From contig NZ_CP071870.1 in NCBI RefSeq assembly GCF_017569205.1, forward strand, positions 1,054,001 to 1,118,000: a stretch of 64,000 nt of DNA. Reading direction: 5' to 3'. The position numbers were made by a program, and so were the translations under genes. Source of the stretch: Propioniciclava sp. MC1595 (GTDB taxonomy: Bacteria > Actinomycetota > Actinomycetes > Propionibacteriales > Propionibacteriaceae). Below, one piece after another: positions 1-64,000 of this stretch. Below the pieces are notes generated by a model. That model searched no databases. It was not told the DNA's origin and saw only the letters and a program-made list of their open reading frames with translations. Within the stretch, counting starts at the first letter, position 1. Every line of letters starts with the position of its first letter.

Positions 1-323
1 GCATCGCGATCGGGGCGGGCACCGACGTGGCCATCGCGTCGGCGGGGGTCATCCTGGCCAGCGACGACCCCCGCTCGGTCGTGTCGGTCATCGAGCTGTC
101 GCGGGCGAGCTACGCCAAGATGAAGCAGAACCTGTGGTGGGCGGCCGGTTACAACCTGCTCGCCGTCCCGTTCGCGGCCGGGGTGCTGGCCCCGATCGGG
201 TTCGTGCTGCCGATGTCGGTGGGGGCCGTGCTGATGTCGCTGTCCACGATCGTGGTGGCGCTGAACGCCCAGCTGCTCCGCAGGCTGGACCTCCGCCCCG
301 AGGCCGTTGTCACCCGCCGGTAA
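1..323 (+). CDS. Heavy-metal P-type ATPase, C-terminal fragment
   Basis: The reading frame enters from the left edge with the P-domain hinge motif [14 protein letters not shown], the GxGxND-adjacent segment found in P1B-type (Cu/Zn/Cd/Pb) ATPases. It continues through the last two membrane helices (about residues 45-65 and 72-95 of the visible part) and stops at TAA 321-323. Only about 107 residues are visible, so the metal-binding CPx motif that would define substrate is outside the window. Role: ATP-driven metal export across the plasma membrane. The family call is firm and the metal is unknown. Confidence 0.85.
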
Positions 324-326
324 GGT
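321..326 (+). promoter_or_regulatory. -10-like TAAGGT before mrp
   Basis: TAAGGT ends 7 nt before ATG 334. Its first three bases are the stop codon of the upstream ATPase gene. No clear -35 is seen. The AAGGTGG stretch could also act as a weak ribosome binding site, so a leaderless reading is not certain here. Confidence 0.4.
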
Positions 327-333
327 GGGGCGC

Positions 334-1485
334 ATGTCTGTCGAAAGCCTGAACGCCGCTGTCTGGGACGTGCTGTCCCGCGTCAACGACCCCGAGATCC
401 ACAAGCCCATCACCGAGCTGGGCATGGTCGAGCAGGTGGAGGTCGACGACACCGGGCACGCGAGCGTGAAGGTGCTGCTGACGATCTCGGGGTGCCCCAT
501 GAAGGGCACCATCGAGCACGACGTGCACGCGGCCCTGCAGCAGGTCGAGGGCATCACGTCGCTCGACCTCGAGTTCGGGGTGATGACCGACGAGCAGCGC
601 GCCGAGTTGAAGACCAAGCTGCGCGGCGGCGTCGAGGAGCGGTCGATCCCCTTCGCGCGGGCCGACAACCTGACCCAGGTGATCCTCGTGGCGTCCGGCA
701 AGGGCGGGGTGGGCAAGTCGTCGGTCACCGTGAACCTGGCCCAGGCGCTCGCCCAGCTGGGCAAGAAGGTCGGCGTGATGGACGCCGACATCTACGGCCA
801 CTCCATCCCGCCGATGCTGGGCATCGCCGACGAGGACGTGACCGGCATCGACGACATGATCCTGCCCGTGACCGTGAACGGCCTGCAGGTGATCTCGATC
901 GGCATGCTCAAGCAGTCCCGCGACCAGGTGATCGCGTGGCGCGGCCCGATCCTGGACCGCGCGATCCAGCAGTTCCTGGCCGACGTGTACTGGGGCGACC
1001 TCGACTTCCTGCTCGTCGACCTGCCCCCCGGCACCGGCGATGTCGCCATGAGCCTGGGCACCAAGCTGCCCAACGCCGAGGTGCTCGTCGTCACCACGCC
1101 GCAGCAGGCCGCCGCCGAGGTGGCCGAGCGGGCCGGGACCATGGCGTCCATGGTCGAGCAGAAGGTGCTCGGCGTGGTCGAGAACATGGCCTACCTCGAA
1201 ACCGTGTGCCCGCACTGCTCCGAGAGCCACCGGGTCGACCTGTTCGGCTCCGGCGGCGGCGCGCGCGTCGCCGAGGCGCTCACCCTGCGCCTGGGCTACG
1301 ACGTGCCGCTCCTGGCCGAGGTGCCGATCGACCAGGCGATGAGCGCCGCGGGTGACTCCGGCGTCCCGCTGGTGGGGTCGGACGCCTCGCGCCCGGCCGC
1401 GCAGGCCCTCACCGGCCTGGCCGAGCGCCTCGCCACCCGCAAGCGCGGCCTGGCGGGCCGCAAGCTGAACCTGCTGGTGAACTAG
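334..1485 (+). CDS. mrp: Mrp/NBP35-type Fe-S cluster carrier P-loop ATPase
   Basis: 383 residues. Residues 1-90 form a MIP18/DUF59 domain; then comes a ParA/MinD-like ATPase with the deviant Walker A GKGGVGKSS at about 125-133 and the switch DLPPGTGD. A CPHC motif near the C-terminus (about residue 290) matches the cysteine pair that holds a bridging Fe-S cluster in the Mrp/ApbC family. Probable cytosolic carrier in Fe-S protein maturation. ATG 334 was chosen because DUF59 begins immediately. The stop TAG lies inside the palindrome CTAG (1482-1485), which also holds the stop of the convergent gene. Confidence 0.93.
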   Translation: MSVESLNAAVWDVLSRVNDPEIHKPITELGMVEQVEVDDTGHASVKVLLTISGCPMKGTIEHDVHAALQQVEGITSLDLEFGVMTDEQRAELKTKLRGGVEERSIPFARADNLTQVILVASGKGGVGKSSVTVNLAQALAQLGKKVGVMDADIYGHSIPPMLGIADEDVTGIDDMILPVTVNGLQVISIGMLKQSRDQVIAWRGPILDRAIQQFLADVYWGDLDFLLVDLPPGTGDVAMSLGTKLPNAEVLVVTTPQQAAAEVAERAGTMASMVEQKVLGVVENMAYLETVCPHCSESHRVDLFGSGGGARVAEALTLRLGYDVPLLAEVPIDQAMSAAGDSGVPLVGSDASRPAAQALTGLAERLATRKRGLAGRKLNLLVN

Positions 1486-2234
1486 GAGCCGTTGACCCGG
1501 TCGCCGGCGATCGACAGGTCGTCGCCGGGCTCGACCGGCCACGCCTCCAGGCGGGGGTCGGCCAGGATCGCGTCGATGACCTCGGCCGACGCCCCGACGA
1601 GCGTGGAGTCGAAGTCGACCTCGGTCGCCAGGCACCAGCTGTGGTCGTCGGGCCACAACAGCGAGGGCGAGGGATCGTGGACCTCGCGGGTCCCCAGCGG
1701 GCCGAGGTCGGCGTCCAGCGGCCCGCGGAACAGCACGTACTCGCGCGCGGGGAGCCTGAACAGCGGGAAGGCGGGGTCGACGAACTCCGGCACCGCCGGG
1801 ACCTCCTCCGACCACGTGCTGCCGTCCTCGTTCCACCCGAAGCGGATCGACCCGCCGTTGAAGTCGCCCCAGCCGATCCAGTACGCGTGCGTGACGCCAC
1901 CCGTCCTCGGCAGGTGCTCAGCCAGGAAGCCCAACGTGGCCGGGGCGATGCTGCCCTGGCCCGGGGACGACCGGTTCACCAGCCGCTGCGGTGTGATCGC
2001 CGTCCACTGCATCAACGCGTGCGGGGTGGCGCCGCTCTCGCGGCAGGCGTCGGCCCACGTCAGCCAGGTGTCACCGTCGTCGTGCACCGGGTGCAGCACC
2101 CGGGCGTAGGCGGCGAAGCCGCCCGGCACGACCGAGGCGACCGGCGTGCCCAGGCCCACCCCCCACGGGCGCATCCGTGGGGCGATCCAGTCGGCGAGGG
2201 CCACATCGCGCGTCGCGACCAGCCCGGGTGCCAC
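1482..2234 (-). CDS. Conserved hypothetical protein, actinobacterial
   Basis: 250 residues from GTG 2234, directly abutting the TAG of the osmC gene upstream, so the two are probably co-transcribed. No signal peptide or membrane helix. The C-terminal half holds a LLWPDDHSWCLATEVDFDST block, a pattern I associate with uncharacterised actinobacterial proteins; several Trp residues and a GWGDFNGG stretch lie mid-protein. I do not recognise a catalytic motif and offer no function. Its stop overlaps the convergent mrp stop by 4 nt, leaving no room for a separate terminator. Confidence 0.75.
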   Translation of the reverse strand: MAPGLVATRDVALADWIAPRMRPWGVGLGTPVASVVPGGFAAYARVLHPVHDDGDTWLTWADACRESGATPHALMQWTAITPQRLVNRSSPGQGSIAPATLGFLAEHLPRTGGVTHAYWIGWGDFNGGSIRFGWNEDGSTWSEEVPAVPEFVDPAFPLFRLPAREYVLFRGPLDADLGPLGTREVHDPSPSLLWPDDHSWCLATEVDFDSTLVGASAEVIDAILADPRLEAWPVEPGDDLSIAGDRVNGS

Positions 2235-2654
2235 CTACCCCTCCTCGACCACGAACGCGATCGGGGTGCCCAGCTCGACCGTGCGCGAGACCGTGCAGTC
2301 CTTCTCGTGGGACGCCTTGACCGCGGGCTGGATGCGGTCCCGGGCCTTGTCGCCGTCGGCCCCATCGGGGAAGCGCAGCCGGAAGGTGACCTGCAGGTCC
2401 TCCATGTGGTTGCCGCCCTCGGTCACCTTGCGGCCCGACGCGACGACCTCGAACACCTCGGGGGTCGCGCGGCGCGAGGTCATCACGTCCACGTCGACGG
2501 CCGTGCACCCGCCGATCGCGGCCAGCAGCAGCTCGACGGGGGAGAAGTTGCCCTGCCCGCCGACCTCGATCGAGGCGCCGCGCCCGTTGGTGGCCGTGTA
2601 GGCCATCAGGTCGCGGCGGGTCAGGGTGACGGTGATTCCGGGTGTGGCTGTCAT
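2235..2654 (-). CDS. OsmC family peroxiredoxin-like protein
   Basis: 139 residues from ATG 2654. The motif SPVELLLAAIGGCTAVDV is the OsmC active-site helix with the first catalytic Cys; a second Cys lies in HEKDCTVSRT near residue 112, so both redox cysteines are present. Family members reduce organic hydroperoxides in the cytosol. ATG 2654 is preferred over ATG 2663 because it lies 7 nt after a CAGGAT box. It is transcribed away from the neighbouring acetyltransferase gene. Confidence 0.88.
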   Translation of the reverse strand: MTATPGITVTLTRRDLMAYTATNGRGASIEVGGQGNFSPVELLLAAIGGCTAVDVDVMTSRRATPEVFEVVASGRKVTEGGNHMEDLQVTFRLRFPDGADGDKARDRIQPAVKASHEKDCTVSRTVELGTPIAFVVEEG

Positions 2655-2661
2655 GGCGCCC

Positions 2662-2667
2662 ATCCTG
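2662..2667 (-). promoter_or_regulatory. -10-like CAGGAT for osmC-like gene
   Basis: CAGGAT on the minus strand, 7 nt before ATG 2654. The same hexamer at the same spacing precedes the genes starting at 9801 and 14248. Probable leaderless promoter. Confidence 0.4.
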
Positions 2668-2683
2668 CCGGGTGCGGCGCGGC

Positions 2684-2689
2684 TACGCT
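2684..2689 (+). promoter_or_regulatory. -10-like TACGCT before GNAT gene
   Basis: TACGCT followed by 6 nt and GTG 2696, with no Shine-Dalgarno. It fits a leaderless start and decides the start codon. Diverges from the CAGGAT box 17 nt away. Confidence 0.5.
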
Positions 2690-2695
2690 GCCGGT

Positions 2696-3388
2696 GTGCA
2701 GGCCGCCACGCGGAGCAGGATCGACGGGCACTGGTCCCGGCGCTTCGGCGTGCCCGTGCCCGGCCTGCAGCCCGTGACGGTGGCGGGCAGCGGCCGGTAC
2801 GACGACGCCGCGCTCGTGGTGCTCCTCGGCGACCACGCCTACGTCGACACGCCCCTGGCCGCACTGGACGCCGTCACCCCGCTCGCGCTCACCCACGGCC
2901 CGGCCGAGCTGCTCGACCCCGCCACCTGGGCCCCGGTCGCCACCGGCCCCGTCCCGGGTCCGGCCGACCACTTCTGGGCCGACCACGGCACCGACCTCAG
3001 CGTCGACGCCCCCACCATCGACCCCGCCGACCTTGAGCTCCTGCGCCCGGCCGTCAGCGACGCCGAGTGGCGCGAGGCGGGCTTCGACCGCGAGCCCAAC
3101 GCCTGCTTCGGCATCGTCGAGGGCGGCGAACTCGTCGCGGCGTCCGTGCTCACCGCACTGTGGGGCTGGCCGGTGGACGTCGGCGTCCTCGTCGCGCCGC
3201 AGGCGCGGGGGCGTGGCCTGGGCGCCACGGTCGCCGCGGCCGCGCTGGCGGCCGGCGTCGGGCTGTCGGGGTTCGCGGCGTTCCGGGCCGCCCGCGCGAA
3301 CGCCGCCTCCCGCGCCGTGGCCGCCCGGCTGGGCCTGGACGCCTACGGCGCGAACGTCGTCGTGCCCTTGCCACCGCGCGCCCACTAG
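2696..3388 (+). CDS. GNAT family N-acetyltransferase
   Basis: 230 residues. The N-terminal 120 residues are poorly conserved. The C-terminal half is a GNAT fold: acceptor-side strand CFGIVEGGELVAASVL, then the acetyl-CoA motif A VLVAPQARGRGLGATVA (Q/RxxGxG/A loop) at about 175-190, and an ANAASRAVAARLGLDAYG tail typical of motif B. It acetylates an unknown amine substrate. Start GTG 2696 was chosen from the TACGCT box 6 nt upstream. The stop TAG is part of the -10 box of the next gene. Confidence 0.8.
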   Translation: MQAATRSRIDGHWSRRFGVPVPGLQPVTVAGSGRYDDAALVVLLGDHAYVDTPLAALDAVTPLALTHGPAELLDPATWAPVATGPVPGPADHFWADHGTDLSVDAPTIDPADLELLRPAVSDAEWREAGFDREPNACFGIVEGGELVAASVLTALWGWPVDVGVLVAPQARGRGLGATVAAAALAAGVGLSGFAAFRAARANAASRAVAARLGLDAYGANVVVPLPPRAH

Positions 3389-3391
3389 GCT
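3386..3391 (+). promoter_or_regulatory. -10-like TAGGCT before citE-like gene
   Basis: TAGGCT ends 7 nt before ATG 3399 and begins with the TAG stop codon of the upstream gene. No SD sequence. Leaderless promoter candidate. Confidence 0.5.
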
Positions 3392-3398
3392 GCGGGAC

Positions 3399-4352
3399 AT
3401 GCCCCGTCAGACCCGACCCGCCCGCGTCCGCCGCACGGTGCTCGCCGTGCCGGGCAGCTCCGACCGGTTCATCGCCAAGGCGCGCGACCTGAGGGTGGAC
3501 GCGCTGTTCCTCGACCTCGAGGACGCCGTCGCCCCCGCCGTCAAGGAGGAGTCGCGCCGGCGCATCGTCGGGGCGCTCACCTCGGGGGAGGGCTTCGCCG
3601 CGCCCACCGTGACCGTGCGCGTCAACGACTGGTCGAGCCCGTGGACGTTCCGCGACGTCACCGAGGTCGTGCTCGGCGCCGGTGCGCACATCGACTGCCT
3701 CGTCCTGCCGAAGGTCACCTCCGCCGCGCAGGTGGTCGCCCTCGACCTGCTGCTCGGCCAGGTCGAACAGGAGGCCGGCCTGCCCGTCGGCGGCATCGGA
3801 CTGGAGGTCCAGATCGAGGACGCCGTGGGCCTGGTCCACGTCAACGCGATCGCCGGGGCGTCCGATCGGCTGGAGAGCCTCGTGTTCGGACCCGGCGACT
3901 TCATGGCCAGCCTCGGGATGGGCGGGCTCAACGTCGGCGCCCAGCCCGCGGGGTACCCGGCCGACGCGTTCCACCACGTGCTGGTGTCGATCCTGGTCGC
4001 CGCCCGCGCCCACGGGCTGCAGGCGATCGACGGGCCGTTCGTGGCGATCCGCGACGTGGCCGGGTTCGAGGCGTCCGCGGCGCTGTCGGCCGCCCTGGGC
4101 TACGACGGCAAGTGGGTGCTGCACCCCGCGCAGGTCGAGGCGGGGAATGCCGCCTACGCGCCCCGCGTTGAGGACTACGAGCGAGCCCGGCGCATCATGG
4201 ACGCCTACGCCGAGGCCACGTCGCTCTCGGGCGGTGCCCGCGGCGCGATCGTGGTCGACGACGAGATGGTCGACGAGGCCGGGGTGAAGCTCGCCGCCGC
4301 CATCCTGGCGCGCGGTCAGGCCGCCGGCATGGGGGCAGGAAGGGAATCATGA
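3399..4352 (+). CDS. HpcH/HpaI aldolase / CitE-like CoA-ester lyase
   Basis: 317 residues. LAVPGSSDRFIAKA near the start, the Mg-binding strand LFLDLEDAVAP (about 35-45), the Arg-containing TVRVNDW strand, and the second acidic ligand region QIEDAVGLVHVNAIA (about 145-160) are CitE/malyl-CoA lyase hallmarks in order. Family members cleave or form beta-hydroxyacyl-CoA (citramalyl-CoA, malyl-CoA). No citrate lyase alpha or gamma subunit is nearby, so it is not part of a classical citrate lyase; substrate unknown. It overlaps the next gene by ATGA, implying translational coupling. Confidence 0.85.
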   Translation: MPRQTRPARVRRTVLAVPGSSDRFIAKARDLRVDALFLDLEDAVAPAVKEESRRRIVGALTSGEGFAAPTVTVRVNDWSSPWTFRDVTEVVLGAGAHIDCLVLPKVTSAAQVVALDLLLGQVEQEAGLPVGGIGLEVQIEDAVGLVHVNAIAGASDRLESLVFGPGDFMASLGMGGLNVGAQPAGYPADAFHHVLVSILVAARAHGLQAIDGPFVAIRDVAGFEASAALSAALGYDGKWVLHPAQVEAGNAAYAPRVEDYERARRIMDAYAEATSLSGGARGAIVVDDEMVDEAGVKLAAAILARGQAAGMGAGRES

Positions 4353-5173
4353 CGTCGCAGAACCCGATCGCGGGCAACCAGGCACTGTTCAAGCTGGAGT
4401 ACCCGCAGTCGCTGGGGGTGTACGACACCTACGCCGACGCCCAGAAGGCCGTCGACGTCCTCGCCGACCAGAACTTCCCCGTCGGCAACCTCGCGATCGT
4501 CGGCACCGACCTGCGCCTCGTCGAGCGCGTCACCGGCCGCCGCACGTGGGGCACGGTGCTGGGCCAGGGCGTGATGAGCGGCCTGTCGACCGGTTTCATC
4601 GTGGCGATCTTCATGATGATCCTGTTCCCGACCCCCGACTTCCTCGGCCAGCTGCTGACCGCGCTCGTGATCGGTGTGGCCATCGGGCTGCTGTTCGCGA
4701 TCCTCGGCTATGCGCTCAGCCGCGGCCAGCGCGACTTCACCTCGGTGACCCAGACCGTCGCCACCAAGTACGAGCTGCTGTGCGAGCACAAGGTCGTCGC
4801 CCAGGCCCGCGAGCTGCTGGCCAAGGCGCCCGGCGCCCGCGCCTCGCAGTTCAACCAGCCCGGCCCGCAGGCGTGGCAGCAGCAGGGCTGGGGCCAGCCC
4901 GGCCAGCAGACCCCGCAGCCCCAGCAGCCGTGGGGCGGCCAGCAGTACCCGCCGCCGGCGCCGCCGCAGCAGTGGGGCCAGCAGCCCTACCCGGGCTACG
5001 GGACGCCGCCGGCCGACCCGTCCGCCCCCCAGCAGCCGCACTCGTGGCAGCCCGAGCAGGGCTGGGCGCCGCCCGCGCCCCAGCCGCCGCAGGACCAGCT
5101 GCAGCCCGGGGCGTCCGACCCTGACGGACCGTGGCGCCCGCCGAGCGCGCCGACCACCCCGCCGGAGCGCTGA
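4349..5173 (+). CDS. General stress protein 17M-domain membrane protein with Pro/Gln-rich tail
   Basis: 274 residues. Residues 20-70 resemble the YflT/GSP-17M domain (VYDTYADAQKAVDVLAD, FPVGNLAIVGTDLR). Two membrane helices follow, at about 72-92 and 97-120, separated by a short acidic/proline turn. The last 110 residues are low-complexity, rich in Pro, Gln, Gly, Trp and Tyr, with repeated WGQ/QQPW-type units, and are probably an unstructured cytosolic tail. Coupled to the CitE-like gene by ATGA. No function beyond stress association can be inferred. Confidence 0.75.
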   Translation: MTSQNPIAGNQALFKLEYPQSLGVYDTYADAQKAVDVLADQNFPVGNLAIVGTDLRLVERVTGRRTWGTVLGQGVMSGLSTGFIVAIFMMILFPTPDFLGQLLTALVIGVAIGLLFAILGYALSRGQRDFTSVTQTVATKYELLCEHKVVAQARELLAKAPGARASQFNQPGPQAWQQQGWGQPGQQTPQPQQPWGGQQYPPPAPPQQWGQQPYPGYGTPPADPSAPQQPHSWQPEQGWAPPAPQPPQDQLQPGASDPDGPWRPPSAPTTPPER

Positions 5174-5194
5174 GCCGGCCCCTCCCGCACATGA

Positions 5195-5230
5195 CAGAGG
5201 CGGCGTCCACGACCGGGGACGCCGCCTCTG
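5195..5230. terminator. Bidirectional hairpin terminator
   Basis: Perfect 14-bp stem (arms 5195-5208 and 5217-5230) with an 8-nt loop, between the convergent genes ending at 5173 and 5243. No long U tract on either side, so termination efficiency is inferred from stem strength and position. Confidence 0.75.
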
Positions 5231-5242
5231 GCTGTGTATGCC

Positions 5243-6553
5243 TCAGGCGTCGAGCATGTTGCCCGCGAGGAACTCCGCGTAGGCCGGCAGGTCGAGCTGG
5301 CCCGAGCCGGAGACGCCGATCAGGATGACCGGTGAGGTGCCGTCCTCGGTCGCCTTGCGGGCGGCCGCGAGGGCGCCGGCGATCGCGTGGTTGGACTCGG
5401 ACGCCGGGACGATGCCCTCGGCGCGCGCGAACTCCACGCCGGCGGCGAAGGCGTCGCGCTGCTTGACCGCGATCGCCTTCATCAGGCCCTCGTGGTAGGC
5501 GTGCGAGACCAGCGGCGCCATGCCGTGGTAGCGCAGGCCGCCCGCGTGGACGGGGTCGGGCACGAACTCGTTGCCGAGCGTGTACATCTTCAGCAGCGGC
5601 GTCATGCCGGAGGAGTCGCCGAAGTCGTAGCGGTACTCGCCCTGGGTGAGCGACGGCGCGGCGGCCGGCTCGCAGGCGGTGATCTCGACGTTCATCCGGC
5701 CCTCGATGTTCTCGCGCAGGAACGGGAACGCGATGCCGGCCAGGTTCGACCCGCCGCCCGCGCACGCAAACAGCATGTCGGGGGCCTGCTCGCCGAACTT
5801 CTCCAGCTGCTTGATGGCCTCCAGGCCGATGATGCTCTGGTGGAGGGTGACGTGGTTGAGCACCGACCCCAGCGAGTAGGAGGCGCCCGGGTCCTTCGCG
5901 GCTTCCTCGATGGCTTCCGAGATCGCCATGCCGAGAGAGCCGGTGGTGTCGGGGAACCGCTCGCGCAGCGCCCGGCCCACCTCGGTCTTGTCGGACGGGC
6001 TCGGCGTGACGGTGGCGCCGAAGGTCTCCATGAGGATGCGGCGGTACGGCTTGCCCTCGTAGGTGTTGCGGACCTGCCACACGTCGCAGGTCTGGCCGAA
6101 GATCTGCGTGGCGAACGCGAGCGCCGACCCCCACTGGCCGGCCCCGGTCTCGGTGGTGAGCCGCATCCGGCCCTCCTGGGCGTTGTAGTACGCCTGCGGC
6201 ACCGCCGAGTTGGTCTTGTGCGAGCCCACGGGGCTCTCGCCCTCGTACTTGTAGTAGATCCGCGCGGTGGTGCCGAGCGCGGCCTCGAGGCGACGCGCGC
6301 GGTGCAGCGGGCTGGGACGCCACAGGCGGTAGATCTCGCGCACCTTCTCGGGGATCTCGATCCACCGCTCGGTCGACGCCTCCTGCGCGATGAGCCCCAT
6401 CGGGAACAGCGCGGCCAGATCGTCGGGGACCAGCGGCTCCTTCGTGCCCGGGTGCAGCGGCGGCGGCGGGGGCGTCGGGAAGTCGGCGACGATGTTGTAC
6501 CAGTGCGTCGGGATGTCGTCCTCGTCGAGGAACACCTTCGTGGGTTCAGCCAT
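5243..6553 (-). CDS. trpB: Tryptophan synthase beta chain, TrpB2 type
   Basis: 436 residues, longer than TrpB1 (about 400). The N-terminus ([20 protein letters not shown]) is the extension typical of the TrpB2 group. PLP lysine K113 lies in GSHKTNSA; the phosphate-cup loop is CAGGGSN and the C-terminal PLP-pyridine Ser lies in SGSG. TrpB2 enzymes condense serine with free indole and often lack TrpA next to them; no trp genes are nearby, supporting a stand-alone indole-salvage role. ATG 6553 lies 6 nt after TAGAGT with no SD. Confidence 0.92.
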
Positions 6554-6559
6554 GGCGGA

Positions 6560-6565
6560 ACTCTA
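6560..6565 (-). promoter_or_regulatory. -10-like TAGAGT before trpB2
   Basis: TAGAGT on the minus strand, 6 nt before ATG 6553, with no Shine-Dalgarno in between. One of the clearest leaderless arrangements in the window. Confidence 0.55.
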
Positions 6566-6619
6566 GGGGGCGCCCGGACGCCGCGGCGGGTGTCTCGCGG
6601 CGCGTCACGCCGGGTGCCC

Positions 6620-7678
6620 TCAGAGCCAGCCGCGCCGCCGGAAGAACACCGCCAGCCCGATGATCGAGACCGCCATCACGGCGAGCACGATGTAGTAGCC
6701 GTAGGTGCTGTGCAGCTCGGGCATGTTGTCGAAGTTCATGCCGTAGATCGCGCCGATGGTCGTCGGCACCGCGAACATGGCCACGGCGGCGGAGATGCGG
6801 CGCATGTCCTGGTTGTCGGCCAGCGAGACCCGGGTCAGCGCGGCCTGGATGATGGCGCCGAGCACCTCGTCCAGGGCGGTGGTCGACTCGCGGGCCGCGG
6901 TCAGGTGGTCGGAGACCTCGCGGAAGTAGGCGCGGGCCTGCTCGGGCACGTTGGGCAGCCTCGGCTCGGGTTGGGCCAGGCGCTGCAGCGGCGCCGCCAG
7001 CGGGGTCAGGCAGCGCTTGAACTCGATCAGCTCGCGCTTGAGGTGGTAGACGCCGTCGACGTCGGGCCGCACCCCGGGCGCGAACACGGCCTCCTCGACG
7101 AGCTCGACGTCCTGCTCGATCTCGGTGACGGTCTCGGTGAAGTCGTCGACCACGTGGTCGAGGATCCGGTACAGCACCCGCCACGGGCCCTCGGCAAGCA
7201 CCTCCGGCTGCGCCTCGAGGTCGCGCCGGATCGCGTTCATGAACGGACGCCCCCCGCGGCGGGCGGTCAGCACGAACCACGGCCCGACGTAGGCCATGAC
7301 CTGGCCCGTGGACACGATCTCGGAGGTGTCGTCGATCGAGGCGTGCGCGACGTAGTCGACGGTCGAGATCACCATGAACAGGGCGTCGTCGAAGACCTCC
7401 AGCTTGGAGCGGGTGTGCCCCTCGACGGCGTCCTCGGCGGCGAGCTCGTGCAGGCCGAACAGCTGCTGGAAGGTGGCCATCGTGACGTCGTCGGGGTCCT
7501 TCAGCCCGCACCAGACGAAGCCCTCGCCGGCCCGGGCGCGCTCGGCGGCGAGGGTCAGGTCGACCTCGTCGCGCGCCAGGCCGTCGACGTACCAGTGCCA
7601 CCCGACGTGGGGGCGCGCCGGGTCCTCGCGCGGCAGGGCGAGGCGCTGCCGCATGTCCTCCCAGTCGTGGACGGTCAT
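6620..7678 (-). CDS. corA: CorA family Mg2+/Co2+ transporter
   Basis: 352 residues. A long cytosolic N-terminal domain is followed by a helical stalk and two C-terminal membrane helices. The first helix ends in the family signature YGMNFDNMPE (GMN selectivity filter) at about residue 310; the second is followed by the basic end FFRRRGWL. Transports divalent cations across the plasma membrane as a pentamer. ATG 7678 overlaps the stop of the peptidase gene by ATGA, so the two are translationally coupled. The size is normal for the family. Confidence 0.93.
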   Translation of the reverse strand: MTVHDWEDMRQRLALPREDPARPHVGWHWYVDGLARDEVDLTLAAERARAGEGFVWCGLKDPDDVTMATFQQLFGLHELAAEDAVEGHTRSKLEVFDDALFMVISTVDYVAHASIDDTSEIVSTGQVMAYVGPWFVLTARRGGRPFMNAIRRDLEAQPEVLAEGPWRVLYRILDHVVDDFTETVTEIEQDVELVEEAVFAPGVRPDVDGVYHLKRELIEFKRCLTPLAAPLQRLAQPEPRLPNVPEQARAYFREVSDHLTAARESTTALDEVLGAIIQAALTRVSLADNQDMRRISAAVAMFAVPTTIGAIYGMNFDNMPELHSTYGYYIVLAVMAVSIIGLAVFFRRRGWL

Positions 7679-9180
7679 CGGCCCAGCAGGCCGGCCATCC
7701 ACTCCTCGACGGCGTCCGCCTCGCGCGGGAACGCCGAGGACAGGACCCTGGCCTCCCCGTCGGTGATCACGATGTCGTCCTCGATCCGGACGCCGATGCC
7801 GCGCAGCTCCTCGGGCACGAGGAGGTCGGTCGACTTGAAGTACAGGCCGGGCTCCACGGTGATGCACATGCCGGGCTTGAGGGTGCCATCGCGGTAGAAC
7901 TCCTTGCGGGCCTGCGCGCAGTCGTGGACGTCGATGCCCAGGTGGTGGGAGGTGCCGTGCACCATCCACCGGCGGTGCTGGCCGCCGGTGACGGGGTCGA
8001 GGGACTCCTCGACCGAGACGGGCAGGATGCCCCAGGCGTGCAGGTGCTCGGCGATGACCCGGATCGAGGCGTCGTGCACCTCGTGGAAGGTCGCCCCCGC
8101 GCGGGCCGCGTCGATGCCCGCCTGCTGGGCGGCCAGCACGGCCTCGTAGACCTTGCGCTGGGCCGGCGTGAACGTGCCGTCGATCGGCAGGGTTCGGGTG
8201 ACGTCGGCGGTGTACAGCGTGTCGACCTCGACGCCCATGTCGAGCAGGATGAGGTCGCCGTCGCGCAGGTCGCCGTCGTTGCGGATCCAGTGCAGGGTGT
8301 TGGCGTGGTCGCCGGACGCGCAGATGCTGCCGTAGCCCACGTCGTTGCCGAGGTGGCGGGCGTGCAGCGCGAAGACACCCTCGCACCACCGCTCGCCCCG
8401 GCCCTTGGCCACGGCGGTGGGGAAGTCGGTGATGACCGCGTCGAAGCCGACCTTGGTGGCGTCTACGGCGAGCTGCATCTGCTCGAGCTCGAAGTCGTCC
8501 TTGATCAGGCGCAGCTCCGAGAGCATGACCGCGAACTCCTCGTCGGTGCACGGGTCGAAGTCGACCTCGTTGGTGCGCCGCAGCTCGTCCAGCAGCTGGG
8601 TGATCCGGTCGTCCACGCCGCGCACCACGCGGGTGGGGATGCGGTCGGTGTTGGTCGACAGCGCTGCCGGCAGCTCGCTGATCGCCTCGCACGGCAGGCC
8701 GGTCATGGCCTGCATCTCCTCCAGCGACTCGCGCTGGCCCACCCACATCTCGCCGTAGCGGGCGTCGGCGTAGAACTCGGGGTCGGTGCGGGGGGCGCGC
8801 GGCTTGAAGTACAGGGTGGCGACGTGGCCGGCGTCCTCGACCTCGTCACCGTCGCCCTCGGTGAAGATCGGCTCGAAGACCAGCACGGCGTCCGGCTCGC
8901 GGTCGGCGCCCAGGCCGGTGAGGTGGGCGAAGGCCGAGTGCGGGCGGAACGGGTAGTCGGTGTCGTTGCTGCGCACCTTCAGCCCGCCGGCGGGGACGAC
9001 CAGGCGCTCACCGGGGTAGGCGGCGCTCACGGCGTCGCGGCGCGGCTGGGTGTGCTCGGCCGCGGCCAGGCGGGCCGGCAGCTCGGTGGAGTAGGGCGCC
9101 CACTCCTCGGGGATGAACGCGACGAACGCGTCGGAGAACGGCACCTGCCGGTTGGGCAGCTTGGTTTCCTTCTGCTTCAT
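7675..9180 (-). CDS. pepP: Xaa-Pro aminopeptidase (aminopeptidase P, M24B)
   Basis: 501 residues. An N-terminal aminopeptidase P domain (about 20-190) precedes a pita-bread M24 domain. Metal ligands are readable: ILLDMGVEVDTLYTADVTRT (two Asp), HGTSHHLGIDVHD (His), ITVEPGLYF (Glu) and GVRIEDDIVIT (Glu). It removes an N-terminal residue before proline, using two Mn ions, in the cytosol. AAGGGG upstream of ATG 9180 is a plausible SD. First gene of a two-gene unit with corA. Confidence 0.92.
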   Translation of the reverse strand: MKQKETKLPNRQVPFSDAFVAFIPEEWAPYSTELPARLAAAEHTQPRRDAVSAAYPGERLVVPAGGLKVRSNDTDYPFRPHSAFAHLTGLGADREPDAVLVFEPIFTEGDGDEVEDAGHVATLYFKPRAPRTDPEFYADARYGEMWVGQRESLEEMQAMTGLPCEAISELPAALSTNTDRIPTRVVRGVDDRITQLLDELRRTNEVDFDPCTDEEFAVMLSELRLIKDDFELEQMQLAVDATKVGFDAVITDFPTAVAKGRGERWCEGVFALHARHLGNDVGYGSICASGDHANTLHWIRNDGDLRDGDLILLDMGVEVDTLYTADVTRTLPIDGTFTPAQRKVYEAVLAAQQAGIDAARAGATFHEVHDASIRVIAEHLHAWGILPVSVEESLDPVTGGQHRRWMVHGTSHHLGIDVHDCAQARKEFYRDGTLKPGMCITVEPGLYFKSTDLLVPEELRGIGVRIEDDIVITDGEARVLSSAFPREADAVEEWMAGLLGR

Positions 9181-9237
9181 GGGGTCCCCTTCGGGTAGCG
9201 CGCACAGACCCCACCCACTGTACGCGCCCGCCGGCCC

Positions 9238-9801
9238 TCAGCTGTTCCAGCGAAGGACGGCCCACGACTCCTTCTCGCGGCCGAGGATCGACACCGACGC
9301 CGTCTCGACGGGGAACGCCTGCCCGAAGATGAGCGGGAAGTCGAGCCAGCACAGCGCCAGCACCCGCGAGGCGTGGCCGTGCCCGAAGCAGATCGCCCTC
9401 TCCACGCCCGAGTCCCGCACCCGCCGGACGACCCGGCTGAGCCGTTCGCGCACCTCGTCGTGGGTCTCGCCACCGGGGACGCCGTTGAACCACAGCCGCC
9501 AGCCGGGGTGGTGGTTGGTGCGGATCTGCTGGCTGGTGAGCCCCTCGTACTCGCCGTAGTTCCACTCGGCCAGGTCGTCGCAGACCTCGGCGTCGGGGAA
9601 GCCCGCGAGCGCGGCGGTCTTGCGCGCCCGCAGCCGGGGGCTGGTCAGCACGAGCCCGAACTCGGCCGGGTCGATCTTGGCGCGCAGGGCGCGGGCCTGG
9701 TCGACGCCGGCCTCGGTGAGGTCGAGGTCGGTGTAGGACGTGTGCTGGCCCGACCGGCTCCACTCGGTCTCCCCGTGCCGGACGAGGTACAGGATCGTCA
9801 T
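9238..9801 (-). CDS. Histidine phosphatase family protein
   Basis: 187 residues. The N-terminal LVRHGETEWS is the RHG catalytic motif; the partner His is in CFGHGHASRVLALCW (about 145-155), and EWNYGEYEG holds the acid/base Glu region. Family members are phosphoglycerate mutase-like phosphatases, here of unknown substrate; the FGHG variant of the usual VSHG or VTHG loop is worth noting. ATG 9801 follows CAGGAT by 6 nt. It is separated by 57 nt from pepP and runs in the same direction. Confidence 0.88.
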   Translation of the reverse strand: MTILYLVRHGETEWSRSGQHTSYTDLDLTEAGVDQARALRAKIDPAEFGLVLTSPRLRARKTAALAGFPDAEVCDDLAEWNYGEYEGLTSQQIRTNHHPGWRLWFNGVPGGETHDEVRERLSRVVRRVRDSGVERAICFGHGHASRVLALCWLDFPLIFGQAFPVETASVSILGREKESWAVLRWNS

Positions 9802-9807
9802 GGCGCC

Positions 9808-9813
9808 ATCCTG
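9808..9813 (-). promoter_or_regulatory. -10-like CAGGAT for histidine phosphatase gene
   Basis: CAGGAT on the minus strand, 6 nt before ATG 9801; no SD. Leaderless promoter candidate. Confidence 0.4.
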
Positions 9814-9840
9814 ACACCCGGGGTCCGGGGGCCGCTGCGA

Positions 9841-9846
9841 TAGGGT
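9841..9846 (+). promoter_or_regulatory. -10-like TAGGGT upstream of zinc-ribbon gene
   Basis: TAGGGT would give a transcript start near 9853 and a leader of about 24 nt. That leader contains a perfect AGGAGG at 9865-9870, 6 nt before ATG 9877. This gene is therefore led and SD-driven, unlike many neighbours. Confidence 0.5.
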
Positions 9847-9876
9847 GCAATGCACGCTCAAGCCAGGAGGAATCCC

Positions 9877-10620
9877 ATGAAGGCTGCCGCTGAGGCGCAG
9901 CGCCGGTTGCTCGACCTACAGGCCAGCGACACCGCCATCGCGCAGCTGGACCACAAGCGCAACACCCTCCCCGAGACCACCGAGGCCCGCAGCCTGCAGG
10001 CCGAGCGCGCCCGGGCGGCCGAGCACGTGATCGCGGCCGAGACGGTCGTCTCCGACCTCGAGGCCGAGCAGGCCAAGGCCGAGTCCGACCTGGTGCCGGT
10101 GCGCGAGCGCCTGGCCCGCGACGAGCGCCGCGTCAACGACGGGTCGGTCGCCGACCCCAAGGCCCTGCAGGGCCTGCTCGACGAGATCGAGCACCTCAAG
10201 AAGCGCATCGTCGACCTGGAGGACGCGCAGCTCGAGGCGATGGAGCGCCTCGAGGAGGCGCGCGCGGTCGCCGAGCACGCCGTGGACGCCAAGGGCGGCA
10301 TCGAGGAGCGCATGCGCGCGGTGCTGAAGGTGCGCGAGGGCAAGCTCGGCGAGATCGCCTCCGAGCGCGGCCAGCGCGAGATCGAGCGCGACGCCATCGC
10401 CGCGGCCGTCCCCGCCGACCTGCTGGCGCTCTACACCCGCGTGGCCGAGAAGTCCGGCGGCGTGGGCGCCGCCCTGCTGCGCCAGGGCCGCTGCGGCGGT
10501 TGCCAACTCGAGGCGACCTCGGCCGACCTGAACCGCTACCGGGCCGCCGACGACGACGAGGTGCTGCGCTGCGAGGAGTGCAACCGCATCCTCGTGCGGA
10601 CGTCCGAGTCGGGGCTCTGA
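9877..10620 (+). CDS. Zinc-ribbon, coiled-coil protein (C4-type, DUF164-like)
   Basis: 247 residues. Residues 5-175 are almost entirely helical and rich in Glu, Arg and Ala, predicting a long antiparallel coiled coil. The C-terminus holds two zinc-binding pairs, CGGC (about 205) and CEEC (about 232), forming a C4 ribbon. The family is widespread in actinobacteria next to RNase and phosphatase genes and has been proposed to bind nucleic acid or ribosomes; I infer only that. AGGAGG fixes the start. It is followed after 4 nt by the RNB gene, suggesting an operon. Confidence 0.82.
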   Translation: MKAAAEAQRRLLDLQASDTAIAQLDHKRNTLPETTEARSLQAERARAAEHVIAAETVVSDLEAEQAKAESDLVPVRERLARDERRVNDGSVADPKALQGLLDEIEHLKKRIVDLEDAQLEAMERLEEARAVAEHAVDAKGGIEERMRAVLKVREGKLGEIASERGQREIERDAIAAAVPADLLALYTRVAEKSGGVGAALLRQGRCGGCQLEATSADLNRYRAADDDEVLRCEECNRILVRTSESGL

Positions 10621-10624
10621 CGCG

Positions 10625-11756
10625 ATGCCCTCGGTCCACCTCAGCGCCCGCGGCGTCCCCGAGCCCATCCGCGCCGGACTCGACGCCCTGCACGAGCGGC
10701 TGGAGGTGCCCGCCGGGTTCCCGGCCGACGTCATGGCCGAGGCCGAGGCCGCGGCGTCCGGGGTCGTGCTGCCCGAGCGCGACCTGACCGACGTGCCGTT
10801 CGTCACCATCGACCCGCCCGGCTCGACCGACCTCGACCAGGCGCTGTACATCGAGCGTGACGGCGACGGCTACCACGTGCTGTACGCCATCGCCGACGTG
10901 GCCCGGTTCGTCACTCCGGGCGGGGCGATCGACCGCGAGGTCCACGAGCGCGGGCTGACCCTGTACGCGCCCAACGCCCGCACGCCGCTGCACCCGCCGG
11001 TGCTCAGCGAGGGTGCCGCGTCCCTGCTGCCCGGCCAGCTCCGCCCGGCGCTGGTCTGGGAGCACACGCTGGACGCCCGCGGCGAGGCCACGCGTCCACG
11101 GTGGCAGCCGCCCGGGTCCGCAGCCGGGAGCAGCTGACCTACGCGGGCGTCCAGGAGGCGCTGGATGCGGGCACGGCGTCCGAGTCGCTGCAGCTGCTGG
11201 CCGAGGTGGGTCGCCTGCGCGAGGTGCTCGAGGCCGAGCGGGGCGGCGTCAGCCTGCAGATCCCCGAGCAGGAGGTGCACGTCGTCGGCGAGCACTGGGA
11301 GCTCGACTTCCGCGCCACGCTGCCCGTCGAGGGCTGGAACGCGCAGATCTCGCTGCTGACCGGCATGGCCGCGGCGAAGATCATGCTCGAGCACCGCCGC
11401 TGCACGGCGCGCTGTGCGAGGCGCTGTGCGCGGGCGACCCGGTGCCGGAGTGGATCCGCGCCGAGCTCGACGAGCTGCCCAAGACCATGCAGCAGGCCAC
11501 CCAGCGCTCGAACGCCTACGAGCGCGGGCTGCTCGACCTGGTCGAGGCCCTGGTGCTGGCCCCGCACGTGGGGGAGTCCTTCCAGGGCGTCGTCACCGAG
11601 TGGGAGGCCGAGGACGACCGCGGCGAGATTCAGCTGGCCGAGCCGGCTGTCGCCGCGCGGCTCACCGGGCGCAAGGCCGAGCTCGGCTCCGAGGTGGAGG
11701 CCGAACTGGTGACCGCCGACGTCGTGACCGGACGGGTCGAGTTTCGGGTGCGCTGA
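10625..11756 (+). pseudogene. RNB-domain ribonuclease (RNase II/R family), frameshifted and internally deleted
   Basis: Three frames together spell a short actinobacterial RNB protein. Frame one (10625 to about 11092) has the catalytic Asp cluster DPPGSTDLDQAL. At about 11092 one G is missing from CCACGCGTCC; restoring it gives the in-frame sequence GEATASTVAAARVRSREQL. Frame two (to about 11395) ends at GMAAAKIMLEH. Frame three resumes with LHGALCEALCAGDPVPEW and runs to TGA 11756. From memory of the family, roughly 100 residues, including the YAHVTAPLRRL-type RNA-binding Arg motif, are missing between frames two and three. Either a decaying gene or two assembly errors. Confidence 0.75.
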
Positions 11757-11773
11757 GCCGCCACGCCGTGGCG

Positions 11774-11779
11774 TAGAAT
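11774..11779 (+). promoter_or_regulatory. -10 box TAGAAT for rnpB
   Basis: TAGAAT ends 7 nt before 11787, the position where the RNase P RNA P1 helix begins, so the expected transcript start and the RNA 5' end agree. No convincing -35. Confidence 0.6.
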
Positions 11780-11786
11780 GGCTAGC

Positions 11787-12176
11787 TGGACGAGTCGGCC
11801 GGGTGATCGCTGCGGGAAACCGTTGAGGAAAGTCCGGACTCCACAGGGCAGGGTGGTGGGTAACGCCCACCCGGGGTGACCCGCGGGACAGTGCCACAGA
11901 AAGCAAACCGCCCCCTCGGGGGTAAGGGTGAAAGGGTGGGGTAAGAGCCCACCGCGTCGGTGGTGACATCGACGGCACGGCAAACCCCACCCGGAGCAAG
12001 ACCAAGAAGGGCTTCGGCCCGCGGATGCCGTTCGAGCGCTGCCCGCGCGAGGCGTCCGGGTAGGTTGCACGGCGTCGGCGCAAGCCGGCGTCGGAGGCCC
12101 CCGGCGACGGGGGTCACAGATGGATGATCACCCGCCTTCGGGCGACAGAATCCGGCTTACAGGCCGGCTCGTCCCT
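11787..12176 (+). ncRNA. rnpB: RNase P RNA, bacterial type A
   Basis: P1 is visible as GGACGAGTCGGCC (11788-11800) pairing with GGCCGGCTCGTCC (12162-12174). The universal 5' core GAGGAAAGTCCGGACTCC follows at about 11816, CACAGAAA at about 11894, and the 3' core block containing ACAGAATCCGGCTTACAG at about 12145-12162. The length of about 390 nt fits high-GC type A RNAs. The RNA cleaves 5' leaders from pre-tRNA together with RnpA. The 3' end is set by P1 to within a few nt. Confidence 0.95.
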
Positions 12177-12190
12177 CATCCCTCCGGGCG

Positions 12191-13036
12191 TCAGAACCCG
12201 GCGAGCCCCCGCAGCAGCGCGGACGCCTCGGCGTCGGTGCGCAGCGGCGTGCCGTCGAGGGCGACGATGTCGCACACGCCGCGTCCGGCGGACAGCAGCC
12301 AGGCCGCCTCGGCGCCGACGAGGTCGGCGGGGGTGAGCAGGCGGTCGACCACGGTGGTGCCGCGGGCGGCGAGCCCGGCGCGGACGGCGGCGATGGTCAC
12401 CGAGTCGAGGATGCCGGTGCCCTCCACCGGGGTGGTGGCGTAGACGCCGTCGACGAGGGCGAGCAGGCCCGAGCGCGGCCCCTCGAGGCAGTAGCCGTCG
12501 GCCGAGGTGAACAGCACGTCGTCGACCCCGCGGCGGCGGGCCTCGCGGGCCACGGCCACGTTCACGGCGTAGGACAGCGACTTCACCCCGCCCAGCAGCC
12601 ACGGGGCGTCGGCGAAGGCGTCGGCACGGCGTCCGGTCGTCAGCGTGACCAGCCGCAGCGGCGGGCAGGGCGTCGTGTCGGACGCTGTGATCGTCAGGAA
12701 CGACGCACCCGGCTCGGCGGGGGCGTGCTCCTGCCCGCGGGTGGCGATGAGCTTGACCACGGCCTCGCCCGGGGCGTCCCAGGCCGCCACGGCGTCCGCG
12801 ATGAGGCCGCGCCAGGCGGCCAGGTCGGGGGCGGCCATGCCCATGAGCGCGTGCGAACGCTCGAACCTGGCGAGGTGCTCGTCGAGGAACTCGACGCGGG
12901 TGCCTGCGGCGTCGACGACCACGCGCGCGGCGTCGAAGACCCCGTCGCCGCGGTTGATGCCGAGGTCGTCGGCGCCGACCACGGCGGTGTCCGCGGCCAC
13001 GACCCCGACGCCGAGCACCGCCACGAGCTGGGTCAT
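12191..13036 (-). CDS. pabC: Class IV aminotransferase, aminodeoxychorismate lyase-like
   Basis: 281 residues. Fold-type IV PLP enzyme features: [13 protein letters not shown] (about 30), a catalytic Lys in [18 protein letters not shown] (about 145-160), and the Glu/Gly loop [16 protein letters not shown] (about 185-200). Family members include 4-amino-4-deoxychorismate lyase (folate), branched-chain and D-amino acid transaminases. No folate gene is adjacent, so pabC is a provisional name. ATG 13036 overlaps the map stop (ATGA), so both are expressed from the map promoter. Confidence 0.75.
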
Positions 13037-13899
13037 GCCGCGAACTCCTCCGGGGGGAGGGTGAGGATCTCGACGCCGTCCTCGGTCACGGCGACGGTGT
13101 GCTCCCACTGGGCGACGCGGGAGAGGTCGTTGGTCACGACCGTCCAGTCGTCGTCCCACACGTGCGAGCTGGGGTCGCCCAGGGCGAGCATCGGCTCGAT
13201 GGTGAAGGTCATGCCCGGCTCCATCACGTCGCGGTAGACCTCGTTGTCGTAGTGCAGGATCACCAGCCCCGAGTGGAACGCGCTGTGCACGCCGTGGCCG
13301 GTGTACTCACGCACGACGCCGTAGCCGAAGCGCTTGGCGTACATCTCGATCACGCGGCCGATCACGTTGGTCTCGCGCCCGGGCTTCACGGCGCGGATGC
13401 CGCGCATCATCGCCTCATGGGTGCGCTCGCTCAGCAGGCGGGACTCCTCGTCCACGTCGCCGCAGAAGAAGGTGCCGCAGTTGTCGCCGTGCACGCCGTT
13501 CTTGAACGCCGTGACGTCGATCTTGACCAGGTCGCCGTCCTCGAGCGGGCGGGCGTCGGGGATGCCGTGGCAGATCACCTCGTTGACCGAGGTGCAGATC
13601 GCCTTGGGGAAGCCCCGGTAGCCGAGCGCGCTCGGGTAGGCGCCGTGGTCGAGCATGTACTCGTGGGCCACGGCGTCCAGCTCGTCGGTGGTGACGCCCG
13701 GCGCGATCGCCGCGGCGGCGGTGTACATGGCCCCCGACGCGATCCGGGACGCCTCGCGCATCAGCTCGATCGTCTCCGGCGTCTGCACGTGCGACCCCGT
13801 GTAGCGGTCCGGGGCGGGTCGATCGACGTAGTGGGGACGGATGATCGAGGCCGGCACCGGACGGCGCGCGGAGACGGCATGAGGCTTGATGGGAGTCAC
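13033..13899 (-). CDS. map: Methionine aminopeptidase, type I
   Basis: 288 residues from GTG 13899. M24A metal ligands appear in order: [19 protein letters not shown] (two Asp), [17 protein letters not shown] (His), [10 protein letters not shown] (Glu) and [12 protein letters not shown] (Glu). [11 protein letters not shown] carries the substrate His. The 40-residue N-terminal extension with a PxxP-like [13 protein letters not shown] stretch is typical of actinobacterial MapA forms. It removes initiator Met co-translationally. GTG 13899 lies 6 nt after TATGAT without an SD, so this mRNA is probably leaderless. Confidence 0.93.
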
Positions 13900-13905
13900 G
13901 CGCCG

Positions 13906-13913
13906 ATCATAGT
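13906..13913. promoter_or_regulatory. Overlapping divergent -10 boxes for map and SPOR gene
   Basis: Minus strand TATGAT (13911-13906) lies 6 nt before GTG 13899 of map. Plus strand CATAGT (13908-13913) would start a transcript near 13920 for the SPOR gene at 13951. The two hexamers share four base pairs, so RNA polymerase could occupy only one direction at a time. Confidence 0.5.
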
Positions 13914-13950
13914 GTGGGGCTGCAGGGACGCTGATCGAGAGGCGGCAACC

Positions 13951-14202
13951 ATGACCCACGACACCGAGTGGTACTACAACCTGGTCACCGGCCAGGTGGA
14001 GCAGTACGAGGGCGGCAAGGCCGTCGACCGCCTCGGCCCCTACGCCACGCGGCAGGAGGCCGAGCAGGCCCTCGCCCGCGCGGAGGAGCGCAACGAGGCG
14101 TGGGAGAACGACCCGCGCTACGCCGACGAGGACGACGAGGACGCCGACGGCGACGGTGAGGACGACTGGGGCACCTCGGCGTTCGACACCTTCAAGCCCT
14201 GA
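13951..14202 (+). CDS. Small SPOR-like acidic protein
   Basis: 83 residues. [17 protein letters not shown] and [19 protein letters not shown] form the short SPOR-type repeat found in small actinobacterial proteins next to map and glnA genes. The C-terminal third is strongly acidic ([14 protein letters not shown]). No membrane segment, so it is probably cytosolic; whether it binds peptidoglycan like true SPOR domains is unknown. An AGAGG element about 10 nt before ATG serves as SD. The start is supported by the reading frame and the divergent -10. Confidence 0.75.
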
Positions 14203-14208
14203 GGACCC

Positions 14209-14224
14209 GTAACCCGCACGTAAC
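14209..14224 (+). promoter_or_regulatory. GlnR-like direct repeat upstream of glnA2
   Basis: GTAAC-N6-GTAAC, two 5-bp units one helical turn apart. It differs by one base from the actinobacterial GlnR half-box GTNAC-N6-GAAAC. It sits over the expected -35 region of the promoter at 14236. No GlnR gene is in the window. Confidence 0.4.
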
Positions 14225-14235
14225 ACCCCGTGGGG

Positions 14236-14241
14236 CAGGAT
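14236..14241 (+). promoter_or_regulatory. -10-like CAGGAT before glnA2
   Basis: CAGGAT followed by 6 nt and ATG 14248; no SD. Candidate leaderless promoter, directly downstream of the GTAAC repeat. Confidence 0.45.
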
Positions 14242-14247
14242 GGCCCC

Positions 14248-15585
14248 ATGGACAAGCAGACTGATTTCGTCCTGCGCACGATGGAGGAGCGGGACGTCCG
14301 GTTCGTGCGTCTCTGGTTCACCGACGTGCTCGGGTTCCTGAAGTCCGTGGCGATCGCCCCGGCCGAGCTCGAGGGCGCGCTCAGCGAGGGCATCGGCTTC
14401 GACGGGTCGTCGATCCAGGGCTTCGCGCGCGTCTACGAGTCCGACATGGTCGCGCACCCCGACCCGTCGACGTTCCAGATGCTGCCCTGGCGCGGCGCCG
14501 CCGGCGGCACCGCCCGCCTGTTCTGCGACATCGGCCTGCCCGACGGCTCGCGCTCCTACGCCGATCCGCGCGGCGTGCTGAAGCGCGCGATGAAGAAGGC
14601 CGCCGACCTCGGCTTCACCTTCTACGTGCACCCCGAGATCGAGTTCTACCTGTTCAAGCGGCCCCTGGTGCCCGGCGTCGAGCCGACCCCGGTCGACACC
14701 AGCGGCTACTTCGACCACACCACCGACACCGCCGGCACCGACTTCCGCCGGATGACGATCGACATGCTCGAGCAGATGGGCATCTCGGTGGAGTTCAGCC
14801 ACCACGAGGGCGGCCCCGGCCAGCAGGAGATCGACCTGCGCTACGCCGACGCGCTCACGATGGCCGACAACATCATGACCTTCCGCGTGGTGGTGAAGGA
14901 GGTGGCGGTCATGCAGAACCTGTTCGCCTCCTTCATGCCCAAGCCGCTGGCCGAGCACCCGGGTTCGGGCATGCACAGCCACGTGTCCCTGTTCGAGGGC
15001 GACACCAACGCGTTCTACGACGCGTCGGGGGAGTACCACCTCAGCAAGACGGGCCGGCAGTTCGTCGCGGGCCTGCTCCACCACGCCTCCGAGCTGAGCG
15101 CCGTGCTGAACCCGTGGGTGAACTCCTACAAGCGCCTGGCCGCCGGCGGCGAGGCCCCCGCCCACATCACGTGGGGCCAGAACAACCGGTCGGCGATGGT
15201 CCGCATCCCGATGTTCAAGCCGTCGAAGGCCAGCTCGGCGCGCGTCGAGATCCGCTCGCTGGACAGCTCGGTCAACCCCTACCTCGCGTACGCCCTGATC
15301 CTGGCCGCCGGCCTGTCGGGGATCGAGAAGGAGATGGAGCTGCCCGACCCGGCCGAGGACGACGTCTGGTCGCTCACCTCCAAGCAGCGGGACGCCCTGG
15401 GCATCAGGCCGCTGCCCAACAGCCTCGACGCGGCGGTGCGCGCCATGGAGACCAGCGAGCTGGTGGCCGAGACGCTCGGCGAGCACGTGTTCGACTTCGT
15501 CCTGCGCAACAAGCGGGCCGAGTGGGCCGAGTACAGCCGGCAGGTCACGCCCCTGGAGTTCAGCAAGCTGCTGCCGTCGCTCTGA
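14248..15585 (+). CDS. glnA2: Glutamine synthetase type I family, GlnA2-like
   Basis: 445 residues with the GSI order: [12 protein letters not shown] near residue 50, [47 protein letters not shown] and [20 protein letters not shown]. At the site where GlnA1 has the adenylylated Tyr (LY-LPP) this protein has VWSLTS, so GlnE should not modify it. In Streptomyces, GlnA2-type proteins act on polyamines or are conditionally used; the substrate here is not shown. The position next to map and the SPOR gene matches the conserved actinobacterial layout. Confidence 0.9.
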
Positions 15586-15622
15586 CGCCGCGGTTTGGGA
15601 CGCCGCGGAGGACGCCCCCGCG

Positions 15623-16213
15623 GTGTGTCAGTGTGTGTCAATCGTGAACACGCTCTTCGCCCCCTTCCAGCCCGACGCCCACGGCGTCCCGCTGACCGAC
15701 GTCGTCATCCGGACGGCCTGCCGGGACGACCTGCCGTTCACCGCCGGCCTGGCTGCCCAGCGCGAGGGCGCGGGCGTGGCCGAGTGGACGGCGATCCACG
15801 GCCGCCAGTTCGAGGACGACAAGCGCGTGCTGCTGGTCGCCGAGCACGAGGACGAGGTGATCGGCTACGCCTGGCTGGCGTGGCTGACCCCGGTCGCCGA
15901 CGGCGGCCGCAACGCCCCCGACGGCTGGTACCTCTCCGGCGTGGTCGTGGCCCCGGCGTTCCGCCGACGCGGCATCGGACGCCGCCTCACCCAGGCGCGC
16001 GTCGAGTGGGTCCTCGAGCGCGGGGAGCCGGCGTTCTACGCCGTCAGCGGCTCCAACCTGGCCTCCCGCGCCCTGCACGCCCAGCTCGGCTTCCGCGAGG
16101 TGACCGACGACTTCACCCTCCCCGGGGTGGTGTTCGGGCGCGGCGACGGGATCCTGTGCCGCGTCGACGCACGACCGGACGCCGAGGTCATCGACCTCGC
16201 CAGCCGCCGCTGA
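15623..16213 (+). CDS. GNAT family N-acetyltransferase
   Basis: 196 residues from GTG 15623. Motif [21 protein letters not shown] is classical (V-x-P-x-x-RRRGIG), followed by [20 protein letters not shown] (motif B). The substrate is unknown. Start choice: GGAGGA at 15607-15612 lies about 10 nt before GTG 15623; GTG 15644 is an alternative and removes seven residues. It ends 3 nt from the convergent sterol-carrier-like gene with no terminator between them. Confidence 0.8.
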
Positions 16214-16216
16214 GCC

Positions 16217-16603
16217 TCACCCGGCCAGGTCCGCCACCAACGCGCCCAGGTGCCCGCCGATGTCGGCGTGCGCCCCGCTGGCGCTGACCCGGCGGGCCGC
16301 CACGGCGTCCGGCCACGCGAGGCGCCCGCTCGCCAGGGCGAGCCACGTGCCGGGGTCGGTCTCGACGACGTTGGGTGGCGTGCCGCGCGTGTGCGCGCTG
16401 GCCTGGCCCGGGACGCCGACCTGCACGGCGGCGAACGGGGGCACGCGCACCTCGACGAGCTTGCCCGGGAAGAGCACCTCCAGCTGGCCCAGGGTGGCCC
16501 GCACGGCCGCGGCCAGCTCGCTGCGCCCGACCTGGGCGCCGACGGCCACGGCGGCCGCGGTCGCGGAGGCGGCCGCGAGGGCCGCCCGGTCGGGGCGCCT
16601 CAT
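16217..16603 (-). CDS. Small sterol-carrier-family-like protein
   Basis: 128 residues. The pattern VEVRVPPFAAVQV, RGTPPNVVETDPGTWLALA and DAVAARRVSASGAHADI matches small actinobacterial proteins annotated as sterol carrier family (SCP2-like), which bind hydrophobic ligands. No signal peptide is evident; residues 5-25 are Ala-rich but not a clear helix anchor. ATG 16603 overlaps the adaptor stop (ATGA), making it the last gene of the ABC exporter operon. Whether it works with the exporter is unknown. Confidence 0.55.
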   Translation of the reverse strand: MRRPDRAALAAASATAAAVAVGAQVGRSELAAAVRATLGQLEVLFPGKLVEVRVPPFAAVQVGVPGQASAHTRGTPPNVVETDPGTWLALASGRLAWPDAVAARRVSASGAHADIGGHLGALVADLAG

Positions 16604-18561
16604 CGGCGCGCGGTCGGCTCGGGGGAGGCCTGCGACGGCGGGGCGTACTGGCCGATGCCGCCGGGCACCGGCAGGCGCCGGTCGGCGAGCACGACCAACT
16701 GGCCGTCGGCCAGGCCGCTCACGACCTCGACCTTGCCCTGGCCGGTGCGGCCGGTCACCACGGTGACGGTGTCGGCGGTCTGGTCCATCGCGGCGCCGAC
16801 GACCTCGACCGTGCCGGTGGTGTCGGTGATCTTCGTCACCGCCGAGGAGGGGACCGTGAGGACGTCGGCCGCCTGCGCCAGCGTCAGCGTCACGTCGGCC
16901 CACGAGCCGGGGTGCAGGGTCTGGTCGGGGTCGTCGGTGACGACCGTGGTCTCGTAGCGAGGCGACCCGCTCGCACCCGGCAGCACGCTGACGCCGGTGA
17001 CCTGGCCGTCCAGGGTGGCGGGGCTGGCGAGCTGGCCGACCCGCGCGGTGACTCCCGGGGCGACGAGCGCGCGCACGGCGAGGGGGACCTCGACGGTCAC
17101 GCGGGCCGCGCCCTCGCCGACGACGGTGGCCGACCGACCGCGCGAGCTCTCGCCCACGGCGAAGTCGAGCGCGCCGACGACCCCGGAGGTCGGGCTGGTC
17201 AGGGTCGCCGCGGCCAGGTCTGCCTCGGCGGACTCGAGCTGCTGGCGGGCCTGCAGCAGGCGGGCCCGGTCGTTGGCGATCGTCGCGTCGGTGACCATGC
17301 CGCCGAACGAGGCCGCCATCTGGGCCTCGAGGTCGGCCTGTGCCTTGCGGATCGCGTCCTCGGCGGCGGCGCGGGCCGCGGCCTCGACCTGCTGCTGGGC
17401 GGCAGCCATGGCCTCCTGCAGCTGGGCCTGCGCCTTGGCCATCGCCGCGGTCGCGGCCTGCGTCTGCGCGGCCAGGCCCTGGGCCGCGGCGCCGATCGCC
17501 ATGCCGGCGCGGCCCTCGGCCTGCGCGAGCCCGACCATCGCGTCGGAGCACGCCTGCACCTGGTCGGCCATCCCGACCAGCTTGTCGAGCTGCTCGTCGA
17601 GGTCCACGTCGGGCAGCCGCGGCAGGCCCGGCACGCTGGGGCTCGGGGTCGCGCTCGGGCGCGGCGTCGGCTCGTCGGACGCCGTGGGCTGCGGCGAGCC
17701 GGGGTTCGGGTCGGGCGAGCCCGGGGGCTCGGGGGAGGGCGTCGCGCTCGGGGTGGCGCTCGGCTCGGGGCCGACCGTGGGCTCGGGGCTGGCGGACGGC
17801 TCCGGAATGGGGCTCGGCGTTGGGGTGGCGGAGCCCGTCGGGGTGGCGGTGGGCGAGGTGGTCGGCAGTGCCGTGGGCAGCGCGGTCGGGAGGGGGCTGG
17901 GCAGGGACTCGCGGAGGTCCCGCAGGCGCTGCAGGGCCGAGAAGACCGGCGTGCACTGGGTCTGCTGGCGCTCGACGGCCGTCTGGAGGTCGGCGAGCGA
18001 GGCGTTGAGCTCGGTCAGGTACGCGGGTGCCTGGCCGCCACCGGGCATTCCGCCGCCGGGGGCGCCGCCGCCGGGGAGGCCACCCGGGAAGCCGCCGGTG
18101 GGCAGGCCGCCCGTGCCGCCGAAGCCACCCGAACCACCCGGCATCGACGGCAGCCCGCCGCCTAGCGCTCCGCCGAGGCCGGCGGGCAGGCTCGAACCGC
18201 CGGAGCGCTGGGCCGCGAGGTCGGCGTCCAGCTGCGCCTCGGCCTGGGCGAGCTGGGCGCGCGCCTGCAGGACGGACAGCCGGAGCGGGGCGGGGTCGAT
18301 GCTCACGATCTGCTGGCCGGCGGTGACCTGGTCACCGACCTTCACGTGCACGGCGGTGACCATGCCGTCGCTGCGGTACTCCAGGGTGGCCTGGCCGTCG
18401 CGCTCGACGGGGCCCACAAGGGAAATGGTCTGGGTGATCGCCCCGCGCGCGGCGGGGGCGGTCACGTAGGCGGCCTCGGCGGCGCGGGGCTGCAGGGCCC
18501 AGACGACCAGGCCGAGCACGACGGCCCCGACGGCCGCGACGATCCATCCGGCGCGCTTCAT
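16600..18561 (-). CDS. MacA/HlyD-like membrane fusion (adaptor) protein with Gly-rich and Pro/Ser/Thr-rich inserts
   Basis: 653 residues, about 250 longer than usual MacA. A signal anchor lies at 5-25, followed by a lipoyl-like half ([17 protein letters not shown], about 74-90). A Gly-rich insert (about 121-177, GGFPGG type units), a Pro/Ser/Thr-rich insert (about 220-312) and an Ala/Gln-rich coiled coil (about 320-430) come before the second lipoyl half ([12 protein letters not shown]) and the beta-barrel region. It probably links the exporter to the cell wall side. TGATG overlap with the permease gene. The inserts look like a flexible wall-spanning linker. Confidence 0.82.
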
Positions 18562-19781
18562 CACTCGCTCCTCAGGGCGTCGATCGGGGGCAGGTTCGCC
18601 GCCCGGGCCGCGGGGTAGGTGCCCGCGATGAGCCCGATGCCGAGCGAGACGGCCAGGGCCAGCAGGGTGGCGGGCAGGGACACGGTGACCTGGAGGTCCA
18701 GCAGCGGGGTCAGGATGGCGGCACCGGCGACCCCGAGCGCGACGCCGAGGGCGCCGCCGAGGAGGCCGAGGATGCCGGCCTCGACGAGGAACTGCCGGCG
18801 GATCAGGGCCGGGGTGGCGCCGAGGGCCTTGCGCAGGCCGATCTCGCGGACGCGCTCGGAGACCGACACCAGCATGATGTTCATGACGCCGATGCCGCCG
18901 ACCACGAGGGAGATCGCTGCCAGGCCGGCGAGCAGGGTGGTCAGGACCGCGGTCATGGAGTTCATGGCCGTCAGGAGGGCCTGGAACGTCATGATCGAGA
19001 AGTCCTGGTCGGCCGAGGTCGTGGCGTGGTTGACCGTCAGGGCACGGGTGATCTGCTGGTGGGCCGACGAGATTGAGGCGTCGTCGCGCGCGGCGACGTA
19101 GATCGCCTGCAGCGAGCGCGCCGATGCCGGCGGCACCAGGCGCTGGGCGACGGTGGTCATGGGCATGACGACGGTGTCGTCGTCGTTGGTCATCGAGCTG
19201 GCCCCGACCGACTCCAGGACCCCGACGACCAGGAACGTCTGCCCGCTGATCACGACCTCCTGGCCGACTGCGGGGCTGTCGGCGAACAGGTTGCCCGCGG
19301 TGGTTGGGCCGAGCACGACCACCTGCGCGGCCGAGGCCTGCTCCACCTGCGTGAAGAACCGGCCGTCCATGAGCCCGCGCGCCCGTACGACCGGCCAGTC
19401 GACCGTGGTGCCGGTGACCTGGGAGGACCAGTCCTTGGTGCCGTACTGGACGCTGGCGCGCGTGCCCATCATCGGGGCCACGCCGGCCACGTCGGGGGCG
19501 ACGGCCGGGTCGGCGATGGTCTCGGCGTCCTCGAGCGTCAGCGACTGGATGCCGGCCGTGCGCTGGCCGGACGCCGATGCCGATCCGGGCATCACGATGA
19601 GCAGGTTGGAGCCGAGCTTGTTGATCTCGGCGGTGATCTGGTGGCGGGCGCCCTCGCCGAGCCCGACGGTCAGCATGACCGCGGCGATGCCGATGAGGAT
19701 GCCGAGCATGGTCAGCAGCGAGCGCATCCGGCGGCCGAGCAGCGCCTCGACCGCCGTGCGGAACGTCTCGGACCAGCTCAT
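18561..19781 (-). CDS. MacB-like ABC transporter permease
   Basis: 406 residues. Topology is one helix (about 18-38), a large extracytoplasmic MacB-PCD domain (about 45-265), then three helices. The segment [21 protein letters not shown] with [15 protein letters not shown] is the MacB/FtsX coupling region. It uses ATP hydrolysis of the partner to drive mechanotransmission or export, not classical channel transport. ATGA overlap with the ATPase gene and TGATG with the first adaptor show a tightly coupled operon. Confidence 0.9.
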
Positions 19782-20467
19782 GCGCCCACCCCGGCACCCT
19801 CCGACAACAGGCCGTCGGTGATGCGGACGACCCGGCGGGCCTCCTGCGCCACGTCGGCCTCGTGGGTGATGAGCACGATCGTGCGGCCGGCGGCGTGCAG
19901 CTCGTGGAACAGGCCGAGCACGTCGCGGGTGGAGACCGAGTCGAGGTTGCCCGTCGGCTCGTCGGCGAGGATCAGCGCCGGGTCCGTGACGAGGGCCCGG
20001 GCGACGGAGACGCGCTGCTGCTGGCCGCCAGAGAGCTCCCCGGGGCGGTGGTCTACGCGCTCGGCGAGGCCGACGCGACCGAGGGCGTCCAGGGCCCGCT
20101 CGCGGCGCTCGGCGCGGGGCACCCCGGCGTACACCAGCGGCAGCTCGACGTTGCGCAGGGCGGTCATGGAGGGGAGCAGGTTGAACTGCTGGAAGACGAA
20201 GCCGATCCGCCGGTTGCGGACGTCGGCGAGCTCGGCCTCGGTCATGCGGCTCACGTCGACGCCGCTGAGCTCGTAGGTGCCGGCGGAGGGCACGTCGAGG
20301 CAGCCGAGGATGTGCATCAGCGTCGACTTGCCCGAGCCCGAGGGGCCCATGATCGCCACGAAGTCGCCCTCGGCGACCTCGAGGTCGACCCCGCGCAGCG
20401 CCTCGACGGCGACCACCCCGGTGTCGTAGGTCTTGCGGACGCCGGTCATCCGCAGCAGGGCGCTCAT
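19778..20467 (-). CDS. MacB/LolD-type ABC transporter ATP-binding protein
   Basis: 229 residues. Walker A GPSGSGKST, Q-loop FVFQQFNLLP, signature LSGGQQQRVSVARAL, Walker B LILADEPTGNLD and H-loop LITHEA are all intact. The NLLPSMTALRNVELP stretch is typical of the MacB/LolD/FtsE branch. It powers the permease encoded next. Overlaps of 4 nt exist on both sides (adaptor 2 upstream, permease downstream). Confidence 0.93.
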   Translation of the reverse strand: MSALLRMTGVRKTYDTGVVAVEALRGVDLEVAEGDFVAIMGPSGSGKSTLMHILGCLDVPSAGTYELSGVDVSRMTEAELADVRNRRIGFVFQQFNLLPSMTALRNVELPLVYAGVPRAERRERALDALGRVGLAERVDHRPGELSGGQQQRVSVARALVTDPALILADEPTGNLDSVSTRDVLGLFHELHAAGRTIVLITHEADVAQEARRVVRITDGLLSEGAGVGA

Positions 20468-21687
20468 CGCTCGGGCGTGGCGGTCGGGTCGGGGGAGACG
20501 ATCGAGCCGCCGGGGCCGAATTGCGGACGCGGGGGCGGGGTGACCACGACGCTGCGGCGGGCGAGCACCTCGGCGCCCTCGTCCAGGCCGGCGGTGATCT
20601 CGACGCGGTCGCCGAAGCGGCGCCCGGTGGTCACCTCGACCGAGGTCACCGTGCCGCCGACCTGGCGCCGCACGGCGGGCTGGCCGTTGGTGATCCAGAT
20701 CGCCTCGCCGGGGAGGGTCAGCACGCCGCGGACCGTGCCGGTGGTCACGACGGCGTCGGCGTTGGAGCCGGAGAAGAGGGTGGCGGAGGGGTCGGTGATG
20801 CGGAGGGTCACCGGGAAGGTGGCGGCCTGCCCCGAGGCTGCGTTGGCGACGATGCCGACGGTGTCGACCACGGCGCTCACGTGCTGAGAGGTGCCGGTGG
20901 GGGTGACGATGGCCTCCTGGCCGGCCTGGAGCTGGGGCAGGTCGGCCGTGCCGACCTCGGCCTCGAGCTTCCAGGCGTCGGGCACGACGACCACGATGTT
21001 GGCCCCCGTCGCCGTCGCGCCGTTGCCGCTCGTCGAGCCGCCGGTCATGCCGGACAGGCCGGGGATGCCCGAGAGGCCGGACATGCCGCCCAGACCGGGC
21101 AGCGAGGCCCCGCCGACGGAGCCCCCGGCGCCGGAGACCTGGTCGCCCACCTCGACGTTGACCGCGGCGACCACGCCCGCCAGGGGGGAGGTCAGGATCG
21201 CGTCGGCCAGCCGGTCGCGGGCCTGCGCCACGGCGGCGTCGGCCGACTCGACGGCCGCCCGGGCGGCCGCGACCTGCGCCGAGGTGGCGCGGTCGGCGTC
21301 GCGGGCGGTCTGCAGCTGGGCGCGGGCCGCGGTGGCCTGCGCCTCGGCGAGGCTGAGGGCGTTGCGCAGGTCGCGGTCACCGACCGTGGCGAGCTGCTGG
21401 TCGACCGTCACCGTGTCGCCGACCTTCACGTCGATCGTGCGGACGGTGCCGGGGACGGCGAAGGACACGTTGGCCTGCTGCTGGGGGGCGAGCACGCCGG
21501 CCAGGGAGACGGTGGTCGTCTCGTCGGTGCGGGTGGCCCGGACCACGTCGGTCGTCGGGCCCGCGGGCGTGCGGGAGGCGTTCCAGAGGACCACGCCGGC
21601 GACGAGGGCGATGGCCAGGAGGACAGCCCCGATCACGAGCACCCAGCGGCGGCGCGACCACGGCGTGCGCGCGCGGGGCTTGTTCAT
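20464..21687 (-). CDS. MacA/HlyD-like adaptor protein, first gene of exporter operon
   Basis: 407 residues. A signal anchor lies at about 12-36 after a basic RRRR start. Lipoyl halves flank an Ala-rich helical hairpin (about 95-165), a Gly/Ser/Met-rich insert with repeated GLSG/GLGG units lies at about 190-235, and a beta-barrel plus membrane-proximal domain ends the protein. ACTCCTC (SD complement) precedes ATG 21687. It is the second adaptor for a single ABC pair; the two may be alternative partners or form a mixed ring. Confidence 0.87.
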   Translation of the reverse strand: MNKPRARTPWSRRRWVLVIGAVLLAIALVAGVVLWNASRTPAGPTTDVVRATRTDETTTVSLAGVLAPQQQANVSFAVPGTVRTIDVKVGDTVTVDQQLATVGDRDLRNALSLAEAQATAARAQLQTARDADRATSAQVAAARAAVESADAAVAQARDRLADAILTSPLAGVVAAVNVEVGDQVSGAGGSVGGASLPGLGGMSGLSGIPGLSGMTGGSTSGNGATATGANIVVVVPDAWKLEAEVGTADLPQLQAGQEAIVTPTGTSQHVSAVVDTVGIVANAASGQAATFPVTLRITDPSATLFSGSNADAVVTTGTVRGVLTLPGEAIWITNGQPAVRRQVGGTVTSVEVTTGRRFGDRVEITAGLDEGAEVLARRSVVVTPPPRPQFGPGGSIVSPDPTATPER

Positions 21688-21719
21688 CGGGACTCCTCGA
21701 GCAGGGGACGGCACCCTCC

Positions 21720-21725
21720 AGAGTA
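21720..21725 (-). promoter_or_regulatory. -10-like TACTCT for exporter operon
   Basis: TACTCT on the minus strand would start a transcript near 21713, giving a leader of about 26 nt that contains the GAGGAGT ribosome binding site of the first adaptor gene. No -35 is evident. Confidence 0.35.
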
Positions 21726-21759
21726 GTCGGCGCCCGCCACGGGCCCGACCCGGTCCGAC

Positions 21760-21765
21760 TAGCAT
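21760..21765 (+). promoter_or_regulatory. -10-like TAGCAT before glnE
   Basis: TAGCAT followed by 7 nt and ATG 21773, no SD. Leaderless promoter candidate. Confidence 0.5.
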
Positions 21766-21772
21766 CTGGTCC

Positions 21773-24745
21773 ATGGACCGCATGTCGACCCCCGCCGGAC
21801 GACTGGCCCGCCGGGGCTTCGCCGACCCCCACCACGCGGTGGCGGTGATCGAGACCTGGTTCGCGGTCTTCCACGACGAGCCCGCCGTGCGCCGGCTGGT
21901 GGACGAACTCCTCGCCAGCGCCGATCCCGACCTCGCCATGGGCGGGTTCGCGCGCATGGCCGCCGAGCAGACGGACGCCTTCCGCCACGTGATCGCCGAC
22001 CCCGAGCGCGCGCGCCGGGTCGCCCGGGTGATGGGGGCGTCCGTCGCCCTCAACCAGCACCTGGGCGTGCACCCCGAGGCGCTGGCCGTGCTCGACGAGG
22101 AACCGTGGCCCCGCGACGCCGCCTCCCTGCGCGCCGACCTCCTGCGCGCGGTGGGGGCCGACCCCGATGCGGAGGCACCGGTCGCCCAGGCCGGGTCGGG
22201 CGACGCCCTCCGGCTCGCCTACCGGGAGGCACTGCTGCGCGTCGCCGCGCGCGACCTGACCGCCTCCGACCCCCTGGCCACCGTCGCCGACATCGGGCGC
22301 GAGCTCGCCGACCTGGCCGACGGCGTGGTCGAGGCGGCCCTCGCCCTGGCCCGCGCCGAGGTACCCGGGCACGAGCGGGTCCGGCTGGCCATCCTGGCCA
22401 TGGGCAAGTGCGGCGCCCGCGAGCTCAACTACGTCTCCGACGTCGACGTCATCCACGTCGCGGAACCCGCCCTCGACGAGGCGGGGGGGCCGGTCGTCGA
22501 CGCGACCGAGGCCGTGGCGATCGCGACCAAGCTCGCGGCGTCCGTGGCCCGGACCTGTTCGGCACGGACCGCAGCCGGGACGATCTGGCAGGTGGACGCC
22601 AACCTGCGCCCCGAGGGGAAGGCCGGCCAGCTCGTCCGGTCGCTGGCCTCGATGGGCACCTACTACGGCAAGTGGGCCAGGAACTGGGAGTTCCAGGCGC
22701 TGCTCAAGGCGCGCCCGATGGCCGGCGACCGCGCGCTCGGGCAGGCGTTCGTCGACCTCGTGGCGCCCCGGGTGTGGTCGGTGGCCGACGACCCGCAGTT
22801 CGTCAGCGAGATCCAGGCGATGCGCAAGCGCGTGATCTCGCTGCTGCCGGCCAAGGAGGCCGCCCAGGAGATCAAGCTGGGCGCCGGCGGCCTGCGGGAC
22901 ACCGAGTTCAGCGTGCAGCTCCTGCAGCTCGTGCACGGTCGCGGGGACGAGCGGCTCCGCCTGCGGGGCACCTTCGACGCGCTGCACGCGCTGGTCTCGG
23001 CCGGCTACGTGGGCCGCGCCGACGGGCAGCAGCTCGAGAAGGCCTACCGGCTGCAGCGGGTGCTGGAGCACCGGATCCAGCTCCACCAGCTGCGTCGCAC
23101 CCACCTGATGCCGACCGACGAGCCGAGCCTGCGCCGGCTGGCCCGCGGGATGGGCTTCGCGTCCAGCGACGAGCTGTCCTCGGCCTGGCGGTCGTCCACC
23201 CGGCGGGTCCTGCGGCTGCACCAGCGCATCTTCTACTCGCCGCTGCTCGAGGCGGTGGCCCGCATCCCGTCCGAGGCGGTGCGCCTGACCTCGGACGCCG
23301 CCGAGACCCGGCTGCGCGCGCTCGGCTTCAACGACACCCGGGCCGCGCTGCGGCACATCGAGGCCCTCACGACCGGGGTCACCCGGCAGGCCGAGATCCA
23401 GCGCCAGTTGCTGCCGGCGATGCTCGGCTGGTTCGCCGAGGGCCCGAACCCCGACCACGGGTTGCTGGCCTTCCGCCAGGTGTCGGAGGCGTTGGGGTCG
23501 ACCTCCTGGTACCTGCGGGCCCTGCGCGACGAGGGCGCGATGGCCGAGAACCTCGCGGTGGTGCTATCGTCGAGCCGCTACGCCGTCGACCTGCTGCTGC
23601 GCGCGCCCCAGACCGCCCAGCTGCTGGCCGACGCCGACCACCTGACCCGCACGCAGGAGGAGATCCTGCACGAGATGACCACCTCCGCCAAGCGCCACGA
23701 CGACCCCAACGCGGCGGTCGAGGCGATCCGGGGGGTCCGGCGCAAGGAGCTGCTGCGGATCGCCATCGCCGACCTGCTCGGCCGGATGGACGTGGTCGCG
23801 GTGGGCGATGGGCTCAGCGGCGTCATGTCGGCCTCGATCGACGCCGCCCTCGAGGTCGCGCGCCGGGAGCACCCCGACGCCCCGGCGCTCGCCGTGATCG
23901 CGCTCGGCCGGTGGGGCGGGCGCGAGCTGTCCTACTCCTCCGACGCCGACGGCATGGTCGTCATCGGCGACTCCGACGACCCCGAGGCGGTCGCCCGGGG
24001 GATCAAGCTCGTGACCCGGCTGCGGGAGCTGCTCCGGCGTCCGGGCGCGGACCCCGCCGTGGAGCTCGACCTCGACCTGCGACCCGAGGGCAAGGGCGGC
24101 CCCATCGTGCGCACGCTGGCCTCCTACACCGCCTACTACGAGAAGTGGTCCTCGACCTGGGAGGCGCAGGCGCTGGTCCGCGCCGGTCACGGCGCCGGCG
24201 ACCGCGAGCTGTCGGCGTCCCTGCTCGCCGTGGTGGACCGGGTGCGCCACCCCGAAGGCGGCATCGCGCCCCGGCAGGTCACCGAGATCCGCAAGCTCAA
24301 GGCCCGGATGGAGAACGAGCGCATGCCGCGCGGCACCGACCCGCGCCGGCACGTGAAGCTCGGCTCGGGCGGGCTGTCCGACGTGGAGTGGTGCGTGCAG
24401 CTGCTGCAGCTGGAGTACAGCCACGAGGCGCCCTCGCTGCGGACGCCCCGTACCTTGGCCGCGCTGGAGGCGGAGGAGGCCGGCGGCTACCTGGCCCAGG
24501 CGGACGCGGTCGCCCTGCGCGAGGCCTGGCTGATGGCGACCCGCATCCGCAACGCGACGATGCTCCTCCGGGGGCGCGCGTCCGACACGATCCCGACCGA
24601 CGCGCGCGAGCGGGCGGCCGTGGCCCAGATGCTCGGCTACGCCCGCGCCGAGGTGGGCGTGTTCATCGACGACTGGTCGCGTCGCGCCCGGCTCGCCCGC
24701 GAGGTCATGGACCGGGTCTTCTGGGGATTGACCCCCGGCGCCTGA
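21773..24745 (+). CDS. glnE: Bifunctional glutamine synthetase adenylyltransferase/deadenylase
   Basis: 990 residues with the duplicated GlnE plan. The N-terminal nucleotidyltransferase (deadenylase side) has MGKCGARELNYVSDVDVIHV at about 210-230; the C-terminal one (adenylylase side) has LGRWGGRELSYSSDADGMVV at about 710-730. Each is followed by an NLRPEGK/DLRPEGK strand and a helical GlnD-PII-like domain. It should adenylylate Tyr405 of the GlnA1 encoded at 31023-32453. Length is normal. Start ATG 21773 is supported by the TAGCAT box. Confidence 0.95.
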   Translation: MDRMSTPAGRLARRGFADPHHAVAVIETWFAVFHDEPAVRRLVDELLASADPDLAMGGFARMAAEQTDAFRHVIADPERARRVARVMGASVALNQHLGVHPEALAVLDEEPWPRDAASLRADLLRAVGADPDAEAPVAQAGSGDALRLAYREALLRVAARDLTASDPLATVADIGRELADLADGVVEAALALARAEVPGHERVRLAILAMGKCGARELNYVSDVDVIHVAEPALDEAGGPVVDATEAVAIATKLAASVARTCSARTAAGTIWQVDANLRPEGKAGQLVRSLASMGTYYGKWARNWEFQALLKARPMAGDRALGQAFVDLVAPRVWSVADDPQFVSEIQAMRKRVISLLPAKEAAQEIKLGAGGLRDTEFSVQLLQLVHGRGDERLRLRGTFDALHALVSAGYVGRADGQQLEKAYRLQRVLEHRIQLHQLRRTHLMPTDEPSLRRLARGMGFASSDELSSAWRSSTRRVLRLHQRIFYSPLLEAVARIPSEAVRLTSDAAETRLRALGFNDTRAALRHIEALTTGVTRQAEIQRQLLPAMLGWFAEGPNPDHGLLAFRQVSEALGSTSWYLRALRDEGAMAENLAVVLSSSRYAVDLLLRAPQTAQLLADADHLTRTQEEILHEMTTSAKRHDDPNAAVEAIRGVRRKELLRIAIADLLGRMDVVAVGDGLSGVMSASIDAALEVARREHPDAPALAVIALGRWGGRELSYSSDADGMVVIGDSDDPEAVARGIKLVTRLRELLRRPGADPAVELDLDLRPEGKGGPIVRTLASYTAYYEKWSSTWEAQALVRAGHGAGDRELSASLLAVVDRVRHPEGGIAPRQVTEIRKLKARMENERMPRGTDPRRHVKLGSGGLSDVEWCVQLLQLEYSHEAPSLRTPRTLAALEAEEAGGYLAQADAVALREAWLMATRIRNATMLLRGRASDTIPTDARERAAVAQMLGYARAEVGVFIDDWSRRARLAREVMDRVFWGLTPGA

Positions 24746-24758
24746 GCCACGCCGCGAC

Positions 24759-24764
24759 TAGATT
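24759..24764 (+). promoter_or_regulatory. -10-like TAGATT before dprE1
   Basis: TAGATT, then 6 nt, then GTG 24771; no SD. Leaderless promoter candidate and support for the start codon. Confidence 0.5.
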
Positions 24765-24770
24765 GGTGGG

Positions 24771-26174
24771 GTGAGCCAGACGACCGCCCAGAAGCTGACG
24801 GGGTGGGGGCGCACGGCGCCCAGCACCGCGCAGGTACTCCGGACCCCCGACGCCGAGGTGGTGGTCGCCGCCGTGGCGCGCGAGGCCGAGCGGAGGGCGT
24901 CCGGGCAGGGCCGGGGCGTGCTCGCCCGCGGGCTGGGCCGCAGCTACGGCGACGTGGCCCAGAACGGCGGCGGGCTGGTGGTCGACATGACCGCCCTCGA
25001 CCGCATCCTCGCCATCGACGACGCCGCCGCGACCGTCACCGTCGAGGCCGGGGTGAGCCTGGACGCGCTGATGCGCGCGGCCCTGCCCCACGGGCTGTGG
25101 GTGCCGGTCCTGCCCGGGACGCGGCAGGTGACCGTCGGCGGGGCGATCGGCAACGACATCCACGGCAAGAACCACCACTCCGCGGGCAGCTTCGGCGACC
25201 ACGTGCGCTCCCTCGACCTGCTCGTCGCCGACGGCCGCGTGCTCACGCTCACGCCCGACGGCAGCCCCGACGACCCCGACGCGTCGCTGTTCTGGGCGAC
25301 GGTGGGCGGGATCGGCCTGACCGGCATCGTGCTGCGCGCCACCGTGGCGATGGAACGCGTCGAGACGGCCTGGTTCCTCGCCGACGGCGTGGTCACCGGG
25401 TCGCTGGAGGAGACCATCGCCGTGCACTCCGACGGGTCGGAGTCGCGGTACGCCTACTCCAGCGCCTGGTTCGACGCCATCTCCGCGCCGCCGAAGCTGG
25501 GCCGGGCCGCGATCAGCCGCGGCAACCTCGCCACCCTGGACCAACTGCGCGCGTACGCCCCCAAGCTCGCCGACCGGCCGCTGGAGTTCAGCGGGAAGAC
25601 GTTCGTGACGCTGCCCGACGTGTTCCCCAACGGGCTGGCCAACAAGCTGACCTTCGGGCTGCTCGGGCAGGCCTGGTACGCCAAGTCGGGGGAGTACACG
25701 AACAAGATCCAGAGCCTCACCGGCTTCTACCACCCGCTCGACATGTTCGGGGAGTGGAACCGCGCCTACGGCTCCGACGGCTTCCTGCAGTACCAGTTCG
25801 TGGTGCCGCCGGCCGCGGTGGGGGAGTTCAAGAAGATCATCGCCAGCATCCAGGCGTCGGGGCACTACTCGTTCCTGAACGTGTTCAAGCTGTTCGGCGA
25901 GGGCAACCGCGCGCCGCTGTCGTACCCGATGGCCGGCTGGAACGTCTGCGTGGACCTCCCGATCAGGGCCGGGCTGTCGGAGTTCCTGCGCGGGCTGGAC
26001 GCCCGCGTCCTCGAGTTCGGCGGCCGGCTGTACACCTCCAAGGACTCCCGCACCGACTCCGCGACCTTCCACGCCATGTACCCCGGCATCGACGGCTGGA
26101 TCGCCACCCGGCGGGCCATCGACCCGACCGGCGTGTTCGCCTCCGACATGGCCCGACGACTGGAGCTGATGTGA
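24771..26174 (+). CDS. dprE1: Decaprenylphosphoryl-beta-D-ribose 2'-oxidase (DprE1-like)
   Basis: 467 residues, near the mycobacterial length. The FAD domain carries [37 protein letters not shown] and a [15 protein letters not shown] stretch. The substrate domain keeps [17 protein letters not shown] and [16 protein letters not shown]. Cys393 in NVCVDLPIR and Lys424 in YTSKDSR align with C387 and K418 of the mycobacterial enzyme, from memory of that sequence. It oxidises DPR to the 2'-keto intermediate for arabinan precursor synthesis at the membrane face. Overlaps dprE2 by GTGA. Confidence 0.92.
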
Positions 26175-26932
26175 TCGACGCCACCGGCAACCCCCAGACC
26201 ATCCTGCTGCTGGGCGGCACGTCCGAGATCGGCCTGGCGATCGTGGGGGAGTACCTCGCCCACGCACCCGCCCGCGTGGTGCTCGGCGTCCGGCCCGGGG
26301 ACGACCGGACCGACGCCACCGTGGTCTCGCTGCGGGCCCGGGGAGCCCGCGCGGTGGAGGTGCTCGACTTCGACGCCACCGACTTCGACGCCCACCCGGC
26401 GTTCATGGACGCCGCGTGGGCCGGCGGCGACGTCGACGTGGCGATCGTGGCGTTCGGCGTGCTGGGCGAGGCCGAGGAACTCTGGCAGGACCAGGCGAAG
26501 GCGGTCGAGGCCGCCCAGGTGAACTACACCGGCGCGGTGAGCGTCGGCGTCCTCCTCGGGCAGCGGATGAAGGCGCAGGGCTTCGGCCAGGTCATCACGA
26601 TGAGCTCGGCGGCCGGCCTCAAGGTGCGCCGCTCAAACTTCGTCTACGGCTCCACCAAGGCCGGCCTGGACGGGTTCTACACCAACCTCGGCGACGCGCT
26701 CGCGCCGTCGGGGGTGAACGTCCTCGTGGTCCGCCCCGGCCAGGTGCGCACCCGCATGTCGGCGCACGTCAAGGAGGCGCCGCTCACGGTGAACCCCGAC
26801 GAGGTCGCCTCGCTGGTGGTCACGGCCGCCCGGAAGGGGCAGCGCGTCGTCTGGACGCCCCCGGCGTTCGAGGCCGTCATGCTCGTCCTGCGGCACATCC
26901 CGGCCCCGATCTTCAAGCGCCTGCCCATCTGA
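26171..26932 (+). CDS. dprE2: Decaprenylphosphoryl-2-keto-erythro-pentose reductase (DprE2-like SDR)
   Basis: 253 residues from GTG 26171, overlapping the dprE1 stop. SDR features: [13 protein letters not shown] nucleotide loop, catalytic Ser in [11 protein letters not shown] and YxxxK as VYGSTKAG (about 155-160). The C-terminal hydrophobic stretch with [10 protein letters not shown] resembles the membrane-associated end of DprE2. It reduces the DprE1 product to decaprenylphosphoryl-arabinose. The coupling to dprE1 makes the assignment much stronger than the SDR fold alone. Confidence 0.9.
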
Positions 26933-26936
26933 GCGA

Positions 26937-26942
26937 TAGACT
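26937..26942 (+). promoter_or_regulatory. -10-like TAGACT upstream of AGCS symporter
   Basis: TAGACT, 4 nt after the dprE2 stop, predicts a transcript start near 26949, exactly where a strong 5' hairpin begins. Confidence 0.45.
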
Positions 26943-26948
26943 TGGTGC

Positions 26949-27090
26949 GGGCCGCCCAGGCACACCCTGGGCGCGGCCTGCCCGTCATCGCCTGGAGCGA
27001 CCAAGGTGTGGAATGGTCGGCCGGGTGCTTGCCACGACGGTTTTCGGGATGGTCTCATGTAGCGCCCGTCCAACCGTCGTGAGGAACATC
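26949..27090 (+). promoter_or_regulatory. Structured 5' leader of AGCS symporter (candidate riboregulator)
   Basis: About 140 nt between the predicted transcript start and GTG 27091. A 5' hairpin (arms GCCCAGG 26954-26960 and CCTGGGC 26966-26972, extended by GGCC pairs with a 2-nt bulge) is followed by a perfect 10-bp inverted repeat (27033-27042 with 27072-27081) whose right arm abuts the GAGGA ribosome binding site. It does not match the glycine riboswitch consensus as I know it. If translation starts at ATG 27013 instead, the second stem lies in the coding region. Confidence 0.35.
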
Positions 27091-28512
27091 GTGCTGGAGC
27101 AAGTGCTCGGCGACATCGCCAACATCGTCTGGGGGCCGTTCGTGCTCCTGCCCCTGCTGCTCGGAACCGGCATCTGGCTGACGGTCCGCCTCGGCGGCCT
27201 GCAGTTCACCAAGCTCGTGCCGGCCCTGCGCCTGGCCTTCATCAACCGCCACGACGGACTGGAGGAGGACGGTGACGTCAGCCACTACCAGGCTCTGACC
27301 ACGGCGCTGGCCGCCACCGTCGGTGTCGGCAACATCGCGGGTGTGGCCACGGCCATCACCCTCGGTGGCCCCGGTGCGGTGTTCTGGATGTGGGTCTCGG
27401 CCATCTTCGGCATGGCCGCCAAGTACTCCGAGGCGTTCATGGGGGTGCGCTTCCGCACGCTCGACGCCAAGGGGGAGGTCTCCGGCGGCCCGCAGTACTA
27501 CTTGGAGAAGGCGATCGGCGGCGGGTTCGGCAAGTTCCTGGCCCTGTTCTTCGCCGTCGCCGCCGTCATCGCCTCGTTCGGCATCGGCAACATGACCCAG
27601 GCCAACACCGTGGCGCACACGCTGCAGGAGACGTTCGCGGTCGACCCGATCGTCACCGCGATCTTCGTCTCGGTGCTGACCGGCGCCGTGCTCCTGGGTG
27701 GCATCAAGGCGATCGGCCGCGTCACCGCCGGCTTCGTCCCGGTGATGATCGTCATCTACGTCGTCGGCGCCCTCGTCGTCCTCGGGCTCAACTGGCAGGC
27801 GCTGCCCGGCGCGTTCGGGCTGATCTTCTCCGACGCGTTCACCGGCACCGCCGCCGCGGGCGGCTTCGTGGGCTCGGTCGTGGCCCAGGCGATCCAGTAC
27901 GGCATCGCGCGCGGTGTCTTCTCCAACGAGTCGGGCATGGGCTCGGCGGCCATCGTCGCCGCGGCGGCCAAGACCAAGCACCCGGTGCGCCAGGGCCTGG
28001 TGTCGATGACCCAGACCTTCATCGACACGATCATCGTGGTGTCGATGACCGCGCTGGTGATCATCTCCACCGGTGCGTGGATGACCGACAAGAAGGGCGC
28101 GGCGCTCACGGCCGAGGGCTTCTCGATCGGCCTGCCCGGCACCACCGGTGGCGTGATCGTGGCCATCTCGGTGGTGTTCTTCGCCTACTCGACGATCCTG
28201 GGCTGGGCCTACTACGGCGAGCGCAACGTCGAGCGCCTGGTCGGCATCAAGGGCGTCCTGCCCTACCGCCTCCTGTTCAGCGTGGTCGTATTCGTGGGCA
28301 GCATCAGCGAGCTGGAGCTCGTCTGGACGTTCTCCGACATCGCCAACGGCCTCATGGCCCTGCCGAACCTGATCGGCCTGCTGATCTGCTCGGGCCTGAT
28401 CGCCCGCGAGACGAAGGCCTACCTGGCCGTCGACCCGACCCTGCAGAACGAGCCGGCGGTGTCCACGCTGCACGGCATCGACGGGCTCGCCGGACTGCCG
28501 CGACGCGGCTGA
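27091..28512 (+). CDS. Alanine/glycine:cation symporter (AGCS family)
   Basis: 473 residues from GTG 27091, about 11 membrane helices. The family block ATVGVGNIAGVATAITLGGPG lies near residue 75, with GIARGVFSNESGMGSAAI and FSTIL-type AYSTILGWAYYGER further on, all AGCS hallmarks. Imports alanine or glycine with Na+ or H+. GTG 27091 has GAGGA 5 nt upstream and fits the usual N-terminus (LEQVLGDIANIVWGP). In-frame ATG 27013 with AAGG upstream would add 26 residues. Confidence 0.9.
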   Translation: MLEQVLGDIANIVWGPFVLLPLLLGTGIWLTVRLGGLQFTKLVPALRLAFINRHDGLEEDGDVSHYQALTTALAATVGVGNIAGVATAITLGGPGAVFWMWVSAIFGMAAKYSEAFMGVRFRTLDAKGEVSGGPQYYLEKAIGGGFGKFLALFFAVAAVIASFGIGNMTQANTVAHTLQETFAVDPIVTAIFVSVLTGAVLLGGIKAIGRVTAGFVPVMIVIYVVGALVVLGLNWQALPGAFGLIFSDAFTGTAAAGGFVGSVVAQAIQYGIARGVFSNESGMGSAAIVAAAAKTKHPVRQGLVSMTQTFIDTIIVVSMTALVIISTGAWMTDKKGAALTAEGFSIGLPGTTGGVIVAISVVFFAYSTILGWAYYGERNVERLVGIKGVLPYRLLFSVVVFVGSISELELVWTFSDIANGLMALPNLIGLLICSGLIARETKAYLAVDPTLQNEPAVSTLHGIDGLAGLPRRG

Positions 28513-28531
28513 TCCAGCACCCCACCGTCGC

Positions 28532-28537
28532 TACAGT
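28532..28537 (+). promoter_or_regulatory. -10-like TACAGT before sulfurtransferase gene
   Basis: TACAGT, 7 nt, ATG 28545; no SD. Leaderless promoter candidate. Confidence 0.5.
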
Positions 28538-28544
28538 GGCGGGC

Positions 28545-29393
28545 ATGATCCCACCGGTCGTGCCCGCCACTTTCCTGTCCGAACACCCCGGCGCCGTCCT
28601 GGTCGACGTGCGGTACACCCCGACCGGTGGCCCCGACGTCGAGGGGTACTCCGCCGGGCACCTGCCCGGCGCCGTCTTCGTCGACATGGACGCCGTGCTG
28701 GCCGGGCCGTCCTCCCCCGAGACCGGGCGGCACCCGCTGCCCGAACCGCAGGCCTTCGCCGACGGCATGTCGGCGCTCGGGATCGGGGACGCCTCGGTCG
28801 TCGTCGCCTACGACGACGCGGGCGGGGCCTTCGCCGGACGCTTGGTCTGGCTGCTGCGCTTGCTCGGCGTGGACGCCGCGCTGCTCGACGGCGGGCTCGC
28901 CCATGGCGGATCGGCGCTCGAGGAGGGCCTGGTCACGCGCGAGGCGGCCCACTTCAGCCCGCGCCCCTGGCCGCCGGAGGCGCTGGCCACCATCGACGAC
29001 GCGGCCACCGCGCCCGTGGTCGCCGACGCGCGCGCCCCCGAGCGCTACCGCGGGGAGGTGGAGCCGCTCGACCCGCGCGCCGGGCACATCCCCGGGGCGA
29101 TCAACATCCCGTTCGCAGGGAACCTGGCCGACGGCCGGTTCCGGTCGCCGGAGGAACTGCGCGAGCGGTACGCCGCCCACGGCATCACGGACGCCGCGGG
29201 CGTGGTCGTCTCCTGCGGCTCGGGGGTCACGGCGTGCCACGACCTCATCGCCATGGAGCACGCCGGGCTGGGGCGGGGCCGCCTCTACCCGGGCTCGTGG
29301 TCGCAGTGGTCGAACACCGAACGCCCCGCCGAGACCGGGCCGCAGCCGGGCAGCAAGCCCTCCATCGATCCCACCGGCCGGATCAGCGGCTGA
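28545..29393 (+). CDS. sseA: Tandem-rhodanese sulfurtransferase
   Basis: 282 residues with two rhodanese domains. The N-terminal one is inactive-looking (VVAYDDAGG where Cys would be). The C-terminal one has the active loop CGSGVTACH at about 225-233; CG(S/T)GVTA is the loop of 3-mercaptopyruvate sulfurtransferases, as opposed to CRKGVT of thiosulfate enzymes. Transfers sulfane sulfur to thiols or cyanide in the cytosol. Its 3' end overlaps the convergent putP gene by 11 nt. Confidence 0.87.
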   Translation: MIPPVVPATFLSEHPGAVLVDVRYTPTGGPDVEGYSAGHLPGAVFVDMDAVLAGPSSPETGRHPLPEPQAFADGMSALGIGDASVVVAYDDAGGAFAGRLVWLLRLLGVDAALLDGGLAHGGSALEEGLVTREAAHFSPRPWPPEALATIDDAATAPVVADARAPERYRGEVEPLDPRAGHIPGAINIPFAGNLADGRFRSPEELRERYAAHGITDAAGVVVSCGSGVTACHDLIAMEHAGLGRGRLYPGSWSQWSNTERPAETGPQPGSKPSIDPTGRISG

Positions 29394-30873
29394 CGCTGAC
29401 GCCGGCGACCGCCGCGTCGAACTCCTCCTCGATCACGGGGTTGGGCCGGTAGGTGGCCAGCGAGACCACGACGGCGACGACCAGGTTGAGCAGGAACGCC
29501 GGCAGGATCTCGTACAGCTCGAAGATGCCTCCCAGCGGGTTGAGCACGAGCTTCCACACGAACACGGTCACCGCGCCGACGATCATGCCCGCCGCCGCGC
29601 CCGCGGTGGTGAGCTTGCGCCAGTAGAGGGCGAGCAGGACGGTCGGCCCGAAGCCCGCGCCGAAGCCGGCCCACGCGAACGCGACGAGGCCGAGGATCGT
29701 GTCGTTGCGCTGCCAGGCGAGTGCCGCCGCGATGACCGCGACGACCAGCACGGCGAGGCGACCGAACAGGACGCCGCGCCGGGCGGCCAGCTTCAGCGGC
29801 GTGATCGCGTGGTAGATGTCCTCGACCAGCGCCGAGCTCGTGACGAGCAGCTGGGAGGACACCGTCGACATGATCGCGGCCAGGATCGCAGCGAGCAGGA
29901 ACCCCGCGATGAGCGGGTGGAACAGCAGTTGGCCCAGCGCGATGAAGACGCCCTCGGGGTTGGCCAGGGCCGTCTCGTCCTGCTTGAACATCGCGATGCC
30001 CACGAACGCGGTGAAGGTCGCGCCCAGGGCCGAGACGATCATCCAGCCGATGCCGATCCGCCGCGCGGTCGTGGCCTCGTGGGCGGACGTCAGGGCCATG
30101 AACCGGACGAGGATGTGCGGCATGCCGACATAGCCCAGGCCCCAGGCGAGGGCGGAGATGACGCCGATGGGCGTCCCGCCCTCGAACCAGGTGAGCAGCA
30201 GCGGGTCGACCTCGCGGATCTGGGCGAAGAGCTCGCCCGGCCCACCCAGCGCGATGATGCCGACGACGGGCAGCAGCACCAGCGCCACGACCATCATCAG
30301 GCCCTGGACCACATCGGTCCAGGAGACGGCCAGGAACCCGCCGACCAGCGTGTAGAGCACGGTGACCGCGGCGATGCCGAGCATGCCGACGTAGTAGTTG
30401 ACGCCGAAGCTGGCCTCGAAGAAGGTGCCGCCGGCGACCATGCCCGAGCTGACGTACAGGGTGAAGAAGACCAGGATGATCGCGCCCGACACGATGCGCA
30501 GGATGTTGGAGTCGTCCTTGAGCCGGTTGCCGAAGAACGACGGGATCGTGATCGCGTTCTGCGAGATCTCGGTGTAGGCGCGCAGGCGGGGCGCGACGAA
30601 CTTCCAGTTGAGCCAGGCGCCCACGGTCAGGCCGATGGCGATCCAGGACTCGACCAAGCCGCTCACGTACAGCGCGCCGGGCAGGCCCATCAGGAGCCAA
30701 CCCGACATGTCGGACGCCCCGGCCGACAGGGCCGACACGAACGGTGAGAGTCCCCGGCCGCCGAGCATGTAGTCGTCGAGGTTCTGGGTGCGCTTGTTGG
30801 CGTGGAACCCGATCGCGACCATCGCCACCAGGTAGACCGTCATCGAGATGATCTGCCAGACCTGCTCGTCCAT
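29383..30873 (-). CDS. putP: Sodium/proline symporter (SSS family)
   Basis: 496 residues, about 13 membrane helices. LGGRGLSPFVSALSAGASDMSGWLL (about 35-58, split over helix 2) carries the Na+/proline binding Asp and Ser pattern of PutP, and AWGLGYVGMPHILVRFMA lies mid-protein. The C-terminus is cytosolic and acidic (EEEFDAAVAGV). Imports proline with Na+. A GAGGAGAAA SD precedes ATG 30873. It lies downstream of the glnA1 terminator on the same strand, so it is probably a separate unit. Confidence 0.92.
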   Translation of the reverse strand: MDEQVWQIISMTVYLVAMVAIGFHANKRTQNLDDYMLGGRGLSPFVSALSAGASDMSGWLLMGLPGALYVSGLVESWIAIGLTVGAWLNWKFVAPRLRAYTEISQNAITIPSFFGNRLKDDSNILRIVSGAIILVFFTLYVSSGMVAGGTFFEASFGVNYYVGMLGIAAVTVLYTLVGGFLAVSWTDVVQGLMMVVALVLLPVVGIIALGGPGELFAQIREVDPLLLTWFEGGTPIGVISALAWGLGYVGMPHILVRFMALTSAHEATTARRIGIGWMIVSALGATFTAFVGIAMFKQDETALANPEGVFIALGQLLFHPLIAGFLLAAILAAIMSTVSSQLLVTSSALVEDIYHAITPLKLAARRGVLFGRLAVLVVAVIAAALAWQRNDTILGLVAFAWAGFGAGFGPTVLLALYWRKLTTAGAAAGMIVGAVTVFVWKLVLNPLGGIFELYEILPAFLLNLVVAVVVSLATYRPNPVIEEEFDAAVAGVSVSR

Positions 30874-30963
30874 GGTTTCTCCTCGTCGTGGAACTCACGG
30901 GGGAACCTACTACGGGCCGTCAGGGGTCGGCTGGGGGCGTCCAGAGCCGGCAGCGCTGACACT

Positions 30964-30995
30964 CGACGCCCCCGGGAGGTGTCCCGGGGGCGTCG
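30964..30995 (-). terminator. Hairpin terminator after glnA1
   Basis: Perfect 14-bp stem (30964-30977 with 30982-30995) and a 4-nt loop, 28 nt past the glnA1 stop and before the putP start. It is extremely GC-rich with no U tract. Placement suggests factor-independent or assisted termination of glnA1. Confidence 0.75.
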
Positions 30996-31022
30996 ATTGT
31001 CACCGCTGCTGCGGCAGGTGGG

Positions 31023-32453
31023 TCAGAGGTCGAAGTAGAGCTCGAACTCGTGCGGGTGCGGGCGGAGGCGGATCGCGTCGATGTCCTCGCGCTTCATCTC
31101 GATCCAGGTCTCGATGAGGTCGGAGGTGAACACGTCACCCGCGAGGAGGTAGTCGTGGTCGGCCTCGAGGGCGTCCAGCGCCTCGCCGAGCGAACCGGGG
31201 ACCTGCGCGATCTCGGCGTGCTCGTCCGGGGGCAGCTCGTAGAGGTCCTTGTCGATCGGCTCCGGCGGCTCGATCTTGTTCTGGATCCCGTCCAGGCCGG
31301 CCAGCAGCATCGCGGCGAACGCGAGGTACGGGTTGGCCGAGGGGTCGGGGCAGCGGAACTCCATGCGCTTGGCCTTGGGGGAGGGGCCGGTCAGCGGGAT
31401 ACGGATGCAGGCGGAGCGGTTGCGCTGGCTGTAGACCAGGTTGACCGGCGCCTCGAAGCCCGGCACCAGACGGTGGTAGCTGTTGGCGGTCGGGTTGGTG
31501 AACGCCAGCAGCGACGGGGCGTGGTGCAGGATGCCGCCGATGTACCAGCGGGCCAGGTCGGACAGGCCCGCGTAGCCGGCCTCGTCGGCGAACAGCGGCT
31601 GGCCGTCCTTCCAGACCGACTGGTGGACGTGCATGCCCGAACCGTTGTCACCGAAGATCGGCTTGGGCATGAAGGTGGCGGTCTTGCCCGCCTCCCAGGC
31701 CGTGTTCTTGATGACGTACTTGTACTTCATGATGTTGTCGGCCGCGCGCAGCAGCGTGTCGAACTTCGTCGCGATCTCGCCCTGGCCGGCGGTGCCGACC
31801 TCGTGGTGGGCGCGCTCGATGGTAAGGCCGACCGACTGCAGGTGGCGGACCATGTCGTCGCGCAGGTCACCGAAGTGGTCGACGGGGGCCACCGGGAAGT
31901 ACCCGCCCTTGTACTTGACCTTGTAGCCGCGGTTGAGGGCGCCGCTCGCATCGGTCTCGGAGCCGGACGACCAGGCCCCGGCCTCGGACTCGATGAAGTA
32001 GTAGCCCGCGTTGGCCTTGGTCTCGAAGCGGACCGAGTCGAACACGTAGAACTCGGCCTCGGGGCCCATGAAGGCGGTGTCGCCGATGCCGGTGGAGCGC
32101 AGGTACTCCTCGGCCTTGCGGGCGATGTTGCGCGGGTCGCGGCTGTAGGCCTCCTTGGTGATCGGGTCGTGGACGAACCAGTTCATGTTCAGCGTCTTGC
32201 TCTTGCGGAACGGGTCGAGGTAGGCCGAGGTCACGTCGGGGAGCAGGGCCATGTCCGACTCGTGGATCTTCTGGAAGCCGCGGATCGAGCTGCCGTCGAA
32301 GGACAGGCCGTCCTCGATGACGTCGTGGGTGAGGAACTTCGCCGGGATGGTGAAGTGCTGCATCACGCCGGGCAGGTCGCAGAAGCGGACGTCGACGGTC
32401 TCGACGTCGTTCTCCTCGATGAAGGCGAGGAGTTCGTCGGCGTCTTGGAACAT
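31023..32453 (-). CDS. glnA: Glutamine synthetase type I, primary (GSI-beta)
   Basis: 476 residues, the E. coli-like length. [47 protein letters not shown] and [12 protein letters not shown] appear in order. Tyr405 in [10 protein letters not shown] is the adenylylation site of GSI-beta enzymes, and GlnE is encoded at 21773, so post-translational control is expected. Converts glutamate and ammonia to glutamine. GGAGGA precedes ATG 32453. A GlnR-like box lies at -45 to -60 of the predicted start site. Confidence 0.96.
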
Positions 32454-32490
32454 GGGTCCTCCGAAAGCACTGGGTGGTCTGACGGAGTGA

Positions 32491-32496
32491 ACCGTA
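32491..32496 (-). promoter_or_regulatory. -10-like TACGGT for glnA1
   Basis: Minus-strand TACGGT predicts a start near 32484 and a leader of about 31 nt holding GGAGGA (32461-32456). The GlnR-like repeats lie just upstream of the implied -35. Confidence 0.45.
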
Positions 32497-32506
32497 GGCC
32501 GCGCGC

Positions 32507-32544
32507 ATCACTGGGTGGTGTCGTCCGTGTTTCGGGGGTGTTAC
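32507..32544 (-). promoter_or_regulatory. GlnR-like operator upstream of glnA1
   Basis: On the minus strand GTAAC-N6-GAAAC (32544-32529) matches the actinobacterial GlnR half-box exactly. The next two units in the same 11-bp phase, GACAC (32522-32518) and GTGAT (32511-32507), are degenerate. Relative to the predicted start the strong half-box spans about -45 to -60, a typical activator position. Confidence 0.55.
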
Positions 32545-32555
32545 ACGTTGGGCGT

Positions 32556-32561
32556 TAGGGT
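32556..32561 (+). promoter_or_regulatory. -10-like TAGGGT before RDD gene
   Basis: TAGGGT, 6 nt, GTG 32568. Leaderless promoter candidate, divergent from glnA1; AGGGTGA could alternatively act as a weak SD. Confidence 0.45.
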
Positions 32562-32567
32562 GACCGC

Positions 32568-32990
32568 GTGACGACCGAGACCGTTCCGTACCCCGGCGAG
32601 TCCCTGGGCCTGCCCAAGAAGGGGCCCGGGTCGCTGGCCGGCTGGGGCAGCCGCCTGGGTGCGCTGGTGCTGGACTGGGGGGCCAGCATGGTCGTGGCGC
32701 TGGGTGCCTTCGGTGGGGGCGTCCTCACCGAGAGCGGCTGGAAGGCCTGGATGGTGCTCGCGGTCTACTTCGTGCAGAAGGCCGTGCTGACCGCGTTGGT
32801 CGGCGGCAGCTTCGGGCAGCTCATCTCGAAGATCGGGGTGACCCGTGTGGACGGGACCCCCATCGACGTGTGGCGCTCGATCGTCCGCTCGGCCCTGGTG
32901 TGCCTCGTGCTGCCCGCCGTCGTGATCGGTCCGGACCGCCGTGGCATCAACGACCTGCTCCTGGGCACTGTCGTGGTCAACCGGCGCTGA
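32568..32990 (+). CDS. RDD family small membrane protein
   Basis: 140 residues. WGSRLGALVLDWGASMVV carries the Arg...Asp pattern of RDD proteins at about 25-40. Three hydrophobic helices follow (about 30-50, 58-80, 105-125), with the loop ISKIGVTRVDGTPIDVWRS before the last. Function unknown; RDD proteins are often next to glnA in actinobacteria. It is divergent from glnA1 and its GTG shares the intergenic region holding the GlnR-like box. Confidence 0.8.
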   Translation: MTTETVPYPGESLGLPKKGPGSLAGWGSRLGALVLDWGASMVVALGAFGGGVLTESGWKAWMVLAVYFVQKAVLTALVGGSFGQLISKIGVTRVDGTPIDVWRSIVRSALVCLVLPAVVIGPDRRGINDLLLGTVVVNRR

Positions 32991-33083
32991 TCACTTTTTC
33001 AATGTTCGCCTGACAAGTGTGAATGAAAGGCCTCGTCGGCGGCGCGTCACCCGTGTACGGTGGGTCGCCGGAAACCGTGCCCC

Positions 33084-33089
33084 TATAGT
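33084..33089 (+). promoter_or_regulatory. -10 box TATAGT for first oligopeptide ABC operon
   Basis: TATAGT predicts a start near 33096 with a short leader that holds GAGGGA (33107-33112) before ATG 33118. Confidence 0.5.
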
Positions 33090-33117
33090 GGGCCGAAATC
33101 TGACCCGAGGGAACTGA

Positions 33118-34104
33118 ATGATCGGCTATGTCCTGCGGCGACTCGCCAACTACATCGTCCTGCTGTTCGTGGCGGTGTCGTTGACCTATGTCCTGGCCGC
33201 GACCCAGTTGAACCCGCGCTCGCTGTTCCTGATGCGCAACCCGCCGTTGGACCCGCGCTCGATCGAGTCGATGCTGCTGTCCCGCAACCTCAGCGAGAAC
33301 GTCCCGCTGTGGGAGCGCTACTGGACGTGGCTGACCAATGTCCTCACCAAGTGGGACTGGGGCCAGTCTCCCATGGGCGCCGTGGTGAACGACGAGATCG
33401 GCGCCCGCATCTGGGTCAGCCTCCGACTCCTGCTCATCGGCACCATGCTCGGCCTGGTGCTGGGCGTCGCCATCGGGGCGTGGGCGGCCACCCGCCAGTA
33501 CAAGATCTCCGACCGGGTGATCACGGTGCTGACCCTGCTGGTCGTCTCGACCCCGGCCTTCGTCATCGGCCACGTCGCGCAGATCCTGGCCACGGAGGCC
33601 AACCGCCGCCTGGGCTACCAGTTCTTCGAATTCATCGGGGAGACCGGTGCCATCCATGGGGAGGGGTGGTGGCCCGTTCTGGCGGACCGGCTGCAACACC
33701 TCCTGCTACCCACGGTGGTGCTGATGTTGCTCGGACTGGCGTCGATGAGCCGCATCCAGCGCAACCTGATGCTGGACGCCCTCGGCTCTGACTTCGTCCG
33801 CACGGCCCGGGCCAAGGGCCTGCGCGAGAACAAGGCGGTCATGAAGCACGCCCTGCGCACCGCCCTGATCCCGACCGCCACCTACGTGGCGTTCACGGTC
33901 GCGACCATGTTCGTGGGCGCGACCTACACCGAGAAGATCTTCGGCTTCCGCGGCATGGGTGCCTACGGCATCGACACCATCCAGGGCCAGGACATCAACG
34001 GCGTGGTCGCCGTGACGGCGTTCGCCGGCGTCTGCGTGCTCGTGGGTGCGGTGCTGTCCGACATCTTCGTCGCCATCCTCGACCCGCGCGTGCGGCTGAG
34101 CTGA
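33118..34104 (+). CDS. Oligopeptide ABC transporter permease (DppB type), system 1
   Basis: 328 residues, six membrane helices. MIGYVLRRLANYIVLLF is the typical start. A large extracytoplasmic loop lies between helix 1 and 2 (about 40-100). The EAA coupling loop is FVRTARAKGLRENKAVMKHALR at about 222-243. It forms the membrane pore with DppC. First gene of the operon, 14 nt before dppC. Peptide or nickel specificity cannot be read from the permease. Confidence 0.9.
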   Translation: MIGYVLRRLANYIVLLFVAVSLTYVLAATQLNPRSLFLMRNPPLDPRSIESMLLSRNLSENVPLWERYWTWLTNVLTKWDWGQSPMGAVVNDEIGARIWVSLRLLLIGTMLGLVLGVAIGAWAATRQYKISDRVITVLTLLVVSTPAFVIGHVAQILATEANRRLGYQFFEFIGETGAIHGEGWWPVLADRLQHLLLPTVVLMLLGLASMSRIQRNLMLDALGSDFVRTARAKGLRENKAVMKHALRTALIPTATYVAFTVATMFVGATYTEKIFGFRGMGAYGIDTIQGQDINGVVAVTAFAGVCVLVGAVLSDIFVAILDPRVRLS

Positions 34105-34118
34105 GGGAGAACCTTTCC

Positions 34119-35081
34119 ATGACCCAGCACTCTGCAGGCCCCCAGGGCGTCGGCCCGGCCGAGACCCCACCGGCCCCCGCCGAGGTCGAGCAGCCGACCA
34201 CGCCCGGTGCGCGCAAGCGCCTCAGCCGGGGCCAGCTCACGTTCCGCCGCTTCCTGCGCAACAAGACCGCCGTCGTCGGTGCCATCGTGATCATCACCCT
34301 GGCGATCATCGCCGCGATCGGTCCCGAGCTCTTCTACTGGAAGTTCGACGACATCGACTACGACGCCTTCCTCAAGGGCCCCGACAGCAACCACATCCTG
34401 GGCACCACGCAGGCCGGGCGCGACGTGCTCGCCCTCACGCTGCGCGGCATGAGCAAGTCGCTCATCATCGGCTTCATGGTCGCGCTCATCGCCACCTCGA
34501 TCGCGGCCCTGGTCGGTGCGACCGCGGCCTACGTCGGCGGCTTCACCGAGAAGGCCATCCTCTGGATCGTCGACCTCATGCTGGTCATCCCGTCGTTCCT
34601 GCTGATCGCCGTCATCACCACCGGCGGACCCCAGGGCCCGAACGCGTGGCTGCTGCTCGTGGTGCTGCTGGCCATCTTCGGCTGGCCGCTGAGCTCCCGC
34701 GTCGTCCGCTCGCTCACCCTCTCGGTGAAGGAGCGCGAGTACATCCAGGCCGCGAAGTTCATGGGCCTGCCGGCGTGGAAGATCATCATCCGGCACATCA
34801 TCCCCAACGTCAGCTCGCTGCTGATCATCGACGCCACGCTGGGCGTCGGCTACGCGATCCTGGCCGAGACCGGCCTGTCGTACTTCGGCTTCGGCGTCCA
34901 GGCCCCCGACACCTCGCTGGGCACGCTGATCGGTGAGGGCGCCCGCATGGCGACCACCTATCCGTGGGTCTTCCTGGGCCCGGCCACCGTCCTCGTCATC
35001 CTGGTCATGAGCGTCAACGCGGTCGGCGACGGCCTGCGCGACGCCCTCGACCCCACGTCCGGCTCGGGAGGCCGCGCATGA
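34119..35081 (+). CDS. Oligopeptide ABC transporter permease (DppC type), system 1
   Basis: 320 residues. An unusual 45-residue Pro/Glu-rich cytosolic N-terminus precedes helix 1 (about 50-72). Six helices in all; the EAA loop is YIQAAKFMGLPAWKIIIRHI at about 208-227. The sequence HILGTTQAGRDVLALTLRGM is the OppC/DppC signature before helix 2. ATGA overlap with the downstream ATPase gene. Confidence 0.9.
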   Translation: MTQHSAGPQGVGPAETPPAPAEVEQPTTPGARKRLSRGQLTFRRFLRNKTAVVGAIVIITLAIIAAIGPELFYWKFDDIDYDAFLKGPDSNHILGTTQAGRDVLALTLRGMSKSLIIGFMVALIATSIAALVGATAAYVGGFTEKAILWIVDLMLVIPSFLLIAVITTGGPQGPNAWLLLVVLLAIFGWPLSSRVVRSLTLSVKEREYIQAAKFMGLPAWKIIIRHIIPNVSSLLIIDATLGVGYAILAETGLSYFGFGVQAPDTSLGTLIGEGARMATTYPWVFLGPATVLVILVMSVNAVGDGLRDALDPTSGSGGRA

Positions 35082-37210
35082 GCACCGCTTCGACCAACCC
35101 CGCGACCACCGCTGCGCCGGCGCGCAAGCGGCGCACCGCCGCCGGTGACGTCGTCCTCGAGGTCAAGGACCTGCACGTCACGTTCCCCAGCGAGGCGGGT
35201 CCCGTCCGGGCCGTCCGCGGGCTCAGCTTCGACCTGCGTGCGGGCGAGACCATGGCCATCGTCGGCGAGTCGGGTTCCGGCAAGTCGGTCACCTCGCTGG
35301 CCATCATGGGCCTGCTCGCCAAGGGCGCCCGGGTCGAGGGATCCATCAAGCTGCACGGCGACGAGCTGCTGGGCCGCTCCGACGAGGAGATGTCCCGCAC
35401 CCGTGGCCAGGCCCTGTCGATGGTCTTCCAGGACCCGCTGTCGGCGCTCACGCCGGTCTACACGATCGGTGACCAGATCGTCGAGGCGATCCAGATCCAC
35501 AACAAGGGCACCTCGAAGGAGGCCGCCTGGCAGCGCGCCATCGAGCTGCTCGACCTGGTGGGCATCCCGAACCCCGAGCAGCGGGTCAAGTCGTTCCCGT
35601 TCGAGTTCTCCGGCGGCATGCGCCAGCGCGCGATGATCGCGATGGCGATCGCCAACGACCCCGACGTCATCATCGCCGACGAGCCCACCACCGCTCTGGA
35701 CGTGACGATCCAGGCGCAGGTGCTCGAGGTGCTCAAGAAGGCGCAGCAGGAGACCGGCGCCGCGATCATCATGATCACCCACGACCTCGGCGTCGTGGCG
35801 GGGATGAGCGACCGGGTCACGGTCATGTACGCCGGGCGCCCGGTCGAGCAGGGCACCGTGGACGACATCTTCTACCGCCCGGCCATGCCGTACACGATCG
35901 GCCTGCTGGGGTCGGTGCCCCGCCTCGACCAGGGCAACCAGGAGGCGCTGGCCACCCTCGAGGGCAACCCGCCCTCGGTGGTCAACCTGCCGCCCGGCTG
36001 CCCGTTCGCGCCGCGCTGCCCGCTGGCCATCGAGGCCTGCCGCACCGCCGAGCCCGACCTCGAGCGCGTCGACAGCGGCCACGCGGCCGCGTGCGTGCGG
36101 GTCGACGAGGTCGTCTCGCAGGGCATGACGTACGCCGACATCTTCCCGGTGCCCGACCTCACCCGGTCGCAGCTGGCGGAGGTGCCGCGCGAGGAGCGTG
36201 AGACGGTCCTCGAGCTCAACGACATGAAGAAGCACTACCCGCTCATGAAGGGCGCGATCTACCGGCGCCGCGTGGGCACGGTGTTCGCGGTCGACGGGAT
36301 CGACCTGGACGTCCGCGAGGGGGAGACGCTCGGCCTGGTGGGGGAGTCGGGCTGTGGCAAGTCCACGACCCTGCTCGAGGTGCTGAACCTCGCCGCGCCG
36401 ACCGGCGGCTCGATCGAGGTGTTCGGCAAGGACACCTCGAAGCTGGACCGCAAGGAGAAGTTCACGATGCGGCGCGACCTGCAGGTCGTGTTCCAGGACC
36501 CGATGGCGTCCCTCGACCCCCGCATGCCGATCTTCGACATCATCGCCGAGCCGCTGGGCGTCCACGGCTTCAGCAAGGACGAGATCGAGAAGCGGGTCAT
36601 GGAGCTGCTCAAGCTGGTCGGGCTCGAGGAGGGCCACGCCGACCGCTACCCGCAGCACTTCTCCGGTGGCCAGCGCCAGCGCATCGGCATCGCCCGCGCG
36701 CTCGCCCTGTCGCCCCGCCTGATCGTGCTCGACGAGCCGGTCTCGGCCCTCGACGTGTCCATCCAGGCCGGCGTCATCAACCTGCTCGAGGACCTGCAGG
36801 GCCAGCTCGGCCTCTCGTACGTCTTCGTGGCCCACGACCTCGCGGTCATCCGCCACATCGCCGACCGGGTCGCGGTCATGTACCTCGGCAAGATCGTCGA
36901 GATCGGCGACGTGGACGAGGTGTACGAGCGCCCCCGGCACCCGTACACCCAGGCGCTGCTGTCGGCGATCCCGATCCCCGACCCGAAGACCGAGCGCTCC
37001 CGCAAGCGGATCCTGCTCACCGGCGACCTGCCCAGCCCGGCCGACCCGCCCTCGGGCTGCAAGTTCCGCACGCGCTGCCAGAAGTTCCCCCTCCTGTCGG
37101 AGGGCGAGCAGCGCAAATGCATCGAGGAGCCGCCGGAGCTGATCGGCAAGGTGCCCGGCGAGGACCACGCGGACGCCTGTCACTACAGCGAGGTCGTCTC
37201 GGTCATGTGA
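35078..37210 (+). CDS. Fused DppD-DppF double ATP-binding subunit, system 1
   Basis: 710 residues containing two complete ATPases in one chain. The first half has [15 protein letters not shown]-loop region, [10 protein letters not shown] and [13 protein letters not shown]; the second has [24 protein letters not shown] and [11 protein letters not shown]. Each half ends in an oligo-HPY Cys cluster (CPFAPRCPLA at about 307; CKFRTRCQKF near the end). These clusters bind an Fe-S cluster or stabilise peptide importer ATPases. Fusion contrasts with the separate genes of system 2 at 43-45 kb. Confidence 0.92.
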   Translation: MSTASTNPATTAAPARKRRTAAGDVVLEVKDLHVTFPSEAGPVRAVRGLSFDLRAGETMAIVGESGSGKSVTSLAIMGLLAKGARVEGSIKLHGDELLGRSDEEMSRTRGQALSMVFQDPLSALTPVYTIGDQIVEAIQIHNKGTSKEAAWQRAIELLDLVGIPNPEQRVKSFPFEFSGGMRQRAMIAMAIANDPDVIIADEPTTALDVTIQAQVLEVLKKAQQETGAAIIMITHDLGVVAGMSDRVTVMYAGRPVEQGTVDDIFYRPAMPYTIGLLGSVPRLDQGNQEALATLEGNPPSVVNLPPGCPFAPRCPLAIEACRTAEPDLERVDSGHAAACVRVDEVVSQGMTYADIFPVPDLTRSQLAEVPREERETVLELNDMKKHYPLMKGAIYRRRVGTVFAVDGIDLDVREGETLGLVGESGCGKSTTLLEVLNLAAPTGGSIEVFGKDTSKLDRKEKFTMRRDLQVVFQDPMASLDPRMPIFDIIAEPLGVHGFSKDEIEKRVMELLKLVGLEEGHADRYPQHFSGGQRQRIGIARALALSPRLIVLDEPVSALDVSIQAGVINLLEDLQGQLGLSYVFVAHDLAVIRHIADRVAVMYLGKIVEIGDVDEVYERPRHPYTQALLSAIPIPDPKTERSRKRILLTGDLPSPADPPSGCKFRTRCQKFPLLSEGEQRKCIEEPPELIGKVPGEDHADACHYSEVVSVM

Positions 37211-37292
37211 CGTCCCACGCCGTCGGGAACCCTTAAGTTTCCACTCATCGTTATGTGGATGACGCTTACGGTCGCAGACGGTAACGAGTTGG

Positions 37293-37327
37293 GTACGAAG
37301 CTGGAAAACACCCATCTGGCTTCGTAC
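37293..37327 (+). repeat. 9-bp perfect inverted repeat upstream of dppA1
   Basis: GTACGAAGC (37293-37301) and GCTTCGTAC (37319-37327), 17-nt loop, in the 211-nt gap between the ATPase and binding-protein genes of system 1. May be an operator or an mRNA hairpin. Confidence 0.55.
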
Positions 37328-37421
37328 TCTGTTCCCCAACGTGCGCGCGACGGGTCCATCCGGACGGGCGTACCGGCAACAGCCTCGGGGAATTTCCCCA
37401 CCATTCACGATCGGAGGACAC

Positions 37422-39155
37422 GTGAAGCCCATCAAGATCTTCGCTCCGGCCATGCTGGGAGCTGCGGCGCTCGTCCTGAGCGCCTGCGGTGGCCCCGCTG
37501 CCACGCCGAGCGGTTCCGCCGCCCCCGGTGGCAGCAGCGCCGCCCCCACCGGCGGTGCCAGCACCCCGGCCGCCACCAGCTCGGGCTGGGACATCAACGA
37601 GCAGCCGCGTGAGTCGCTCGCCCAGGGCGGCACGCTTCGCCTGTCTGTCACCGAGATGATGACGAACTGGAACGGCGCCCACGTCAACGGCAACCAGTTC
37701 GACAACACGCAGATGCAGGCGCCGATGGCGCCGACGTACTTCACCTTCGACTCGGGCGGCAAGCCGGTTCAGAACGAGAACTTCCTGACCAGCTACACCG
37801 ACGAGATGGACGGCGAGTCCCAGGTCATCACGATCAAGATGAACGAGAAGGCCGTCTGGGGCGACGGTGACCCGATCACCGCCGACGACTGGATCGCCAC
37901 CGTCAACGCCCTCAACGGCAAGGACCCGGCCTTCGAGGCCGCCTCCACCGAGGGCTGGAAGGACCTGAAGTCGGTCGAGAAGGGCGCCAACGACTACGAG
38001 GTGAAGTTCACGTTCACCAAGACGTACCCCGACTGGACCGCCATCATCTCCGGCGGCCCGATGCGCGCCGAGGCCGTGGCCGACGCCAACACGTTCAACA
38101 CCGGCTGGACCACCCTGAAGAACGAGTGGCTCTCCGGCCCCTACAAGGTCGAGTCGCTCACCGCCGACCTGCTCACGCTGGTCCCGAACGACAAGTGGTG
38201 GGGCGAGGCCCCGCTGCTCGACAAGGTGACCTTCAAGGCCATCGCCGACGACGCCGTTGCCTCGGCGTTCGCGAACCAAGAGATCGACTTCCTCGACGTC
38301 GGCCCGGACCCGGACGGCTACGCCCGCGCCTCGGCCACGCCGAACACGGTCATGCGCAAGGCCGCCGGCCCGAACTTCCGCCACTTCACCTTCAACAGCG
38401 AGGCCGAGAACCTGAAGGACGTCAAGGTCCGCCGGGCGATCGTCATGGGCCTCGACCGTGAGGTCATCGCGAAGTCCGACCTCGCGGGTGTCGACTGGGA
38501 GCCGAAGCCGCTGAACAACAACATCTTCCTGCCCAGCCAGCCCGAGTACGTGGACCTGGGCAAGGAGACCGGCATCGACTACAACGTCGAGGGCGCCAAG
38601 AAGCTGCTCGACGAGGCCGGCTGGACCGAGGGTGCTGACGGCATCCGCGAGAAGGACGGCGCCAAGCTCAACGTCAAGTTCGCCGCCCTGACCGGCGTCA
38701 AGGCGTCCGAGAACGAGGCCCTCCAGGCGCAGAACATGCTCAAGGAGATCGGCGTCAACCTCGAGATCGTCGCCACCCCGGTCGCCGACTTCACCGGTGG
38801 CAAACTGCTCGAGCCCGGCAACTTCGACATCACCGCGTTCTCCTGGATCGGTACCCCGTACCCGCTGCGTGGCATCGACCAGATCTACGGTGGCTCGCCC
38901 GACAACTGGGGCTCGAACTTCGCCCGCCTCTCCAACCCGGAGCTGAACGAGCTCATCCCGCAGATCGCGGTCGAGCCCGACGTGGCCAAGCGCAACGAGA
39001 TGGGCCAGCAGGCTGCCAAGCTCATCTGGGAGTCGGTCCACACCCTGCCGCTGTACCAGCGTCCCGAGCTGGTCGCGACCAACGGCAAGCTCGCCAACTA
39101 CGGCGCGTTCGGCCTCGGTTCGCCCAACTGGGTGAATGTGGGCTTCCAGTCCTGA
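37422..39155 (+). CDS. Extracellular solute-binding lipoprotein family 5 (DppA type), system 1
   Basis: 577 residues from GTG 37422 with GGAGGA 6 nt upstream. A signal peptide ends in the lipobox LSAC (Cys about 22), then a Gly/Ser/Ala/Pro linker of about 35 residues, then the SBP-5 fold (KEGY-like NEKAVWGDGDPITADDWIATV, VRRAIVMGLDREVI). It captures peptides outside the membrane. Placed after, not before, its transporter genes and behind its own control region, so it can be expressed above the transporter. Confidence 0.9.
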   Translation: MKPIKIFAPAMLGAAALVLSACGGPAATPSGSAAPGGSSAAPTGGASTPAATSSGWDINEQPRESLAQGGTLRLSVTEMMTNWNGAHVNGNQFDNTQMQAPMAPTYFTFDSGGKPVQNENFLTSYTDEMDGESQVITIKMNEKAVWGDGDPITADDWIATVNALNGKDPAFEAASTEGWKDLKSVEKGANDYEVKFTFTKTYPDWTAIISGGPMRAEAVADANTFNTGWTTLKNEWLSGPYKVESLTADLLTLVPNDKWWGEAPLLDKVTFKAIADDAVASAFANQEIDFLDVGPDPDGYARASATPNTVMRKAAGPNFRHFTFNSEAENLKDVKVRRAIVMGLDREVIAKSDLAGVDWEPKPLNNNIFLPSQPEYVDLGKETGIDYNVEGAKKLLDEAGWTEGADGIREKDGAKLNVKFAALTGVKASENEALQAQNMLKEIGVNLEIVATPVADFTGGKLLEPGNFDITAFSWIGTPYPLRGIDQIYGGSPDNWGSNFARLSNPELNELIPQIAVEPDVAKRNEMGQQAAKLIWESVHTLPLYQRPELVATNGKLANYGAFGLGSPNWVNVGFQS

Positions 39156-39173
39156 CTGGTTGACTGATCACAC

Positions 39174-39209
39174 CGGGTGGGCCGGTTCCTTCGGGAACCG
39201 GCCCACCCG
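39174..39209 (+). terminator. UUCG-loop terminator after dppA1
   Basis: Perfect 16-bp stem (39174-39189 with 39194-39209) closed by a TTCG tetraloop and followed by CCATTTCTT, a short T-rich tail. The strongest intrinsic terminator in the window. Confidence 0.9.
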
Positions 39210-39276
39210 CCATTTCTTGGTTGATTTGACTTATCACATTCCCGACCCCGAAACCTTCACTCTTTCGTTACGGTGC

Positions 39277-39301
39277 CAATCGTCAACGGGCATGCCGATT
39301 G
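39277..39301 (+). repeat. 6-bp inverted repeat upstream of dppA2
   Basis: CAATCG (39277-39282) and CGATTG (39296-39301) about 70 nt before the start of the second binding protein. Possible operator; short enough to be chance. Confidence 0.3.
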
Positions 39302-39367
39302 AGGATAAACTCCCGCGCGTGCGGCTGGCGAGCACGCCCGTCGTTCCCCACTCAGGAGGATTCTTAG

Positions 39368-41074
39368 ATGCGCATCACGAAGCGTGCAGCCGGGCTCGCC
39401 GGCGTCGCAGCGCTCGCGCTGCTGGCGACGGCCTGCAGCTCGACCCCTGCACCGACCACCTCGGCCGGCGGCGCCGCCGCCCCGTCCGGCACCGCCGCCC
39501 CGGCCCCCGCCGGTTCCGGCGGCGAGATCGTCATCCGTGGCTGCACCCCGGAGAACCCGCTCATCGCGGGCAACACCTCCGAGGTGTGTGGCGGCAACAT
39601 CCTGGATGCCGTGACCTCCAAGCTCGTCCACTACAACGTGGACACCGCGGCGCCCGAGATGGACATCGCCGAGTCCATCGAGACGACTGACAACAAGCTC
39701 TTCACCGTCAAGCTCAAGGAGGGCTACAAGTTCTCCGACGGCACCGACGTGCTGGCCAAGAACTTCGTCGACGCCTGGAACTACACCGCGTTCGGCCCCA
39801 ACGGCCAGCAGGGTGGCTACTTCAACGAGCCGATCGCCGGCTTCGCCGACCTGCAGTGCACCGGTGAGTCCGAGGACGCCGCGGGCAACGACCTCGACCC
39901 CTGTGAGGGCGACGGCGCCCCCAAGGCAGAGACGCTGTCCGGCCTGAAGGTCGTGGACGACCGCACCTTCACCATCGAGACCACCGAGGCCGTCTCCAAC
40001 CTGCCGGTCCGTCTGGGCTACTCGGCCTTCGCTCCGCAGCCCGACGCCTTCTTCGCCGACCCGAAGTCCGACGCCTTCGGCAAGCAGCCGATCGGTGCGG
40101 GCCCCTACAAGGTCGCCTCGAACTCGGCCACCGAGATCGTCCTCGAGAAGAACGCCGACTACTCCGGTCAGTACGCGGGCAACGTCGACAAGGTGACGTT
40201 CCGCATGTACACCGACCCCTCGGCCTCCTACGCCGACCTGCTGGCGAACAACGTCGACGTCGTCGACGTCATCCCGCCCGACCAGCTCGCGGGTGACGCC
40301 TGGAAGGCCGCCCTCGGCGACCGCGCCCAGGTGGCCGAGACCGGCATCATCCAGTGGATCACCTTCATGCCGACCGACGAGCAGTTCAAGGACAACGCCA
40401 AGCTGCGCGCCGCCCTCGGTGCCGCCATCGACCGCGAGACCATCACCAAGGAGATCTTCAACGGCAGCCGCACCCCGGCCACCGGTTGGGTGTCCCCGGT
40501 CGTCGACGGCTACAAGGAAGGCCAGTGCACCGACGGCTGCACCTTCGACGAGGCCAAGGCCAAGACCCTCTACGAGGAGTCCGGCGGCTACCAGGGCCAG
40601 CTCACCATCTCCGTGAACCCCGACGCGGGCCACGAGCTGTGGGCCCAGGCGATCTGCAACGGCTGGAAGAACACCCTCGGTGTCGACTGCGCCGTCAACG
40701 TGACCCCCGACTTCGCCACCCTGCGCACGCAGATCAAGGCCGGCGAGCTCAAGGGCATCGTCCGCGGTGGTTGGCAGATGGACTACCCGTCGATCGAGAA
40801 CTTCCTGACCCCGATCTACGGCAAGGGCGCTGCCTCCAACGACAGCAAGTACGACAACCCCGCCTTCCAGCAGGCCCTCACGGACGCTGCGGCGGCCACG
40901 GACGCTGCTGCGGCCAACGCGAAGTACCAGGAGGCGGAGGCGATGCTCGACGAGACGTACCCGACGCTGCCGCTGTGGTACTCCGCCACCCCGTTCGGCT
41001 ACTCCACCAAGGTCGACAACGTCAAGCTGAACGCCTTCGGCGCCATTGACGTGGCCGGCATCACCGTCAAGTAA
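39368..41074 (+). CDS. Extracellular solute-binding lipoprotein family 5 (DppA/OppA type), system 2
   Basis: 568 residues from ATG 39368 with AGGAGGA 7 nt upstream. The signal peptide ends in the lipobox ATAC (Cys about 23), followed by an Ala/Pro/Ser/Thr linker. KEGYKFSDGTDVLAKNFVDAWNY is the SBP-5 signature (two parts, about 118-140). Several extra Cys pairs (GCTPENP, SEVCGG, QCTGES, DPCEGD, QCTDGC, VDC) suggest disulfides outside the cell. First gene of operon 2. Confidence 0.9.
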   Translation: MRITKRAAGLAGVAALALLATACSSTPAPTTSAGGAAAPSGTAAPAPAGSGGEIVIRGCTPENPLIAGNTSEVCGGNILDAVTSKLVHYNVDTAAPEMDIAESIETTDNKLFTVKLKEGYKFSDGTDVLAKNFVDAWNYTAFGPNGQQGGYFNEPIAGFADLQCTGESEDAAGNDLDPCEGDGAPKAETLSGLKVVDDRTFTIETTEAVSNLPVRLGYSAFAPQPDAFFADPKSDAFGKQPIGAGPYKVASNSATEIVLEKNADYSGQYAGNVDKVTFRMYTDPSASYADLLANNVDVVDVIPPDQLAGDAWKAALGDRAQVAETGIIQWITFMPTDEQFKDNAKLRAALGAAIDRETITKEIFNGSRTPATGWVSPVVDGYKEGQCTDGCTFDEAKAKTLYEESGGYQGQLTISVNPDAGHELWAQAICNGWKNTLGVDCAVNVTPDFATLRTQIKAGELKGIVRGGWQMDYPSIENFLTPIYGKGAASNDSKYDNPAFQQALTDAAAATDAAAANAKYQEAEAMLDETYPTLPLWYSATPFGYSTKVDNVKLNAFGAIDVAGITVK

Positions 41075-41091
41075 CCGACGCTGCTGCGGCC

Positions 41092-41119
41092 GGTGGGGTC
41101 ACCCGCGGGTGACCCCACC
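41092..41119 (+). terminator. Inverted repeat between dppA2 and dppB2 (attenuating hairpin)
   Basis: 13-bp arms (41092-41104 with 41107-41119) and almost no loop, no U tract, 17 nt past the stop of the binding-protein gene. It probably stabilises the dppA2 mRNA or partly terminates, giving excess binding protein over transporter. Confidence 0.6.
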
Positions 41120-41147
41120 CGCCCAGTCATGACCGAGGGCCCGAAAC

Positions 41148-42077
41148 TTGATCAAGTACATCATCCGTCGCCTGCTCCAGATGATCCCCGTGTTCCTGGG
41201 GGCGACGTTCATCCTCTACTTCCTGGTCTACGCGCTGCCCGGTGACCCCTGGGCAGGCCGGTGTGGTGACCGGGAGTGCCCGCCCGCCTACGTCGAGGCG
41301 TTCAAGCGGGAGTACAACCTCAACGAGCCGCTGCTCGTGCGCTACGCGCTCTACATGGGCCGCCTCCTGCAGGGGGACCTGGGGCGCAACTTCCGGGGCA
41401 ACTACGTCATCGACGAGTTGATCGCCCGCTACCCGACCACGCTGAAGCTGGCGCTCATCGCCCTCGCGTGGACCGCGGTCATCGGCATCACCGCCGGCAT
41501 CATCGCCGCCCTGCGCAAGGGCCGCTTCATCGACCACCTGATCACGGTCTCCACGCTGGTGGTCATCTCGATCCCCGTGTTCGTGATCGGCGCGATGAGC
41601 CAGTTCGCGATCCTCAAGACCGGCCTGACCGACATCATCGCCGTCACCGCCAGCGCGGGCACCCTGCAGCAGCTGATCCTGCCCGGCATCGTGCTGGGGT
41701 CGCTGTCGGTGGCCTACATCGCGCGGTTGACGCGCACGACGCTGGTCGAGAACCTGCGCGCCGACTACGTGCGCACCGCCAAGGCCAAGGGCCTCACCCG
41801 TCAACGCACGATCGGCATCCACGCGCTGCGCAACTCCCTGATCCCCGTCGTCACCTACCTGGGCTTCGACTTCGGGTCGCTGATGGGCGGCGCGATCGTG
41901 ACCGAGCGCATCTTCAACATCAACGGGATCGGCGGCTTCATCTTCCAGAGCATCACCGCCCGCGACGGCGCCAACGTCGTGGGGGCCGTGACGATCCTGG
42001 TGATGGTGTACCTGCTGATGAACCTGATCGTCGACGTGCTGTACGGCGTCCTGGATCCGAGGATCTCCCATGACTGA
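41148..42077 (+). CDS. Oligopeptide ABC transporter permease (DppB type), system 2
   Basis: 309 residues from TTG 41148, with GAGGG about 10 nt upstream. MIKYIIRRLLQMIPVFLGA fits the family start. EAA loop YVRTAKAKGLTRQRTIGIHALR at about 206-227 (in two parts). Extracytoplasmic loop 1 contains two Cys in GRCGDREC, which could form a disulfide. Overlaps the next gene by 8 nt. Confidence 0.9.
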   Translation: MIKYIIRRLLQMIPVFLGATFILYFLVYALPGDPWAGRCGDRECPPAYVEAFKREYNLNEPLLVRYALYMGRLLQGDLGRNFRGNYVIDELIARYPTTLKLALIALAWTAVIGITAGIIAALRKGRFIDHLITVSTLVVISIPVFVIGAMSQFAILKTGLTDIIAVTASAGTLQQLILPGIVLGSLSVAYIARLTRTTLVENLRADYVRTAKAKGLTRQRTIGIHALRNSLIPVVTYLGFDFGSLMGGAIVTERIFNINGIGGFIFQSITARDGANVVGAVTILVMVYLLMNLIVDVLYGVLDPRISHD

Positions 42078-43023
42078 TGCCGCGAACGAACCGACGACCC
42101 AGGTCGCCAGCGCCGGCCAGCCGGACGCCGTGGGCGTCCAGGCCGACGAGCGCCACGCCTCGCTGTGGTCCGACGCCTGGCGCGACATGCGCCGCAACCC
42201 GCTGTTCTGGATCTGCGTGGGCCTGATCTCGGTCTTCCTGGTCATGGCCGCGTTCCCGACCCTGTTCACGCGGGCCGACCCGGAGTACTGCATCCTGTCC
42301 AACGCCCGTCAGGCACCGAGCGCGGCCCACCTGTTCGGCACCGACATCCAGGGCTGTGACGTCTACGCGCGCACCATCCACGGCGCGCGGGCCTCGATCC
42401 TCGTGGGCTTACTGGCGACGCTGGCGACCACCACCATGGGCATCATCATCGGCACGATCTCGGCGTACGCCGGGGGCTGGGTCGACACCCTGCTGAGCCG
42501 CATCGGCGAGATCTTCTTCGCGATCCCGATCCTGCTCGGCGGCATCGTGATCCTCTACTCGCTGCCCATGCCCGACAAGCAGCCGTTGCTGCTGCAGGTG
42601 GGCAAGGTCGTGATGGCCATCGCCGTGCTGGGCTGGCCCAGCCTGGCCCGCATCATGCGCTCCTCGGTGCTGCAGGTGAAACCGAACGAGTACGTGCAGG
42701 CGGCCCGCGCGCTGGGGGCTTCCCCGCTGCGCGTGATCACCAGCCACATCCTGCCGAACGCGCTGGCCCCGATCATCGTGGTCGCCACGATCAACCTGGG
42801 CCAGTACATCGCGCTCGAGGCGACGCTGTCGTTCCTCGGCATCGGGCTGCGGCCGCCGGCCTTCTCGTGGGGCCAGGCGATCTCGCAGGCCTCGGGCCTG
42901 GGCTACATCGTGAACACGCCGCACATGCTGCTGTTCCCGTCGCTCTTCCTGTCCCTGACCGTGCTGTCGTTCATCATGCTCGGCGAGGTCGTCCGCGACG
43001 CCCTCGACCCGAAGCTGCGCTGA
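42070..43023 (+). CDS. Oligopeptide ABC transporter permease (DppC type), system 2
   Basis: 317 residues. A soluble N-terminus of about 45 residues precedes helix 1. FGTDIQGCDVYARTIHGARAS is the DppC pre-helix-2 signature (about 82-100), and EAA loop YVQAARALGASPLRVITSHI is at about 205-224. Six helices. Starts inside the end of dppB2. Confidence 0.9.
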   Translation: MTDAANEPTTQVASAGQPDAVGVQADERHASLWSDAWRDMRRNPLFWICVGLISVFLVMAAFPTLFTRADPEYCILSNARQAPSAAHLFGTDIQGCDVYARTIHGARASILVGLLATLATTTMGIIIGTISAYAGGWVDTLLSRIGEIFFAIPILLGGIVILYSLPMPDKQPLLLQVGKVVMAIAVLGWPSLARIMRSSVLQVKPNEYVQAARALGASPLRVITSHILPNALAPIIVVATINLGQYIALEATLSFLGIGLRPPAFSWGQAISQASGLGYIVNTPHMLLFPSLFLSLTVLSFIMLGEVVRDALDPKLR

Positions 43024-43032
43024 GAGGCTGGT

Positions 43033-44031
43033 ATGACTTCCGAGCACCTCCTCGACGTCCGCGACCTACGCGTCGAGTTCCGCACCCGCGACGGGGTGGC
43101 CAAGGCCATCAACGGCGTGTCCTTCCACCTCGACGAGCGCGAGACGCTCGCGATCCTCGGCGAGTCGGGGTCGGGCAAGTCGGTGACCGCGCAGGCGATC
43201 ATGGGCATCCTCGACACCCCGCCCGGCTACGTCACCGGGGGCGAGGTGTTCCTCCGCGGGCAGGACCTCCTCAAGCTCCCCGAGAAGCAGCGCCAGGCCG
43301 TCCGAGGCCCGCAGATCTCGATGATCTTCCAGGACGCCCTGAGCTCGCTCAACCCGGTGTTCCCGGTGGGCTGGCAGATCGCCGAGATGTTCCGCATCCA
43401 CAAGGGCATGAACCGCTCCGACGCGCAGGCCGAGGCCGTGCGGCTGATGGAGCGGGTCAAGATCCCCGCCGCCAAGGAGCGGGTCAAGGCCTACCCGCAC
43501 CAGTTCTCGGGCGGCATGCGCCAGCGCATCATGATCGCGATGGCGATCGCCCTCGACCCGGCCGTGCTGATCGCCGACGAGCCGACCACCGCCCTGGACG
43601 TCACCGTGCAGGCGCAGATCATGCAGCTGCTCAAGGAGCTGCAGGCCGAGTCGGGCATGGGCCTGATCCTGATCACCCACGACCTCGGCGTGGTCGCCGA
43701 CGTCGCCGACCGGATCTCGGTCATGTACGCGGGCCGCATCGTCGAGAGCGCCGGCGTCCACGACCTGTACAGCCGCCCGGCCCATGCGTACACCAAGGGG
43801 CTGCTGGACTCGATCCCGCGCCTGGACCAGCGCGGCCAGACCCTGTATGCGATCGGCGGCCTGCCGCCCAACCTGATGCGCATCCCGCCGGGGTGCCCCT
43901 TCAACCCGCGCTGCGTGTACGCCACCGACGTCTGCCGGAGCGGGGAGCCGCCGGCGCTGGTCGAGGTGCTGCCCAGGCGGCTCGCGGCCTGCCACCACAC
44001 GAAGGAGGTGCTCGCCGATGGCCGAGCCTGA
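43033..44031 (+). CDS. Oligopeptide ABC transporter ATP-binding protein (DppD type), system 2
   Basis: 332 residues. GESGSGKSV Walker [15 protein letters not shown]-loop, [15 protein letters not shown] signature, [13 protein letters not shown] Walker B and ITHDLG H-loop are intact. C-terminal oligo-HPY block [14 protein letters not shown] with four Cys. Pairs with DppF encoded next, with a 14-nt overlap. Confidence 0.93.
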
Positions 44032-45037
44032 CGTCGTGCTGCGGGCCGAGGAGCTCGTCAAGCACTACCCGATCAAGACCGGCGTCATCCGGCGCACGAC
44101 CGGCCACGTGCGGGCCGTCGACGGGGTGTCCCTGGAGTTGCGCCGCGGCGAGACCCTCGGCGTGGTGGGGGAGTCCGGCTGTGGGAAGTCCACCCTCGGC
44201 CGGCTGCTGATGCGCCTGGAGGAGCCGACCGCCGGTCGCGTGTTCCTCGACGGCGTCGACATGCACGCCACGAGCGGTGCCGCGATGCGCAAGATGCGCC
44301 GTGACATCCAGATCGTGTTCCAGGACCCGTACACATCGCTGAACCCCCGCAAGACGGTCGGCGACATCGTGGCCGAGCCCTTCGACATCCACCCCGACGT
44401 CGTGCCCAAGGGCGGCCGTCGCCGCCGGGTGCAGGAGCTGCTCGACCTCGTGGGCCTCAACCCCGAGCACATCAACCGGTACCCGCACCAGTTCTCGGGC
44501 GGTCAGCGGCAGCGCATCGGCATCGCCCGCGGCATCGCGCTCAACCCCAAGGTGCTGATCTGCGACGAGCCCGTCTCGGCGCTCGACGTGTCGGTGCAGG
44601 CCCAGGTCGTCAACCTGCTCGAGAAGCTGCAGGACGAGCTCGGCCTCGCCTACGTGTTCATCGCCCACGACCTGTCGGTGGTGCGCCACATCTCCGACCG
44701 CGTCGCGGTGATGTACCTGGGCAAGATCGTCGAGGTCGGCACCGAGCACGAGATCTACGAGACGCCCACGCACCCGTACACGCGGGCGCTGCTCTCGGCG
44801 GTGCCCGTGCCCGACCCGCGGGCGCGCGAGGTGCGCCAGCAGATCGTGCTGACCGGCGACGTGCCCAGCCCGGCCAACCCGCCCTCGGGCTGCCGGTTCC
44901 ACACCCGCTGCTGGAAGGCGACCGAGCTGTGCTCCCGCGAGGAGCCGGCGCTGGTCGAGCGCCCCGACGGCAACGGCGGCCACGAGTCGGCGTGCCACTA
45001 CGCGGAGGAGAGCGCGGCCGAGCGCCTGACGGTGTGA
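44018..45037 (+). CDS. Oligopeptide ABC transporter ATP-binding protein (DppF type), system 2
   Basis: 339 residues. [43 protein letters not shown] and [14 protein letters not shown] mark the DppF/OppF branch. C-terminal Cys block [14 protein letters not shown]. Last gene of operon 2; the Moco gene mog starts 20 nt later from its own -10 box. Confidence 0.93.
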
Positions 45038-45044
45038 GCCGGGG

Positions 45045-45050
45045 TACGCT
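45045..45050 (+). promoter_or_regulatory. -10-like TACGCT before mog
   Basis: TACGCT, 7 nt, ATG 45058; no SD. Leaderless promoter candidate separating the Moco genes from the peptide transporter operon. Confidence 0.5.
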
Positions 45051-45057
45051 GGCCGAC

Positions 45058-45531
45058 ATGCCTGCGGACAGGGAAGCGCACGTCGTGACGGTCTCCGACC
45101 GGTGCGCGTCCGGCCTGCGCGCGGACGCGTCCGGGCCCGCTGCCCGGGCCGCGCTCGAGGCGTCCGGCTGGGCGGTGACCAGCAGTCTGGTGCCCGACGG
45201 CGAGGCCTCGGTGGCCGACGCCGTGCGCGCGGCCGTGGCCGCAGGGGCGCGCTTCGTGGTGACGTCGGGCGGCACCGGGGTGGGGCCCCGAGACCGCACG
45301 CCCGAGGGCACGCGCCGCGTCCTGGACCGCGAGGTGCCGGGCATCGCCGAACTCTTGCGCGGGGCGTCCGGGAAGCCGCACGCCTACCTGTCGCGCGGGG
45401 TGGCCGGCGTGGCCGGCCCGGCGCTGGTCGTGAACCTGCCCGGGTCGCCGCGTGCGGTCACCGAGGGCATCGAGGTGCTGCTGCCGCTGGTGGACCACGT
45501 GCTCGACCAACTGGATGGAGGGGACCACTGA
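45058..45531 (+). CDS. mog: Molybdopterin adenylyltransferase-like (MogA/MoaB family)
   Basis: 157 residues. VVTVSDRCASGLRADASGPA, the TSGGTGVGPRDRTPE loop (about 76-90) and LPGSPRAVTEG near the end are the MoaB/Mog signature in order. The family adenylylates molybdopterin before Mo insertion by MoeA. Stop and start of moaE share one base (TGATG). First of three overlapping Moco genes. Confidence 0.9.
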   Translation: MPADREAHVVTVSDRCASGLRADASGPAARAALEASGWAVTSSLVPDGEASVADAVRAAVAAGARFVVTSGGTGVGPRDRTPEGTRRVLDREVPGIAELLRGASGKPHAYLSRGVAGVAGPALVVNLPGSPRAVTEGIEVLLPLVDHVLDQLDGGDH

Positions 45532-45998
45532 TGCCGTTGCTCCACTCGGCGGTGACCGACCGGCCGCTGGACGCCGACGCGCACGTCGCGCTGGTGTCGG
45601 GCGCGCGGGCCGGGGCGCTGGTGACGTTCACCGGCATGATCCGCGACCACGACCCCGAGGCCGAGGGCGAGGTCACCGGCATCGACTACAGCCACCACCC
45701 CGACGCCGACGCGCTGTTGGCGCGGATGGTGGAGCGGGTGCTCGCCGAGCGCGACCCCTCCGGGGTGGCGGCGGTCGCCGTGTCGCACCGGGTCGGCCAC
45801 CTCGAGGTGGGGGAGCTCGCGCTGGTGTGCTGCGTCGCGACCCCGCACCGCGCCGAGGCGTTCGCCCTGTGCGCCGAGGTGGTCGAGGTGATCAAGGCCG
45901 AGCTGCCGATCTGGAAGCACCAGACCGAGGCGTCCGGGCGCAAGGTCTGGTCGCAGCTGGGGCTCGACGCCGGGTCCGCCGATGGGGAGCGTCCGTGA
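45531..45998 (+). CDS. moaE: Molybdopterin synthase catalytic subunit
   Basis: 155 residues. GALVTFTGMIRDHD near residue 30, ALVCCVATPHRAEAFALC, and the active Lys region IKAELPIWKHQTEASGRKVW (about 122-141) are MoaE hallmarks. Transfers sulfur from MoaD thiocarboxylate to precursor Z. Its partner MoaD is encoded 5 kb away on the other strand (50941-51180). GTGA overlap with moaA. Confidence 0.93.
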   Translation: MPLLHSAVTDRPLDADAHVALVSGARAGALVTFTGMIRDHDPEAEGEVTGIDYSHHPDADALLARMVERVLAERDPSGVAAVAVSHRVGHLEVGELALVCCVATPHRAEAFALCAEVVEVIKAELPIWKHQTEASGRKVWSQLGLDAGSADGERP

Positions 45999-47020
45999 GG
46001 CGTCTGCCGCTGCTGGTCGACCCCCACGGGCGCGAGCACCGCGACCTGCGGATCTCGCTCACCGACCACTGCAACCTGCGCTGCACCTACTGCATGCCCG
46101 AGCAGGGCGTCCCGTGGCTGCCGAAGGCGACCCTGCTGGCCCTGCCCGAGCTGCTGGCGATCGCCGAGGTGGCCGTGGGTGCGGGGATCTCCGAGATCCG
46201 GCTCACCGGCGGCGAGCCGCTGCTGCGCCGCGACATCGTCGAGATCGTCGCCGGCCTGGCCGCGTTGTCCGGCCCGGCGGGGCGTCCCGAGGTCTCGATG
46301 ACCACCAACGGGATCGGGCTGGCCAAGCTGGCCGGTGCGCTGGCCGAGGCGGGTCTGGCGCGGGTCAATGTCTCCTTGGACACGTTGCGGCCGGACCGGT
46401 TCGTCCAGCTCGCGCGCCGGGACCGGCTCGCGGACACCCTGGCGGGCATCGAGGCGTCGCTGGCCGCCGGGCTGGGCCCCTTGAAGCTGAACACCGTGCT
46501 CATGCGCGGGATCAACACCGACGAGGCGGTGGATCTGCTGCGTCACGCCCTCGGGATCGGCGCCGAGCTGCGCTTCATCGAGCAGATGCCCCTGGACGCC
46601 GGCCACACCTGGACCCGCGAGGGCATGGTCACCGCCGACGAGACCCAGTCGCTGCTCGCGTCGGCCTTCGACCTGAGGGCGCTGCCCGGACGTGGTGCCG
46701 CGCCCGCCGAACGGTTCGAGGTGCGGCCCGTGGGGTCTCCCGACGCGGAGCCGCTGGGCACCGTCGGGATCATCGCCTCGGTCACGCGTCCCTTCTGCGG
46801 CAACTGCGACCGCCTGCGCCTGACCGCCGACGGCCAGCTGCGCAACTGCCTGTTCGCCACCGGCGAGACCGACCTGCGCACGCCCCTGCGCTCCGGGGCC
46901 TCGGACGAGGAGTTGACCGCGCTGATCCACGAGAACCTCGCCGCCAAGCTGCCCGGGCACGGGATCAACGACCCCGACTTCCTGCAGCCCCGGCGCCCGA
47001 TGAGCGCGATCGGCGGCTGA
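45995..47020 (+). CDS. moaA: GTP 3',8-cyclase (radical SAM)
   Basis: 341 residues from GTG 45995. The radical-SAM cluster is CNLRCTYC (about 28-35); the C-terminal cluster is CGNCDRLRLTADGQLRNC (about 268-285). The protein ends in SAIGG, the double-Gly tail needed for activity. First step of Moco synthesis. It ends 3 nt from the convergent PLP-enzyme gene with no terminator between. Confidence 0.95.
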   Translation: MRRLPLLVDPHGREHRDLRISLTDHCNLRCTYCMPEQGVPWLPKATLLALPELLAIAEVAVGAGISEIRLTGGEPLLRRDIVEIVAGLAALSGPAGRPEVSMTTNGIGLAKLAGALAEAGLARVNVSLDTLRPDRFVQLARRDRLADTLAGIEASLAAGLGPLKLNTVLMRGINTDEAVDLLRHALGIGAELRFIEQMPLDAGHTWTREGMVTADETQSLLASAFDLRALPGRGAAPAERFEVRPVGSPDAEPLGTVGIIASVTRPFCGNCDRLRLTADGQLRNCLFATGETDLRTPLRSGASDEELTALIHENLAAKLPGHGINDPDFLQPRRPMSAIGG

Positions 47021-47023
47021 GGC

Positions 47024-48415
47024 TCAGGCCGGGCGGTCGATGGCGTCCAGCTCCCAGCCGTCGGGGCCCGGGACGACGTTGCGCGCCAAGGGGATCTGGT
47101 GGGAGGCGCTCTCGAGGATGTGCATCAGGTAGCCGCCGGTGTTGGGCAGGGCGATGATGTCGCCGGCAGCGACCCCCTCGGGGAACCACATCCGCCGGCG
47201 CAGGATCAGCTCGTCCTCGATGCAGTAGGCGCCGACGAGGAACCCGTCGTAGGCGTCACCGGCCGCGCCCCGGCGCACCAGCACCGGGTCGACGAGGAAG
47301 TCGTCGGAGGTCGAGCGGCACTGCGTCCGGTTCATCTCCAGGCCGACCAGCCCGACCCCGTCGCTGCGCTCCTTGGTGAACGCCACGCGCGCGAGGGTCA
47401 GCCCGCAGCCATCGAGCAGCGAGCGGCCCGGTTCGAGGTGCAGCCGCAAGCCCCGGGAGGCCAGCCCGGACGCCGCCGTGCCCGACCCGTCCGCCAAGGG
47501 CAGCGCGAGCAGCCCGTCCAGCCAGCCGCCCCGGACCGGCTCCTGCCAGTACGGGTAGACGGTGCCGAGCGGGTGATCCTTCCACGTGATCGCCTCGTCG
47601 CGGTTCCCGGACGTCATCGCGGCCCAGAAGCCGTGCCAGACTGCGCGGTCGGCGAGGTAGCTCATCGGGACGCCGCCGCCCAGGTCCACGAACCCGACCG
47701 GGTGCCCGGCCGCGCGGAGGGCGTCCACGAGCGGGAGGCACTCGCCGAGCACGGCCACCCGGTCGGCGGCCGCATACCCGTGCAGGTGGGCGTGGACGCC
47801 CACGACCTGCACCGCCGGCACCCGGGCCCAGTCGACCTGCGCCCACGCAGACGTGAGCACCCCGAAGCGCGTCGGCGGCAGCCCGGTCGCCGGGCTGGGC
47901 GCGACCCGCGGCGCCACCCGGGCGACAGCCTCCGCCGAGCTGGCGACCGCGGCCACCCGCTCCAGCTCGGCCGGGCCGTCGACCGACACCGTCGTGCCGG
48001 AGCGCACCGCGAGCTCGAGCAGCGCGTCGGGCTTGATGGCCGCGCTCAGGATGACCCGCTCGCCGGGCACGCCGGCGTCCAGCACCTGCCGCAGCTCGGA
48101 CTCGCTGGCCACGTCCACCCCGTGCCCCGCGTCGGACGCCGCGCGCACCAGCGCGAGCGCCTTGTTGGCCTTGCGCGCGAAGAAGACGCCGACCTCGACG
48201 CCGTGGCGGGCGCCGGCGTCCACGAGTTCGGCGGCATTGCGGGGGAGCTTTCCGGGTTCGATGACGTTGACCGGCGACCCGTGCTCGGCCAGCAGGGCCT
48301 CGCACGCGTCGGGGTCGGAGAGCAGGGCGAACATCCAGTGCTCGAGCCGGGCGGGTAGCGGCGGTCGGCCGTGGACGCCGGCGCGCAGCCGGTCCCGGGC
48401 GGGGTGGTGGTTCAT
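47024..48415 (-). CDS. Y4yA-family PLP-dependent enzyme (alanine racemase/ODC-like fold III)
   Basis: 463 residues. Lys82 in VFFARKANKAL is the PLP Lys of the diaminopimelate/ornithine decarboxylase fold; HAHLHGY (about 205), FVDLGGGVPM and LEPGRSLLD follow, and GAYCIEDELILRRR takes the place of the decarboxylase C-terminal Cys-Glu pair. I recognise the Y4yA subgroup, named after a Rhizobium NGR234 gene, function unknown. Last gene of a three-gene operon; ATGA overlap with the FAD/NAD(P)-binding gene. Could decarboxylate or epimerise an amino acid made upstream. Confidence 0.75.
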   Translation of the reverse strand: MNHHPARDRLRAGVHGRPPLPARLEHWMFALLSDPDACEALLAEHGSPVNVIEPGKLPRNAAELVDAGARHGVEVGVFFARKANKALALVRAASDAGHGVDVASESELRQVLDAGVPGERVILSAAIKPDALLELAVRSGTTVSVDGPAELERVAAVASSAEAVARVAPRVAPSPATGLPPTRFGVLTSAWAQVDWARVPAVQVVGVHAHLHGYAAADRVAVLGECLPLVDALRAAGHPVGFVDLGGGVPMSYLADRAVWHGFWAAMTSGNRDEAITWKDHPLGTVYPYWQEPVRGGWLDGLLALPLADGSGTAASGLASRGLRLHLEPGRSLLDGCGLTLARVAFTKERSDGVGLVGLEMNRTQCRSTSDDFLVDPVLVRRGAAGDAYDGFLVGAYCIEDELILRRRMWFPEGVAAGDIIALPNTGGYLMHILESASHQIPLARNVVPGPDGWELDAIDRPA

Positions 48416-49896
48416 CGTTCCTCCTCGAAGCGGGCGGCGACCCGGAGGGCCCAGGCGTCCCGGGCGGGGTGCAGGCTGCGGGACAGGGTGTCGTTGCCCA
48501 CCGTCGCGTCCTCGGTGGGGCGTCCGACGACGGCGAGCCCGGGCAGGGGGTGCCCGTCGGGGGACAGGCAGGTGGCGTCGGCGGTGTGCGCGACGCCCCG
48601 GCGTCCGGGGGCCTGTACGAGCAACCCCGCCTCGACGAGGCGGCCGGGCAGCGTCACGGCGCCGGTGACCACGCCGGGGCCGGGCAGCACGGCGTCCACG
48701 ACGACGTCGACGGCGACCGGCCCGTGGTGCCCGGAACCGTCGATCGTGTCGGTGGCCAGCGATGAGGCGTCGACGACCCCCGCCTCGACCAGCGCGAGCA
48801 GCTTGGCGGCGTTGACCGGCGGCGGGCCGAAGGCCACCCCCTCCAGCCGGGACGCCGCCTCGGCGAAGGGCTCGAAGGCGAGCCCGCCCCCGAGCGAGAA
48901 GCGCTCCACCAGCGCGGGGTACAGCTCGCGCCAGGCGGCGCCGACCGCCCAACCGGCATCGGGGCGGGCCCGGTCGGTGGCGACGGCGAGCGACGCGCGG
49001 AGGGCGTCCACGGCGTCGGCGTGGGTGGGGGCACCCTCGAAGACGTCCTCGACCCCCGCCGGGTCCTGACCGAGCCCGGCGAGCAGGTTGCGCGCCGTGG
49101 CGGGCACGACGGCCAAGGCGACAGAGGCGTCACCCGCCGCCCGGATCGCCGCAAGCCCCCGCTCGCGCACCGCCCCCGAGACCGCGGAGGCGATCGCCGA
49201 CCCCGGCTGCGGCTTGACGGCCATGAACCGGCCCCGCCGGGCCACCGGGCGCAGCGACCCGGGTTCGTCCCCGCTCGCCATGTACCCGGGCGCCCACGGC
49301 TCGCCGGTGAAGCGCCCGCCGCGCCCCTCGGTGAGGGCGAGGGCCAGGTCGATGAAGGTCAGGGCGGCCCCGCGGCTGGCCACGACCGCTCCGGCCGGCA
49401 CGGCGTCCAGACCGCTGACGGGGTAGACCGACGGCACGAGCGCTTGCGGTCCGGACCAGCCGGCCGCCAGTCCGTCAGGGGAGTCCGTCGCGTGCCCGGT
49501 CGCGAGCAGGACCTCGTCGTAGGCCGCCCCGTCGACCGCCCACGCAGCTCCCGACGCCTCGACGGTGCCGGCTGCGCGCGCGACATGGCTGAGCCCCGCG
49601 TGCCGCTCGAAGAGGGACGCCCAGCGCTCGGCCAGGTACACCCCCAGCAGCGCGCGCGGGGGGAACGGGTCGAGGGGAGCGGCCTCACCACGGGCAAGGC
49701 GCCACGCATCGAAGCCGTCGACGATCGCCGAGGTCACGTTGAGGCGCAGCCAGACCGGCTGGTCGGTGGCGTAGGCGGCGCCGGTGCCGGGCGGGCGGGA
49801 GTCCCAGACGTCGACCACCGCCCGGGGTGCCCGGGCGAGCAGTTCCTCGACGGCGTAGAGCCCCTTCGGCCCCGCGCCGACCACCGCGACCCTCAC
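48412..49896 (-). CDS. FAD/NAD(P)-binding oxidoreductase-like protein
   Basis: 494 residues from GTG 49896. VRVAVVGAGPKGLYAVEELL is a dinucleotide fold at the very N-terminus. A second LLATGHATDS-type strand lies near residue 135, and a GNDTLSRSLHPARDAWALR end follows. The overall pattern resembles the FAD-NAD(P)-binding family (PF13454 type), whose members include hydroxylase-like proteins of unknown substrate. GTGA overlap upstream and ATGA downstream lock it between two PLP enzymes, so it should act on the same intermediate. Confidence 0.7.
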   Translation of the reverse strand: MRVAVVGAGPKGLYAVEELLARAPRAVVDVWDSRPPGTGAAYATDQPVWLRLNVTSAIVDGFDAWRLARGEAAPLDPFPPRALLGVYLAERWASLFERHAGLSHVARAAGTVEASGAAWAVDGAAYDEVLLATGHATDSPDGLAAGWSGPQALVPSVYPVSGLDAVPAGAVVASRGAALTFIDLALALTEGRGGRFTGEPWAPGYMASGDEPGSLRPVARRGRFMAVKPQPGSAIASAVSGAVRERGLAAIRAAGDASVALAVVPATARNLLAGLGQDPAGVEDVFEGAPTHADAVDALRASLAVATDRARPDAGWAVGAAWRELYPALVERFSLGGGLAFEPFAEAASRLEGVAFGPPPVNAAKLLALVEAGVVDASSLATDTIDGSGHHGPVAVDVVVDAVLPGPGVVTGAVTLPGRLVEAGLLVQAPGRRGVAHTADATCLSPDGHPLPGLAVVGRPTEDATVGNDTLSRSLHPARDAWALRVAARFEEER

Positions 49897-50897
49897 GCGC
49901 CCTCCCCGAAGGCGGCGACGCGGGCGGCCAACGTGTCGGGCGACACGCCGACCTCGGCCTCGACCCACGCGTCGTCGAACACCGTCGACGCGTACGGCTG
50001 GCCGCCGTCGTGCAGGATCAGCACGACGTTGCCCGACAGCTGGGGTGCAAACCGCGCGACCGCAGCCGCGACGGCCCCGGCCGAGGCGCCGGCGAGGACG
50101 CCCTCGCGCAGGGCCAGCGCGCGGGTGCCGACCACGGCCTCGTCGGCGGGGATGCGCGCGACCGCGTGCGGGGTCAGCCCCTCGGCCAGCGCGGGCACGA
50201 TCCCGGCCCCGTAGCCGGCGAGCAGGCGGGTGCCGCGCTCGCCCCCGAACAGGACCGAGCCCGCGGCGTCCACGGCCACGACCCTGGTGCCCAGCCCGGC
50301 ACGCTCCACGTGGGCCAGGCAGCCGGCGATCGTGCCGGTGGTCGAGGTGGCGACGAACACCCAGTCGACGTCCCCGCCGAGCGCGAGGTCGACCTCGCGC
50401 ATGGTGCCGTCGGCGTGCGCCCGGACGGCGGCGCGGTTGGAGTACTGGTCGAGCCACACCGCGTCGGGCCGCTCGTCGACCAGCTCGCGCACCCGGGTGA
50501 GGCGGGCCACGAGCCAGTCGCCGGTGTCGGGGTCGGGTTCGGTGACGGGGACGACCTCGGCGCCGAGCGCGCGCACGATCGCCAGCGTCGCCGGGTTGGT
50601 GCGCGGGTCGACGACGCACACGGCCTTCATGTCGTGCAGGAGGGCCAGCCGGGCGAGCGCGACCGCGAAGTTGCCCGAGCTCGACTCGACCAGCGTCGAC
50701 CCGCGCCCGATCCGACCGGACGCCAGCGCCTCGGCCACGATCGCCTGGGCGGAGCGGTCCTTGGCCGAGCCGCCGGGGTTGAAGGACTCGAGCTTGGCGA
50801 ACAGCCGCGCGGGGCAGTCGGGCAGCAACCGGGTCAGGCCGACCAGCGGTGTCCCCCCGATGGTGTCGAGGAGTGCCTTCGGCCCGATGGTGCCCAC
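49893..50897 (-). CDS. SbnA-like PLP synthase (cysteine-synthase fold)
   Basis: 334 residues from GTG 50897. FNPGGSAKDRSA holds PLP Lys46; SSGNFAVALA and STTGTIAG are the phosphate-binding loops. Resemblance to SbnA of staphyloferrin B synthesis (2,3-diaminopropionate route) exceeds that to CysK: VCVVDPRTNP, WLDQYSN and VAVDAAGSVLFGG match, from memory, the corresponding SbnA stretches. SbnA makes N-(2-amino-2-carboxyethyl)-glutamate from O-phosphoserine and glutamate. First gene of the operon; substrate here unproven. Confidence 0.75.
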   Translation of the reverse strand: MGTIGPKALLDTIGGTPLVGLTRLLPDCPARLFAKLESFNPGGSAKDRSAQAIVAEALASGRIGRGSTLVESSSGNFAVALARLALLHDMKAVCVVDPRTNPATLAIVRALGAEVVPVTEPDPDTGDWLVARLTRVRELVDERPDAVWLDQYSNRAAVRAHADGTMREVDLALGGDVDWVFVATSTTGTIAGCLAHVERAGLGTRVVAVDAAGSVLFGGERGTRLLAGYGAGIVPALAEGLTPHAVARIPADEAVVGTRALALREGVLAGASAGAVAAAVARFAPQLSGNVVLILHDGGQPYASTVFDDAWVEAEVGVSPDTLAARVAAFGEGA

Positions 50898-50904
50898 GAA
50901 CGCG

Positions 50905-50910
50905 AGCCTA
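50905..50910 (-). promoter_or_regulatory. -10-like TAGGCT before SbnA-like gene
   Basis: Minus-strand TAGGCT, 7 nt, GTG 50897; no SD. It gives the three-gene operon its own leaderless promoter, only about 30 nt downstream of moaD on the same strand. Confidence 0.5.
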
Positions 50911-50940
50911 CTCCTCCCTGACAAGGGGAGACGATCGACG

Positions 50941-51180
50941 TCAGCCCCCGGCGAAGGGCGGCAGGACGTCGACGAGCATCGTGGGTGACAACGGCGTCTC
51001 GCGGTCGTCGGTGCGGTGGCCCTCGACGAGGATCGAGCACCGGTCGAGCACGCGCGAGAAGCCCTCGCCGTGTTCCTCCACGAGGGCGTCGCGCAGTTCG
51101 CCCAGGGTCGCGGCGTCGACCACGACCGTGTTGGTGCCCGCGGCCTCGGCGGCGGCGGCGAAGAAGCGGACGGTGGGCAT
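50941..51180 (-). CDS. moaD: Molybdopterin synthase sulfur carrier subunit
   Basis: 79 residues, ubiquitin-like: MPTVRFFAAAAEAAG start, LGELRDALVEEHG helix, and the C-terminal PPFAGG with the Gly-Gly that is adenylylated by MoeB and thiocarboxylated. Partner of MoaE. TGATG junction with mobA. Last gene of the Moco part of the minus-strand unit. Confidence 0.92.
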   Translation of the reverse strand: MPTVRFFAAAAEAAGTNTVVVDAATLGELRDALVEEHGEGFSRVLDRCSILVEGHRTDDRETPLSPTMLVDVLPPFAGG

Positions 51181-52025
51181 CAGTCCTCCTCGGGGAGCGG
51201 GGCGGTGGCGATGGCGTCCTGCAGCGCGGTCGCGACCGCGACGGGGTCGGCCTCGGGGTCGGCGCCCAGCGCCAGGCCGAGGATGAAGGTGGAGACCGGC
51301 GCCATCGGCCGGGCCCCCTCGTGGGCCACCCGGCGGGACAGGCGCAGCAGTGCGTGCTCGTCGACGCGGGCGGCGTCGAGGCCGAGGCGGGCGCAGGCGT
51401 CCTCGACGAACGCGCGCCAGCCCTCCTTGTTGTCCTCGGCGGCGTTGGCGGGGGCCGCGGGGTTGGAGGCGACCCAGCGCGCGAGCTGCTCGGGGGTGTC
51501 GAGGTCCTCGACCGAGGCGTCGCCCGGGTCGACCGGCAGCAGCGACAGCGAGGCCATCACCCCGCGCACGGAGCGGTTCGCGGGATCGCCCCAAGCGGCG
51601 AACGCGCGCCGCAGTGCCGGCGTCCGGTAGAGGGCCGCGAGGTGCTGCAGCTCGCCGCCGGCGTCGCGCAGGCACAGGCCGTCCGCGTCGTCGGGGGCGG
51701 TGTCGAGGGCCGAGCGCAGGACGCCGACCGCGGCGGGCGCGTCCGGCAGGTCACAGGCCAGCACGAGCGTCCACGGCGCGGGGGAGGCGACGGCGTCCAG
51801 CCCGGCCAGCAGTCCGGCGGCCGGGCCGGTGCCGGGCGGGTCCTCGCGGGTCACGACGACGCCGAGCGGGACGGCCACGTCGCCCACCACCACGGTGGTC
51901 GCGGCGCCCGCCGTCGCGCGGAGCACGATGTCGAGCAGGCGCTCGCCGGACACGTCCAGGTCGGCCTTCGAGACGTAGCCCATCCGCGAGCCCTGCCCGC
52001 CGGCCACGATGATCGCGTCGTACAT
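51180..52025 (-). CDS. mobA: MobA-like nucleotidyltransferase fused to a DUF6457 domain
   Basis: 281 residues. Residues 1-190: NTP-transferase with AIIVAGGQGSRMG and LVLACDLPDAP, the MobA pattern for molybdenum cofactor guanylyl- or cytidylyltransferase. Residues 198-281: a helical module, W-x-x-F-V-x-x-A-x-x-x-G-L-D and ARPMAPVSTFILGLALG, which is the same domain as the free-standing 84-residue protein at 54863-55117. It probably makes the dinucleotide form (MGD) needed by NarG. TGATG junctions on both sides. Confidence 0.87.
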   Translation of the reverse strand: MYDAIIVAGGQGSRMGYVSKADLDVSGERLLDIVLRATAGAATTVVVGDVAVPLGVVVTREDPPGTGPAAGLLAGLDAVASPAPWTLVLACDLPDAPAAVGVLRSALDTAPDDADGLCLRDAGGELQHLAALYRTPALRRAFAAWGDPANRSVRGVMASLSLLPVDPGDASVEDLDTPEQLARWVASNPAAPANAAEDNKEGWRAFVEDACARLGLDAARVDEHALLRLSRRVAHEGARPMAPVSTFILGLALGADPEADPVAVATALQDAIATAPLPEED

Positions 52026-52504
52026 CAGTTCTCCCGCTTCCAGGTGCCGGAACGGCCGCCCTCCTTGGCGAGCAGGCGCACGTGCTCGATGTGGGCGAAG
52101 CGGTCCAGGCCCTTGACCATGTCGATGATCGCCAGCGCGGCCACGCTGACAGCCGTGAGCGCCTCCATCTCGACCCCGGTGCGGTCAGCGGTGCGCACGG
52201 TGGCGCGGACGTCCACGCCGTCGTCGCGCAGGGTCAGGTCGACCTCGCAGCCGTGGACGCCGATGACGTGCGCCAGCGGCAGCAGGTCGGGGGTCTTCTT
52301 CGCGGCCTGGATGCCCGCGATGCGGGCCACCGCGAGCACGTCGCCCTTGGGCACGTCGCCCGAACGCAACAGGTCGACCACGTCGGCGGACACGACGACG
52401 GACGCCGCGGCGGTGGCCGCGCGCACCGTCGGCTGCTTGGCGGTCACGTCGACCATTCGGGCGCTGCCGGACGCGTCGAGGTGGGTGAACGGCATCTCGG
52501 TCAC
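52025..52504 (-). CDS. moaC: Cyclic pyranopterin monophosphate synthase
   Basis: 159 residues from GTG 52504. FTHLDASGSARMVDVTAK, LLPLAHVIGVHGCEVDL and TGVEMEALTAVSVAALAIIDMVKG with the catalytic KGLD and KEGGRSGTW end define MoaC. Second step of Moco synthesis. GTGA overlap with moeA fixes the start; ATG 52495 is a weaker alternative. Confidence 0.95.
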   Translation of the reverse strand: MTEMPFTHLDASGSARMVDVTAKQPTVRAATAAASVVVSADVVDLLRSGDVPKGDVLAVARIAGIQAAKKTPDLLPLAHVIGVHGCEVDLTLRDDGVDVRATVRTADRTGVEMEALTAVSVAALAIIDMVKGLDRFAHIEHVRLLAKEGGRSGTWKREN

Positions 52505-53721
52505 GGGAGCCTCCTGACGGCGACGAGGTCGCCGGGGGCGACCGTGGTGACGTCCTCGCCGACGGCGGCGATCCCGTCCGCGAGCACGAGCGAGGTGACC
52601 ATGTGCGACGCCGACCCGCGGCGGTGCGCGGGCCGGGCCAGCTGGCGGCCGGTTGTGTCGACGTCGAGGACGACGGGGATGAGCTGGCGGCGTCCGGGCG
52701 GTGAGTCCCAGCCCACGGTGGCCACGGCGACCGACCAGCCGGGGGTGGGGCGGTCGTGCAGCCGGTCGAGGGCGGGGGCGACGAACGTCTCGTAGCTGAT
52801 CGCGGCCGACAGCGGGTTTCCGGGCAGCGCGACCACGGGGACGCCCCCCGCGCCCCAGCGCGCCCAGCCCTGCGGCTTGCCCGGCTGCATCCGGACGTGG
52901 CGGAACCGCGCCCCGCCGGCCTCGAGCACGATGCGGGTGACGTCGGCGTCCCCGACGCTGACGCCGCCGGAGACGACGATGAGGTCGCACGCGGGGGCGA
53001 GGGCATCCAGCGCCGCGGTGAGGTCCTCAGGGGTGTCGCGCACCGCGTCCGGGGTGCGGGGGGTGGCGCCGTCGCGCGTGAGCAGGGCGGCGAGCAGCGT
53101 TCCGTTGGACTCGAAGATCTGCCCGCGTCCCAGCGCCTGGCCGGGCGGGACGAGCTCGTCGCCGGTCGCGATCACGCCCACCACGGGGCGGCGCACGCAG
53201 GCGAGGGTGGGAACCCCGGCGGCGGCCGCGGCGGCCAGCGCGTGCGCGTCGAGCCGGACGCCGGCGTCCAGTGCCAGGTCGCCGGCGCGGAGGTCCTCGC
53301 CCGCGTGCCTGACGTGGCGGCCGCGCTCGACGACGGCGTCGATCCGGACGCCGCCCTCGACGGGCGTGGTCTGCTCGACGGGCACGACGGCGTCCGCGCA
53401 CGAGGGGAGGGGGGCGCCGGTCATGATCTTCACGCAGGCGCAGCCGCCGAAGACCGGGTCCTCCGACGAGCCGGCCAGCACCTCGCCGGCCACGTGCAGC
53501 GTCACGCCCGGCACGAGGTCGGCGGCCCGCACGGCGTAGCCATCCATGGCCGAGTTGGCGAAGGTGGGCACGTCGGCGCGGGCCAGCACCGGCTCGGCGA
53601 GCGTGCGCCCGGCGGCCTCGGCCAGCGGCACCCGCTCGGTGTCGGCGAGCGGGCGGACGAGGGCCAGCACCTCGGCGAGGTACTCCTCGACCGAGAGCAG
53701 GACGCGCTGCGTCGAAGCCAT
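52501..53721 (-). CDS. moeA: Molybdopterin molybdenumtransferase
   Basis: 406 residues. RADVPTFANSAMDGYAVR (about 50-67), VFGGCACVKIMTGAPLPSCAD, GDELVPPGQALGRGQIFESN and VVSGGVSVGDADVTR (about 235-250), then ALPGNPLSAAISYETFV. These are the MoeA/gephyrin landmarks in order. Inserts molybdate into adenylylated molybdopterin. Junctions TGATG (upstream moeB) and GTGA (moaC). Confidence 0.95.
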   Translation of the reverse strand: MASTQRVLLSVEEYLAEVLALVRPLADTERVPLAEAAGRTLAEPVLARADVPTFANSAMDGYAVRAADLVPGVTLHVAGEVLAGSSEDPVFGGCACVKIMTGAPLPSCADAVVPVEQTTPVEGGVRIDAVVERGRHVRHAGEDLRAGDLALDAGVRLDAHALAAAAAAGVPTLACVRRPVVGVIATGDELVPPGQALGRGQIFESNGTLLAALLTRDGATPRTPDAVRDTPEDLTAALDALAPACDLIVVSGGVSVGDADVTRIVLEAGGARFRHVRMQPGKPQGWARWGAGGVPVVALPGNPLSAAISYETFVAPALDRLHDRPTPGWSVAVATVGWDSPPGRRQLIPVVLDVDTTGRQLARPAHRRGSASHMVTSLVLADGIAAVGEDVTTVAPGDLVAVRRLP

Positions 53722-54866
53722 CAGTACGACGCCTGGCTCGGGTCGACGTCGGCCACCCAGGCCAGGATCCCGCCCTCGAGCACGCGCACCCGCGCGTACC
53801 CGGCGGCCTCCAGCGCGCGGGCGGCGGCCTCGGCGCGGGGCTGCACCTTGCAGTGCACGACCACGTCGGCGTCGGGGTCGATGCCCGTGGCGGTGGGGTC
53901 AGCCAGCACCTCGGCCAGCGGCACGCGCACCGACCCGTCGATGGCGGCGATCGCGACCTCGGCGGGCTCGCGCACGTCCAGCACCACGGGCGGGGCGTCG
54001 CCGGCCAGCTCGGCGGCCAGCTCGGTGGGGGACAGGGTCTCGGTCACGGTCGTCTCCTCGGCGGGGGAAGGGGCAGGCGGTGCGGCGGTTCGGTCGCCCG
54101 GGACCAGCGGGATGTGCTGCACGGTCGCGGCGAGCAGGTCGACGAACGCGACCCTGCCGAGCAGGGGCTCGCCGACGCCGCAGATCAGCTTGACCGCCTC
54201 GGCGGCCATCATCGACCCGACCTGGCCGGTGAGCGCGCCCAGGACGCCGGCGTCCCCGCAGCTCGGGACGGTGCCGGGGGCCGGCGGGTGGGGGAACAGG
54301 TCGCGCAGGTCGGTGCCGACGAACCCCGCCGGCGGGGCGGCCCAGAACACCGACACCTGCGCCTGGGTGCGGTAGACCGAGGCCCACACGTACGGCAGGC
54401 CGAGTTCGGCGCAGGCGTCGTTGACCGCGTACCGGGTCTCGAAGTTGTCGGTGCCGTCGAGCACGAGGTCGGCCCCGGCGAACAGCTCGGCCGCGTTCCC
54501 CGGCACCAGCCGGACGCCGCGGGTCACCACCTCGACCGTCGGGTTCAGCGCGCGGACCGCGGCGGCGGCGGAGTCGACCTTGGGCGTCCCCACGGCCGCG
54601 TCGGGGTGGATGACCTGCCGGTGCAGGTTGGTGACGTCGACCACGTCGTCGTCGATGATCGTGAGCCTCCCGACGCCGGCCGCGGCCAGGTACAGCAGCG
54701 CGGGGGAGCCGAGGCCGCCGGCGCCCATCACCGCGACGTGGGCGTTGCGCAGGCGGCGCTGGCCGTCCTCGCCGATCGCGGGGACAAGCAGGTGGCGGGC
54801 GTAGCGGTGGGTCTCCGCGCGCGTGAGCGGGGGACCCGGCTCGACCAGCGGGGGCAGGGGGGTCAC
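53721..54866 (-). CDS. moeB: MoeB/ThiF-type adenylyltransferase fused to rhodanese (MoeZ-like)
   Basis: 381 residues from GTG 54866. E1 domain: MGAGGLGSPALLYLAAAGVG, IIDDDVVDVTNLHRQVIH and LVLDGTDNFETRYAVNDAC. Rhodanese domain from about 285 with active Cys in VVHCKVQPRAEAA. It adenylylates and thiolates MoaD. Oddity: the two CxxC zinc pairs usual in MoeB/MoeZ are not visible; an Ala/Pro linker stands where the second pair normally lies. GTGA overlap with the DUF6457 gene upstream. Confidence 0.9.
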   Translation of the reverse strand: MTPLPPLVEPGPPLTRAETHRYARHLLVPAIGEDGQRRLRNAHVAVMGAGGLGSPALLYLAAAGVGRLTIIDDDVVDVTNLHRQVIHPDAAVGTPKVDSAAAAVRALNPTVEVVTRGVRLVPGNAAELFAGADLVLDGTDNFETRYAVNDACAELGLPYVWASVYRTQAQVSVFWAAPPAGFVGTDLRDLFPHPPAPGTVPSCGDAGVLGALTGQVGSMMAAEAVKLICGVGEPLLGRVAFVDLLAATVQHIPLVPGDRTAAPPAPSPAEETTVTETLSPTELAAELAGDAPPVVLDVREPAEVAIAAIDGSVRVPLAEVLADPTATGIDPDADVVVHCKVQPRAEAAARALEAAGYARVRVLEGGILAWVADVDPSQASY

Positions 54867-55117
54867 GACGCGGCGGCCTCCCGGGCCGCGTCGACGAGGT
54901 GGTCGACAGCCTCGGCCGGGGGCGTCCCGGCGGCGATCGCCAGGCCCCAGAGGTGGGCCGACACCGGGGCCATCGGCCGCTCGTAGGTAGTGGCGACGGT
55001 GCCGGTCAGGTCGTGGACGGCCCGCGCGTCGACCAGCGCCGGGTCCACACCCACGGCGGCGCAGACGTGGTCGATCCACGCCTGCCAGCGCGCCTGGTCG
55101 ATGGGGGGACGGCTCAT
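54863..55117 (-). CDS. Free-standing DUF6457 protein
   Basis: 84 residues from ATG 55117, all-helical. W-x-x-W-I-x-x-V-C-A-A-V-G-V-D and ERPMAPVSAHLWGLAIA match the C-terminal module of the MobA fusion encoded 3 kb downstream. No known activity. Its place inside the Moco genes and the fusion point to a role in the nucleotide or Mo transfer step; this is inference. GTGA overlap with moeB. Confidence 0.75.
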   Translation of the reverse strand: MSRPPIDQARWQAWIDHVCAAVGVDPALVDARAVHDLTGTVATTYERPMAPVSAHLWGLAIAAGTPPAEAVDHLVDAAREAAAS

Positions 55118-55127
55118 GGGACCGGCC

Positions 55128-55308
55128 TCAGCCGAACCAGCCCAGCAGGCCACAGCCGATCGCGAACACGATCATGAACGCGAACAGCCCGATGTTGATC
55201 AGGCCCCGGCGCCCGGACGCCGAACAGGCGGCGCATGAAGCGGTCGGGGGCGGCGTCGGAGCGGAATCCCGGGGACGCCGTCGTCTCCGCAGCGAACGTG
55301 TCGGTCAC
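55128..55308 (-). pseudogene. Small single-helix membrane protein, frameshifted
   Basis: From GTG 55308 the frame reads a short acidic/Ala N-terminus and ends in RFMRRLFG. At about 55215-55222 the sensible frame shifts: ASGRRGLINIGLFAFM continues into a hydrophobic helix ending LLGWFG and TGA 55128-55130. Adding two bases joins both parts into one protein of about 60 residues; the uninterrupted frame gives a charged, unlikely tail instead. Lies right behind narI. Sequencing error or real lesion. Confidence 0.5.
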
Positions 55309-55314
55309 GGCCCT

Positions 55315-55320
55315 AGGTTA
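55315..55320 (-). promoter_or_regulatory. -10-like TAACCT before the small membrane gene
   Basis: Minus-strand TAACCT, 6 nt, GTG 55308. Its first three bases are the narI stop codon. An internal leaderless promoter for the Moco genes is possible. Confidence 0.4.
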
Positions 55321-56070
55321 TCGCTTGGACGCCGTGGGGCTCTTCCACGTGCCCTGCGGTGCGCGCGACGGGGTCGGCCGCTGGCCGGTGTCGCCCTTGC
55401 TGCGGTAGACGATGTACGGGCGGGCCAGGTACTGGACCGGCGCCGAGAACACGTGCACCAGGCGGGTGAACGGCCAGATCATGATCAGCAGGAACGACAG
55501 GACGGCGTGCACCTGGAACTGGATCGGCGTGCCGACCATCGCGATCGCCTCGACGTTCGGCTGGGCCATGAAGATCGACCGGAACCAGACCGAGACGCCC
55601 TCGCGGTAGTTGTAGAAGTGCTCGTCACCCAGAGCGGTGCTGATCGTGTTCCACATGCCGAAGAAGATGTTCAGGCCCAGGACCAGGTACATCACCTTGT
55701 CGTTGACCGTGGTCGCGTTGAAGACCGTCTTCACCGTGCGCCGGCGGAACACCAGGATGATGAAGCCGATCGTCACCATCAGGCCGGCGGTGACGCCGCC
55801 GATGACCGCGACCAGGTGGTAGGTGTGCTGGTCGATGCCCATCGCGTCGGTCCAGCCCTTGGGGATCACCAGGCCCATCGCGTGGCCCAGCACGGCCATC
55901 AGGATGCCGTAGTGGAACAGCGGCGAGCCGATGCGCAGCAGCTTGCTCTCGTACAGCTGCGAGCTGCGCGTGGTCCAGCCGAACTTGTCGTACTTGTAGC
56001 GCCAGATCATCCCGACGACGAACACCGCCATCGCCAGGTAGGGGAAGACAGCGAACAGGAAGGTGCTCAT
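55318..56070 (-). CDS. narI: Respiratory nitrate reductase gamma subunit (cytochrome b)
   Basis: 250 residues, five membrane helices. FHYGILMAVLGHAMGL (about 52-67) and HAVLSFLLIMIWPFTRLVH (about 190-208) carry the His ligands of the two b hemes. The C-terminus is a basic cytosolic tail ending in PRPTPSRAPQGTW-type residues, about 25 longer than needed. Takes electrons from menaquinol. ATGA overlap with narJ. Confidence 0.95.
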   Translation of the reverse strand: MSTFLFAVFPYLAMAVFVVGMIWRYKYDKFGWTTRSSQLYESKLLRIGSPLFHYGILMAVLGHAMGLVIPKGWTDAMGIDQHTYHLVAVIGGVTAGLMVTIGFIILVFRRRTVKTVFNATTVNDKVMYLVLGLNIFFGMWNTISTALGDEHFYNYREGVSVWFRSIFMAQPNVEAIAMVGTPIQFQVHAVLSFLLIMIWPFTRLVHVFSAPVQYLARPYIVYRSKGDTGQRPTPSRAPQGTWKSPTASKR

Positions 56071-56843
56071 CGTTGGGCTCCTGTCAGGTCGAGCGAGAGG
56101 TCGAGGTCGTCGTCGGCGGGGTGGGGGTTGAGCCGCGGGTCGAGGGCGTAGCCGTCGAGGCCGACCTCCTCGTTGGGCGGACCCTCGGCGAGCAGTCGGG
56201 CCACGGCCTCGGCCTGCGTGCCGTCCAGCGGCGGGAGCGTCGCGCGCAGGGCGGTCACGGCGTCCGCCCACGGCGAGTCCTTGGCGTCCAGGCCGAGCTG
56301 CAGCAGCTCGATCCCGGACCGGTGGTCGTTCAGCAGCTTCCACGCCACGTCGACCGAGCCCGTGGCGCCGAACTCCAGCACCACCGACAGGTGGTCGGGC
56401 AGTTCGTCGTCGTTCACCTCGAGGCCCGCCCGCCGGAACGCCTGCTTGAACTGCACCAGCGCGATGCCCCGCTTCCGGGTGTCGCCGTGGGCGTAGTAGG
56501 TCAGGTGCAGGGCGCACTTGCGGGTGGTGTCGAAGGTGTCCACGTAGGCCGTGCACACGGCTTGGGCGTCGGCGTCGGCCAGGTGGTCGGCCAGGCGCAG
56601 CAGGGGCTGGCCCACGGCGTCCGGCAGCGTAACGGCCGCCTCACGGATGGCCGGCAGCAGGCCCAGCACCCGCTCGTCGGGGTAGCTGAGCAGCAGCGAG
56701 GCCAACTGCCAGGCGGTGCGCAGCTGGGGCTCGGGCAGGGTGGGGGCCGGGTGCCTGCGCCGCACCGGCATCTCGGACGCCGCGGGCTGCGGCCGGCCGC
56801 CCCCCACGAGGCGGCCGAGCCACTCGGCGGGTCGTCGGCTCAC
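56067..56843 (-). CDS. narJ: Nitrate reductase assembly chaperone
   Basis: 258 residues from GTG 56843. LLLSYPDERVLGLLP, YVDTFDTTRKCALHLTYYAHGDTRKRG and LPDHLSVVLEFGA are the NarJ/NarW landmarks. The first 40 residues are an extra Arg/Pro-rich segment. Required for Mo-bis-MGD insertion into NarG; not part of the final enzyme. GTGA overlap with narH. Confidence 0.93.
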   Translation of the reverse strand: MSRRPAEWLGRLVGGGRPQPAASEMPVRRRHPAPTLPEPQLRTAWQLASLLLSYPDERVLGLLPAIREAAVTLPDAVGQPLLRLADHLADADAQAVCTAYVDTFDTTRKCALHLTYYAHGDTRKRGIALVQFKQAFRRAGLEVNDDELPDHLSVVLEFGATGSVDVAWKLLNDHRSGIELLQLGLDAKDSPWADAVTALRATLPPLDGTQAEAVARLLAEGPPNEEVGLDGYALDPRLNPHPADDDLDLSLDLTGAQR

Positions 56844-58561
56844 TGCGGGTCCTCCTGCGCCCTCATGCCCTTCAGCGGCGCCTCGGCGCGCGGGTCGGCC
56901 GGCAGGTCGGGGCCCGCGCCGGGGATGCCGTGGCGGTGCTCGACCTCCTCGGAGGAGTCCTTGCCCGGCACGCCGCGGCCGTCCCACTGCAGGTAGCTGA
57001 CCGAGCCGGGGACCTGGCTCATGTCGTCGGCCTGCATGCGCTCCTTGGTCTCGCGCAGCGTCTGGATCGCGACGGGCACCGGCCCGCCGGAGCCGCCGCC
57101 GAACGCGCCCGGGCCGCCCTCGCCGACCGGGCAGTCGGTGGCGAGCTCCTCCAGCGCGTGCGCCTGCTCGGCGTGCGCGGTGGGGATGACGTAGCGCTCG
57201 TCGTACTTGGCGATGGCCAGCAGGCGGAACATCTCCTTCACCTCGGCGCCGGTCATCCCGACGGCCTGGGCGATCTCCTCGCGCGGTTCGCGCTCGAGGT
57301 TGATGTCGCGCATGTAGGAGCGCATCGCGGCCAGCTTGTCGAGCACCTGCCGCACCGGCTCCACGTCACCGGCGGTGAACAGGTTCGCCAGGTACTCCAG
57401 CGGGATCCGCAGGGCGTCGATGGCGCCGAACAGGTTGCCGGCGTCCTCGGCGTCGTGGCCGGTCTCGCGCACGGCGTCCACGATCGGGGACAGCGGCGGG
57501 ATGTACCAGACCATCGGCATCGTGCGGTACTCGGGGTGCAGCGGCAGGGCGACCTTGTAGTCGTTGATCAGCCGCAGCACCGGAGACTTCTTCGCCGCCT
57601 CGATCCAGTCCAGCGGGATGCCCTGGCGCTCGGCCTCGCGGGCGATCGCCGGGTCACGCGGGTCGAGGAACACGCCGCGCTGCGCCTCGTACAGGTCACG
57701 GTCGTCCTTCATCGACGCGGCGGCGGTGACGGCCTCGGCGTCGTACAGCATGAGGCCGATGTAGCGCAGCCGGCCCACGCAGGTCTCGGAGCACACCGTC
57801 GGGATGCCCACCTCGACGCGCGGGTAGCAGAAGGTGCACTTCTCGGCCTTGCCGGTGGAGTGGTTGAAGTAGATCTTCTTGTACGGGCAGCCCGAGATGC
57901 ACATGCGCCAGCCGCGGCAGCGGTTCTGGTCGACCAGGACGATCCCGTCCTCCTCGCGCTTGTAGATCGCGCCCGAGGGGCAGGACGCCGCGCAGGTCGG
58001 GTTGAGGCAGTGCTCGCAGATGCGCGGCAGGTAGAACATGAACGACTTGTCGAACTCGAAGGTCACCTTCTCCTCGATGCCCTTCAGCATCGGGTCGTCG
58101 TGACCGGTCTTGTACGTGCCGCCCAGGTCGTCGTCCCAGTTGGCGCCCCACTGCGGGTTCATCGGCCGACCGTCCAGCAGCGAGTGCGGGCGGGCGACCG
58201 GGAACGTCTTCTGCGCCGGCGCGTTGAGCAGGTTCTCGTAGTCGTAGGTCCAGGGCTCGTAGTAGTCCTCGATCTCGGGCAGCTTGGGGTTGTTGAAGAT
58301 CGTGGCGAGCTTGGCCAGGCGGCCGCCACCCTTCAGCTTCAGCCGCCCGTTGCGGCCGAGCTCCCAGCCGCCCTTCCAGGTCTCCTGGTCCTCGTACCGG
58401 CGCGGGTACCCCAGGCCGGGTCGGGTCTCGACGTTGTTGAACCAGACGTACTCCAGGCCGGTGCGGTTGGTCCACGCCTGCTTGCAGGTCACCGAGCACG
58501 TGTGGCACCCGATGCACTTGTCGAGGTTCATCACCATCGCCATCTGGGCCATGATGCGCAT
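56840..58561 (-). CDS. narH: Respiratory nitrate reductase beta subunit
   Basis: 573 residues. Fe-S ligands in order: CIGCHTCSVTC (Cys16, 19, 22, 26), CEHCLNPTCAASC, CRGWRMCISGC (Trp instead of the second Cys, giving the 3Fe-4S cluster) and CTFC plus CSETC. This is the usual three 4Fe-4S plus one 3Fe-4S set. The C-terminal 70 residues are a Gly/Pro-rich extension. AAGGAGA precedes ATG 58561. It passes electrons from NarI to NarG. Confidence 0.96.
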   Translation of the reverse strand: MRIMAQMAMVMNLDKCIGCHTCSVTCKQAWTNRTGLEYVWFNNVETRPGLGYPRRYEDQETWKGGWELGRNGRLKLKGGGRLAKLATIFNNPKLPEIEDYYEPWTYDYENLLNAPAQKTFPVARPHSLLDGRPMNPQWGANWDDDLGGTYKTGHDDPMLKGIEEKVTFEFDKSFMFYLPRICEHCLNPTCAASCPSGAIYKREEDGIVLVDQNRCRGWRMCISGCPYKKIYFNHSTGKAEKCTFCYPRVEVGIPTVCSETCVGRLRYIGLMLYDAEAVTAAASMKDDRDLYEAQRGVFLDPRDPAIAREAERQGIPLDWIEAAKKSPVLRLINDYKVALPLHPEYRTMPMVWYIPPLSPIVDAVRETGHDAEDAGNLFGAIDALRIPLEYLANLFTAGDVEPVRQVLDKLAAMRSYMRDINLEREPREEIAQAVGMTGAEVKEMFRLLAIAKYDERYVIPTAHAEQAHALEELATDCPVGEGGPGAFGGGSGGPVPVAIQTLRETKERMQADDMSQVPGSVSYLQWDGRGVPGKDSSEEVEHRHGIPGAGPDLPADPRAEAPLKGMRAQEDPQ

Positions 58562-58593
58562 GTTCTTCGTCTCCTTGGCTCGTGGGTGGTGGG

Positions 58594-61500
58594 TCAGTAG
58601 GCCAGCGGGGCGGTGCGCTTGCGGAGCATCGTCACCTCGTCGCGGTTGTTGCCGGTCGGGCCGAGGTAGTTGAAGGCGAACGCCAGCTGCGCGTAGCCGC
58701 CGATGATGTGGCTCGGCTTGATCAGGATGCGGGTCATCGAGTTGTGGATGCCGCCGCGCCGGTTGTTGGTCTCGGTCAGCGGCACGTCGATGAGGCGGTC
58801 CTGGGAGTGGTACATGTACACCGTGCCCTCGGGCATGCGGTGCGACACGATCGCGCGGGCGGCGACGACGCCGTTGCGGTTGACCAGCTCGATCCAGTCG
58901 TTGTCGGCGATGCCCACCTTCTCGGCGTCCTGCACGCTCATCCACACCTGCTGCCCGCCGCGGGAGAGGTTCTGCATGAACCAGTTGTCCTGGTACTGGC
59001 TGTGGATCGCCCACTTGAAGTGCGGGGTCAGGTAGCGCACGGACACGCCCAGCTCGTTGGTCTCGCCCAGCGGGGTCTCACCGAACAGCTGGGTCATGTT
59101 GAGCGGGCCGCGGTAGGTCGGCAGCATCTCGCCGAGCGCGTTCATCCAGTCGTGGTCGAGGTAGAAGTGCTGGCGCCCGGTGAGGGTGTGCCAGGGCTTC
59201 AGCCGCTCGACGTTGATGGTGAACGGGGAGTACCGGCGACCGCCGGACTCGGAACCCGACCACTCGGGCGAGGTGATCACCGGGGTGGGCTGGCCCACGA
59301 TCTCGTTGAAGGTGATGATCTTGCCCTCGTGCTCGGCCGCCAGGTCGTGCATCTTCTGCCCGGTGCGCTTCTCCAGGGTCTTGAACCCCTGCACCGCGAG
59401 GTGGCCGTTGGTCGTGCCGGCCAGCGCCATGATCGTCTCGGCGACGTGGATGCCGTGGTCGAGCTTCGGACGCCCCGCGTCGACCCCCTCACCGGTGCGG
59501 ACGCCGTTCTTGCCCTTGAGGTAGGTGATCGCCGAGTTCACGTCGACCGTGACGGCCTTGGTGGTCGTGCCCAGCTTGTCCATCAGCGGGCCGATCGCGC
59601 CGTACTTCTCGCCGATCTGCGTGTAGTCGCGCTCGACCAGCACCAGCTTGGGCATCGTCACGCCCGGCACGGGCTCGACCTCGCCGGTCTTCCAGTCCGC
59701 CACGATGCCGTGCGGGGTCGCCATCGCGTCGGGGGAGTCGTGCAGGAGCGGCACGGCCACGACGTCGGTGCGGGTGCCCAGGTGGCGGCGGGCCAGCTCG
59801 GAGAACTGGTTGGCCAGCAGCCGGAAGCTGTCCCAGTCGGTCTTGGACTGCCACGGCGGGTTGATCGCCGGGGTGAACGGGTGCACGAACGGGTGCATGT
59901 CGGTGGTGTTGATGTCGTGCTTCTCGTACCACGTGGCCGCGGGGAGGATCACGTCGGACATCAGCGTCGAGCTCGTCATGCGGAAGTCCAGCGTGAGGAC
60001 CAGGTCGAGCTTGCCCTGCGGCGCCTCGGGCCGCCACACGATGTCCTTGGGGCGCAGGTGCTCGGGGCTCTCGGCCGCGCTGACCGCGTGGTCGGTGCCG
60101 AGCAGGTGCTTGAGGAAGTACTCGTCGCCCTTGGCGGAGTTGCCGAAGAGGTTGGCGCGCCACAGCATCAGCACGCGCGGCCAGTTCTCCTCGGCGTCCG
60201 GGTCCTCGACGGCGAACTTCAGCTCGCCCGACTTCAGCGCGTCGGCCACGTAGCGGCCGACCTCCTGGCCGGACGCCTTGACGGCGTCGCCCAGCACGAG
60301 CGGGTTGCGGTCGAACGTCGGGTAGGACGGCATCCAGCCCGAGCGGGCCGACTGCGCGTACAGGTCGGCGGTGACCTTGCCCTTGAACTGGCCGTTGCCG
60401 GCGTCGCCGGCACCCAGCTCGTCGGCGGTGAAGGTGTCGTAACGCCACTGGTCGGTGTTGATGTACCAGTAGCCGGTCTGGATCATCTGCCGCGGCGGAC
60501 GGCTCCAGTCCAGACCGAACGCCATCTGCGCCCAGCCGGTGATCGGGCGGGCCTTCTCCTGGCCCACGTAGTGCGCCCACCCGCCACCGTTGCGGCCCTG
60601 GCAACCGGTGATGGTCGTCAGCATCAGCATCGTGCGGTAGATCAGGTCGGAGTGGTACCAGTGGTTGGTGCCGGCGCCCATCAGGATCATCGAGCGGCCG
60701 TTGGTGTCCTCGGCGTTCTGCGCGAACTCGCGCGCCACGCGCTCGACCTGGGCGGCCGGGACGTTGGTGATCATCTCCTGCCACGCCGGGGTGTAGGCGC
60801 CGGTCTCGTCGCCGTAGCCGGTGGGCCACGTGCCCGGCAGGCCGGGGCGTCCGACGCCGTACTGGGCCAGCATCAGGTCGAACACCGTGGTGACCAGCTT
60901 GTCGCCCACCCGGCGCACCGGGACGCCGCGTCGCACCGTCGTCGGCGTGCCGTCGGGGGAGTCGAACAGCGGGAGCTCGACCTCGACGGACTCCTCCCCG
61001 AGCAGGGTGAGCTCGGGGCGGAGGTCGCCGAGGTCGAGGTTCCACTTGCCCAGGCCCTCGTCGCCGAAGCGGTGGCCCAGGGTGCCGTTGGGGATCGCCG
61101 GCGCGTTGGTCGCGGCGTCCCACAGGGCCGGCTTGAACATCGCGTTCTCGCTGTCGGCCTCGGGGTTGTCGAAGTCGCCGGCGACCAGGTTCTTGCCGGG
61201 CCGGAAGACGACCTGGCCCGCGGCGTCCGAGCCCACCGCGTCGAGCGTGACGAGGAAGGGCAGGTCGGTGTAGGCGCGGGTGTACTCCTCGAAGTAGGGC
61301 ACCTGCCGGTCGACGAAGAACTCCTTGAGCACGACGTGGCCCATGGCCATGCCGAGCGCGGCGTCGGTGCCGGGCGCGACGGGCAGCCACTCGTCGGCGA
61401 ACTTCACGTTCTCGGCGTAGTCGGGCGCCATGACGACGACCTTCTGGCCGCGGTAGCGGGCCTCGGTCATCCAGTGGGCGTCGGGGGTGCGGGTGAGCGG

Positions 61501-62319
61501 GACGTTCGAGCCCCACATGATCAGGTAGCCCGCGTCCCACCAGTCGCCGGACTCGGGGACGTCGGTCTGGTCGCCGAAGACCTGCGGGGAGGCGACCGGG
61601 AGGTCGGCGTACCAGTCGTAGAAGCTCAGCATCGACCCGCCGATGAGGCTGGTGTAGCGGGCGCCGGAGGCGTGGGAGACCATCGACATGGCCGGGATGG
61701 GGGAGAAGCCCGCGATGCGGTCGGGGCCCCAGCGCTTGATCGTGTAGACCTGCGCGGCGGCGACCATCTCGATCGCCTCGTCCCACGTGGCGCGGACCAG
61801 GCCGCCCTTGCCGCGGGCGCTCTTGTAGCGCTTGGCCTTCTCGGGGTCCTGGACGATGGACGCCCACGCGACGACCGGGTCGCCGTGCTCGGCCTTGGCC
61901 TGGCGGTACATGTCCATCAGGACGCCGCGGATGTAGGGGTAGCGCACCCGGGTGGGGGAGTAGGTGTACCAGGAGAACGCGGCGCCGCGCGGGCAGCCGC
62001 GGGGCTCGTACTCGGGCTTGTCGGGGCCGGCGCTGGGGTAGTCGGTCTGCTGCGCCTCCCATGTGATGATGCCGTCCTTGACGTACACCTTCCACGAGCA
62101 CGACCCGGTGCAGTTCACGCCGTGGGTCGAGCGGACGACCTTGTCGTAGGCCCAGCGGTCGCGGTAGAACCAGTCGCCGCGGCCACCCTCCTTGAACACG
62201 GCCCGGTTGTCGGCGGTGACGGGGGCCTTGCTGAAGAACTTCCCGGCGCCGATCAGGGCGTCGGCGAGGGGGCCGTCGAGTCCGGCGGAGGAGGCGGGCC
62301 GGGGCTGCGTGGCTGTCAT
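58594..62319 (-). CDS. narG: Respiratory nitrate reductase alpha subunit
   Basis: 1241 residues. The FS0 cluster uses His66 with Cys70, Cys74 and Cys109 (HGVNCTGSCSW and RGCPRGA), the mark of membrane-bound NarG. WGSNVPLTRTPDAHW and FRMTSSTLMSDVILPAA follow. No Tat signal, as expected for cytosolic-facing NarG. Reduces nitrate to nitrite at Mo-bis-MGD. ATG 62319 overlaps the stop of the regulator by ATGA, so narG depends on translation of the regulator gene. Confidence 0.97.
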   Translation of the reverse strand: MTATQPRPASSAGLDGPLADALIGAGKFFSKAPVTADNRAVFKEGGRGDWFYRDRWAYDKVVRSTHGVNCTGSCSWKVYVKDGIITWEAQQTDYPSAGPDKPEYEPRGCPRGAAFSWYTYSPTRVRYPYIRGVLMDMYRQAKAEHGDPVVAWASIVQDPEKAKRYKSARGKGGLVRATWDEAIEMVAAAQVYTIKRWGPDRIAGFSPIPAMSMVSHASGARYTSLIGGSMLSFYDWYADLPVASPQVFGDQTDVPESGDWWDAGYLIMWGSNVPLTRTPDAHWMTEARYRGQKVVVMAPDYAENVKFADEWLPVAPGTDAALGMAMGHVVLKEFFVDRQVPYFEEYTRAYTDLPFLVTLDAVGSDAAGQVVFRPGKNLVAGDFDNPEADSENAMFKPALWDAATNAPAIPNGTLGHRFGDEGLGKWNLDLGDLRPELTLLGEESVEVELPLFDSPDGTPTTVRRGVPVRRVGDKLVTTVFDLMLAQYGVGRPGLPGTWPTGYGDETGAYTPAWQEMITNVPAAQVERVAREFAQNAEDTNGRSMILMGAGTNHWYHSDLIYRTMLMLTTITGCQGRNGGGWAHYVGQEKARPITGWAQMAFGLDWSRPPRQMIQTGYWYINTDQWRYDTFTADELGAGDAGNGQFKGKVTADLYAQSARSGWMPSYPTFDRNPLVLGDAVKASGQEVGRYVADALKSGELKFAVEDPDAEENWPRVLMLWRANLFGNSAKGDEYFLKHLLGTDHAVSAAESPEHLRPKDIVWRPEAPQGKLDLVLTLDFRMTSSTLMSDVILPAATWYEKHDINTTDMHPFVHPFTPAINPPWQSKTDWDSFRLLANQFSELARRHLGTRTDVVAVPLLHDSPDAMATPHGIVADWKTGEVEPVPGVTMPKLVLVERDYTQIGEKYGAIGPLMDKLGTTTKAVTVDVNSAITYLKGKNGVRTGEGVDAGRPKLDHGIHVAETIMALAGTTNGHLAVQGFKTLEKRTGQKMHDLAAEHEGKIITFNEIVGQPTPVITSPEWSGSESGGRRYSPFTINVERLKPWHTLTGRQHFYLDHDWMNALGEMLPTYRGPLNMTQLFGETPLGETNELGVSVRYLTPHFKWAIHSQYQDNWFMQNLSRGGQQVWMSVQDAEKVGIADNDWIELVNRNGVVAARAIVSHRMPEGTVYMYHSQDRLIDVPLTETNNRRGGIHNSMTRILIKPSHIIGGYAQLAFAFNYLGPTGNNRDEVTMLRKRTAPLAY

Positions 62320-63104
62320 CGTGCTGGCCTTTCGGTCGGGGGGACGGGGACGGAACGTTCGGGGAACGGGGTCGCGGTGCTCAGCCGGGCGACGCAGAGC
62401 TCGGGCTGGACGAAGGGGATGAGGCTGACCGTCGCGTCGGTCTCGCCGAGGGCCTCGAGGGTGCCCTGGATCACGCCGCGGTGGACGCCGCAGGCGACGG
62501 CCGGGTTGTCCACCGCCAGCTGTCGCAGGGGGCAGTGGTGCAGGCCCAGCTGGGCGGTGCGGCCGGCGTCGGCGGTGGAGACGGTGGGCTGGTAGCCCCA
62601 GCGGTCGAGGACGTCGAGGACGGCGCCGACCTTCGCCAGCCAGGCGCCGGGCGTGCTGGCCGGGGTGCTGTTCTCGGCGACGTCGATGCCGACGAGCTCG
62701 GCCGCGTGCTCGAGGGCCCAGCGGCGACCCGCCTCGGCGGCGTCGTGGGACTCGCCCGAGGCCATCGACGCGGCGAGCACCTCCGCCAGCAGGCGGTAGG
62801 CGTCGGGGGCCGTGACCTCGGTGAGCTGGCCGGGCTGGACGGTGAACCGGCGGCGGGGGCGTCCGACGCGCGCGCGCTCGTCGTGGGAGGCCACCAGGCC
62901 GGCCTGCTCGAGGCGGTCGAGGTGGAACCGGACCGTGGTCACGTGGAGGTGGAGGCGTTCGGCGAGGTCGGCGGCGGTCAGGCCGGTGCTTCGGTTGGGC
63001 TGGCCCGCGCTGGTGAGGTGGGGGAGGTTGGCGAGGGCGTCCACGATCTCGCGGCGCACGGGTGACGAGAGCACGTCCAACGGCTGGACCTGTGCCTCGG
63101 TCAT
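62316..63104 (-). CDS. Winged-helix regulator with Cys-rich C-terminus (ArsR/SufR-like), probable nar regulator
   Basis: 262 residues. Residues 8-85 form a winged helix: LSSPVRREIVDALANL, GLTAADLAERLHLHVTTVRFHLDRLEQAGLV and a basic wing RARVGRPRRRF. The C-terminal domain has HHCPLRQLA, VACGVHRG and PELCVARL, giving Cys-x13-Cys-x2-His and a third Cys 31 residues on. This recalls the Fe-S domain of SufR-type regulators, so an O2, NO or Fe-S signal is likely. ATGA coupling to narG and the GTTTGCA sites upstream suggest autoregulation. Confidence 0.75.
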   Translation of the reverse strand: MTEAQVQPLDVLSSPVRREIVDALANLPHLTSAGQPNRSTGLTAADLAERLHLHVTTVRFHLDRLEQAGLVASHDERARVGRPRRRFTVQPGQLTEVTAPDAYRLLAEVLAASMASGESHDAAEAGRRWALEHAAELVGIDVAENSTPASTPGAWLAKVGAVLDVLDRWGYQPTVSTADAGRTAQLGLHHCPLRQLAVDNPAVACGVHRGVIQGTLEALGETDATVSLIPFVQPELCVARLSTATPFPERSVPVPPTERPAR

Positions 63105-63189
63105 CGTCGCCCCCCGTCTGTTTCGCGGGCTCCCTCGCACGGGTTTGGAGGAAGGTCGTCCTGAGTCTAACCAGATCCCTGCGGCGGCG

Positions 63190-63245
63190 TGCAAACTCCG
63201 GTAGATTGCGCTTGAAAACTTGATTTCACGGCCGTGTTTGCAAAC
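63190..63245. promoter_or_regulatory. Candidate operator pair between regulator and narK
   Basis: A perfect 10-bp palindrome GTTTGCAAAC (63236-63245) and a half-copy TGCAAAC (63190-63196) lie 46 bp apart in the 236-bp divergent gap. A TTGACG (63259-63264) with TTTCAT 18 bp later is a possible narK promoter. The palindrome sits just upstream of that -35. Minus-strand TAGACT near 63160-63165 could serve the regulator operon. Confidence 0.4.
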
Positions 63246-63340
63246 CTACGCCGTGTAGTTGACGGTGTTGTCAGGCGTGTGGTTTCATCCGGTTGGTCCT
63301 CATAAAAAGGATATCGGCCGACATATCAAGGAGCCCCCGC

Positions 63341-64000
63341 ATGGTCGGAGAAGTCCAGCGACACGAGGCGCCCGGTTCTGGCCGGGTGCTGACGATGTCC
63401 ACCATCGCGTTCACGATGATGTTCGCGGTGTGGCTGATGTTCGGCATCCTCGGCAAGCCCATCCAGGCGGAGTTCGGGCTGACCGACGTCGAGCTCAGCT
63501 GGATCAGCGCGGTGGCCGTCCTCAACGGCTCGATGTGGCGCCTGCCGGCCGGCATGCTGGCCGACCGCATCGGTGGCAAGAAGGTCATGCTGTTCCTGCT
63601 GGTGTCCGGGGCGGTGGCGTCGTTCGCGGTCTCGTTTGCCAACAGCTACCCCATGCTGCTCGTGCTGGCCTTCCTGGTCGGCTTCGTCGGCAACAGCTTC
63701 AGCGTCGGTGTCGCGTGGAACAACGCGTGGTTCACCGACCGCCGCAAGGGCTTCGCCCTGGGCCTGTTCGGCGCCGGCAACGTGGGTGCCTCGGTGACCA
63801 AGTTCATCGGCCCTGCGATCATCGCGGCCACCGCGGGGGCCACGTACGGCCTCGGTGTCGTGGGCGGCTGGCGACTCATCCCGGTCATCTACGGCGTGCT
63901 GCTGCTGGCCATCGCCGTCACCCTGTTCTTCGTCACCCCGCACGCCGACCGGATGCCCGGCGCGACCAAGAGCGTCGCGGCGATGCTGGAGCCCCTCAAG
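63341..64000 (+). CDS. narK: Nitrate/nitrite MFS transporter, N-terminal part
   Basis: 220 codons are visible; the gene leaves the right edge. AAGGAG at 63328-63333 precedes ATG 63341. WRLPAGMLADRIGGKKVM is the MFS loop 2-3 motif; GNSFSVGVAWNNAWF (about 125-139) is the nitrate signature of the NarK/NarU/NRT2 group, and GLFGAGNVGASVTKF follows. About six membrane helices are present. Imports nitrate and exports nitrite for the reductase encoded divergently. Confidence 0.93.
   Translation, partial: MVGEVQRHEAPGSGRVLTMSTIAFTMMFAVWLMFGILGKPIQAEFGLTDVELSWISAVAVLNGSMWRLPAGMLADRIGGKKVMLFLLVSGAVASFAVSFANSYPMLLVLAFLVGFVGNSFSVGVAWNNAWFTDRRKGFALGLFGAGNVGASVTKFIGPAIIAATAGATYGLGVVGGWRLIPVIYGVLLLAIAVTLFFVTPHADRMPGATKSVAAMLEPLK

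Follow-up and report, generated by a model that had tools for sequence, protein, structure and literature searches.

The three-gene locus

Three overlapping genes, here termed A, B and C, lie on the minus strand of the window (the whole 64,000-nucleotide stretch of Propioniciclava sp. MC1595 DNA analysed here) as open reading frames joined by GTGA and ATGA overlaps (Table 1), just as a sequence-only reading of this DNA had described them. That reading is partly supported overall: the enzyme families that it named, the absence of SbnB and the co-occurrence of the three genes were borne out, but its link to nitrate respiration was not. Neither result that it had named as telling against it, a place for A among ordinary CysK/CysM enzymes or a trio that does not recur, was seen. 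Gene A is likelier to start at GTG 50897, with TTG 50924 as the alternative. The residue numbers K50 to S189 used below for its product are counted from base 50909, and gene starts in the loci of relatives were set with a simple in-house caller and inspection by eye.

Table 1. Genes and sequence features of the A-B-C locus in the window
Feature	Position	Strand	Product or basis
Gene A	49893..50897	minus	SbnA-like fold-II PLP synthase, 334 aa counted from GTG 50897
Gene B	48412..49896	minus	FAD/NADPH-binding N-monooxygenase-type protein, 494 aa
Gene C	47024..48415	minus	Y4yA-type fold-III PLP decarboxylase-like protein, 463 aa
GTGA, A stop / B start overlap	49893..49896	minus	sequence
ATGA, B stop / C start overlap	48412..48415	minus	sequence
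TAGGCT, possible -10 box of leaderless promoter	50905..50910	minus	TANNNT comparison of upstream regions

The three genes had been proposed to follow a single leaderless -10 box. The hexamer TAGGCT is present, and a TANNNT hexamer starting at -12 or -13 occurs in five of the 16 upstream regions compared (those of the window, L024, L027, L068 and L071, with L074-L078 left out), a count that stands without a chance control, so that a leaderless start of gene A is plausible; a sigma-70 scan returned no promoter. Since gene A starts 43 nt after moaD and that scan was negative, there may be read-through into the trio from the Moco genes. These neighbours, reported before on the upstream side, are confirmed and flank the trio on both sides in the window.

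Enzyme families of the gene products

The product of gene A scored 335.6 bits against the TIGR03945 SbnA model, compared with 139-184 bits against the CBS, CysK and CysM models. The curated cut-off of TIGR03945 (349.95 bits) was not reached by this protein and was passed by one of the three A proteins scored, that of Sulfitobacter CB2047 (358.1 bits), the Tsukamurella protein falling below it (343.6 bits). The best PDB match was SbnA (5d84), and O-ureidoserine synthase (3x43) was among the PDB relatives. Residues K50, R136, Q155, Y156 and S189 correspond to SbnA Lys47, Arg132, Gln151, Tyr152 and Ser185, and the three that select O-phosphoserine (Arg132, Tyr152 and Ser185 in SbnA numbering) all occur in each of the 20 trio A proteins compared, a set that differs from the 20 complete loci described below in that cut locus L028 is included and L075, a near-copy of L074, is omitted. 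None of the 13 A-partners encoded in other Y4yA clusters, and none of the three own-genome paralogues, has the complete set of three. In the tree, the 20 trio A proteins formed one clade (support 100/97) that was sister to SbnA (96/79), the latter branch being without full support on account of its SH-aLRT value of 79, and that was separate from the two CysK proteins and the Cds1-like paralogue encoded in the window's genome; NCBIfam assigns the outgroup sequences L093 and L094 to CysK, and the tree holds no CysM row. An ordinary CysK, CysM or CBS identity was rejected on the NCBIfam scores, the conserved residues and the tree. The sequence comparisons thus support the earlier view of gene A as encoding an SbnA-type enzyme.

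Gene B, lying between A and C, contains an FAD-NAD(P)-binding domain (PF13454), in keeping with the suggestion that such a protein stands in the slot of SbnB. It is homologous over its whole length to FzmM (CreE type, 8cp2) in a profile match (E 1.2e-43), and 8cp2 was also the best Foldseek match (E 1.6e-25) of its AF2 model (pLDDT 90.6); judged from sequence and model, gene B is a relative of this flavin aspartate N-hydroxylase. Among 19 trio B proteins (L067 and two cut loci were left out), the flavin-side Asn shared with FzmM (N53 of B, Asn62 of FzmM) is kept in all, as are Tyr326, Glu352 and His476; a Lys or Arg occupies the FzmM Arg13 position in 18, and Arg473, like FzmM Arg577, is present in 17. 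Unlike FzmM, none of the 19 has the substrate cluster Arg409-x2-Arg412-Asn413-x2-Arg416 (R..RN..R), which is found in five of 15 other B relatives drawn from the phylum search, and B further differs from FzmM in being found together with A and C. Because the aspartate-binding Arg412, Asn413 and Arg416 are replaced, identity as an aspartate N-hydroxylase proper was rejected. Phage records contained no gene B homologue.

Gene C carries a fold-III decarboxylase domain (PF02784), and its AF2 model (pLDDT 87.3) had as top Foldseek matches D-Orn/D-Lys decarboxylase (E 9e-25) and diaminopimelate decarboxylase (E 3e-24). SbnH, the fold-III PLP decarboxylase of the staphyloferrin B pathway, was absent from the best 50 Foldseek matches listed. 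Lys82, His210, Glu328, Arg331, Cys398 and Tyr429 do not vary among all 19 trio C proteins compared (cut locus L072 was included; L067, within a fusion, and L078, in two frames, were left out), and the 12 further Y4yA proteins and LysA have them too; the PLP Lys, the His, the EPGR motif, the Cys and the Tyr we take to be the decarboxylase active-site residues. At Arg363 and Glu402, the trio proteins depart from LysA and from every one of those 12 Y4yA proteins, which leaves the substrate unsure. The name Y4yA comes from the PGAP annotation of Sulfitobacter relatives, no NCBIfam model of that name having matched; the C tree excludes L081, whose C is in two pieces. Sequence and model together support the previous assignment of gene C to fold-III PLP decarboxylase-type enzymes of the Y4yA group.

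Distribution and partner genes

The three genes recur together, the order A-B-C being present at 20 loci whose carriers are Propionibacteriaceae, another class of Actinomycetota, a Tsukamurella plasmid and two Sulfitobacter plasmids. One trio locus, from the genome-contig search, belongs to a Propionibacteriaceae MAG. Single proteins that join B to C are encoded at L025 (941 aa) and L067 (1130 aa); the second fusion is less sure, since the L067 sequence contains ambiguous bases and comes from a genome of 80% completeness. Over 16 loci (L129, a near-copy of L123, was left out), the distances for the three genes are correlated, with Mantel r values of 0.77-0.88 that still contain shared species history and that were equalled in none of 2000 permutations. 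A literature search outside most subscription journals found no paper on this trio.

Neither a constant transporter or regulator partner nor a CreD-type nitrosuccinate lyase was found among 35 flanking proteins scanned from 16 of 22 trio loci (L071 and L072 were left out), and no constant transporter or regulator partner is annotated on the three trio plasmids either. Genes for MacB/FtsX-type ABC exporters lie directly upstream of A in L025 and L069 only, and an MFS gene just upstream of the trio in L076 only. L027 and L074 have a pyridoxamine-oxidase-like neighbour gene, and L026 and L122 share two 3' genes.

In the window's complete genome (3.43 Mb), the OCD family to which SbnB belongs (PF02423) had no match, in accord with the absence of SbnB in the sequence-only reading, whose statement that no NRPS or NIS synthetase is near holds for the whole genome, in which neither IucA/IucC (PF04183) nor the NRPS condensation domain (PF00668) was found. 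IucA/IucC was absent from all 19 trio genomes in a search whose control matched two of 14 known genomes, E. coli included, so that the trio pathway is not that of staphyloferrin B and an NIS siderophore cluster was rejected; PF00668 was matched in only two of the 19, and NRPS precursor supply was likewise rejected. The presence of an SbnA-like gene with a fold-III decarboxylase-type gene, and the position of the window's trio between Moco genes, might still suggest that the trio is a degraded staphyloferrin B or other NIS siderophore cluster, or that it feeds nitrate respiration via its neighbours. We regard either as very improbable: IucA/IucC is missing from those 19 genomes, the trio has stayed whole in more than one phylum, and moaA, moaC, moaE and moeA were not found in the available DNA around the 21 other trio loci, of which 19 are complete and two cut. 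As this Moco neighbourhood is not conserved in that DNA, a link to nitrate respiration or Moco was rejected.

A possible three-enzyme pathway

Diaminopropionate precursors go into siderophores and antibiotics, and genome mining usually takes the SbnA/SbnB pair as its marker; in staphyloferrin B synthesis, SbnB releases 2-oxoglutarate and diaminopropionate with NAD+. The trio resembles that system in having an SbnA-type first enzyme with Arg132, Tyr152 and Ser185 and a fold-III PLP decarboxylase-type enzyme, and is unlike it in lacking SbnB and IucA/IucC and in having an FAD N-monooxygenase-type protein instead. We tentatively favour the reading that A, B and C catalyse a pathway of their own in three steps, a variant of the SbnA/SbnB route that depends on oxygen. 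As its conserved residues suggest, enzyme A would remove phosphate from O-phosphoserine and add an amino-acid nucleophile, with glutamate as the likeliest candidate, to give N-(2-amino-2-carboxyethyl)glutamate (ACEGA). B, whose fold and cofactor residues point to an NADPH/FAD/O2 class-B monooxygenase, would oxygenate the secondary amine of ACEGA, with release, via a nitrone or imine, of 2-oxoglutarate and diaminopropionate or its N-hydroxy form. C would then decarboxylate the amino-acid centre, and the final product would be a small 1,2-diamine, probably N-oxygenated. In favour of this reading stand the SbnA-sister clade of trio A proteins with their O-phosphoserine residues, the recurrent gene order, the B-C fusions, the correlated distances, the kinship of B with FzmM and the decarboxylase residues of C; the TIGR03945 scores below the cut-off, the incomplete support of the SbnA branch and the unsure substrate of C tell against it.

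The absence of OCD from 14 of the 19 trio genomes, the window's included, counts in favour of B taking the place of SbnB; the OCD gene in the other five, on other contigs or far off, counts against it, and a different amine might be the substrate of B, whose step could then precede that of A or follow that of C. That an N-hydroxylating flavoenzyme displaced SbnB, and that a sometimes fused decarboxylase turns an unstable intermediate into an N-oxygenated 1,2-diamine, is possible though doubtful, and we attach the same reserve to a route to such diamines that would need no NRPS, IucA/IucC synthetase or carrier protein and would be spread over two phyla, partly on plasmids. To our knowledge, no SbnA pathway characterised so far yields metabolites of the N-oxygenated 1,2-diamine class.

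The OCD and octopine dehydrogenase families oxidise opine-type secondary amines, and B occupies the slot held by one or other of them in 10 of 13 other SbnA-like/Y4yA clusters: OCD in eight (L079, L080, L082, L083, L085, L126, L128 and L130) and octopine/nopaline dehydrogenase in two (L125 and L127). This counts for the favoured pathway but, with the absence of SbnB from the genome, would also fit B as a plain replacement of SbnB that cleaves ACEGA oxidatively to a product without oxygen, with C converting diaminopropionate to ethylenediamine or an ethylenediamine-containing chelator. A precedent is [S,S]-EDDS, an ethylenediamine chelator under Zur control known from an actinomycete (PMC6103462). 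We nevertheless consider plain replacement unlikely, as the nearest solved relative of B is an N-hydroxylase whose flavin-side Asn is kept, and no exporter or importer is constant at the loci, though the trio has candidate exporter genes next to it in L025, L069 and L076. The argument from the slot is itself weakened, since the remaining three of the 13 clusters carry a class V aminotransferase and the A-partners differ from trio A at Ser185 (Gly in 13 of 13) and Tyr152 (His or Ser in eight of 13); from these residues, the pathways of the other clusters may start differently. The y4yA-y4xP cluster of Sinorhizobium fredii NGR234 (L125) is like the trio in that Y4yA (30.3% identity to gene C) adjoins an SbnA/cysteine-synthase-like gene, and unlike it in its octopine/nopaline dehydrogenase, its IucA/IucC and MFS genes and an A-partner without Tyr152 and Ser185. 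The role of these genes is termed enigmatic in a review (PMC3973906).

Two other orders of reaction can be envisaged. Were C to act before B, ACEGA would become N-(2-aminoethyl)glutamate, and B would N-hydroxylate its secondary amine to a chelating hydroxylamine end product. Loss of 2-oxoglutarate would not be needed, which would explain the absence of SbnB; the B-C fusion fits a direct hand-over in either direction, and the MacB/FtsX-type ABC or MFS transporters directly upstream in L025, L069 and L076 would suit such a product. The gene order A-B-C, however, suggests that B acts second, and no transporter is common to the loci, making this order decidedly unlikely. Still less likely is B acting first, by N-hydroxylating an amino acid whose hydroxylamine A then adds to aminoacrylate, much as O-ureidoserine synthase (DcsD) uses hydroxyurea as nucleophile: B is related to an amino-acid N-hydroxylase and 3x43 is among the relatives of A, but A groups with SbnA rather than with cysteine-synthase types, its gene comes first and B has not kept the aspartate-binding cluster.

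If the favoured oxygen-dependent pathway is true, the trio would offer a novel and very short way of making small N-oxygenated diamines, in which SbnA chemistry is kept, a relative of an O2-dependent N-hydroxylase replaces SbnB and a decarboxylase is coupled to them. Beyond what had been noted before, gene B is kin of FzmM, B-C fusions occur, and pairs of SbnA-like and Y4yA genes are found elsewhere with other third enzymes. The small number of genes, the naturally occurring B-C fusions and the Sulfitobacter carriers known by name make the question directly testable in vitro. The L-alanosine cluster combines diaminopropionate with flavin-dependent N-hydroxylation, as the favoured pathway would; unlike in the trio, its substrate is bound to a carrier protein, its hydroxylase AlnG is acyl-CoA-dehydrogenase-like and AlnM/AlnN release nitrite (PMC7347517).

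Conservation and spread of the three genes

The three ORFs, encoding an SbnA-like enzyme (A), an FAD/NADPH protein (B) and a Y4yA-type fold-III PLP enzyme (C), lie where the sequence-only reading had placed them, and both of their overlaps can be read directly in the sequence. When we looked for conserved co-occurrence of the trio, A-B-C were found in this order at 20 loci in all, including loci from another class and on plasmids and counting L078, whose C is split over two frames; two further trio loci, L028 and L072, are truncated at the edges of their contigs. A search with C among 197 Propionibacteriaceae genomes (E <= 1e-30) matched 17, of which 15 belong to the trio clade. In all 15, B stands beside C or is fused to it, and 14 have the full trio, the contig of L072 ending before A. 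In the fusions, found in L025 and L067, one unbroken frame runs through both genes and lacks a Met where they meet. The remaining two matches (L079 and L080) are 34% relatives accompanied instead by an SbnA-like gene and a gene of the SbnB family (OCD, PF02423). Among 396 Actinomycetota genomes (E <= 1e-20), C matched 12, namely the window, three trio-bearing genomes from another class, and eight more whose examined stretches lacked B; a B profile matched the same three among 66 genomes of that class. The Tsukamurella paurometabola plasmid pTpau01 (L122) carries the trio, with B as an open frame, and two Sulfitobacter plasmids (L123 and L129, the two examined of five records with matches) have genes annotated as SbnA, FAD/NAD(P)-binding protein and Y4yA with 4-bp overlaps.

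The distances of A, B and C were correlated across 16 loci (r 0.84, 0.77 and 0.88; 0/2000 permutations each), as expected for joint inheritance, with shared species history still included in these values. The distribution is patchy: five of 13 genomes of the window's genus, the window among them, have either the trio or a piece of it truncated by a contig end (G000, G004, G006, G009 and G010). Overall, the trio is well supported as a conserved module.

The two PLP enzymes

The proposed resemblance of A to SbnA held up in model scores, residues and phylogeny. Against NCBIfam, window A scored 335.6 bits with the SbnA model and <=184 with the CBS, CysK and CysM models; the curated SbnA cut-off of 349.95 was narrowly missed by this protein and by Tsukamurella A (343.6) and passed by Sulfitobacter A (358.1). 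All 17 members of alignment A2 matched the SbnA model, and the best match of a profile of the 17 A proteins was SbnA (E 7e-102, 344 bits), followed by CmnB (249 bits) and then by CBS and cysteine synthases (<=234 bits). The SbnA residues Lys47, Arg132, Gln151, Tyr152 and Ser185, whose functional roles are described in parts of PMC12414870, correspond to K50, R136, Q155, Y156 and S189 of A (numbered from base 50909), identical in 20/20 trio A proteins. The Arg, Tyr and Ser occurred jointly in none of 13 A-partners (SbnA-like genes of other Y4yA clusters) and in none of the genome's own three paralogs; CmnB seemingly also has this set in the alignment as printed. In the tree, all 20 trio A proteins form one clade (100/97) beside SbnA (96/79) and apart from the paralogs, two of which are CysK and one nearest to the L-cysteine desulfhydrase Cds1; given the long branches of SbnA, CmnB and L095, the exact positions of these three are unsure.

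The AlphaFold2 model of C (pLDDT 87.3) found its nearest folds in D-ornithine/D-lysine and diaminopimelate decarboxylases. Lys82, His210, Glu328, Arg331, Cys398 and Tyr429 are invariant in 19/19, and the C proteins of the trio group in a single clade (99/99). They carry Glu402, where all 12 other Y4yA proteins and LysA have Asp, and Arg363, where the 12 have Ala, Leu or Met, differences that point to a substrate other than that of the other Y4yA proteins.

Gene B and the proposed pathway

Pfam assigns B an FAD-NAD(P) domain only. A 16-protein B profile, however, gave a full-length match (E 1.2e-43) to the solved aspartate N-hydroxylase of Streptomyces sp. V2, and the same enzyme headed the Foldseek results for the AlphaFold2 model of B (pLDDT 90.6; E 1.6e-25, TM 0.75 by query length), with Baeyer-Villiger, FMO and ornithine N-hydroxylase structures in lower rows. 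Parts of PMC10404684 describe Asn62 above the flavin, Arg13, Arg577 and an aspartate cluster, Arg412-Asn413-Arg416. Asn62 is kept in 19/19 B proteins (N53), the Arg13 position is Lys or Arg in 18/19, and Arg577 corresponds to R473 in 17/19, as placed by ungapped extension past the printed alignment. In contrast, the aspartate cluster motif occurs in 0/19 trio B proteins, all of which have Tyr at position 412, as against 5/15 other relatives from the phylum search. Judged by its residues, B seems to be a functional class-B monooxygenase with a substrate other than aspartate. At L029, L030 and L124, B relatives were seen with neither A nor C in the DNA examined; of the 68 plasmid records matched by B, 46 are Pseudosulfitobacter, and the one examined (L124) has no adjoining A or C.

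The reading that an FAD/NAD(P) protein stands in the slot of SbnB was supported. OCD genes occur in 5/19 trio genomes (4/15 of those >=90% complete) and in none of the 19 at the trio itself. Among 13 other SbnA-like/Y4yA clusters, the third enzyme is OCD in eight (L079, L080, L082, L083, L085 and M. avium, A. tumefaciens and A. vitis plasmids), octopine/nopaline dehydrogenase with IucA/IucC in two (NGR234, Serratia) and a class V aminotransferase in three (L081, L084, L086). Enzymes of differing redox or amino-transfer type therefore hold the slot, the trio being the form with a flavin enzyme. The residues nevertheless weaken a simple slot-swap, as 13/13 A-partners lack Ser185 and 8/13 lack Tyr152. 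In L081, L084 and L086, Y4yA, a divergent cysteine-synthase-like gene and the aminotransferase make up another recurring, unexplained set. NIS synthetases (IucA/IucC) were found in 0/19 trio genomes and NRPS condensation domains in 2/19.

Our working hypothesis is that A would form aminoacrylate from O-phosphoserine and add an amine, most likely glutamate; B would use NADPH and O2 to oxidize the secondary amine so formed, by oxygenation or with release of 2-oxoglutarate in the manner of SbnB; and C would decarboxylate. Residue conservation and gene linkage are observed; substrates and step order are proposed, and a product can be suggested only tentatively.

Gene layout and surroundings

Features of the three-gene region
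Feature	Position	Strand	Basis
Gene A	49893-50897	minus	
Gene B	48412-49896	minus	
Gene C	47024-48415	minus	
A/B overlap GTGA	49893-49896	minus	sequence
B/C overlap ATGA	48412-48415	minus	sequence
TAGGCT, upstream of A start	50910-50905		sequence
Split Moco gene set	43033-45037 and 50941-53721		

The likely start of A, GTG 50897, agrees with that of the relative in L024 (83% identical), with TTG 50924 as an alternative. A TANNNT hexamer begins at -12 or -13 in 5/16 upstream regions compared, a count without chance control; the window and L024 share one genus and L027 and L068 another, leaving perhaps three independent cases. A scan for a sigma-70 site and a terminator found neither. As A begins 43 nt past the moaD stop, on the strand of moeA-moaC-mobA-moaD, co-transcription with these genes is also possible.

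The suggested tie to Moco neighbours was not seen beyond the window, where the trio lies inside the split Moco set: a search for moaA, moaC, moaE and moeA in the 5-20 kb examined at each of 21 other trio loci (19 complete, two cut) found none of the four. Among 35 flanking proteins scanned at 16/22 loci, neighbours varied by genome (peptide ABC transporter, ribosomal L14, arginyl-tRNA synthetase, integrase, rhodanese and others). The window's Moco set adjoins a peptide-type ABC transporter, and a related one lies beside the trio in L024. Three loci have possible exporters immediately upstream of A and in its orientation: L025 with MacB-type genes, L069 with an ABC-FtsX protein and L076 with an MFS protein.

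Directly 3' of the trio in the Propionibacteriaceae locus L026 (12312-14484) and the Tsukamurella plasmid (L122, 9853-11560) is a pair of genes for CPBP/Rce1-like and NAD(P)H-binding proteins, 32% and 37% identical between the two; a search of the other 20 loci did not find it. A pyridoxamine-5'-phosphate-oxidase-like protein (PF16242) adjoins the trio in L027 (7026-7493) and L074 (4972-5457), and its place beside two PLP enzymes may or may not be chance. In L026, L028 and L070 a very short ORF follows a TANNNT box and ends exactly on the A start codon (ATGA or GTGA), perhaps as a leader peptide, perhaps by chance.
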